A stretch of 33,701 nt of DNA from a virus: IMG/VR virus record IMGVR_UViG_3300049215_000024, positions 1 to 33,701 of that record, one strand, 5' to 3'. The translations under genes and the position numbers were made by a program. The notes below the pieces were generated by a model. It saw nothing but the letters and a program-made list of their open reading frames with translations, was not told where the DNA came from and ran no database searches. Positions 1-33,701 of this stretch are shown piece after piece (position 1 is the stretch's first letter; each line of letters starts with the position of its first letter).

Positions 1-143
1 TTGCGACCCGCGCCTATCGCGGCACCCGCAACTTGCGCGCGGTGCAGACGCTGCTCGGCCACTCGAGCGTGGCCGTGACCGAGCGATATACCGCCGTCGA
101 CGATTCTGAGATGCGGGCGGCGATGAACGCCGCCATCGCGTGA
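1..143 (+). CDS. int: Tyrosine integrase, C-terminal fragment (5' end outside window)
   Basis: Open from the left edge in the frame that starts at base 3, giving 46 visible residues before TGA at 141-143. The visible part contains the last two catalytic landmarks of phage tyrosine recombinases: the LGHSS box with the active-site His (visible residue 20) and the ERYT box with the nucleophilic Tyr (visible residue 29). The family performs site-specific integration and excision between attP and attB. The gene reads toward the lysis operon, so the two are convergent. The catalytic Arg residues and DNA-binding domains lie outside the window, so the subgroup and completeness cannot be judged. Confidence 0.93.
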   Translation, partial: ATRAYRGTRNLRAVQTLLGHSSVAVTERYTAVDDSEMRAAMNAAIA

Positions 144-262
144 CTGAACCCCGCTGCCTCACCGATGAGGAGCTGGTGCAGCTCGCTCAATTGATGGAGG
201 AAGAATTGGGTCAGAGCGATGAATCGCTGTCCTGGGAGACTCCACCACCGCCAGCTACCTAA
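140..262 (+). CDS. Small acidic protein coupled to integrase, unknown function
   Basis: A 40-residue ORF starts with GTG at 140-142, overlapping the integrase stop by 4 bases (GTGA), which suggests translational coupling. The product begins VTEPRCLTDEELVQLAQL and is acidic, with a predicted amphipathic helix and a proline-rich tail (PPPPAT). It has no visible helix-turn-helix or basic patch, so an excisionase role is not supported by sequence. It could be a modulator of integrase or a chance ORF. Support comes from the tight overlap and codon use consistent with neighbours. Confidence 0.5.
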   Translation: MTEPRCLTDEELVQLAQLMEEELGQSDESLSWETPPPPAT

Positions 263-319
263 ACCCCGAAAATAAGGACAGCTAGCACTTGGGCTGTTTT
301 GCCTGTTCGTAGGCTGACA

Positions 320-334
320 TAATTATTTAATTAT
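320..334. repeat. AT-rich tandem TAATTAT repeat
   Basis: TAATTAT occurs at 320-326 and again at 328-334, making an AT-only island in otherwise GC-rich DNA next to the integrase gene. Such islands are common at bending or host-factor sites of attP regions and at promoters, but no clear -35/-10 pair with good spacing was found here. Confidence 0.45.
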
Positions 335-345
335 CGGCGCAATAA

Positions 346-374
346 TGTCTGGTGCGGCGATGCCGGACCAGACA
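346..374. repeat. Inverted repeat, 8 bp + 4 bp stem with 3-base loop
   Basis: TGTCTGGT at 346-353 pairs with ACCAGACA at 367-374; after a single G-G mismatch the inner CGGC (355-358) pairs with GCCG (362-365) around the loop GAT. It lacks a T-run on either side, so it is a weak intrinsic terminator candidate at best; a recombinase or repressor site is equally possible. Confidence 0.6.
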
Positions 375-429
375 GAGCAAACGATAGCACCCGCCCCCGA
401 CAGGCGTCTACTATTCCCGCTAACGCCAA

Positions 430-462
430 AATCGCCCCCGGCCGAAGTGGCCAGGGGCGATT
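430..462. terminator. Hairpin terminator between convergent int and lysis operons
   Basis: AATCGCCCC at 430-438 pairs with GGGGCGATT at 454-462, then after one mismatch GGCC (440-443) pairs with GGCC (449-452) around a 5-base loop. The A-rich left flank reads as a short T tract on the minus strand, downstream of the last late gene (stop at 496). It could act in both directions, as expected between convergent operons. Confidence 0.7.
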
Positions 463-495
463 GTGACATTGGCGTGAAACCAATTCGGGCGATTG

Positions 496-618
496 TCAGT
501 CGGATCCCAGGTCCACGAGCTGCATGTCGAAGTGCTCCGACATGACAAACGCGACGACGACCAGCAGCAATATGCCGCCGACCGCGCCGCCGACGATCGC
601 GCACAGGCACCGGGTCAT
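496..618 (-). CDS. Small single-pass membrane protein, last gene of the late operon
   Basis: The 40-residue product starts with ATG at 618, overlapping the stop of the preceding secreted-protein gene as ATGA. Residues about 8-26 (AIVGGAVGGILLLVVVAFV) form one hydrophobic segment preceded by two Cys, followed by a short acidic tail ending LVDLGSD. I do not recognise a family. Its position at the end of the lysis block and its size suggest an accessory lysis membrane peptide, but this is inference only. Confidence 0.6.
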   Translation of the reverse strand: MTRCLCAIVGGAVGGILLLVVVAFVMSEHFDMQLVDLGSD

Positions 619-869
619 AGCAGTCCTCCTGTCAGGCCGCCCAGGATTTTCCCGATGCCGCCGAGCACCCCACCGGATCCACCGCCGCCGCCGCCGCCGA
701 CACCGAACGGCGAGCCCGAGTCGGTGTTGCACAGGCCGGGGTTGGCGCGCGCGAAGACCGGGTCTTTGCACTGGTCGGGGATGGGGGTGGCGCGGGCGTC
801 GCAGGGGATGGTGAGCGCCAGGACGACGACGGCGACCATGATCGCAGCCCTACGCGGTAGGCGCGCCAT
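615..869 (-). CDS. Small secreted glycine-rich protein
   Basis: An 84-residue protein. The N-terminus has a classic signal peptide: basic start MARLPRR, hydrophobic core AAIMVAVVVLALTI and a likely cleavage site near CDARA-TP. The mature part has two Cys (DQCKDP and GLCNTD) likely to form a disulfide, then a run of glycines encoded by a CCG/CGG microsatellite and a GG-repeat tail. The ATG at 869 was chosen because upstream sequence in frame reads as a shadow of the preceding gene. It overlaps that gene by 20 bases. Secreted proteins of this sort are found near lysis genes of mycobacteriophages, but the function is unknown. Confidence 0.65.
   Translation of the reverse strand: MARLPRRAAIMVAVVVLALTIPCDARATPIPDQCKDPVFARANPGLCNTDSGSPFGVGGGGGGGSGGVLGGIGKILGGLTGGLL
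682..699. repeat. (CCG)6 microsatellite in glycine run
   Basis: Six perfect CCG units lie inside the secreted protein gene and encode part of its Gly run on the minus strand. Slippage here would change glycine number without breaking the frame. Confidence 0.8.
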
Positions 870-1269
870 CACCGTAATGGCGTCGGGGACGGGGACTGAG
901 CGTGGGTGGCGGGCTGATGTCTGAGCCGAGCTCGCGCAGCTCGCGGTAGGCTTCACGGTCCCACGGGACGTGGCCTTCGATGTACTCCCACAATTCGTCG
1001 ATGTCGGAGATCGCGTCGAGCCACTGCGCGCGCCCGCGAGCGACCTGCACTTCCAGGGCGGCGATCTCTTTGTGCAGCCCGGCTACGCGTTTGTCGTCGG
1101 CGGCGACGCGTTCCCGGTTGCGGGCGGCGTCCTTATCGGACTGTTCGCGGCGTAGTTTGTCGAGGGTTTCTTTGTCGAGTTGCATCCTGCCGCGGGATGT
1201 CACGATCGCCACGAGCGCGCACGCCGCGGAGAGAACGGCGGCGCATACCAGGATGACCTGTGCGATCAC
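850..1269 (-). CDS. Membrane-anchored coiled-coil protein, possible spanin-like lysis accessory
   Basis: A 139-residue protein starting with GTG at 1269 in a GTGA overlap with the previous gene. Residues about 2-24 are a hydrophobic anchor (MIAQVILVCAAVLSAACALV), followed by a long charged heptad-like helix (about 30-85, rich in D, K, R, E, L) and a proline-rich tail. An N-terminal anchor plus periplasmic coiled coil is the architecture of Rz-type i-spanins and of similar accessory lysis proteins in actinophages. The family cannot be confirmed by eye. It sits downstream of holins and lysins, which fits the lysis role. Confidence 0.65.
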   Translation of the reverse strand: MIAQVILVCAAVLSAACALVAIVTSRGRMQLDKETLDKLRREQSDKDAARNRERVAADDKRVAGLHKEIAALEVQVARGRAQWLDAISDIDELWEYIEGHVPWDREAYRELRELGSDISPPPTLSPRPRRHYGDGAPTA

Positions 1270-1745
1270 GGGTCGGCCTTAGCGTTCTTGACGCGGCGCA
1301 TCGCGCAGAAGAACTCCTTGACCGCCACTAGACCGATGTGGATGCAGGCCCCGGCGATTGCGATGGACAGCGCGCCGGCCATTGTGCCGATCAGGTCGGA
1401 GTGCACGGTGATGAACCACGCGTAGAAGGTGAGGGACACGATGACCGAGAGTTGGCCGCCGAGTGCGAACAGGTACGGGCGTCGCAGGTCGACGGCCGCT
1501 TCGGGGACGAAGTGGCGGGTGCCCATCGCTGAGCCGACCAGCGCGAAGGTGGACCCGATGATGATGCACGCGGATAGCGCCCGGTTGGTGCCATCGGACA
1601 GTTGCGCGAGCAGCCCGACGCGGGGTCGCACGGCGATGCTGATGCCGACGAACACCAGGCCGCCGTGGACCCACACGTACATGCGGGACCGGTCGACGCG
1701 TTTACCTTCGGGGGTCAGCCACCAGCGGCGCAGCCTAGCGAGCAT
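1266..1745 (-). CDS. Four-helix membrane protein in lysis cassette
   Basis: A 159-residue protein with four predicted transmembrane segments at about 24-39, 56-75, 92-113 and 118-142, and basic ends (LARLRRWW and AMRRVKNAK). It begins with ATG at 1745, overlapping the r1t-like holin gene by 11 bases. Four-TM proteins directly after the holin genes are a recurrent component of mycobacteriophage lysis cassettes and may tune holin timing, but no enzymatic motif is visible and I cannot name the family. Confidence 0.7.
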   Translation of the reverse strand: MLARLRRWWLTPEGKRVDRSRMYVWVHGGLVFVGISIAVRPRVGLLAQLSDGTNRALSACIIIGSTFALVGSAMGTRHFVPEAAVDLRRPYLFALGGQLSVIVSLTFYAWFITVHSDLIGTMAGALSIAIAGACIHIGLVAVKEFFCAMRRVKNAKADP

Positions 1746-1992
1746 GTTCGGTGTACTCGATGTCGGGCCGCGTCGATGCGGTACCGGGGACGCCCTTACC
1801 GCGAGCCCGCAACGACATCAGCACTGATTCGCTGGCCGACATCGTGGCGAACGTGATGGCTTGAGCCCACCACGGCAGGAACCATCCGACTGCCTGCTGG
1901 GCGCCGAACCCGACCGCTACCGAGGTGAAGGTTTGCAGCCAGGTTCGGCGTGCCCGTTCGGTGGCGTCCCCGGTGAACGGGGACGGCTTCAT
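1735..1992 (-). CDS. Holin, r1t-type
   Basis: An 85-residue protein that would oligomerise in the cytoplasmic membrane and set lysis time. It begins MKPSPFTGDATERARRTWLQ, has two hydrophobic segments (about 22-40 and 42-57), then a segment SESVLMSLRARGKGVPGTAS that matches the S-V-L-x-S-L ... G-x-P-G-T-A-S C-terminal signature of r1t-type holins. Start ATG at 1992 overlaps the upstream holin stop as ATGA. It follows lysin A, lysin B and another holin, the usual arrangement in mycobacteriophages with two holin-like genes. Confidence 0.82.
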   Translation of the reverse strand: MKPSPFTGDATERARRTWLQTFTSVAVGFGAQQAVGWFLPWWAQAITFATMSASESVLMSLRARGKGVPGTASTRPDIEYTEHAR

Positions 1993-2270
1993 GCGGCAGG
2001 TGGCGTCTGGCCCTCGACGATGGGCTCATTCTTCACCAGGAACACACTGACCGCGCCGACCACGGTCACCGCGACCGTGAAGTAGTGCCTGTACGGCTCG
2101 GGCAGGAAGTCGCCGAGCGGTGTGAGCTCGTTGAGCAGGACGACGAGCGCGGCCACCGCGGCGACGACCGCCTTATACATGGGCTTGACCTTGGCGAGCA
2201 TGTCGGGCCTTTCGTTGAGTTGATTCGGGGCCTGCGCAGCTATTTGACGCAGGATGTCTAGGCGTTTCAC
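1989..2270 (-). CDS. Holin-like protein (mycobacteriophage type), two possible starts
   Basis: The 93-residue frame begins with GTG at 2270 in a GTGA overlap with the lysin B stop. A second start, ATG at 2201 (MLAKVKPMYKAVVAA), is preceded by GAAAGG six bases upstream and gives a 70-residue protein. Both forms carry two hydrophobic segments (about 34-47 and 64-79 in the long form) and a short charged tail. The core resembles small two-TM holins found after lysin B in mycobacteriophages. The well-placed Shine-Dalgarno favours the short form, the overlap favours the long form; both may be made. Confidence 0.78.
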   Translation of the reverse strand: MKRLDILRQIAAQAPNQLNERPDMLAKVKPMYKAVVAAVAALVVLLNELTPLGDFLPEPYRHYFTVAVTVVGAVSVFLVKNEPIVEGQTPPAA

Positions 2271-3418
2271 GCGGCTGCGCGACCGGCCGCCATCACGTAG
2301 TCGGTCATCGCGGGCACCATCTTCTGGTAGTCGCCGTGTGGCCCGAAGCCGCTGAGCACGAACATGCCGCCGTTGATGAGTGCCTCAAGGAAGCCCACGA
2401 TTTGGGCGTTGGACGGGTTGGTGGGCAGCGACAGCATCCCTGAAGCGCCGGGGATCAGGGCCAGGATCAGGGTGGGCAGGCTGGCGATCAGCTCGGCGAT
2501 GTCCTGTGCTGGGTTGAGCAGCGGAATCACCGACAGTGCGATCGCCAGCAGGTTGTTGACCGACGCGTTCTGGATCAGGTTGAACATCAGCGTCTCGTCG
2601 CTGCCTGCAGCGTTGCCGACCGGTGCGGCGCCGTACAGGTCGCCGTCGTTGTTGCAGGACATCAGGAAGTCGGGTGTCTGGTCGGCGGTCAGGTCGGCCG
2701 GCCCAGCGATCCCGCCCGACGGCACGCCATCGACGGGTGCTGGGATGGGGAATCCGGCCTGTACGTTGCCGTTGCAGATGCCGGGCGCCCGCATGGGGTC
2801 GCCGAAGTTCACGATCGCTTTGACGTCGTTGACACGGTTATGTAGGACACCGTTGGGGTTGAGGATGTCGTCGCGCCACACGAAGTCGGTGACGAGTGAG
2901 CCCTGCGAGTAGCCCGACAGCCCGAGTGGTGTGCCGATGGGACGCATCTGGATTTGGCGGACCACTTCGGCGCGGCCCGCTTGCACGGATGGGCCCATCG
3001 GGAAGGTGGCGGCTGGGTAGGCGATGGGCTGCCAGTACCACACTGATGGGTCGAGCGCGGCACCGACGGCGCCTGCGAATCCCCAGTCGAACGGGCCAGG
3101 TGAGCCTGTTCCGTTGACGGTGATGAACGTCGGTTTGGTCGGTACCAGCGGCGCGGGAGCGGGCGCGGGGACTACGGCACCCATGCGTACCTGTGTGGCG
3201 TAGTTCGCGATACCGGTCACGGGTAGGCCGACGGTCTGCTGGAAGTTCTTCACCGCTTGCTCGGTCGCAGTGTCGAAGGTGCCCGACTCGGTGACACCCA
3301 AGGTCACCGCTTGGGAGTTCTTCGGGTAGGCGTGGATCAGGCGGTGCTGGATCTCGGTGACCTGGGCTCCGGTGTCGCCGAGCCCGTAGCCGATCCAGTG
3401 CCCGTTGGCGTCTTTCAC
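2267..3418 (-). CDS. lysB: Lysin B, mycolylarabinogalactan esterase with peptidoglycan-binding domain
   Basis: A 383-residue alpha/beta hydrolase that cuts the ester bond linking mycolic acids to arabinogalactan, releasing the outer membrane at lysis. Residues about 14-70 form a PG_binding_1-like domain (LGDTGAQVTEIQHRL ... GLPVTG), followed by an Ala-Pro linker and the hydrolase. The nucleophile is Ser171 in GYSQGS; the acid is probably in CNNDGDLY (258-260) and the base His361 in GFGPHGDY. The gene starts with GTG at 3418 (GTGA overlap with lysin A). LysB is diagnostic of phages of mycolic-acid hosts. The N-terminal binding domain is present in some but not all LysBs. Confidence 0.95.
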   Translation of the reverse strand: MKDANGHWIGYGLGDTGAQVTEIQHRLIHAYPKNSQAVTLGVTESGTFDTATEQAVKNFQQTVGLPVTGIANYATQVRMGAVVPAPAPAPLVPTKPTFITVNGTGSPGPFDWGFAGAVGAALDPSVWYWQPIAYPAATFPMGPSVQAGRAEVVRQIQMRPIGTPLGLSGYSQGSLVTDFVWRDDILNPNGVLHNRVNDVKAIVNFGDPMRAPGICNGNVQAGFPIPAPVDGVPSGGIAGPADLTADQTPDFLMSCNNDGDLYGAAPVGNAAGSDETLMFNLIQNASVNNLLAIALSVIPLLNPAQDIAELIASLPTLILALIPGASGMLSLPTNPSNAQIVGFLEALINGGMFVLSGFGPHGDYQKMVPAMTDYVMAAGRAAA

Positions 3419-4695
3419 TTCGGGGCTGCCGGCGGGAGTGTGATGCCGTCTTTGATGTCGGCGAGCGCGTCAACGACAGTGAGGTTGTGCCCGTTGGGAT
3501 TCTGCCCCAGCTGCGGCCAGCCCTGACCGGTGGGCGTAGGCGTGCAGCCGGGGAGTGAGGCTTCGATCATCGCGTTGTTGAAGCCCTGCAATTGAGCGTA
3601 GGTCCACATCGACCAGTTGTACATATCCTGTTGCTGTTGAGCACTGAGCATGTCGAACACTCCTGGTGTTGGAGGGGTTGGGTTGGCGTACTTCTGGATC
3701 GCGGCGGCGAACACGTCCCACGGGAAGTTGTCGCCGACGTCGGTGTGGGTGTTGCCGTCCTTGAGGTATTCGGTGCAGTAGCGGTGATCGCTGATGCCGG
3801 GTGGCGGCGAGTTGTAGGGCGGGGCGATCACGTTCAGCGGGATGCCGAACTGCGCGCAGTCACGCACCACCACGAACGCGGCGACGTCGATGGCGTTCGA
3901 CTGCTGTAACCATTGGTCGCGGGTCCACGCCGCGTAGGAGCCGGCGAAGACGAGGTCGATTGATCGGTCGTTGTCGACGAGCACCGACCAGCTGGCCATG
4001 TTGAGCGCCACTACGTCGCAGAGGGTGACGCCGTGGTCGTTGGGGTCTTCGGAGATGGTGTAGTTGTAGCTGACCTGACTGGATGGGTTGTCGAGGAAGT
4101 TGCGGGCCAACGCGTCCGCGTTGGAGTCTCCTTCCTCGGTGTGAATGAGGAACAGGTCGACCGTGGTTCCGGCGCGGGATTGGTCGTTTGGACTCCACAG
4201 CGGGTATTCGTTGAACGCCGGGCGGTTCGGGTTTGTCACGGGTGGCTCCGGTGTCGGTGTTGGCGCAGCGGCGAGACGGTTGTAGAGGTCGACAGCATCG
4301 GGAAAGCGTTGGTCGTAGCGGTCAGGGAATGCCGACTGCTGAATGGCCTGCGCGTAGCTTCCCGGTGAGTTCGGCCCGTTGTAGTCGAGCTTGGCGAGTC
4401 GGTCGTAGAACAGTCCGGCCGACAGCGCGGGGTCCATGCATGTCGCGGCGTCGCCCCACCACCAGCCGTTGGCACCCATAACAACCTGCTGCTGAAATAG
4501 GCCGACGCTGAACCCATCCGAGCCGACCGCATCGTGCGGAATGTTTAGCGAGTCGGGGACTTTGGAGTTGGCGTACATCAGCCAGTCAGACTCGACGTAC
4601 ACCGTGGCGAGCGCGATCTGGACACCGCGAGGCGTGATACCGCGGCGTTGTCCTTCGGCGATGACCGCTCGGGCGTAGTCGTCAGCTGTGGGCAT
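3415..4695 (-). CDS. lysA: Lysin A, endolysin with N-terminal hydrolase and amidase domains
   Basis: A 426-residue endolysin that degrades peptidoglycan. Residues about 5-100 form an N-terminal hydrolase domain of the type found in mycobacteriophage LysA proteins, with Glu35 in VYVESDW and SVGLFQQQ (63-70), resembling a lysozyme-like or peptidase fold. Residues about 160-335 are an Amidase_2-like (N-acetylmuramoyl-L-alanine amidase) domain: FLIHTEEGD with His185, and HTDVGDNFPW with His317 and Asp322 as likely zinc ligands. The C-terminal 90 residues probably bind cell wall. Start ATG at 4695 follows GGAAGG. It is transcribed just before lysB and the holins. Confidence 0.93.
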   Translation of the reverse strand: MPTADDYARAVIAEGQRRGITPRGVQIALATVYVESDWLMYANSKVPDSLNIPHDAVGSDGFSVGLFQQQVVMGANGWWWGDAATCMDPALSAGLFYDRLAKLDYNGPNSPGSYAQAIQQSAFPDRYDQRFPDAVDLYNRLAAAPTPTPEPPVTNPNRPAFNEYPLWSPNDQSRAGTTVDLFLIHTEEGDSNADALARNFLDNPSSQVSYNYTISEDPNDHGVTLCDVVALNMASWSVLVDNDRSIDLVFAGSYAAWTRDQWLQQSNAIDVAAFVVVRDCAQFGIPLNVIAPPYNSPPPGISDHRYCTEYLKDGNTHTDVGDNFPWDVFAAAIQKYANPTPPTPGVFDMLSAQQQQDMYNWSMWTYAQLQGFNNAMIEASLPGCTPTPTGQGWPQLGQNPNGHNLTVVDALADIKDGITLPPAAPK

Positions 4696-4754
4696 GGTTC
4701 CCTTCCAGAGTTGGGAACGCCCCGGTGAGGTCGGGCCGGGGCGTCCCCAAGTAC

Positions 4755-4978
4755 CTACGGGCCGGCGGGTGCCGGGGGAGCTGGCGTCGGAGCTGGCGTC
4801 GGCGCGGGCGGCTCAAGCCCCTGCAGATCCGTCAGCGCCTTGTTCAACCCCGACAGGTCGGCGGCCGGGAGCTGTGTTTGCAGGCTCGCGATCTCCGCGC
4901 GGCTAGCGACGTCTTCGCGGCTTCGAGGTTGGTGGCGAGGGTGTCGAGAGCGGTCTGGTCGACTTCGACAGCGGCCAT
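4755..4978 (-). pseudogene. Small conserved-type gene before lysin A, split by a -1 frameshift
   Basis: The first part starts at ATG 4978 (MAAVEVDQTALDTLATNL), with a strong AGGAG six bases upstream; the same frame is also open from ATG 5053, which overlaps the PLD-like gene as ATGA. That frame ends early at 4844. The continuation (EIASLQTQLPAADLSGLNKA, then a Pro-Ala-Thr tail ending at 4755) lies one base back, crossing over near 4900-4910. Both halves look like one helical protein with an Ala/Pro-rich tail, as in many mycobacteriophages. No slippery heptamer is visible, so mutation or a sequencing indel is likelier than programmed shifting. Confidence 0.6.
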
Positions 4979-5049
4979 GATGGACTCCTTCATTTGTTGG
5001 GTGATACGGGCTTCCATTGCGTAGGCCCATTGCGGTTGCCGGGAAAAGA

Positions 5050-5661
5050 TCATCGGTGACCTTTCGACAGCATGTGCTGGTGGATCTGGTCGACTCTCAT
5101 CCGAGCTTCAGCCGCCTTGGCGGCTGAGAGCGTCACGGTAAGCTCGTTGTCCTGCAATGTTTCTCCAGGATCCGACCAGTTCGTTGAGCCGGTCACCAAC
5201 ACAGACCCGTCGATGATCAGCAGCTTCATATGCATGATTCGGCCGTGCTCGCTACCGCCCGTGGCCACCGAGGAGATCGGGAAGTGCTCGCGCGCCAATA
5301 GCTTTCGCTCGGCCACACCCCCGGCTTGCGTCTTGTCGAGAGTGAGTTGGACAAACACTTGCTCATCGACCAGCTTGGAGCGCAGCGCATCTGCGAGGTC
5401 GTCGTCGTCGAAGCCGTACATCGCGACTATGAGGCTTTTCGTCGCGGCCTTGATCAGGTAGACGAGGCAGCCGTGGACGTCATCAACGGGACTGTAGAAC
5501 GTGCGCGTATCGCTGGGATAGCCGGGAGGAAACGGGCCACCCGTCTTGAAGCGGTCGAGTACCGACAGATCGGCGAGCGGGTGAACGGTCATGGCCGCGG
5601 CGAGCCCGAGCATGATCGCGGCGACGACCTCCCAGATGCCCAGGTATTCCCAGATGCTCAT
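5050..5661 (-). CDS. PLD-like phosphodiesterase/nuclease with membrane anchor
   Basis: A 203-residue protein starting ATG 5661 (ATGA overlap). Residues about 11-30 are a hydrophobic anchor. The rest is a single phospholipase-D-superfamily domain: VDDVHGCLVYLIKAATKSL near 59-77, then the HKD signature HMKLLIIDG with His144, Lys146 and Asp151, and GSTNWS with Asn161, ending in DNEL. Single-HKD proteins of the Nuc type act as dimers and cut phosphodiester bonds in DNA or phospholipid. Location between tail and lysin genes suggests a role at lysis or entry, but the substrate is unknown. Catalytic residues look intact. Confidence 0.85.
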   Translation of the reverse strand: MSIWEYLGIWEVVAAIMLGLAAAMTVHPLADLSVLDRFKTGGPFPPGYPSDTRTFYSPVDDVHGCLVYLIKAATKSLIVAMYGFDDDDLADALRSKLVDEQVFVQLTLDKTQAGGVAERKLLAREHFPISSVATGGSEHGRIMHMKLLIIDGSVLVTGSTNWSDPGETLQDNELTVTLSAAKAAEARMRVDQIHQHMLSKGHR

Positions 5662-6398
5662 GCCGCGAGCTGCTTCACGTCGTCCTGCAACTGCGCCAGG
5701 TCGAACCCGTCGAGGTTCACCCCGTTCGCCAGCTCCTCGGTCGACAGGTAGCAGAACCCCTCGTCCATGTACTGGGCGAGAAAATTCGGGTCCACCAGCT
5801 GAATCTGCCCCCAGGTGACGACCTTGAACATGCCGTTCGCGTCGCCGACGACCGGAATGGCGTGGCCGCCTTCGATCTTGGCGTTGGCCTTCTGCACGGT
5901 CCACGGCTGCCCGGCCGAGAACTGGTCCTGGCAGTAGGCCGGTACCTGGATGCCGATGCCGACCGCGCCGAAGATCCATGTGACTGCGGCGAGCTGGTCG
6001 AGGGTGATGCCGATCCACACCGCGATCTGGTGCGTGTTGCCGTCGGCGTCGACCAGACCGTGCTTCACGCGGTAGTTCGCGGCGGTCTGCATGTCGGTGC
6101 CTTGATCGGTGGACGGTTTGGCGGGGTCATAACCGGTGATCGCGGAGTAGTTGTCGAGCGCGCATTGCGGTGTCAGGTTCGTGGGTTGCCCAGCTGAGGC
6201 CCGCCACAGCAGCGTCTCGTGTAGACCGGACGCGATGACGCAATCGCCAACCGAATCGTTGGCCAACATGCCCCAGTCCTTGACGAGATAGTCCCACCCG
6301 AAGTTCGGCGGCGGGGTGGGCAGCGGCGCGGTGAGGTAGTCCTTGAGCTTCAGTTTCGGCTCGGCAACGGGGTCTTTCTTGCCGTAAAACAGTGTCAC
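5658..6398 (-). CDS. Papain-like cysteine peptidase-fold protein
   Basis: A 246-residue protein beginning with GTG at 6398 (GTGA overlap with the DUF1003 gene). The pattern NDSVGDCVIASG with Cys53, IEGGHAIPVVG with His179, and VVTWGQIQLVD near 193-203 matches the Cys-His-(Asn/Asp) arrangement of C1/C39-like papain folds. It has no signal peptide. It could process a structural protein, cleave cell wall peptide, or be an inactive fold. It sits between tail-fibre genes and lysin genes in the same transcription unit. Confidence 0.72.
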   Translation of the reverse strand: MTLFYGKKDPVAEPKLKLKDYLTAPLPTPPPNFGWDYLVKDWGMLANDSVGDCVIASGLHETLLWRASAGQPTNLTPQCALDNYSAITGYDPAKPSTDQGTDMQTAANYRVKHGLVDADGNTHQIAVWIGITLDQLAAVTWIFGAVGIGIQVPAYCQDQFSAGQPWTVQKANAKIEGGHAIPVVGDANGMFKVVTWGQIQLVDPNFLAQYMDEGFCYLSTEELANGVNLDGFDLAQLQDDVKQLAA

Positions 6399-6793
6399 TG
6401 TTGCCCTTTCGCTTCACAGATCGCGGCGTGTATTTCCTGGATGTGCTTGTACTGCGCATCGGCGATGACTTGTCGTTTCGCGTCCGCCCGGTTCTGCGAG
6501 ATCAAGACGAACGTGGCCAGGAAGATCGCTTCCAGGCTGACGATCATCGTGAGCAGGTTGATGTCCCAATGCGCAAGCAGCCACAGCGCGAACCAGACGA
6601 TGTGCAGATACACGAAGCCCATCGAGCCTGAGAACCGGGTGATCCAGTCAGCCACCCGGTTTTGGGCGCTGCTGGCCCACTCGGTGTCGTGCCAGTGCCG
6701 CACCGCCGGGTGGGTCGCTTGGCGGTGCCACGGATGCAGCCTCACAAGTTTCCCCTCTTTGTCGTCGGTAGGTGGGGTACGCTGCCTCGTCAT
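6395..6793 (-). CDS. DUF1003 family membrane protein
   Basis: A 132-residue protein. After a charged N-terminus come two hydrophobic segments (about 57-74 and 80-100) and the family signature: a Trp-rich first helix (HIVWFALWLLAHW), then INLLTMIVSLEAIFLATFVLISQNR, which is the most conserved DUF1003 stretch, then a basic-acidic cytoplasmic helix. ATG at 6793. The function of DUF1003 is not known; it is more often bacterial than phage-borne, so its position at the tail-lysis junction is notable. Confidence 0.83.
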   Translation of the reverse strand: MTRQRTPPTDDKEGKLVRLHPWHRQATHPAVRHWHDTEWASSAQNRVADWITRFSGSMGFVYLHIVWFALWLLAHWDINLLTMIVSLEAIFLATFVLISQNRADAKRQVIADAQYKHIQEIHAAICEAKGQQ

Positions 6794-6831
6794 GGTTACA
6801 GCGCGGCGCGATCAACCACGCCAGTAACGCT

Positions 6832-7524
6832 TTAGAAGAACGCTAAGAACGCTGACGTCTTGGCGGTGGTTGGGACGGCGAACGCCACAGTGATTGAGGC
6901 GTATTGCGACGAGGTGCCTATTGTGATGTTGGTGGCGGGGACGGCGACACCGGCTGAGGACAGCGCGGTTCGGCTCAGCAGCGCCCCCGTGTTCTGACCA
7001 CCCGAGTTCTGCGCCTGAAACGCCCACCCGCTCGGCGCAGTGGAGTAGGTTGCGGAGCCGTCACCGGTAACCCCCGACAGGATCATCGAGTTGCTGAAGT
7101 TGGGGGTGATCCCGGCCAGCACGTGCGTGGTGGTCGCGGTGCTGCTGGACGTCGACCCACTCGTATCGACGGGGCTGCTCTGATTCACCCCGCGCAGCGC
7201 GATCGTGTAAGTAGCGCCCGTCTGAGTAGACCCCCACAGACTGCTCAATGTCCACGCAGTGGTACCCGCTGTTTGTTCAGCGGAAGTAACGATGTGGTAG
7301 ATGGCGCATTCGCAGTGGGTTGCCGACGACACAACGGTGTTGGTGCCCAACGGGTTCACCCACCCCGACGGGGTTGTCATCGTGGTGCCGTTCACGCTGC
7401 CGCGCACCCACACGGCGATGATGTCACCCGCAACGGGCGTGTAGCTGGCGATGGTGCCGGTGGACGGTGAGAGGCTCGTCGAATATCCGGTGCGCAGGGG
7501 TGTGCCCTGAATCGAGATAGCCAT
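6832..7524 (-). CDS. Minor tail / tail appendage protein
   Basis: A 230-residue protein low in charge and rich in Ser, Thr, Gly and Ala, with beta-strand-like periodicity (SGWVNPLGTNTVV, TAWTLSSLWG, SGWAFQAQNSG). ATG at 7524 overlaps the stop of the tail-fibre gene as TGATG, implying coupled expression with it. It contains a pattern (PSGW ... TLSS ... ATYTIALRGVN ... ITVAF) resembling phage tail-tip or appendage domains found at the ends of mycobacteriophage tail modules. No enzymatic motif. Confidence 0.65.
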   Translation of the reverse strand: MAISIQGTPLRTGYSTSLSPSTGTIASYTPVAGDIIAVWVRGSVNGTTMTTPSGWVNPLGTNTVVSSATHCECAIYHIVTSAEQTAGTTAWTLSSLWGSTQTGATYTIALRGVNQSSPVDTSGSTSSSTATTTHVLAGITPNFSNSMILSGVTGDGSATYSTAPSGWAFQAQNSGGQNTGALLSRTALSSAGVAVPATNITIGTSSQYASITVAFAVPTTAKTSAFLAFF

Positions 7525-9818
7525 CAGGCGCTAGCCACGCATCGCCACTTCGATGTTTCAGAGTTCCAGAAGAACCCCACATCCAGGCGTGTCGTGCCGC
7601 TTGTTGTGGTCGGCAAGGTGACGGTGCTCGACTCGAACGATGTGCCCCACGTCAACGCGACAGACGTTGTGCCCGTCACAGATATGCGCAGGGTGTCGCC
7701 GTCGACTGGGGTGCCGGTGAGGCCGCTGGTGAACGAGGTGATCGCCGCCGTCTGGGAGGTGATGTGCACAACGTCGTAGTTGTCGGTGTTGATCGCCGGG
7801 GTAGCCGAGTTCGCCGACAACGCCAGCACACGTCGGGTGACACGTTTGTTCGTCAACGTCTGTGTGTCTGTGGTGCCGACGATGGTGCCCGCCGGCGCGG
7901 TCACGGTGCTCACGGCGCTGGTGCCATTACCAACCAGCACACCCGTCAATGTTGTTGCGCCCGTGCCGCCGCCAGCGACAGGCAGGCCAGTGCAGTTCGT
8001 CAGCACACCGCTAGCCGGGGTTCCCAACGCGGGGGTCGTCAACGTCGGACTGGTTAATGTCTTACCGGTCAACGTTTGTGTCGCCCCAAGCGTGACCACC
8101 GTGTCCGAGGTGCCAGGGAACGTCATCGTGGTGCCGTCAGTGCCGGCCAACGTCAGCGAGTTACTGGCTGTCAGTGTTTTACCGCTGGCCACCTCTACGG
8201 CGTGATAGTTGCAGTCCCACCCGGCCGCTGTGGTGGGTGTCGCCACCAGCGCGGTGAAAGTTGCCTCTGTCCCGCCGGCCAGCACGCAAATCGTGTTAGC
8301 CCCGGAGGACTGCACCGTCACCGCGCCTGTCGAGGTGTTGACGATACGGAACGCTTGACCGGCCACCACCGATGTGGTGGGCAACTTCACCGTTTGAGTG
8401 GTGGATCCGGTGAACACCTGGATCGCTGCCGACGTGACGGTCAGAGTCGTCGTTCCCGCAGCTGTCGGTGTGGTGGCGAAACCCTCGATGAAGTTGTTCG
8501 CCGACAGGTTCAGGTTGGCGTCCCACTCGGCCGCGTCACTCGCCGTGGGAGTGGTGCTCCCGGTCAGGCCACCAGGGACAGTTGCCCAGGTGCCGTCGCC
8601 CCGCCAATAGGTGGAACTCGACGCCGAAGTGCCGCCGTTGAGGTTGGCGACAGGCAGGTTGCCGGTCACATCATTGGCCAGCCGCACCGTCAACGTATTC
8701 GACGCACCCGCGATCGTCTTGTTCGTCAACGTCTCGGTACCGGTGGGCGTCGTGTAGTCGGTGTCGGCCACCGCGATACTCGGAACACCCGTCGTCGTCG
8801 TGTTCTTCAGCAGGCCGGTCGCCAACCCGGCCAACGACGTCCCATTGATCTTGGCTACTGTCGGGTTGGGGTAGCTTCCCGACAGGTCACCGCCAGCGGA
8901 CCCGTTCGGCGGCAACGCGGCCGGTATCTGCCCGAACGCAGCCGCATCCGTAGACGCCGTACCGTTCGCCAGGCCGGTGATCTTATTACTGTTCATCGCC
9001 ACCGCGGCGGCAGTCGGATTCGCCGTAGCAATAGCTGATAGATCATCAGTCGACGGCAGCGCACCCACCTGGGCTGCCGTGTAGTCGCCCGTTGCGGCGA
9101 CGACCGCACCCGTGCGTGTGAACACCGACGACACAGCGCCCCCGGCTACCGGCAGCTCCGTCCACGACGACAGCGACGTCGACGGGCTTCCGGTGAGGAA
9201 CCACACCGAGTTGGGTGTGGTGTCGGTGCGGATCGTCCAGTTGCCTGCGGCGGCGGACAGTGCGAGCATCGCCGCCTGGGATGTGGTGGCGCCGAGATAG
9301 GTGTCGACGCTGCCGCCCAATCCGAGTAGTGCGATGACGGCGGCGGCGTCGGTGGCCGTTAGTATTTCGCGGCCGATCAGCGTGGAGTCCGAGATCCCCG
9401 TGGACGGGATCGACACAACTCCTGTAACTGACACGTTCGGGACCGGAGTCGCCGCAGGCAAGTTGAGCGTGCTGCCGTTGGTGGGTGCGTTAACCCAGAA
9501 CGTAGACGCAGATCCGACCTTGATGCCCCACTGCAAGCTCTGCACACTCAGGCCGGGATCGTTGGCGAGCAGCTGCACCGCAGCGCCGTTGCGGGTGATA
9601 CTGCCGTCGCTGTTGACGATCGCGATCACCTCGTCAACCTTGTACAGGCTGCCGCCGAACGTGACGAGAGCGTTCTCTGGAACATTCGAGGTGAACGTCA
9701 CCTGCGCGGGCGTGCCAGCGCCGAGACCGTTACCGATGATCGCGCCGCCGCTGATATTGCCGAGCAGGTCGAAGACGTTCCCGGTGACGGTGAAGCTAGG
9801 CAAAGTCATTCGCGGCAT
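7524..9818 (-). CDS. Large tail fibre-like protein with TLTNKT repeats
   Basis: A 764-residue low-complexity protein. The N-terminal ~110 residues (TLPSFTVTGNVFDLLG...) look like a tail-attachment domain. The middle and C-terminal parts carry fibre-type modules: GGDLSGSYPNPTVAKINGT (309-327), and three copies of a T-E/Q-T-L-T-N/G-K repeat at about 361-369, 580-588 and 652-660. Such modules occur in many phage tail fibres. An alternative start is the ATG at 9809 (MTLPSF), since the GAGGAAG motif is too close to the ATG at 9818. Likely role: receptor contact at the tail tip. Confidence 0.8.
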   Translation of the reverse strand: MPRMTLPSFTVTGNVFDLLGNISGGAIIGNGLGAGTPAQVTFTSNVPENALVTFGGSLYKVDEVIAIVNSDGSITRNGAAVQLLANDPGLSVQSLQWGIKVGSASTFWVNAPTNGSTLNLPAATPVPNVSVTGVVSIPSTGISDSTLIGREILTATDAAAVIALLGLGGSVDTYLGATTSQAAMLALSAAAGNWTIRTDTTPNSVWFLTGSPSTSLSSWTELPVAGGAVSSVFTRTGAVVAATGDYTAAQVGALPSTDDLSAIATANPTAAAVAMNSNKITGLANGTASTDAAAFGQIPAALPPNGSAGGDLSGSYPNPTVAKINGTSLAGLATGLLKNTTTTGVPSIAVADTDYTTPTGTETLTNKTIAGASNTLTVRLANDVTGNLPVANLNGGTSASSSTYWRGDGTWATVPGGLTGSTTPTASDAAEWDANLNLSANNFIEGFATTPTAAGTTTLTVTSAAIQVFTGSTTQTVKLPTTSVVAGQAFRIVNTSTGAVTVQSSGANTICVLAGGTEATFTALVATPTTAAGWDCNYHAVEVASGKTLTASNSLTLAGTDGTTMTFPGTSDTVVTLGATQTLTGKTLTSPTLTTPALGTPASGVLTNCTGLPVAGGGTGATTLTGVLVGNGTSAVSTVTAPAGTIVGTTDTQTLTNKRVTRRVLALSANSATPAINTDNYDVVHITSQTAAITSFTSGLTGTPVDGDTLRISVTGTTSVALTWGTSFESSTVTLPTTTSGTTRLDVGFFWNSETSKWRCVASA

Positions 9819-9839
9819 CTTCCTCTGGTCGGGTCATCG

Positions 9840-10274
9840 TCAGGCGAGGGTGAAAACTGGGTTACCTGCGCTGTTGTTGCTGTTGACCGTCAGCGTGTTC
9901 GTCGATGTGACGGTGACGTCTGCGCCGCCCGCGTCGAGCAGGCAGAACGCCACCACATCGCCACCGACCTTGTACAGCACGGCCCAGTGGGCGGTCAGGT
10001 TCGCCGTCCCAGCCGTCCACACCGGGTTGGACGAGAAATACAGCGCCACCGAGGTGGTCCCCGCGTTGACGAGGGTTACCGCGATCCCGCCGGTTGCGTA
10101 GCCAGTGCTGACTGTGCCGACCTCGGAAGTGACTGCGGCCCAAGTTGTTGACGACGGGGAGATGTTTGACCCCGATGTCACCAACGCGACTTTGTAGCCC
10201 GAGCCCGGTGCGACATTGCCCGCCAGAATGTCGGTGCGTGTCGAGTTTGTGGGGGTCCATATTCCAGCTGCCAT
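9840..10274 (-). CDS. Small virion protein, probable minor tail component
   Basis: A 144-residue protein starting MAAGIWTPTNSTRTD, mostly beta-rich, with SGYKVALVTSGSNIS near 25-39, HWAVLYKVGGD near 96-106 and a C-terminal TVNSNNSAGNPVFTLA. The pattern resembles small all-beta phage proteins placed between receptor-binding proteins of actinophages. It lies 10 bases downstream of the glycosidase gene. Function unknown. Confidence 0.65.
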   Translation of the reverse strand: MAAGIWTPTNSTRTDILAGNVAPGSGYKVALVTSGSNISPSSTTWAAVTSEVGTVSTGYATGGIAVTLVNAGTTSVALYFSSNPVWTAGTANLTAHWAVLYKVGGDVVAFCLLDAGGADVTVTSTNTLTVNSNNSAGNPVFTLA

Positions 10275-10284
10275 GAGGGTTCCT

Positions 10285-11940
10285 TTAGGTGGGTCGCAGG
10301 TCGCCGGCGGTCCAGGTGCCGGTGATGCCGGGCGCGGCGTATTCGCCGTTCGCGTACCGGTGCTGGAAGCCGATCGCCGGATACTTGTTGGCCGCGCCCG
10401 TGTACGCGCCGGCGGAGTCGATCCACTGGCATGTGGTGGCCATCCCGTCGATCCACACCGTGTACGTGTTGCCGTCGGCGACCAGACGCAGCTTCTCGTT
10501 ATAACTGGTGTATTCGTCTGTGCTGTTCGCCCTTGAAGTGATCACACCGCCGATGCATGTGAGGATCTGGGTGGAATTAGCGCCCCCCCAATGACTTATA
10601 CAACCCACCCAGTTCGCGCCAGTGCTATCAGAGCGCACGATCGCCATGTCCGACGTCGTGCCGGTCGCGGCGTGGCTCGATCGGGTTACCTCCGAGTAAT
10701 GGTTGGCCGAATGCGTCTGGGACGTGTAGACGGCACCTGAGTAATAGGTGCCGTTTGTGTGGGGCGCATCGTTGTTGGTGGCGACCGCACCGGAGGACAC
10801 CTGGACACCGTTCCCGAACGGGGTCCACAGGCCACTCGGCAGCGGCGTGGACGCCGCGATGGTGTAGCTGTAGGCGAGCTGGGTTCCCTGCGTCCCGCCC
10901 GTGAGGGAAACGGTGAAAGGCGCCGGTGTGACAACGACATTCGTCCCCGGCGGCGTCGTGCCGGGGTTGATCGTGTCGAAGAAGAACCACGCATTCTTCT
11001 TGGTGTAGTCGTATTGCATCAAACCCCACGTGGACTCCTTCGACGTGGGATTGTTGTGGGTGTCGACCATGTCGTACCAGAAGCACGGACCCCAGCCGCC
11101 GCCGGCCAAGCGCGTGAGGTACATCGACCACTGCTCTTGGGCGTACTGCTCCTGCACCGCGAACGACACTGAGCTGGTGGGGAATCCCCATTCAGTCCAC
11201 CAGATGTTGACACCCGATGCGCCGTTGCTGTTGAGCAGTGTGCGGATCTGGGCCTCATAGACGAAGGTGATGACACTCTCGGTGGGTTCGGCGGTTTGAA
11301 AGCCGGGCCGCGAGTACGCGTGGAACCCGAACGCGTCGAACGATCCCACGGCGCCCGCGTTGATCATGCGCTGGCAGAAGTCGACCGGGCTCGTCGTAGA
11401 ACCGAGGAAGTTTCCCCCGGTGCCGATCGCGCCGAACAGCCCCGCCGAGACGACTGTGACGGTCGATGCGACTGCCTTGATCGCGGCGTATGCGGCCAGC
11501 AGATATTCGGTGTAGGTTTCGGGCTTGGCTGCGGGCCAATAGCTCGACAGGTTTGGTTCGTTCCAAATCTCTATCGCCAGAGTTGTTATGGGCGAATAGG
11601 TCACGCCGTTGTAGGTGAAGCCGCTCACCGCATAGCGTTGGGCGATGGCGGCGACCATGTTGGCGTAGTCGGTGGCGGTGAACCCGTACCATTTCGGTTT
11701 CGGGGTCGACGCCACGATCAGCGGTATCAGGTTGTTGTCCCGCGCGGCTGCGACGGCCCGGTCCAGGTTGGTGAAGAAATACGTGCCCCGAGACGGCTCG
11801 ATCGCCACCCACGGCGCGACAAACCGCACGCGGGTGGCGTTAAGCGCGCCGATACTCGCCATCACTTGCGTCATGCGGGCACCCGGCATGTAGGTGTCGC
11901 CGAACGCCACTTCGCTTTGCCCTATACCGAAGTCAACCAT
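10285..11940 (-). CDS. Tail protein with clan GH-A glycoside hydrolase domain and lectin-like C-terminus
   Basis: A 551-residue protein. Residues about 1-325 match the (beta/alpha)8 clan GH-A fold (GH5/GH39-like): RVRFVAPWVAIEPSRG (37-52), the acid/base motif EIWNEPN with Glu128, FDAFGFHAY with His207, and WWTEWGF with the nucleophile Glu250. After a Pro-rich linker (about 326-341), residues about 342-551 form a beta-rich region with VWIDG and IGFQHR, resembling a concanavalin-like domain. No signal peptide, so it is probably a virion enzyme attacking arabinogalactan, glycan or capsule at the cell surface. ATG overlaps the previous stop (TAATG). Confidence 0.82.
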   Translation of the reverse strand: MVDFGIGQSEVAFGDTYMPGARMTQVMASIGALNATRVRFVAPWVAIEPSRGTYFFTNLDRAVAAARDNNLIPLIVASTPKPKWYGFTATDYANMVAAIAQRYAVSGFTYNGVTYSPITTLAIEIWNEPNLSSYWPAAKPETYTEYLLAAYAAIKAVASTVTVVSAGLFGAIGTGGNFLGSTTSPVDFCQRMINAGAVGSFDAFGFHAYSRPGFQTAEPTESVITFVYEAQIRTLLNSNGASGVNIWWTEWGFPTSSVSFAVQEQYAQEQWSMYLTRLAGGGWGPCFWYDMVDTHNNPTSKESTWGLMQYDYTKKNAWFFFDTINPGTTPPGTNVVVTPAPFTVSLTGGTQGTQLAYSYTIAASTPLPSGLWTPFGNGVQVSSGAVATNNDAPHTNGTYYSGAVYTSQTHSANHYSEVTRSSHAATGTTSDMAIVRSDSTGANWVGCISHWGGANSTQILTCIGGVITSRANSTDEYTSYNEKLRLVADGNTYTVWIDGMATTCQWIDSAGAYTGAANKYPAIGFQHRYANGEYAAPGITGTWTAGDLRPT

Positions 11941-12998
11941 TACACCGGCCTGTCCTCATAGTTGAAACCAGCCACCGCGCAGCCCTTGAACACCGAGTTG
12001 TTGTTGGCGTTGGACACCCATCCGACGTGAATGTCGGTGCCCGCCGTGTGGGTGACGAGGTTGGTGGTGTCGGTGTATTGCAGCTCAGTGACCGGGGTTC
12101 CGTTGCGCACCACGTAGAACGTGTTCGCTACCGGGGCGTTGGAGTAGTAGACCTCCCACACCCAGTTCGTGTTGATAGTTCCCGACCACTGCACCGGCGC
12201 GCCGCTGGGCTGGGTGAGCTCGATGACGGTGTTAGGGCCGGAGCCGACCACCAGACGCGCGTAGTCATCCCCGTAACCGTTGGTGAAGAACTCCAACGCA
12301 AGGTAATTCGTGAAACCGGTGTCGCCGCAGATCGTCGCCCGACACAACCCCTGCTGCTTGCGGTCCAGCTGCACGATCACGCCGTGCAGGATCGTGGCAG
12401 GGCCATCGGTGTGATAGCCGACCGCCGTGGCTGTCGACAGGATCGAGTCGCCGTTGGACGCCAGCGTTCCCGACACGTTCGTGAACCGGGTAACCGTGGT
12501 GCAGTCATCGAACCCAGCGACCCGTGTTCCCGCGGCCTGGGTGGTTTCCACCGACGACACACGGCCCTCCAGCTTCGCTATCGACGCCGACAGGTCTTCG
12601 TAGATAGTGCCGACCGTCTCGCCCAAGCTGTGCAGGAAGTCGAGTTCAGGGGTGAGGAAGGCCGCGATACCCGTGTTTGCGTTGCCGGTGCTGCTACCGC
12701 CGGTCAGAATGTTGACCAGCGAGTCGATGAGCGTCTGTACCGCCGCGAGGATCTGCGCGGGCAGCAGAACCACCGACCAGTTCTGCAACTGGCTGAACGC
12801 CGACCCGATCGCGCCAGGGATGAAGCTGCCCACGATGGCCGCGACGACCTTACCGAGGAAGTTCTCGAGGAACTGGGCGATGAAGTTGCTGAGCTTGAAC
12901 CCCGGCACTGGCATCGAGCCGTTGATGTCTGGGGTTCCGCTCGGATGCACCGCCTGCGTCGGCGGGACCGCCGTCGCCCAATCGGGAGGACTCGTCAT
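11940..12998 (-). CDS. Minor tail protein with lectin-like C-terminal domain
   Basis: A 352-residue protein; ATG at 12998 was chosen over an upstream in-frame start at 13016 because it forms an ATGA overlap with the previous stop. Residues about 1-30 are a Pro-rich leader, about 30-100 hydrophobic helices (LSNFIAQFLENFLGKVVAAIV), about 125-150 a coiled coil (ASIAKLEGRVSSVETT), and the last ~190 residues a beta-rich domain beginning near FDDCTTVTRFTN and ending GCAVAGFNYEDRPV. The architecture recurs in mycobacteriophage minor tail proteins with concanavalin-like domains. Probably a trimeric tail-tip component. Confidence 0.75.
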   Translation of the reverse strand: MTSPPDWATAVPPTQAVHPSGTPDINGSMPVPGFKLSNFIAQFLENFLGKVVAAIVGSFIPGAIGSAFSQLQNWSVVLLPAQILAAVQTLIDSLVNILTGGSSTGNANTGIAAFLTPELDFLHSLGETVGTIYEDLSASIAKLEGRVSSVETTQAAGTRVAGFDDCTTVTRFTNVSGTLASNGDSILSTATAVGYHTDGPATILHGVIVQLDRKQQGLCRATICGDTGFTNYLALEFFTNGYGDDYARLVVGSGPNTVIELTQPSGAPVQWSGTINTNWVWEVYYSNAPVANTFYVVRNGTPVTELQYTDTTNLVTHTAGTDIHVGWVSNANNNSVFKGCAVAGFNYEDRPV

Positions 12999-13807
12999 CC
13001 GACCGGCATCGCCCAAACAGCAAACGCGGCCGTGGATGTCGACGTCGTGTAGGTGTTCGCACCCGACTGCTGCTCAACGCGGATATAGATGTTGGCCGCG
13101 TTACCCGCCGTCACCTTGTCGAAGCTGTCAGCAGATCCGGCCGGCGGTGTCGAGGAGAACTGCAGCCGCTCAGTGCCGCCGATACCGGGACAGCGCGCCA
13201 CGATGTTGCCGCTGGTGCTGTTCAACCGCGCCACGAGATCCACGCGCACATCGCTGCCGCCGCTCTGGGTGACGACGTTGTAGCCGGTGACGAACACCCG
13301 GTAATCGCGGTTACGCGCAGGAATCGCCACGGTGCAGCACGCGGTGGTGCCCGAAGTATTAGTTGTGGAGATGCTCGCCGGCACGTACCTCTCAGCCACC
13401 GCTTCATAGTCGAAACTGAATCCCGTTGCCCCGGTGTTGACTTTGATGATCTCACCTGCCACCGCTGTGCCGCTGATGGTTGTCAGGTCAATCGAGGTCG
13501 TACCGTTCGCGCCTGCCGCACCGGCGTGCAGCGCACCGCTGAGCGCATAGACGCCCGGCGAGACCTGTGTCACCGTGATGCTGGCAGGAGTCGGGTCGCT
13601 AGCGGCCAGCTCGGTGAACGGGATTGCGCCAGTTTGGAAGGTCGCCGCGGCACCGGGAGGGCCGGTGGCGATAGCGCCGACACCTTGGGCGATACCCCCC
13701 TGTGGGCGCAGCATGATCACGCTCGCGCCGGTACTCGGGTCGACGGGGACCAATACCTGGCCGTCGAAGATGTACCAGAGGCCATCGGCCGTTGTGGGCC
13801 AACTCAT
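12995..13807 (-). CDS. Minor tail protein
   Basis: A 270-residue beta-rich protein starting MSWPTTADGLWYIFDGQVLV. The first ~70 residues include a Gly/Pro segment (IATGPPGAAATF) like the short collagen-type stretch of phage tail proteins; the rest is Ser/Thr rich with PGVYALSGALHAG near 84-96 and IYIRVEQQSGANTYTTSTS near the end. It lies between the Gp37-like and lectin-like tail genes. No enzymatic motif. Confidence 0.7.
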   Translation of the reverse strand: MSWPTTADGLWYIFDGQVLVPVDPSTGASVIMLRPQGGIAQGVGAIATGPPGAAATFQTGAIPFTELAASDPTPASITVTQVSPGVYALSGALHAGAAGANGTTSIDLTTISGTAVAGEIIKVNTGATGFSFDYEAVAERYVPASISTTNTSGTTACCTVAIPARNRDYRVFVTGYNVVTQSGGSDVRVDLVARLNSTSGNIVARCPGIGGTERLQFSSTPPAGSADSFDKVTAGNAANIYIRVEQQSGANTYTTSTSTAAFAVWAMPVG

Positions 13808-13819
13808 TTTATGGTTCTC

Positions 13820-15647
13820 CTAGCCACTCTGTGGCGCCAAAGTCAGCACGTTGTAGGACTCGAACAGTCCGGTGATGAACCGCTGAATCCTGGCTAGCGG
13901 CGCTTCTTTTCGCCTGCCGTCGCCAAGTTGCACGATCAACTCACGCACGGTGGGTGTGATGCGCCAGGTGATGTTCTCGATGTAGTCGGTGAGCATGTAT
14001 CGCCGACCGCCGAACACGACTGACATCAGGCCGCCCTTGAAAATGTCGCGGCCGAGCGCATATTGGGCGTCGGGTCCGAACACGTTCATCTTCACGATCG
14101 CCGTGCTGTGCCCCTGTGTGTCCCAGAGCTTGTTGATGAAGTCGAATACCGTCTCGATGTTGTACGGCGCGGTGGCCGTCGCGGTGAATGTCTCGACGCC
14201 GGGGTGGTACGGGCCGACCTGGGCTCGTCGCTGATAGTGCTCGATGAGCTGAAATGCAAAGAACGCGTTGTTGAGGAAACCTGAGAGCAAATCGGACGGT
14301 ATTCCGGTGAACCCCACCAGGATTGAGAGTGAATCTATTAATTGGGTTGCCGTTGTTGGCCTGTGCCCCCCCCAGTTGCCCGGAGGGGGCACAGACCAAC
14401 CAGGCGGTAGTCGCATTCATTAGGTCGTTAAGCCACTTTGGACTGCGCCCGCCGATGATGTGCTGCCAGCCCTCGGGCGTGTGGTGGCTGATTTCGTAGG
14501 ACAAGACCGCCGAATCCTCGCCGGGCTCAGGCGCGATCACGATGGCGTAAGGCGCAACGAAGTCGATGCCGACTGCGGTGGCTTGAAACGCGCCCTCGGG
14601 CAGCGCGGGATTGGTGCCCTTGGGGTTGATCAGCGGGTCCAGCGCGTTGCCGAGCACCGACCCTTCGAGGTCCACGATGGTCCGCAGCACCGAGTCGAAC
14701 ACTGTTTTCGTCGGGCCCGTGATCTGGGAACGGTCGGTGGTCGAAAAGACGTAGGTGGGCTGCGTCAGGTTCGCCCATTGGTCGGGCTGCACGTCGTCAA
14801 CCTGGGTGCCGTTCAACCCGGCGGGCAGCCACAAATCCATGCGGGTGTCGACACCGTAAGCCTTCGTGATGTCGGTGATGACGGTGCCGCACGATTCCAT
14901 CCGCACCGTCTTGGCGACGAGTGGGCTTGTGTCGAGGAACGGGTTGGTGCGCTTGACGTAGATCGGCGTTTTCAGCATCTTCATCAGAGCGCCGGGGCCA
15001 CCGCCAACCTGCTGAAATGAGTTGACCAACTTGCCGAACCAGCCGAGGATGTCGGGGTTCAGGCTCAACGCGTTATTGACGAAGTCGAACAGTCCTGACT
15101 GGATGCGTAGCGCGCACTCCGAGACCATCGACTCCAAAGCGGTGCAAAGTGCCCAGATGAACACGGCGTAGGAGATCGGCTGAACCTGGATCGGCAGTAG
15201 GAAGTCGGGCCAGATGATCAGGTAATTCAGGATGTCCCAGATGCCCTTTAGCTCAACGATTCCCGTCAGCTCACCCTTTTCGTAATGCTCGGTGAATGTC
15301 TTGACGTAGAACGGGAACCGCAAGCCGGCCGTCTCGACGATGACGCCGACCATCGTGGTTCGGGACTGGCGGAAGTTGTCCCAGAACGGGCATTTCGCTT
15401 CGATCGTCAGCTTCGCGGTCGGGACAGTGTTGCGCGGGTCGGTGCCCGTGCCGTCCATGATCCAGCCGGTGATGTCGGCTTGTGGGCGCCACAGGTAATC
15501 GCACATGGTGAAGCGGAAGTTCGTGTCCACCAACGTGCTCGCCTCGGCCAGGGAGCGGCCGGTGGTGGCGATCTGGTAGGCGTCGCCTGAGAGCAGGGCT
15601 GATTGCCAGCGGGCCAGTTGGCTTCCGCTGGTGGTGGGCGCGCTCAT
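13820..15647 (-). pseudogene. Gp37-like minor tail protein, interrupted at an 8-G tract
   Basis: The frame from ATG 15647 encodes a Siphovirus ReqiPepy6 Gp37-like tail protein (VDTNFRFTMCDYLWRPQADI; AKCPFWDNFRQSRTT; WDILNYLIIWPDFLLP; APEPGEDSAVLSYEISH) until WLVCAPSGQLGG, then becomes Arg-rich noise. The homologous continuation (HRPTTATQLIDSLSIL ... YNVLTLAPQ) lies in the +1 frame and ends at 13820. The switch falls on eight C at 14366-14373 (eight G in the coding sense); seven would give one open frame of about 608 residues. This family forms part of the tail hub/baseplate. TGATG joins it to the distal tail gene. Confidence 0.8.
14366..14373. repeat. C8 (G8 in coding sense) homopolymer at the frameshift
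   Basis: Eight consecutive C on the plus strand inside the Gp37-like gene. Removing one would restore the reading frame on both sides of the tract. Homopolymers of this length are prone to replication slippage and to sequencing error. Confidence 0.9.
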
Positions 15648-17404
15648 CAGAGGGGGTAGCGCCTTAAGGGGGTTCCCGAACTGATCACCTTGGTATCGGC
15701 TGTGCCGCCGGTGATCTGCACCTTGACGCTGTAGGCGCCGGGACCGTTACCCGGTGACTGCGCCGGGATGGCCGAGGCGTCGGAGAACCGGCCGCTCAGC
15801 AGTGAATACAGGTTGCCCTGCGGCGGCACGGGACCGGGCGCCGCGCCGAAGATGCCGAAAATTGACTGAATGACCTGTAGCAGCGGGTTGGTGTTGCCGA
15901 CTGACGCGAAGCTGACCAAGCTCTTCAGTGCGGCCGAAAAGATGCTGTCCTCTTGGGTGTTGGGCGTAGCGGGCACTGATGAGAGGTCGTAGACGTTGCG
16001 GTCGCGCGGATCTGTGCGTAGCAGGGCCGACTGATTGGCTAACAGCGGGCCGAACTCGATGTAGTCGTTGACGCCGGCGCCGGGGCCGTCCCAGATTTGA
16101 ATGGTGCCGGGGCCGAAAAAGATGTAGTCCTTGAACATCGGCTGATCACCAATGTTGGTGGCCTGCAAGAAACCCGATTGCGTGAGCGCGGCGTTGTCAC
16201 CTGCGGTGACTCGCTGCAGCCATGCGGGTGAACTCTGGTCTGAGGTGCCCGCGCCAGCTGCCATACCGAAGCCGACGCCGCGGTAGCTCGAGCCGAGCAG
16301 CGATCCGGTGCCGACCTCTTTGTGGGTCAGAACCGGCAGGTTGTTGCGCATGATCCGGTAGGTGCGCGGGTCGTCGGGTGTGCCGCAGATCAGGCTGTAC
16401 TTCTCGCCGCGCGCCGGCTGCAGGCTGATGAACCCGGCCCACATCACCGTCTTGGCGAAGCTGTTGTACCGCGAAAGCTCAGCCCAGCCCTGTGAACTCC
16501 CGGATTGGACGCCTATGCGGGCGCGGATACCGTCGCCCTTCCAGGTGCCGTCGAGGTTGACGCTCATCCGGCCCCAGATGTCGTTGAACGCGCCGCTGGT
16601 GTAGGTGTAGCCGGGCAGTTCGCCGAGCTCGATCGTGACGACCTGCTCGTCGGTGCCGGTCGTGAACGACTTGTAAGGGCCTGCGACCACGCTGCGCGGT
16701 GTGGTGCCTGAGGGAACCCAGGTGGCCTGCGAGCCGTTGGCTGCGGGATGGCCCGCGCCGCTGCCCTCGTAGAAGTACAGCGGCCAGTTGGCGCCGAGAT
16801 CACCCGTTGAGGTGAAGGCGAACTCGTCGGCCATCGACTCGAAAGCGAACGAGAACTCGTCGGTGTCGTCGTAAGACTGCCAGAATCCGCCATCGACGCG
16901 CAGCCGCAAAGACAGGTCTTGGCGTTTGGTCTGCGCCCCCATCAAGGGATTTGGCGGTGCCCCCTGAAACCATCGCGGCGTGCCCCACCAGTGTCCCTCG
17001 TCTTGGGTGAGGAAGTTCAGCGTGCTCTGCTGCTTACCGTCGAGCGCGCCGATGAGATGGCGCACAACCTGCTGTGTGTGGCGACCGTCGCGGCCCCGGC
17101 ACACGACGTCTAGTTGTGGCTCGGCGGGGTCATACAACGTGTCGAGGTTGGTGACGCCGTCCTGTGTGGCGCCCTTCTGGTCGATGTGCTTCCACGGCGG
17201 AATCAGCCCTTTGAGGCCGTCCTTCTTGATCTGCACGCATTCCGGTGCGGTGAAGCGGTCCGGGATCGACAGGCCGCCCATGAGGTCGAAGCGAATCGAT
17301 CCGTCGTAGGCGTCCAGCCAGATCGACGGCTGGTTACCTTGGGTCAGGTGATACCAGCCGTGCGGGGTGATGTCGCCTGCGGGGTAGCGCACCGGGGTTG
17401 TCAC
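15647..17404 (-). CDS. Distal tail-type minor tail protein
   Basis: A 585-residue protein, the first after the tape measure, beginning with GTG at 17404 (GTGA overlap). It starts with [24 protein letters not shown] and contains [15 protein letters not shown] near 132-146 and [22 protein letters not shown] near 164-184, patterns typical of the first minor tail proteins of mycobacterial siphoviruses that cap the tail tube (Dit role). The long C-terminal half is less conserved and probably carries a beta-rich domain. Confidence 0.82.
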
Positions 17405-20400
17405 GGCATCCCCGCGGGCAATTGGGCCTGCTGCTGGTGATACGCGATGTCACGCCCGGTGCCGTCCTCGGTGGCGCGCTGGTTGTTGACGGTGATGTTG
17501 GTGTCGCCGCCGCTCTGCTGCTGGGCGCCCTGTTGGCCTTGTCCTGGCTGTAGCGTCGATTTGCCCGCCATGTTCGGCAGCTGTGGGCGCGCACCCGCCA
17601 GCGCGCCGACACCTTTAGCGAGCCACGAGTGACTGGCGAGGTCCGAGCCGCCGGTGGGCAGAAACGTTTCCATCAACCCTTGCATGCCGATCCCGGCGAC
17701 CTGGCCGGCGTATTGGATGGCGCGGTTGGCGAGCTTCACCCCGGTAGCGGCGGCCTGCCCCACACCGGGGAACGCGCTGGCCGCCAAGTCGACGGCGGCG
17801 TCTACCCCGCCACCCGGTGTGATGCCGATACCGCCAGCGCCGCTGCCCGAGGGTGGTGCAACACCGCCGATCTGTGTTGGCCCCTGACCGGGGCCGAGTC
17901 CAGCACCGGCAGCCGAGCCCGCCATCGGTCCATGCGGGGCGAAGACTGGGCTTTCCCCGGCGCCGCCGTGAAGTCCCGCCGGTAGCCCTTGAGGGCCACC
18001 CCAGCCAGTTGGGGCATTGAATGCGCTTTGCGGTGTGTCAGTAGTGACGCCGGGAACTTTGCCATCAGTGATGGCTTGCCAAGCGCCTAAGCCTTGCGGT
18101 GGGGTTCCGTTGTAGCCGGTGAACGCTGTGCGGTTGGCGATTTCGATCTGCTGGTCACGGGTAGCGTCTTGCGGCATTCCCACGCCGCCATAGGCTTTCC
18201 ACGTCGATGGTGAGAACTGCAGACCGCCGTAGTGTCCATTGTGGCCTGTGTCGGCGTTGTTCCAGGTACCGCCCTCATGGAGCATTACGGCATCCCACAG
18301 GGACGACCCAGTAGCCGACCCCGCGCCAGGACCACCCGCGCCACCGATGGGCGCTGAAGCTCCCACACCGCCTGCGTTGACGACCACCGAGCTCGCGTTG
18401 ATGGTCACGCTGCCCATGTCAGTGCCCGCACCCGCGGATGCCCCACTAGGTGCGGCTAGCGGCAGCTGGCCACCGGGCAGCGGAATGGGTTTCGACTGCC
18501 GCGTATGAACGTGGTTTCCATGCTCGGCCAGGTCTCCCGCGAAGTAACCGGGCTGCGGGCGCCCCCCTGCGATTTCGACCGTATCTCCGGTACCGACACC
18601 CGCGCCATTCCAGATGACTTGCTCCATCCCTGGAACAGTTTTCAGGTAGTCGGCGAACCGCTGCATAGCTTGAGGGCTGCCTGTCCAGTCGATGCCGCGA
18701 TTTTCGTGAGTTGGGTTGGGGGCGTATCCCGCCTCGTGGCGATCCGTTTCCTGATGGCCTGGATAGGTGCTAGGCGTGACCCCGAAAGCGGCACCGAGTT
18801 GCTGCACCCAGTCGGGGAAGATGCCCTTGCCGCCGCTGCCGTATCCACCGGTGTTCGTTCCGGCGGGTAGACCGTAGGTTCCGCTGGGTTGCGGACCGAC
18901 CTGCGGCGCTGACGACTGCGGTATCGAGTCATACGGTGACGCCATGCCCGGCGCGGCACCCGGCATGAAACCCATCGAAGACATCTGCTGAGGGCTCATA
19001 CCCAACGCCCGCAACGCATCAAAACTAGGTGTTCCCGGGCCACCACCCAACTGGAAACCCATCGGCGACAACCCCGATGCAATATTGTCGGCGCCCCACA
19101 TACCCGCGAGGCCGTAGCCACCCTGAATCGGCGACATCGCAGCGGTCGCGGACAACTGCCCCAACATGGGTGCAGCCGCAATATCAGCCAACGCTTTAAC
19201 CGTGTTGTCGACAAGACCGGGAAGTCCTTTGGACGCACCGAAATCGGCGTCCAACTTGGCGCCGATCTCCCCGAGCTTGTCGCTGGCCTTCAGGTAGACG
19301 TCTTGCAGCTGAAGTTGCGCACGGTATTCCTCACCACGCGCTTTGATAAGATCGTTGTTCGCTTTGGTTAAATCCTCAGTCGTGTGGGTACTGTCCGCTT
19401 CGATCTGCGCCAGCTTCGCGCGGTCCTCAGCAACAGTGTGCTGAATCTCCATCAACCGCTGTTCGGCGTCGTATTGCTGCTGAGTTTCACCCGCGCGCGC
19501 CGGGCCACCGTAGCCGGGGGCGTAGGGCACCTGGACTTGTTTCTGCTTGACGGCGTGGTCTTGGGGGAGTTCGGCGTGGTCTTGGGGGAGTTGAGATTTG
19601 CCGCCACCGGCGAGCGCGCCCGCAATGTCCTGAACGGGCCGCGGCGGGGGGGCTGGAATCGTCGCGGTGTTCGTTTGCGGCATCAGCAACTCATCGAGCG
19701 ACGGCGAACCAGCCGCGCCAGGTGGTGCTGGCGGCGCACCGGGAAAAGGTGAGACTTTCTGCGGCGCCAGTAGGTCTTTCGGCGCTAGCGGTGTGATCGG
19801 CTGATCACTGGACGGCAGCGTCGACGGAACAACCTCACCGGTGTTGTTGATGATGTCGAGGACGCCGCCGACCATGTGGCTGAGGAAGTCGCCCACCGGT
19901 TTCATGGCCAACTCCATGTTGTGCCACGTTTCCGACCACTTCTCGCCCAGTGTCTCCGTCTCTTTATAGGTTTGGTGGATGGTGTCGTTGGTCTGCTTGA
20001 TACCACCCGTGAGGTCTGCGAGCGTCAATTTGCTGTCGCGGATCGCTTGCACGAACTGCTCAGAACCCCTAGCCCCGAACACCTTCGTGGCCAGGTCGAC
20101 CGCTTTCGCATCGGCCAGCGCATTATTCTGATCGGTCAACCCTTTGATTTGGGTGATGGTGTCCTGCAGACCGGTGTTCAGATCAATATGCTTTTTGGCG
20201 AACTCGTCGGCTGCGTGCGTCAACGCAAATGACGTGCGGCCGGCGTCGATACCGGCCTTGGAGAAATCCACCATCAGTTCGGCGGTTTGGCTGAAATTCA
20301 ACCCCAGCGTTTGCGCGGCCGGCGCAACCTTATCAATCTGGGAGAGCAGGTCACCGATCGCAGCCCCGGTTTGTCGGTGGGCGGCGTTGAGCGCCTCAAG

Positions 20401-20991
20401 ATCGTATGCGGCTTCGTCGGCGTTCTGCCCGAACGCGCGCATCGCCATGCCGAACTCGTTGACGTTGAGTTTGTTCCCGGTCATCTCGTTGAGTTCGGAA
20501 ACGCTTTTCGTCAACTCCTCCAGCGGCGCCCCGGTGAGTTGCAGATTCGCCGACAAAGATCCCATGACGGTGGAGATGTCTTCAAACGACGCGGAGGTTT
20601 CCCGGCCCACGTTCTGCACCGACGTCATCAAATCGTTGAGCTGGTCACCGACCGCGCCAGTCGATTCGGCCATCGACTGCGCCATCTCAGCGAAACTGTT
20701 GCTGATGTGGAACGCTTCCGCCGACACCGCTGCACCCGCAGCCGCCAGCGCCGTCAAAGCGGTCGCACCCAGAGCCGCGCCGGCCACAATATCGGAGCCC
20801 ATAGACGTTGCCGCGCGGCTGATCTCAGTGAACAAGCCGCCACCCTGGCTACCCAGACCCGTGCTGATCTCCGACGCCATTTTGGAGCCTATTTCGCGGC
20901 CGACACCGTTGAACAGTTCAATAACGTTGTCGGCGACAGCGCGGGCTTTGCTTTCGTCGAGTTCCGGCTGAACCGGCAACACTAACGCCAC
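17401..20991 (-). CDS. Tape measure protein with LAS/M15-like peptidase and Rpf-like domains
   Basis: A 1196-residue protein, start GTG at 20991. Residues ~10-370 are helical with hydrophobic segments and the phage tail tape pattern ([34 protein letters not shown]). Residues ~390-500 are Pro-rich; 505-580 coiled coil. Residues ~740-835 hold H762-x5-D768 and H827-x-H829 (ENRGIDWTG ... HGNHVHT), a LAS/M15-type metallopeptidase pattern. Residues ~897-980 are Rpf/lysozyme-like: [14 protein letters not shown] with Glu906, [17 protein letters not shown] and LGAWQAI. The C-terminus ([15 protein letters not shown]) is typical. It sets tail length and may cut peptidoglycan at entry. Confidence 0.9.
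19551..19592. repeat. 21-bp tandem duplication in the tape measure gene
   Basis: A 21-base unit beginning CGGCGTGGTCTTGGG occupies 19551-19571 and is repeated perfectly at 19572-19592. It encodes a duplicated LPQDHA segment (about residues 468-480) in the Pro-rich part of the tape measure protein and keeps the frame. Confidence 0.9.
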
Positions 20992-21013
20992 ACTGTCACC
21001 GCCTTCCGCCTAT

Positions 21014-21454
21014 TCAAGACCAGCCCATTTCGCCGTAAAACTGGTCGTTCGCCTGCTCGGCTTCTTCTTCTTCCTCAACGTCTTTGATCGCCCTCTCGAC
21101 CCGGTCGATCGGGTCGATGAACTGGAACGGCTCGTAGGCGCCGTCTTCGCCGCCGTTCACCGCGTAATACGACGACCGCAGGAAAGCCAACTCGTTGTGG
21201 GTTTGCGCCGCAATCAACTGGGATTCAGACCAATAGCCGCCCCGCAGGGCGGTTTTGTAGGCGCTGTCGTCGGGCAGATTGTCGATCAGCACGATCAGTC
21301 GGCGACTGGACAGTTTCAACGCGCCGAACGCGTCGCGGGTGCCGCGATGCCAGTCGTGAATGTCGGCTTTACCCAACAGGTCCGACTCGACTTCAGTCGG
21401 TGCCAGACTCCACTTCGCCAGCGCTAGCCACGCTTTTCGGATCGGAGCTCTCAC
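21014..21454 (-). CDS. Tail assembly chaperone, T-type frame
   Basis: This frame lies between the first chaperone and the tape measure, the position of the downstream half of the G/GT chaperone pair. The 146-codon ORF opens at GTG 21454 (APIRKAWLALAKWSLAP) and ends in an acidic helix (VEEEEEAEQANDQF). It overlaps the first chaperone by 62 bases and is +1 (equivalently -2) relative to it. An AGGAG directly before the GTG is too close to be a good ribosome site, so expression by frameshift from the upstream gene is likelier, making a fusion of about 300 residues that guides tail assembly around the tape measure. Confidence 0.78.
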   Translation of the reverse strand: MRAPIRKAWLALAKWSLAPTEVESDLLGKADIHDWHRGTRDAFGALKLSSRRLIVLIDNLPDDSAYKTALRGGYWSESQLIAAQTHNELAFLRSSYYAVNGGEDGAYEPFQFIDPIDRVERAIKDVEEEEEAEQANDQFYGEMGWS

Positions 21455-21914
21455 GCTCCTCTAAACGCCGATCCAACCGCGCTAGCGTCGCGGTGACTGT
21501 GGTGGCGGCACCGCCGGCAGCCTTGAAGCGTTCATATTTTTCTTTGCCCCACAACGCGATCGCCACCTGAACCGGGTAGGACGGTTTGATGAGCTTCCCG
21601 TTTTTGCGGTACGGAATCTTCAGGGATCCGGGCCGGGTTTCGGACGGGATGATGATGATTTCGTGGCCGTCTTCGTCTTTGATACGACGCTCGGGTGTGG
21701 TGATGTCGGGTTCGCGGTCCCAGCTTTCGGATTCCAAATCGAGCTCGTTCATGCGTTCACGCTGATCGTCGTCGAGTAGTCCACGCTGCGGAACCTCGAA
21801 AACCTCATCACCCACAACGATTTCGATGCTTGCCAGGAAGCCGGTGGCCTCGGCTGCCTGGTCGCGGGCTTCCCGTGGGGTTAATTTGCGGCGCTGTTCA
21901 TCAAAAACGGACAT
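21393..21914 (-). CDS. Tail assembly chaperone, G-type
   Basis: A 173-residue soluble protein (MSVFDEQRRKLTPREARDQA ... IEIVVGDEVFEVPQ ... PYPVQVAIALWGKEKYERF-like core), with an acidic-basic C-terminal tail (RLEERESSDPKS). Start ATG at 21914 is preceded by AAAGGA. Its position right after the major tail protein and before the tape measure, with an overlapping second frame, is the hallmark of the gpG/gpGT pair of siphophages. It binds tape measure protein and recruits tail tube subunits. Confidence 0.85.
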   Translation of the reverse strand: MSVFDEQRRKLTPREARDQAAEATGFLASIEIVVGDEVFEVPQRGLLDDDQRERMNELDLESESWDREPDITTPERRIKDEDGHEIIIIPSETRPGSLKIPYRKNGKLIKPSYPVQVAIALWGKEKYERFKAAGGAATTVTATLARLDRRLEERESSDPKSVASAGEVESGTD

Positions 21915-21961
21915 GTGGCCGATTTTCCTTTCACAGGTGCAGCCGTTAAGGGGGGTTGAAA

Positions 21962-21999
21962 CTCAGCAGCGGGCGACGGCCACGACACCCGCTGCTGAG
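21962..21999 (-). terminator. 12-bp stem-loop terminator after the major tail protein gene
   Basis: CTCAGCAGCGGG at 21962-21973 pairs perfectly with CCCGCTGCTGAG at 21988-21999 around a 14-base loop. On the minus strand it starts 7 bases after the major tail protein stop and is followed by TTTC. It likely attenuates transcription so that the tail genes below are made in smaller amounts than the tube protein. Confidence 0.75.
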
Positions 22000-22006
22000 C
22001 GACCGG

Positions 22007-23110
22007 TTACGCGATGGTGATGGTGTTAGATGCCGGGCTGGTGGCTGTGGCACCGTTGTCGGCGGTGACCACCGCCCGCAGCTGCACCGACGACGCCGAC
22101 GTGAGGCTCTTCACCTTCACCGTGGTAGTGCCAGCGGACTCGGTGACCGCTCCCGGCGTGTCCAGCGTCGCAGTCGACCACGACGTGAACGGCGTCGTCG
22201 CATACTGCGCGGTGATCTGGCCGGTGTAGGGGGCATCTGGGCCGGTCGGGTCGGGGAACGTGAAACTCGCCTTCCCGGTCGCGCCTGCGGTGGCCACCGG
22301 TGGGGTGGACGAAACGCTGGGCGTGCCGCCTTGAGCGGTCCAGCCCGGGCCACCGACCCATGTGTACTTCAGCACCGGGCGGTAGACCCCGTCGACCAGC
22401 GCCATGAAGAACGGGTCGGGCAGCGGCAGCCACGTCAACTCGGCCGCCTCGGAGTCCTTCTTGTCCTTCTTGGATGCGCCGATGTTGTCCAGCACACACA
22501 ACGAATAGCCCTCCACCGTGTAGACCGGCAGACCGTTCTTGGTGTACTGACGGACCAGCAAAACCTGCCGGCTGACGTTGTCGGAGTCGATCGGCTTGCC
22601 CCATCCGGCGTTGATGTCGCCGGGGATGTCGACGAGCAGGTTACCGCTCGCGTCGACCAGCGGCAGGTTGTTACGCAGCCGGCGCATAAGGGGCTTCGCG
22701 GTTTCCACACCCTGGAAGCCGAACGGCTCGGCTTCCTCGGTCAGATCGGAGTCGAACGGCATGTTCGACTGCACGATCATGAAGTGGTCGTTGCGGATGG
22801 TGGGCTTCGTGTTCGGGCCGACACCGTCCTTCATCGCGCCGACCAGATGGAACCCCAGGTTCGCGGTGGGGTTGGGCGTCCAGAACCCGTTGGTGAGGTT
22901 GAACGCGAACAGATCGGGTCGCCAGTTGCCGTCCAGCGCGAACGGCGAGAAGTTGACGGAGCCGTCCATGTTGTGGGGCGAAATGTTGGTGTTCGCACCC
23001 TGGTTGTCGCGGATCAACGCTTGAACGAGCTTGCCGCGCTCCAGGAAACGGTTGTCGACGTTGCCGAGCCCGGCGCCGTCCCAGGTGGTGCCAGTCGATG
23101 GGGTTGCCAT
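22007..23110 (-). CDS. Major tail protein with C-terminal Ig-like domain
   Basis: A 367-residue tail tube subunit starting MATPSTGTTWDGAGLGNVDN, with GAAAGG upstream. Residues about 1-250 form the tube domain (FLERGKLVQALIRDN; MDGSVNFSPFALDGNWRPDLFAF; FELVGAMKDG-type strand; LTWLPLPDPFFMALVDGV). Residues about 285-367 are a Ser/Thr-rich Ig-like (BIg2/fibronectin-type) domain (ATAGATGKASFTFP ... SSVQLRAVVTADNGAT), a frequent decoration on siphophage tubes exposed on the tail surface. It is followed by a strong terminator and the chaperone genes. Confidence 0.88.
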   Translation of the reverse strand: MATPSTGTTWDGAGLGNVDNRFLERGKLVQALIRDNQGANTNISPHNMDGSVNFSPFALDGNWRPDLFAFNLTNGFWTPNPTANLGFHLVGAMKDGVGPNTKPTIRNDHFMIVQSNMPFDSDLTEEAEPFGFQGVETAKPLMRRLRNNLPLVDASGNLLVDIPGDINAGWGKPIDSDNVSRQVLLVRQYTKNGLPVYTVEGYSLCVLDNIGASKKDKKDSEAAELTWLPLPDPFFMALVDGVYRPVLKYTWVGGPGWTAQGGTPSVSSTPPVATAGATGKASFTFPDPTGPDAPYTGQITAQYATTPFTSWSTATLDTPGAVTESAGTTTVKVKSLTSASSVQLRAVVTADNGATATSPASNTITIA

Positions 23111-23155
23111 AATAGGCGTCCTTTCGGATGGGGTTTGGAACCGGAACGGTTTATC

Positions 23156-23179
23156 CGGCAGAATTGCGGCGCTCTGCCG
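23156..23179. repeat. 7-bp hairpin upstream of the major tail protein gene
   Basis: CGGCAGA at 23156-23162 pairs with TCTGCCG at 23173-23179 around a 10-base loop, inside the 77-base gap before the major tail protein. No T-run follows on the minus strand, so it is more likely an RNA processing or stability element than a terminator. Confidence 0.45.
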
Positions 23180-23187
23180 CGACGCGG

Positions 23188-23610
23188 TTAGGCCGCGACG
23201 AATTCGAGGCTGATGCGGTAACGCGAAACGACGCGTTGAATGGTGGTGTCGGCGTAGTCCACGCGCACACCACGCTCTGTCGTCTCGATGTAGGCGGCGT
23301 TGGCCACACTGGAATCGGCCAAAGCGACGTTTATCGACGGGTCTTTGATTAAAACCATGATCCGTCGATGCGTGTTCTGTTCTTCGGTCTGCGCTTGCGT
23401 GACGGTATTGCCGAAGGTATGCACAGAGAGCAACGCTTCATCGGCGAACATATCCATGTCATTGGCGCCCCCGCCGAAGCGGGTAACCATCCGGTAGGGC
23501 ACCGGATCTCCCGCAGCCCAGCGTTTCTCGCCGCACGGCCCGAGTGGCGCCAACCACGCCAGCAGGAACGCGATCGCGTTGGGTGCGTCCTGCGGGTAGA
23601 ACTGGGTCAC
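23188..23610 (-). CDS. Tail terminator protein
   Basis: A 140-residue protein placed just before the major tail protein, starting with GTG at 23610 in a GTGA overlap with the upstream gp10-like gene. It begins TQFYPQDAPNAIAFLLAWLAPLG and has RMVTRFGGGANDMDMFADEALLSVHTFG (about 40-67), a pattern common in tail terminators of mycobacterial phages, and a final beta strand (SRYRISLEFVAA). It caps the tail tube at the proper length and joins it to the head. Confidence 0.8.
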   Translation of the reverse strand: MTQFYPQDAPNAIAFLLAWLAPLGPCGEKRWAAGDPVPYRMVTRFGGGANDMDMFADEALLSVHTFGNTVTQAQTEEQNTHRRIMVLIKDPSINVALADSSVANAAYIETTERGVRVDYADTTIQRVVSRYRISLEFVAA

Positions 23611-23924
23611 CGCGACCGCGCCTCGTTGTTGATGAATTCTTCGGTGCGCGCCCGAATCGCGTATTCGGGGTTGTTGATGCTGCCGTATTCGATGAGGTTC
23701 GCCTCGGGGTCATCGAACACCACCGACACCTGCTCGCCGTCCTCGACGTGGATGCTGTCGCGGTAGCGGCCGGGGTGCGGATCTTTGCCGTCGCCAACAG
23801 GGCTGATCGACTTCGCGTAATCGACCGCGTCCGCAGCCAGTTTCAGCGAGGCTTGCTTGACGTCGGAGCTTTTCAGCTCCTCGTCGATCTGATCCTCACC
23901 GACGAGCTTCGCGAATTCATCCAC
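23607..23924 (-). CDS. HK97 gp10-like head-tail connector
   Basis: A 105-residue protein, start GTG at 23924. It has an N-terminal helix (LKLAADAVDYAKSISPVGDGKD), then the HK97 gp10 pattern PGRYRDSIHVED, and NLIEYGSINNPEYAIRARTEEF, where the E-Y-G-S-x-N/P strand-turn is characteristic. This family completes the neck between stopper and tail terminator, and the gene sits exactly there. Confidence 0.82.
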   Translation of the reverse strand: MDEFAKLVGEDQIDEELKSSDVKQASLKLAADAVDYAKSISPVGDGKDPHPGRYRDSIHVEDGEQVSVVFDDPEANLIEYGSINNPEYAIRARTEEFINNEARSR

Positions 23925-23927
23925 CAG

Positions 23928-24332
23928 TCAGCCCTTCTGGGCCATGATCAGGCAGTAGACATGATCTGGGTTGCCGCGGATATCCACCTCGACCAGCGCT
24001 TCGCCGCGCATCTCATAGGTTGGCCCAGACAGGTTCGGCGTCGTGCCGCCGCCGCCGTCCTGTAGCCACATCGCGGAGGTGATCGCGGTGGTGTCCGCGT
24101 CCACGGGCAGGAACGCGTGGCCTACCTCGCGGGTGACGGTGGTGCCGCCGGTCTCCTGCTCAACCAGCCTGGGAGATAGAATCTTCGGTTCCAGGCAGCA
24201 GTTCGGTTTCCATGTGACCGTTTGGGTCGTTTCGGGTTCCATGTACGCTGACACGACCGGGTTACCGTGAGTGTCGAGAACCGGCACTTCCTTGACGATG
24301 CCGACCCACTGATTGCCCAGTTGCCAGATCAC
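23928..24332 (-). CDS. Head-tail connector (stopper-type)
   Basis: A protein of about 134 residues. Start GTG at 24332 gives a GTGA overlap with the upstream connector; ATG at 24347 or GTG at 24356 are alternatives that overlap it more. It has PVLDTHGNPVVSAYMEPETTQ near the start, two adjacent Cys (PNCCLEP), and a C-terminal VEVDIRGNPDHVYCLIM strand. Position after the first connector and before gp10-like supports a stopper role; no sequence family is certain. Confidence 0.7.
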   Translation of the reverse strand: MIWQLGNQWVGIVKEVPVLDTHGNPVVSAYMEPETTQTVTWKPNCCLEPKILSPRLVEQETGGTTVTREVGHAFLPVDADTTAITSAMWLQDGGGGTTPNLSGPTYEMRGEALVEVDIRGNPDHVYCLIMAQKG

Positions 24333-24736
24333 TGCCAGTCCCACCATTGCGGCCACAACGCGTCGTTGTTGCTGTCAACGAAGTTGCTTGCGGGGGCGGC
24401 GCGCAACGGTATCCCGAGGATGCGCTTTTGCCGGTCGGTGATGACCTGCTCGAGCATCACCTTGTTGATCTCGCCTTCTTCGGTACGCAGACTGGTGGTG
24501 TTCTGGAACCGTGACAGCGGCGCGAACTGGCCCAGCTGAAGCTGATCGCGCGTCACCTCGAACACCACCAGCGCAGCGCCGGAATCATTGTCAGGCAGCG
24601 GTGCCCGCGATGATGGCTGGGTGCGTATCCAGTCCGACGTCACCTGCAAAATGGTGGTGGCGTCGGCCGTTTCAGCAGTCGACAATGGCCTGAACATGCC
24701 CGTGAACGTGGCGATGTCCAAGAACGGGTCTGCCAT
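24329..24736 (-). CDS. Head-to-tail adaptor protein
   Basis: A 135-residue mainly helical protein starting MADPFLDIATFTGMFRPLST, with ADATTILQVTSDWIRTQ and RTEEGEINKVMLEQVITDRQKRIL. The opening D-I-x-x-F followed by paired helices is the usual pattern of gp6/gp15-like adaptor proteins that dock onto the portal ring. It follows the capsid genes and directly abuts the preceding small gene (TAA then ATG). Confidence 0.75.
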   Translation of the reverse strand: MADPFLDIATFTGMFRPLSTAETADATTILQVTSDWIRTQPSSRAPLPDNDSGAALVVFEVTRDQLQLGQFAPLSRFQNTTSLRTEEGEINKVMLEQVITDRQKRILGIPLRAAPASNFVDSNNDALWPQWWDWQ

Positions 24737-25024
24737 TTACGCGCCGTACAGGTCTTGCAATTCCTGCTTGGTCAGCGATTCGGCTTCGTCCTCGTCGGCA
24801 CCCGTAGACACCGCGAACGCCACCCAGTCGGCCTTGGGCGCCGCCTTCGCCGGCGGACCATCGTCGCCGTCGCTGGCATCGACCTTTTCGACCAGACCCG
24901 TCTCGACGAAGTGCTTTTCCTGCTCCTCGTCGAGCCAGTTGATGACAGCCCCGTGATAGCGGTGATGCAGCTGCCCTTCACGGTCGCGGGCCAGCACCAG
25001 TGGCGCCTTCACCTCGTATGCCAT
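24737..25024 (-). CDS. Small acidic protein after major capsid gene, unknown function
   Basis: A 95-residue protein. ATG at 25024 (MAYEVKAPLVLARDREGQ) was preferred to an upstream in-frame start because it overlaps the capsid stop as TAATG. N-terminal beta-type segment (HHRYHGAVINWLDEEQ), a Pro/Ala-rich acidic linker, and a C-terminal helix motif (DEDEAESLTKQELQDLYGA) that resembles short SAP/HeH-like helix-turn segments. Genes of this type commonly sit between capsid and adaptor in actinophages. Confidence 0.7.
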   Translation of the reverse strand: MAYEVKAPLVLARDREGQLHHRYHGAVINWLDEEQEKHFVETGLVEKVDASDGDDGPPAKAAPKADWVAFAVSTGADEDEAESLTKQELQDLYGA

Positions 25025-25971
25025 TATGCGTCCACTCCGGTGATCGCCCACGCCGCGCGGGGCTCCTTGACGATGGGCACCGTGATACGGCGAGCACGCA
25101 CGCGCCAGCCGTCAGTTTGGTCGGTGCGCATCGTCTTGATCTGCAAACCGCGGTCGTCCTGCACATAACCGGGGGCGTCGAGTCGTTCATCGACGAACGC
25201 GCCGAACAGGCTGGAGTCCAACACGTATGCGGTGCCGGTGGTGGGCAGGTTCGGGCTCGTGATGAACGTGAACCCACCGATGCGGCGCATCAGGCTGGAG
25301 TTCCAGCCCGTTTCCACGGGCGCGGCCTGCACGCCCGGGTATTCGCGGGGCAACAGCAACGCCAGTGTCGGGTCGGACACGATGTTGGCGAACGTCGTCA
25401 ACCCGCACAGCACCGTGTCGGGCATGTAACCCTGCTTCAGGTTGATGATGTTCGCGACAGCGCGCATCAGATCCCGCAGAATCACGGGCGCCGTACCGGT
25501 GCCGGCCCATGAGCTGATCGCTGCGGTGGTTTGGGTGATCGCCGAAGCGACCGCCGAGAGTGCCACCGAGTCGATCATCTGAACGTGGCTGTTGCCGAGC
25601 TTGATCAAACCCCTTGAGACGACGGGGAAGTTCTGCCGGGCGATCGCCTCGTCCTCAAACAGGGTGTCCTGACCCCATTTGACGGTGTTAGCCATCGACG
25701 CGGTCCCCGTGCTGATCGGGGTGACTGGGTACTCAGCGCCGGGGTTGACGGGCTGCGGTGCGCGGTCGGCGAAAATCGTTTCCGCCGTCTCGTAGAGCAC
25801 CGACCCCGACTCGGTCCACAACTGCTCGGTGAGGATCTTGTCGGAGATGAACAGCTGATCGGACAGCTGGCGCAGCGCGCGCAGCACGATCAACGGCTGC
25901 TTGAGGAACCGGTTGATTGTTTCGACGTCACCCGACAAAGTCGCCGGGGTGGCGGGGAATTGGTAAGGCAT
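25024..25971 (-). CDS. Major capsid protein, HK97 fold
   Basis: A 315-residue protein beginning MPYQFPATPATLSGDVETINR, with GGAAAG upstream. It shows the order expected for HK97-type subunits: N-arm and helix (LRQLSDQLFISDKILT), an E-loop segment (AEYPVTPISTGTASMANTVKWGQ), spine helix (IDSVALSAVASAI), P-domain (ILRDLMRAVANIINLKQGYMP then DTVLCGLTTFANIVSD), and the A-domain and C-terminal strands (RIGGFTFITSPNLP; GLQIKTMRTD). The short N-terminus fits a separate or upstream-fused scaffold, which here is on the protease gene. Confidence 0.9.
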   Translation of the reverse strand: MPYQFPATPATLSGDVETINRFLKQPLIVLRALRQLSDQLFISDKILTEQLWTESGSVLYETAETIFADRAPQPVNPGAEYPVTPISTGTASMANTVKWGQDTLFEDEAIARQNFPVVSRGLIKLGNSHVQMIDSVALSAVASAITQTTAAISSWAGTGTAPVILRDLMRAVANIINLKQGYMPDTVLCGLTTFANIVSDPTLALLLPREYPGVQAAPVETGWNSSLMRRIGGFTFITSPNLPTTGTAYVLDSSLFGAFVDERLDAPGYVQDDRGLQIKTMRTDQTDGWRVRARRITVPIVKEPRAAWAITGVDA

Positions 25972-26003
25972 GAGAGTCCTACTTTCCTAACAGGGTTGGG
26001 TCG

Positions 26004-26375
26004 TCAGAGGGTCAGCAGGACGTCGACCGTTTGGCCATTGGTTGCCGCCGTGAGGGCCTTACCGATGCGGTGCGTGAAGTCGGCGTCAGCGCCGAACGTC
26101 GCGACCGCGCCGGCAGCGGCGGCGATGACCCGATCCCCGATGGAGATCGATCCCGACGCTGTGAGCCGGTGAACACCGCCGCTGTAGACGGTCACAGTGG
26201 CGCCGACGACGTCCTGGTCGTTGGATGCCACGCCGACAACCGCGTCCGACGCCGCACTCGTGGGTGCCACGTTGTATCCGGTGGTACCGACTGCGACAAC
26301 CTGGCCGCCGGTGATGGCGGCCGACGCCGTGTAGGTGACCGCCTGGCCGGGCAGGAAAACAGGTGCGTATGACAT
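26004..26375 (-). CDS. Capsid decoration protein
   Basis: A 123-residue low-charge beta-rich protein (MSYAPVFLPGQAVTYTASAA; ITGGQVVAVGTTGYNV; SISIGDRVIAAAAGAVATF) resembling DUF2190/head decoration-like proteins that bind the outside of the capsid lattice. It lies between the protease-scaffold and the major capsid gene, the usual place for decoration genes. Confidence 0.82.
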   Translation of the reverse strand: MSYAPVFLPGQAVTYTASAAITGGQVVAVGTTGYNVAPTSAASDAVVGVASNDQDVVGATVTVYSGGVHRLTASGSISIGDRVIAAAAGAVATFGADADFTHRIGKALTAATNGQTVDVLLTL

Positions 26376-26380
26376 GGGGT

Positions 26381-27607
26381 TTATGCCTTTCCGATGGGCT
26401 GGCCGACGATCTTGGCGAGCGCGGTTTCCATCTCGGGATCAACCGAGGTGTCCTCGCGGCCTGCGCCGTAACCGACTGCGGCGACAGGGACGGCCGAGTT
26501 CTTCGGCATGGTCTCCAGTAGCGCCTTGACGCCGGCTGGGTTCTCCTTGAGCTGCGCGCGCCAAGTGTCGGCGCTCGCCGGCGTGATCTGGCCGCCTTCG
26601 AGCGCGGCCCGGATGGTGTGCTCCTGGTCCTCAGCGACCATGCGGGCGTGCGCCTGCGCACCGAGTGCGGCGTCGGCGACGAGCCTGTCGTGAACCGTCT
26701 TGTCCAGCACGGTCAGACCGAACTTGGCGGCGACCTGTGGGAGCTGGTCGACGGTCGGCTCGGGAGCCTCAGGCGGCGCTTCGGACTTGGTTTCTGCGGC
26801 GGCGATTTTCTCGTCGATCGCAGCTTCGATGGCGGATTCGTCGGCTTCGGCGTCGAGGCCGAGCTTCTGCAACACGCTCTCTGTAAGGGTCGCCACAATG
26901 GGCTCCTTTCCTTCGGTTACCTCGGCCTCGACAGGCTGAGGGGTCTGTGCCCGCGCGGCGATGCGCGGCGCGGGAGCGGCCTCGCGGCCGGGGTATTTGA
27001 ACTTCGACAAATCGAACGCCGATGCGCGGGCGGCGATTAACAGGTTTTCCTGCTCGGATGGCTGGCTTACGCGGTCGGCCAGGCCCGATTCGACTGCCTC
27101 ATCGGCGGTCATCCACGTTTCCTCATCCATCACCGCCAGCCAGTCCTCGACTGTGCCGCCGGCGCGCGCCGCGTAAATCGAGGCGATATTGGTGTTTTGG
27201 CGGCCTAGCATGTCGGCTGTTCTCGCCATATCGTTGGCATCGCCGATCGACACGGCCCAGGCGTTGTGAACCATCATTTGGCTGTTCTGGTTCATCACGA
27301 TCTGATCGCCGGCCATCGCGATAACCGAGGCGATTGAGGCTGCAATCCCGTCCACGACAACGGTTATGGTGGCGTCGTGACCGCGCAGAGCGTTCAGGAT
27401 GGCCACGCCGTCGAATGCGTCGCCGCCGATTGAGTTGATTCGCACCGTGATCTCCGGTGCGTCGATTTTCGCCAAATCCCGCACGAAATCGGCTGCCGAG
27501 ACACCGAAATACGAGTCGATCTCCCCATAAATCAAGACTTCAGGCGGTCCGTCGTCGGTCGCCAGCGTGTTTTTCACGCTGTACCAAGACTTTTGGCGAT
27601 TCACCAC
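26381..27607 (-). CDS. Head maturation protease (ClpP family) fused to scaffold
   Basis: A 408-residue fusion. Residues about 22-185 are an S14 ClpP-type domain: VRINSIGGDAFDGVAI (55-70), VVDGIAASIASVIAMAG with the nucleophile at Ser91, MMVHNAWA with His114, and an Asp near 161 before WMTADEAVESGLADRV. Residues about 225-400 are a charged helical scaffold (EADESAIEAAIDEKIAAAE; HTIRAALEGGQITPASADTW). It would template capsid assembly and then cut itself out. Two in-frame GTG starts exist (27607, 27604); the second gives the GTGA overlap with the portal stop. Confidence 0.92.
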   Translation of the reverse strand: MVNRQKSWYSVKNTLATDDGPPEVLIYGEIDSYFGVSAADFVRDLAKIDAPEITVRINSIGGDAFDGVAILNALRGHDATITVVVDGIAASIASVIAMAGDQIVMNQNSQMMVHNAWAVSIGDANDMARTADMLGRQNTNIASIYAARAGGTVEDWLAVMDEETWMTADEAVESGLADRVSQPSEQENLLIAARASAFDLSKFKYPGREAAPAPRIAARAQTPQPVEAEVTEGKEPIVATLTESVLQKLGLDAEADESAIEAAIDEKIAAAETKSEAPPEAPEPTVDQLPQVAAKFGLTVLDKTVHDRLVADAALGAQAHARMVAEDQEHTIRAALEGGQITPASADTWRAQLKENPAGVKALLETMPKNSAVPVAAVGYGAGREDTSVDPEMETALAKIVGQPIGKA

Positions 27608-29049
27608 AGCGTGTCTCCATTCGTCTTCGGCTGGGAGCGGCGCCGAGTGTGGGCGCGCACCCGTATCGACGCTGTGGTCTGGTTGGGTTCGCCCATCGCC
27701 CGGTTTTCGCGGTTGGCCAGCGGGTCGACCTGATCGGTCTGGTCAGGTTCAGGGCGGCTGTCGGGGTCGGGCGCGGGCAGGCCCATCTGGGTGCGTACGA
27801 ACGACTCCAAACGACCATCCGGGGTGATAATCCCGGCGGCCTGAAGTAGTTGCAGCGCCGCAGCGGTCGCGTCCTGCTGGGAGCCGATCTCGTCGCACCC
27901 CAGCATGGGTACGGGTTCGTCTGGCCCCCAGTTCAGGGCGACCAGTTTCTCCACAACACCTTCTTGGGAGACTTCGCGGATATCGTCGGCGACGGTCTGC
28001 ACCGCCTGGACCCACGGGTCGGTCAGCGCCGAAGCGAGCGCGTAGGAGCCGCCGCGGTCGAGGTTCATGAAGTGCATCAGCGCGCCCAAAGCCATTTGCT
28101 TGTCATGCCATTCGATGGACTGGCGGATGAACCCGGCGGGCATATTGCCTTGCGGCCCCATGATGTGGGCGTCGGTGCCGAACGGGAACGCCACACCCGA
28201 GGACGCGCCGCCGCGCCACTGCTGCGCGATCTGCCCATAGAGCGCCATGCGGTCGGGGTCTTCGGATTCAGCCTCGGAGACATTGATTTTCGGAACACCG
28301 ACGCCGTGACGTTCAGCGGCGACTGCCTCGATGCGCATCAACTGCGTCTTCCACACCCAGTTGCCGTAACAGGGCCGCAGCACGCTGTTTCCGAACCACA
28401 CACCGGGGTCCTGGTCGCGCACATACACCACCAGCCGGTCACCCGGGATGGGCGCACCGGCCGGAACACCTCCGATGAACGCGACCTGATTGCCGCCGCC
28501 ACCACCGGCCAGCGCGCCACCGATCGGCCACTGCTGCACCGACAACAGATCACCGCTGGCCGCGACGTCCCAGAACGCCAATGTGGACGACGGGCGTGCC
28601 GCCAGCTTCGCTAAATGCGCCTTGCCGTCGTCGTCGATGCGGTAAATCTGCTCGAAAACCTGATGGCCGAACTGCTGATACTTCAGCGCCGTTTTCAGGT
28701 GCTTCGCCCAGTTGAACCGGCCGCCGGTGGGAGGTTTCGGCTTCTCGTCGTCGCCCATCTCGCGAATCGGCAGCCCCAAATCGCGGGCAACGAACTCCGT
28801 CACCTCGTCAGACGCGCCGTTTTGGTCGATCCACCAGTTCGCGCGGCGCACCGGCAGCCCGATCGCCTGCAAAATGCTGTTCACCCGGGTGTCCCAGCGC
28901 GCCATCCGCGTGTAGGTGCGCACCGACATCGGCCACAGCAGGTCAGGATTCTCCTCGAACAGATCCCATGACCCAAAGCCCGACAAAACGCCGGGAAACG
29001 CGTTTGTGTAGCCCTTTTCGGTGACTGGAGCGGCTATTTTGGTCGCCAA
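27601..29049 (-). CDS. Portal protein, Mu gp29/DUF935-like
   Basis: A 482-residue protein. TTG at 29049 is taken as start because AAAGGAG lies five or six bases upstream. It shows the Mu-gp29-type portal pattern: ARWDTRVNSILQAIGLPVRR (50-69), ALKYQQFGHQVFEQIY, GDRLVVYVRDQDPGVWFGNSVLRPCYGNWVWK, and FGTDAHIMGPQGN followed by the HDKQMALGALMHFMNL helix. The C-terminal 50 residues are Arg/Gln-rich and disordered. It forms the dodecameric ring at the packaging vertex. Next to terminase and protease as usual. Confidence 0.9.
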   Translation of the reverse strand: MATKIAAPVTEKGYTNAFPGVLSGFGSWDLFEENPDLLWPMSVRTYTRMARWDTRVNSILQAIGLPVRRANWWIDQNGASDEVTEFVARDLGLPIREMGDDEKPKPPTGGRFNWAKHLKTALKYQQFGHQVFEQIYRIDDDGKAHLAKLAARPSSTLAFWDVAASGDLLSVQQWPIGGALAGGGGGNQVAFIGGVPAGAPIPGDRLVVYVRDQDPGVWFGNSVLRPCYGNWVWKTQLMRIEAVAAERHGVGVPKINVSEAESEDPDRMALYGQIAQQWRGGASSGVAFPFGTDAHIMGPQGNMPAGFIRQSIEWHDKQMALGALMHFMNLDRGGSYALASALTDPWVQAVQTVADDIREVSQEGVVEKLVALNWGPDEPVPMLGCDEIGSQQDATAAALQLLQAAGIITPDGRLESFVRTQMGLPAPDPDSRPEPDQTDQVDPLANRENRAMGEPNQTTASIRVRAHTRRRSQPKTNGDTLW

Positions 29050-29066
29050 AACCGCTCCTTTCTAGG

Positions 29067-30590
29067 TCAGAATGTGGCTGTCATAAAGTCGAATTGGGCC
29101 GATTTACCGGCAGATTTGTCGGCGATAACAGGCGGCAGAGGCTTCTTCGGCACCGTGTTCGCAAGCAGCGCGCCATGCGCCAACGTCGCCGCGGACAGGA
29201 CCGCAGCCGACGAACCGGCCGCCTTCTCATCCCAAACGAACCCGCCCGAAGGCATATCCTTGCGAACCGCCGACGCCGCAGCATCATTCAAAGACTGCTG
29301 ACCACTATGCGACAGCCTCGACGACACCGCAGCGTTCAGAAACCCGCCGCACCACTGCGACCACACCGAAGCGTTCACCATGACCGGCTCAACACCAGCC
29401 TTGATCAGCTCGGCTTCGAGCGCCGCCGCGTCACCGTGGCCTTTGATCGCCACAGTGATCGGGTCCCACGCCGCCACCAGCTCGACCACGGCTCGAACCA
29501 CGGCGATCGACGTCGCGGACTTCGCGTAGCCGATCTCCACATGCGCAGACCCGTGCTTGGTGTGCTGCGCCCCAGCGATCACCCACTGCCCGTTGCTGCA
29601 GTGCAAACCGACAGCCGCCACACCCACCAACGCGGGCTCAACTTTCATGCGAGCCCACACATCGGCTGGGATCTCCGACAAAACGCCCATCTGGGCGGGC
29701 CAGCGGCCAGCCGAGAGACGTTCAATCTCCCACTTATCCAAGTCGGCGCGGAACGCGCGCATCTCGGCCTCGATGTACTCCTCAGTGAGAAGTTCACCGA
29801 CCGCCGGGTTGGCGTAAGCCCAATTTTCGCGGTCCTCGCGCCAAATAACGCGTTCAACCTCATCCTTGGGCGGATCAGGCGCCGACCACTCCAACCAAAT
29901 CAGCCCATCGTCGTCGCCGGCGAGCGCCCGCTGCCGCAGAGACGCCCACTTGCCGCAGTATTCGTGCGTTTCAACGTCCGCGGCGCTCCCTAAATACCAG
30001 ATTTGCGGTCGCTGCGCCGTCGTCAGTAGAGGCATGATCGCGGCCTGCGATGCCGGCGACCAGATCATCGCCTCATCGATCACCAGCCGGTCCACCGAGA
30101 ACCCGCGGCCGCCAGACTTCGTTCGGGTACGGAACCGGATGATCGACCCGTTGTGCAGCAGGATCGACTCTTTACCGTTGCCGCGCCGAACACTTTTGAT
30201 CTCCCGCTCCAGCTTCGGATGCGACCTGATCAACGACTCCAGCTTGTCCATCGACTCCAAGGCCGTCTGGAACTCGTGCGCGGTGTGCAGAATCGAAACG
30301 CCGGGCTCATTGACCATCCAGCCCAGCTCAACAACCTCGATGCCGCCGTTCTTGCCGTTCTGACGGGCAGCCAGCACCCCAACCTCGAACGCAATCCATT
30401 TACCGGCTGGATTGGTGGCCATCCCCTCCCGAACAACCATCCGCTGCCACGCCATCGACTCGCGACCGGCGATGTCCGCCACCTCGAGCGCATCTTCGCC
30501 CTCGCGGTAATCCCGCGGACCAGGGGGAAGCCAACTAACCCGCGGATCCTGCTTCCCGAGCAGCCCGCCGCGCCGCAATCTCGTCAGCAA
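29067..30590 (-). CDS. terL: Terminase large subunit
   Basis: A 507-residue packaging ATPase. TTG at 30590 is chosen because AGGAGG lies five bases upstream. The ATPase shows an adenine/Walker A segment AARQNGKN (74-81), Walker B RLVIDEA (168-174) with Glu173, and motif C YLGSA (199-203). The C-terminal half (about 325-490) should be the RuvC-like nuclease, but the expected acidic positions read GLHCSNG, AIKGHGD and AGSSAAVL, so its active site is uncertain. It overlaps the small subunit gene by 56 bases. Confidence 0.92.
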   Translation of the reverse strand: MLTRLRRGGLLGKQDPRVSWLPPGPRDYREGEDALEVADIAGRESMAWQRMVVREGMATNPAGKWIAFEVGVLAARQNGKNGGIEVVELGWMVNEPGVSILHTAHEFQTALESMDKLESLIRSHPKLEREIKSVRRGNGKESILLHNGSIIRFRTRTKSGGRGFSVDRLVIDEAMIWSPASQAAIMPLLTTAQRPQIWYLGSAADVETHEYCGKWASLRQRALAGDDDGLIWLEWSAPDPPKDEVERVIWREDRENWAYANPAVGELLTEEYIEAEMRAFRADLDKWEIERLSAGRWPAQMGVLSEIPADVWARMKVEPALVGVAAVGLHCSNGQWVIAGAQHTKHGSAHVEIGYAKSATSIAVVRAVVELVAAWDPITVAIKGHGDAAALEAELIKAGVEPVMVNASVWSQWCGGFLNAAVSSRLSHSGQQSLNDAAASAVRKDMPSGGFVWDEKAAGSSAAVLSAATLAHGALLANTVPKKPLPPVIADKSAGKSAQFDFMTATF

Positions 30591-30963
30591 TGGACCCTCC
30601 TATAGCTTCGGGCTGCTGACCCGCTAATTGCGCCATGACCTGCCGCAACACCGACACCGTCTGCCGCGCTTCGGCAGCAGCAGCATCGATTTTCAGCTCG
30701 TAGATCTCGCATTGAGTGCGGTGCAGCACCAGGCGTGCAAACAGCTCGACATCGCCAGACAGCAAACGGTCGAGCTGATCAAGACGATCCGTCAACCGAC
30801 AAGCCTCACCAATCAACACCTTGCGCTGCACCGACGTGTCTGCGTCGACCATCTCCGACCACAAAGCCGACCCACGGACACCCAAGGTAGGTGGCTCGAA
30901 ATCCGTTGTGCTGCAACCAATCTCGCCAACCGAATGTGTTGCGCCACAACGTGATTCAGTCAT
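30535..30963 (-). CDS. terS: Terminase small subunit
   Basis: A 142-residue protein immediately upstream of and overlapping the large subunit. The first ~45 residues are poorly structured; the rest is helical (VQRKVLIGEACRLTDRLDQL ... VELFARLVLHRTQCEIYELK ... TVSVLRQVMAQLAGQQPEA), ending in an Ala/Arg-rich helix (RRAAREAG) suited to DNA or large-subunit binding. Helical small terminases of this type occur in mycobacteriophages. ATG at 30963. Confidence 0.8.
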   Translation of the reverse strand: MTESRCGATHSVGEIGCSTTDFEPPTLGVRGSALWSEMVDADTSVQRKVLIGEACRLTDRLDQLDRLLSGDVELFARLVLHRTQCEIYELKIDAAAAEARQTVSVLRQVMAQLAGQQPEAIGGSIADEIAARRAAREAGSAG

Positions 30964-30998
30964 CAGTCACCCAGCATTTCTTTCGGGGGGAGAAAAGT

Positions 30999-31014
30999 CG
31001 CGACCTTCGTCGCG
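30999..31014 (-). terminator. Hairpin with T-tract before terminase small subunit gene
   Basis: CGCGAC (30999-31004) pairs with GTCGCG (31009-31014) around a 4-base loop. Read on the minus strand it is followed by ACTTTTCT, an intrinsic-terminator-like layout between the HNH gene and terS. It also lies downstream of the candidate late promoter and so could attenuate late transcription. Confidence 0.5.
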
Positions 31015-31036
31015 CGATCTTGATGGGGCACCCTTG

Positions 31037-31063
31037 ATATTATCGACGGGCCTACTGCCGCAA
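31037..31063 (-). promoter_or_regulatory. Candidate promoter for the late operon
   Basis: On the minus strand TTGCGG (31058-31063) and TAATAT (31037-31042) are separated by 15 bases, in the first gap upstream of the terminase genes. The -10 is close to TATAAT; spacing is short, so confidence is limited. Confidence 0.4.
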
Positions 31064-31112
31064 CGCGTTTCACGCTCGCGTGATAACCGAAAGTTGTTGT
31101 GCCACAGTCGAC

Positions 31113-31499
31113 TTACCACGGCCACGCCATCGCCAGTTGTGTTGTGGCGATGGCCTTCCCACTGCCGACTGCGAGGTGGTCGTTACCACCGTCGCCGCGC
31201 TGGATGTTGCACGCGCCGTGGAGTAGTCGGTTGGCTTTCGGCATCGGCAGTCCTCGGCGTATGGCTTCGGCCCTGCTCATGTCGGAGTGGTCGGCGTGTA
31301 GCTTCCCGCTGTCGGGGTTGGTCGACTCGGGTTTGTAGTCCCAGTTCTTGTGCCGGTTGGCGTCGCTGTACATGGGTCGCCCGCACCAGTCACATGGCGT
31401 GCCGTCTAGGTGTGAGCGCATGAGTGCCTCACGCTGGTGACGGTGTGCCCATCCCAACCCCTTCTGGTTGGTGGTCGGCCGCGCTTTAGTAGTAGGCAT
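31113..31499 (-). CDS. HNH endonuclease, packaging-associated type
   Basis: A 128-residue protein. It begins with a basic stretch, then CDWCG (Cys36, Cys39), KLHADHSD with His68 and His71, and KANRLLHGACNIQRGDG with Asn90, His94 and Cys97, matching a zinc-bound HNH fold. HNH nucleases next to terminase genes are needed for DNA packaging or cos cleavage in several cos phages. ATG at 31499 overlaps the preceding DUF6131-like gene by 14 bases. Confidence 0.88.
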   Translation of the reverse strand: MPTTKARPTTNQKGLGWAHRHQREALMRSHLDGTPCDWCGRPMYSDANRHKNWDYKPESTNPDSGKLHADHSDMSRAEAIRRGLPMPKANRLLHGACNIQRGDGGNDHLAVGSGKAIATTQLAMAWPW

Positions 31500-31623
31500 A
31501 GCCAGGGGTGAGTACCAGCAGAACTATGCCGATGATCGCTAGGATTATGCCGATGGTCACGAGGATGTGAGCGCGCGGGACCAGTAGGCCGATCACCAGT
31601 AGCACGATGCCGAGCAGGATCAT
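31486..31623 (-). CDS. Small two-TM membrane protein, DUF6131-like
   Basis: A 45-residue peptide (MILLGIVLLVIGLLVPRAHI ... ILVTIGIILAIIGIVLLVL ... PGYAYY). Two hydrophobic segments with a short basic turn and an aromatic tail match small actinobacterial DUF6131-type proteins. ATG at 31623 overlaps the upstream stop as ATGA. Function unknown. Confidence 0.75.
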   Translation of the reverse strand: MILLGIVLLVIGLLVPRAHILVTIGIILAIIGIVLLVLTPGYAYY

Positions 31624-31856
31624 GATTCGCTCACCGTCATCTCCCAACCGTTGGCATGTGTGGTCACTTCGACAGTCACAGGTGTGCCAGTCATCGCGGC
31701 CTTGAGGACCAGGCGCATGATCGTTTCCATCCACACGGCTGGCTTGGCGTTCGGCGCGAGCTGCTGAGTGATCAGTTGCGGCGGCTCACTTGTCCATTCG
31801 CCGGTGTCATCGTCCATCGCGATCTGGCCGTCGATGGTGACGGTGACATGGGCCAT
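31620..31856 (-). CDS. Small protein, unknown function
   Basis: A 78-residue protein beginning MAHVTVTIDGQIAMDDDTGE, with ATG at 31856 sharing its A with the upstream TGA (TGATG). A beta-type N-terminus, a helix (AKPAVWMETIMRLVLKAAMT) and a final strand (VEVTTHANGWEMTVSES). I do not recognise a family. Tight couplings on both sides place it in the same transcription unit as the HNH gene. Confidence 0.65.
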   Translation of the reverse strand: MAHVTVTIDGQIAMDDDTGEWTSEPPQLITQQLAPNAKPAVWMETIMRLVLKAAMTGTPVTVEVTTHANGWEMTVSES

Positions 31857-32296
31857 CAGCGGTGCAGCTCGTCGATGCGCTTGGCCAGTAGGTCGCAGTC
31901 CACTGGCGCTTTGAGCCTGCTCGTCGGAATGCTCATCAGTACATCGCCGCGGTGCTGACATGTCACATCGACTGTTGGCGCTGCTGGGTTGATCTCAGCC
32001 GGCGCGGCGACTGCAGCACGCAACTGTGCGAGTTCGGTGCGGTCGATCAGTTCCAGGCCCGCGTCGTTCTCGAGCAAGTGGACTATGGCTTCGGCGATGA
32101 TCAGCGGTGCGTCGTTGGCGGGCAATCCAGCTTCGGCCGCGAAGTGTTTGGCCATCTCGGGTGGAATGCCTGCGCTGGACAGTCCTGGTAGTGGGATGAC
32201 TTTGGGTGGCTGTTTGTTGCCGTCGCCTGGGTGTACGAGCCCTTTGGGTAGGCGTTGGGCGATGAGTGTGACGGCGCGGGTTTTAGGTGTGGGCAT
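31856..32296 (-). CDS. Conserved-type hypothetical protein, right-arm end
   Basis: A 146-residue protein. ATG at 32296 (MPTPKTRAVTLIAQRLPKG) is preferred over the in-frame TTG at 32308. It has a Pro-rich segment (KVIPLPGLSSAGIPPEMAK), a helix (APLIIAEAIVHLLENDAG), and two Cys (DVTCQHRGD and APVDCDLLAKRIDEL). No Shine-Dalgarno is visible. Divergent from the lipoprotein gene with 30 bases between the starts. Function unknown. Confidence 0.65.
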   Translation of the reverse strand: MPTPKTRAVTLIAQRLPKGLVHPGDGNKQPPKVIPLPGLSSAGIPPEMAKHFAAEAGLPANDAPLIIAEAIVHLLENDAGLELIDRTELAQLRAAVAAPAEINPAAPTVDVTCQHRGDVLMSIPTSRLKAPVDCDLLAKRIDELHR

Positions 32297-32312
32297 TGGG
32301 GTGGCCAATCGG

Positions 32313-32318
32313 TATGCT
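32313..32318 (+). promoter_or_regulatory. -10 element for leaderless lipoprotein transcript
   Basis: TATGCT at 32313-32318 fits the actinobacterial TANNNT -10 consensus. Initiation 7-9 bases downstream would fall at or next to the GTG start at 32327, giving a leaderless mRNA, a common arrangement in mycobacteria. No good -35 is visible and no Shine-Dalgarno precedes the GTG, in line with a leaderless start. Confidence 0.5.
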
Positions 32319-32326
32319 GGCTGGTT

Positions 32327-32659
32327 GTGCTGAAGTGTTTGGCCGTGTTGGCGGCGGTTGTTGCGACGGTCTGCGCCTGCTCACAGTCGACGGTGCCTGC
32401 CGTGTTGGATAAGGACGGCACTTTCTATCGGTTGAACGCCGCGACGTTTGAGACTGGCGGTTCAGCGCGTGGAAATGGGTCGCCGTGTAGCTGGGAGCGG
32501 TTGTCGTCGGATTGGGACCGCAATCCCAGCATTGATGACACATATCGGGCGTTTCTTGCGCGGGGTGATGTGGCATCGGGTCAGGTGAGCCGGGTGAGCG
32601 TTGATGATGGGCAGTATTTCGTCAGTTGGGGCTGTCTGCCGTGGCGGCATGTCGACTGA
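32327..32659 (+). CDS. Predicted lipoprotein on opposite strand, candidate lysogenic moron
   Basis: A 110-residue protein from GTG 32327. VLKCLAVLAAVVATVCAC is a lipoprotein-type signal with a probable lipidated Cys18 (VCAC; the -2 residue is unusual). The mature part has a short linker, GTFYRLNAATFETGG, then CSWERL (Cys54) and YFVSWGCLPW (Cys103), likely one disulfide, in a pattern seen in small actinobacterial lipoproteins (GTY... CxWxRL ... F.S.GCxxW). It is the only plus-strand gene in the right 33 kb and its 3' end overlaps the minus-strand 52-residue gene by 38 bases. Such isolated genes often alter the lysogen surface, for example by excluding other phages. Confidence 0.75.
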   Translation: MLKCLAVLAAVVATVCACSQSTVPAVLDKDGTFYRLNAATFETGGSARGNGSPCSWERLSSDWDRNPSIDDTYRAFLARGDVASGQVSRVSVDDGQYFVSWGCLPWRHVD

Positions 32660-32780
32660 CGTGGGCCGCTCTCGGATACCGGTCGAGTAGCAGGTCTAGG
32701 CGCCGCCATTGTGTGAGTTGTGTGCGGGCTGCGGTGATGTCTTCTCTGAGGTTCCGCAGTGCGCGGGGTTCGTCGGCCAT
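32622..32780 (-). CDS. Small charged helical protein, unknown function
   Basis: A 52-residue protein (MADEPRALRNLREDITAART ... WRRLDLLLDRYP). ATG at 32780 is preceded by GAGG seven bases upstream, which rules out the longer upstream frame. Mostly an amphipathic helix with basic and acidic residues. Its 3' end overlaps the convergent lipoprotein gene. No family recognised. Confidence 0.65.
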   Translation of the reverse strand: MADEPRALRNLREDITAARTQLTQWRRLDLLLDRYPRAAHVSRHAATADSPN

Positions 32781-32883
32781 GGCTACCTCGCTTCGGGCAT
32801 GCGAAAGGCCCGCTGGACCATAGGTCGTACAGCAGTCCTTAGTGCGGCAAGTTACCACAAGATGTGCCGGAATCACACGCTTG

Positions 32884-33701
32884 TCATTCCCAGATGTGGG
32901 GTGTGTCGACGCGCCGGTCGCTCGTGGCAGCCCGCAACCGACGCACATCCGGCCAAAGGTAGAGCGGCACGTCTTCGTTGGTGTGCCGGTTGATGACGTG
33001 ACGCCCATCGGGCCGCAGGTAGCCGCGCGGTTTGAGCTTGGCCGGTTCACCATTCTCGCCGGGTTGGCGCCAGTGCCGCAGCGTGCGCTCAGGAATGCGG
33101 TACTCCTCGGGCTGGATGCGGTTGGCTTTGAGCACCTGGTCCCAGGTGAGTTTCTTGCGCTCGAGGTCGTTCATCATCAGCAGCTGCAGCCGGTCGGGGT
33201 TGTGCACCTGTCGGCAGCGTGGGCAGAACACCTCGGCGGCGTCTTGGCGGCAGCGCAGCTCGAATCCGCAGGCTGAGCGGCGGTCTTCGTTCCAGGTGGG
33301 GCAGCGGCCGAGCCAGCGCATGGGCACGGGCCGGTTGACGATGCGGCCGATGTCGCCGTCGCGGCGGGCGTCGCCGACGAAGCCGCGGATCTCGGTGAGG
33401 GTGTGGCCGGCATCTTCTCCGCCCGCGATGACGTCTACGTGCTCGCTGAGCCATCGGGCTAGCCGCTTACACGCGACAAGCGGCGTTTGGCCGCCCTGGG
33501 CCACGCTGGCGGGCAATTCGACGCCTCTGGACTCGCACAGGTCGCGCACGATGGTGGTGAGCGCGTTGTGCACCTTGTCGAGCATGTTGACCGCGCGGGC
33601 GTTGACGCGTCCGGCCGCGAGGAACGCGTTGCGCAGTTTGGTCTGGGTCGCGGCGGGCTGGTATTCGCGGCAGGCGCAGTAGGTGTCGGGTCCGCGTTCT
33701 T
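32884..33701 (-). CDS. Zinc-binding and HTH-type DNA-binding protein, partial (5' end outside window)
   Basis: Open to the right edge, so at least 271 residues with no start seen. The visible N-terminus has a CxC (YCAC). After a helical middle come a zinc ribbon (GRCPTW ... RSACGFELRC ... EVFCPRCRQVH) and a C-terminal segment LTWDQVLKANRIQPEEYRIPERTLRHW, which looks like a helix-turn-helix choosing an operator, followed by a basic tail. Similar zinc-ribbon/HTH proteins occur in the right arms of mycobacteriophages and are presumed DNA-binding regulators; the exact family is not certain. Confidence 0.72.
   Translation of the reverse strand, partial: ERGPDTYCACREYQPAATQTKLRNAFLAAGRVNARAVNMLDKVHNALTTIVRDLCESRGVELPASVAQGGQTPLVACKRLARWLSEHVDVIAGGEDAGHTLTEIRGFVGDARRDGDIGRIVNRPVPMRWLGRCPTWNEDRRSACGFELRCRQDAAEVFCPRCRQVHNPDRLQLLMMNDLERKKLTWDQVLKANRIQPEEYRIPERTLRHWRQPGENGEPAKLKPRGYLRPDGRHVINRHTNEDVPLYLWPDVRRLRAATSDRRVDTPHIWE

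What the first reader, a model, noticed from the sequence alone, without database searches (positions are those of the whole stretch)
32313..32659. Isolated plus-strand lipoprotein gene with a leaderless-type promoter
Seen: a single gene opposite to 33 kb of minus-strand genes, with a lipoprotein signal, two Cys likely to form a disulfide, no ribosome site, and TATGCT positioned so transcription would begin at its GTG. Known: such morons in other phages are expressed in lysogens and can alter the host surface. Inferred: surface-exposed lipoprotein that protects the lysogen or changes host physiology.
Basis: partly seen in the sequence, partly recalled or inferred. Interest (0 to 1): 0.62.

Follow-up and report, generated by a model that had tools for sequence, protein, structure and literature searches.

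The report
Phage lipoprotein resembling an exclusion protein
A small gene on the opposite strand of a mycobacterial phage encodes a probable lipid-anchored surface protein related to Charlie gp32, a protein known to stop a competing phage from infecting the cell, so it probably protects a bacterium that carries this phage.

Summary
The gene is real and at the stated place: GTG 32327 to stop 32659, + strand, 110 codons, with a lipoprotein signal, a C54/C103 pair, no Shine-Dalgarno site and TATGCT 8 nt before the GTG. Every other identified gene lies on the minus strand. The protein is a distant but secure homologue of gp32 of cluster N mycobacteriophage Charlie, a published heterotypic exclusion protein that probably blocks DNA injection. 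Closer relatives (44-45% identity) occur in Mycobacterium genomes; one follows the integrase of a prophage. Charlie gp32 passes the cut-off of a mycobacterial domain, NCBIfam Rv1352/Rv1906c; the window protein alone scores below it but groups with Charlie gp32 and relatives. The promoter geometry (TANNNT, 8 nt, start codon) recurs in Charlie only at the repressor, gp33 and gp32 (3 of 67 genes), and in the window only at this gene. In related phages and prophages no opposite-strand gene is annotated at this spot, which suggests a moron. Best reading: a lysogeny-expressed, leaderless, lipid-anchored superinfection-exclusion protein. Homology is shown; expression, lipidation and exclusion are inferred. 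The record holds no identified integrase or repressor, so temperate lifestyle is not shown. New member of a known kind.

The parts
32310..32318 (+). Mycobacterial -10 element, CGG + TATGCT (CGN-TANNNT), 8 nt before the GTG
   Evidence: Sequence; same geometry at repressor, gp33 and gp32 of Charlie and at no other of 38 start sites tested in the window; motif as mapped in M. tuberculosis (PMC3898074)
32327..32659 (+). Coding sequence of the 110-aa Charlie gp32-like lipoprotein, GTG start, probably leaderless
   Evidence: homology; no Shine-Dalgarno signal
32327..32380 (+). Signal peptide and lipobox VCA-C, C18 codon at 32378-32380
   Evidence: Matches the PROSITE lipobox pattern; all six distinct phage-subfamily proteins match it, 4 of 33 other relatives do
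32405..32653 (+). Extracytoplasmic domain of Rv1352/Rv1906c type, with C54 (32486-32488) and C103 (32633-32635)
   Evidence: Alignment of five relatives; NF053833 hit for Charlie gp32 (39.6 bits) and below cut-off for the window protein (19.8 against 25)
31856..32308 (-). Divergent neighbour, phrog_1186, unknown function, upstream of HNH and terminase genes; start probably ATG 32296 or TTG 32308
   Evidence: ORF
32622..32780 (-). Small convergent ORF (52 aa from an internal ATG), overlapping the 3' end of the lipoprotein gene by 38 bp
   Evidence: Sequence and ORF list only; no family match for the longer ORF
32884..33699 (-). Early helix-turn-helix type gene, phrog_908, cut by the right end of the record
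   Evidence: relatives annotated as helix-turn-helix DNA-binding proteins

Best explanation
A moron inserted on the opposite strand between the early helix-turn-helix gene and the packaging genes. It is transcribed on its own from a -10 element that puts the mRNA 5' end at or within about 2 nt of the GTG (leaderless), so it can be on in the prophage state while the minus-strand lytic genes are off. The product is exported, lipidated on C18 and held on the outer face of the cytoplasmic membrane. Its disulfide-stabilised domain, of the same type as Charlie gp32, interferes with an early step of infection by some other phages, most likely DNA entry. Shown here: gene, homology, lipobox motif, promoter geometry, absence of an annotated counterpart in related phages. 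Inferred: transcription in lysogens, lipidation, disulfide, exclusion.
For: Homology to Charlie gp32, which is expressed from the prophage, defends against Che9c and likely prevents DNA injection (PMC9262239; PMC13355554). Lipobox, the C54/C103 pair and the C-x-W and C-x-PW motifs are conserved in the phage subfamily. Close relative beside the integrase of the UC10 prophage, another beside the integrase of M. abscessus prophiGD03-1. Leaderless promoter geometry shared only with Charlie's repressor, gp33 and gp32 and with the lysogeny-cassette genes of Panchino and MichelleMyBell. No opposite-strand gene annotated at this place in related phages.
Against: Only 28% identity to Charlie gp32, and exclusion specificity is narrow (one known target), so function may differ. 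Location differs: packaging end, not next to an integrase. No integrase or repressor identified in the record. No -35, no terminator. Charlie gp32 is described as a membrane protein, not as a lipoprotein. UC10, G329 and prophiGD03-1 homologues lack the promoter geometry.
Confidence: 0.6

Rival explanations
1. A lysogenic-conversion lipoprotein that alters cell-envelope physiology, as a phage-borne copy of a mycobacterial Rv1352/Rv1906c-type protein, with no role in exclusion.
For: The phage subfamily is related to the NF053833 domain, found in 59 of 60 Mycobacterium genomes sampled.
Against: The one characterised member of the phage branch, Charlie gp32, is an exclusion protein, and the window protein groups with that branch.
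Confidence: 0.2
2. A protein used in the lytic cycle, for example to keep further phages out of an infected cell or to mark the envelope late in infection, not in lysogeny.
For: The record shows no integrase or repressor; the gene lies by the packaging genes rather than in a lysogeny cassette.
Against: It is on the strand opposite to the lytic genes with its own promoter element; in Charlie the same geometry marks only lysogeny-cassette genes.
Confidence: 0.12
3. A decaying remnant of an exclusion gene without present function.
For: Weak codon bias (-0.05 bits per codon against a model trained on this phage) and lower GC, 60.4% against 63.3%.
Against: Open frame with lipobox, both domain cysteines and the invariant domain residues intact; a well-placed promoter element.
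Confidence: 0.05
4. Longer protein starting at TTG 32255 (134 aa), with a cytoplasmic N-terminal extension and a transmembrane anchor, translated from a leadered mRNA.
For: The frame is open to 32255 and relatives UC10 and G329 have N-terminal extensions; modest Shine-Dalgarno score of -6.4.
Against: The extension overlaps the start of the divergent gene and does not align with the N-terminus of relatives; residues after C18 are polar, unlike a transmembrane anchor.
Confidence: 0.1

Closest known systems
Charlie gp32 (cluster N mycobacteriophage heterotypic exclusion protein; phrog_17706)
   Same: Homologous over the whole protein (28% identity, E=5e-11 pairwise); Cys at a lipobox position, C-x-W and C-x-PW motifs, promoter geometry
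   Different: Window protein has a shorter N-terminus and a polar stretch after the Cys (more lipoprotein-like), a 7-residue insertion after the first C-x-W motif, and lies by the packaging genes, not by the integrase
Homologue in the UC10 Mycobacterium prophage (L090:9783-10277)
   Same: 45% identity in the domain; in a prophage that may carry a distant relative of the window terminase (same contig)
   Different: Has a gp33-like N-terminal extension, a Shine-Dalgarno site instead of the leaderless geometry, and follows an integrase
Rv1352/Rv1906c domain proteins of mycobacteria (NCBIfam NF053833)
   Same: Same domain pattern, with the paired cysteines and final tryptophan
   Different: Window protein scores below the curated cut-off (19.8 against 25 bits); most others have an ordinary signal peptide and no lipobox
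Ltp of Streptococcus thermophilus phage TP-J34
   Same: Works-like comparison only: prophage-expressed lipoprotein outside the membrane that prevents DNA injection (PMC3952083)
   Different: No sequence relation indicated by any search here; Ltp has a serine-rich spacer and a repeat domain and lies in the lysogeny module

Membership tests
Charlie gp32-like exclusion proteins (phrog_17706) | Sequence homology over the domain | tested here: met
   phrog_17706 E=7.5e-7; BLASTP E=5e-11; profile without the window protein scores 60 bits
Charlie gp32-like exclusion proteins (phrog_17706) | Membrane anchoring | tested here: inconclusive
   Lipobox motif present; anchoring itself not measured
Charlie gp32-like exclusion proteins (phrog_17706) | Expression from the prophage | not testable with these tools
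   Promoter geometry matches Charlie's lysogeny genes, no RNA data
Charlie gp32-like exclusion proteins (phrog_17706) | Defence against a superinfecting phage with loss of plaques and lysogeny | not testable with these tools
   Known for Charlie gp32 only (PMC9262239)
Charlie gp32-like exclusion proteins (phrog_17706) | Gene in the variable region next to the integrase | tested here: not met
   Gene lies between a helix-turn-helix gene and the packaging genes. This is a feature of the cluster N genomes, not of the protein family
Rv1352/Rv1906c domain (NF053833) | Score over the curated cut-off of 25 bits | tested here: not met
   19.8 bits, E=7e-4; relatives Charlie gp32 and UC10 pass with 39.6 and 43.9 bits, so distant kinship is likely but membership is not claimed
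Bacterial lipoproteins | Signal peptide with lipobox Cys | tested here: met
   PROSITE-type pattern met at C18; Cys at position -2 is unusual; lipidation itself not tested
Leaderless mycobacterial transcripts | TANNNT centred 7-12 bp before an ATG or GTG that is the 5' end; no Shine-Dalgarno site | tested here: inconclusive
   Motif, distance (11.5 bp) and absence of Shine-Dalgarno met; start site not mapped
Ltp-type superinfection exclusion lipoproteins | Sequence homology to Ltp | not tested
   No direct comparison was made; family searches of the window protein returned no Ltp family

The most novel reading that the evidence does not exclude
Mycobacterial phages have taken up a mycobacterial secreted-protein domain (Rv1352/Rv1906c type), anchored it by a lipid or a transmembrane segment, put it under lysogenic promoters and use it as a decoy: the host protein is itself touched by phage tails during DNA entry, and the phage copy blocks that step.
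Probability: 0.15. Interest if true: 0.65.

Novelty: new member of a known kind. Interest (0 to 1): 0.42.

Why it matters
It extends a single-phage exclusion protein (Charlie gp32) to a wider phage and prophage family, with a more distant member in an M. abscessus prophage, and links it to a widespread mycobacterial domain, which gives a testable idea of what the protein mimics. Prophage exclusion genes also bear on which phages can infect clinical mycobacteria. The promoter geometry offers a simple sequence test for genes expressed in lysogens.

Tried and rejected
Scans of viral contigs for relatives of the protein found only cluster N phages; neighbour-gene scans found none. PADLOC: no match. 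Pfam PAS_4 (19.6 bits, below its cut-off of 23.1) rejected as chance. PDB profile search: nothing credible. A sigma-70 -35/-10 pair and an intrinsic terminator for the gene were sought and not found. The primary paper on Charlie gp32 (Dedrick et al. 2017) is not held, so reviews were used. The upstream TTG start at 32255 was considered: it would add 24 residues, with a modest Shine-Dalgarno score (-6.4); less likely but not excluded.

Full report
Observation. The gene described is present at the stated coordinates: GTG 32327, stop ending 32659, 110 codons on the + strand. The start has TATGCT at 32313-32318, preceded by CGG and followed by 8 nt before the GTG. The 20 nt upstream pair with the 16S rRNA tail no better than random sequence (-4.6 kcal/mol against a median of -4.5), while TerL, portal and LysA reach -9.9 to -13.2. 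The signal peptide ends in VCA-C and matches the PROSITE lipobox pattern. Identified genes elsewhere in the record are on the minus strand: packaging, portal and protease at the right, holin and two endolysin-family genes at the left; the middle was judged by ORF length.

Record. The window is the whole of a virus record of 33,701 bases. It runs from lysis genes to packaging and one early helix-turn-helix type gene, which is cut by the right end. No integrase or repressor was identified. DNA relatives of the portal and protease region are M. abscessus prophages and Gordonia and Mycobacterium phages.

Homology. tblastn of the protein finds only cluster N mycobacteriophages (best E=2e-3); PHROGs assigns phrog_17706, a membrane-protein moron family, at E=7.5e-7. 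The pairwise comparison with Charlie gp32 gives 28% identity, E=5e-11. In a sample of 396 Mycobacterium genomes the closest relatives are 45%, 44% and 37% identical (G009 = uncultured Mycobacterium UC10, G329, G194). A profile of Charlie gp32 and these three, built without the window protein, scores it at 60 bits. C54, C103 and the tryptophans of the C-x-W and C-x-PW motifs are invariant in the five-sequence alignment.

Domain. Charlie gp32 (39.6 bits) and the UC10 protein (43.9 bits) pass the cut-off of NCBIfam NF053833, Rv1352/Rv1906c domain; the window protein scores 19.8, below 25. The domain is found in 59 of 60 Mycobacterium genomes sampled. In a domain tree the window protein falls with UC10 and G329 (support 0.78), then with Charlie, Aggie and G194 (0.82), then prophiGD03-1 (0.94); the domain is short and these supports are moderate. 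All six distinct phage-subfamily proteins match a lipobox pattern, against 4 of 33 other relatives; the more distant prophiGD03-1 protein has a transmembrane segment without the Cys (sequence). G329 and G194 are counted in this subfamily by sequence; their genes were not shown to lie in prophages.

Published function. Charlie gp32 is expressed from the prophage, defends M. smegmatis against Che9c, impairs lysogeny as well as plaques and likely prevents DNA injection; Che9c is the only known target (PMC9262239; also PMC13355554).

Context. In Charlie, gp32 follows integrase and gp33. In the UC10 prophage the homologue follows a tyrosine recombinase of integrase type, with tail and lysis genes beyond; the same contig carries a relative of the window terminase. 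The UC10 protein joins a Charlie gp33-like N-terminus to a gp32-like domain. In M. abscessus prophiGD03-1 a related gene lies next to the integrase. In the window the gene instead lies between the helix-turn-helix gene and the packaging genes. In the relatives examined, no opposite-strand gene is annotated at that spot, consistent with insertion as a moron; these are not close relatives, so the insertion site itself could not be compared.

Promoter. TANNNT centred 7-12 bp before the start site, often preceded by SRN or CGN, is the mapped M. tuberculosis promoter motif, and GTG is about as frequent as a start of leaderless genes as of others there (PMC3898074). Among 67 Charlie genes only the repressor, gp33 and gp32 have TANNNT at leaderless distance, each with exactly 8 nt to the start codon; 0.2 are expected by chance. 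Panchino and MichelleMyBell show the same for repressor, gp33-type gene and membrane protein only, among the genes checked, though these phages are close relatives and not independent; Xeno has it at its gp33- and gp32-type genes and at a RelE-like toxin, not at its repressor. In the window the lipoprotein gene alone shows it (0 of 38 other start sites). G194 has TACCCT with 7 nt; UC10, G329 and prophiGD03-1 gp2 do not have it.

Mechanism and limits. The most likely working is a lipid-anchored extracytoplasmic protein, made in lysogens from a leaderless mRNA, that interferes with DNA entry of some other phages. Homology, motif and geometry are shown. Expression, lipidation, disulfide, exclusion and the temperate nature of this phage are inferred. 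It may work like Ltp of TP-J34 (PMC3952083), but no relation to Ltp was found. The finding is a new member of a known kind.

Noticed in passing
L090:9783-10277 (UC10 prophage) against L004:3423-4153 (Charlie gp33-gp32): The UC10 protein matches both Charlie gp33 (N-terminal WYPDP-type segment) and gp32 (domain), as if the two adjacent genes were fused; the gp33-type N-terminus recurs next to the integrase in many cluster N phages.
   Followed up: partly
L003:3911-4255 (Aggie gp32; Silvy has the same hit): Aggie gp32 is the Charlie protein with a 7-residue in-frame deletion that removes the first Cys of the proposed disulfide, a natural variant for testing whether exclusion needs it.
   Followed up: no
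L099 (Charlie), L100 (MichelleMyBell), L098 (Panchino): TANNNT with 7-8 nt to the start codon marks the repressor, the gp33-type gene and the membrane protein of the lysogeny cassette and none of the lytic genes tested; a possible general signature of leaderless lysogenic expression.
   Followed up: partly
window 850-1269, minus strand: A second moron-class membrane protein (phrog_9090, E=2.5e-7) downstream of the lysis genes.
   Followed up: no
window 32884-33699, minus strand: The phrog_908 helix-turn-helix type gene is cut by the end of the record; in related phages early genes lie beyond it, so the record probably lacks the early and lysogeny region.
   Followed up: no
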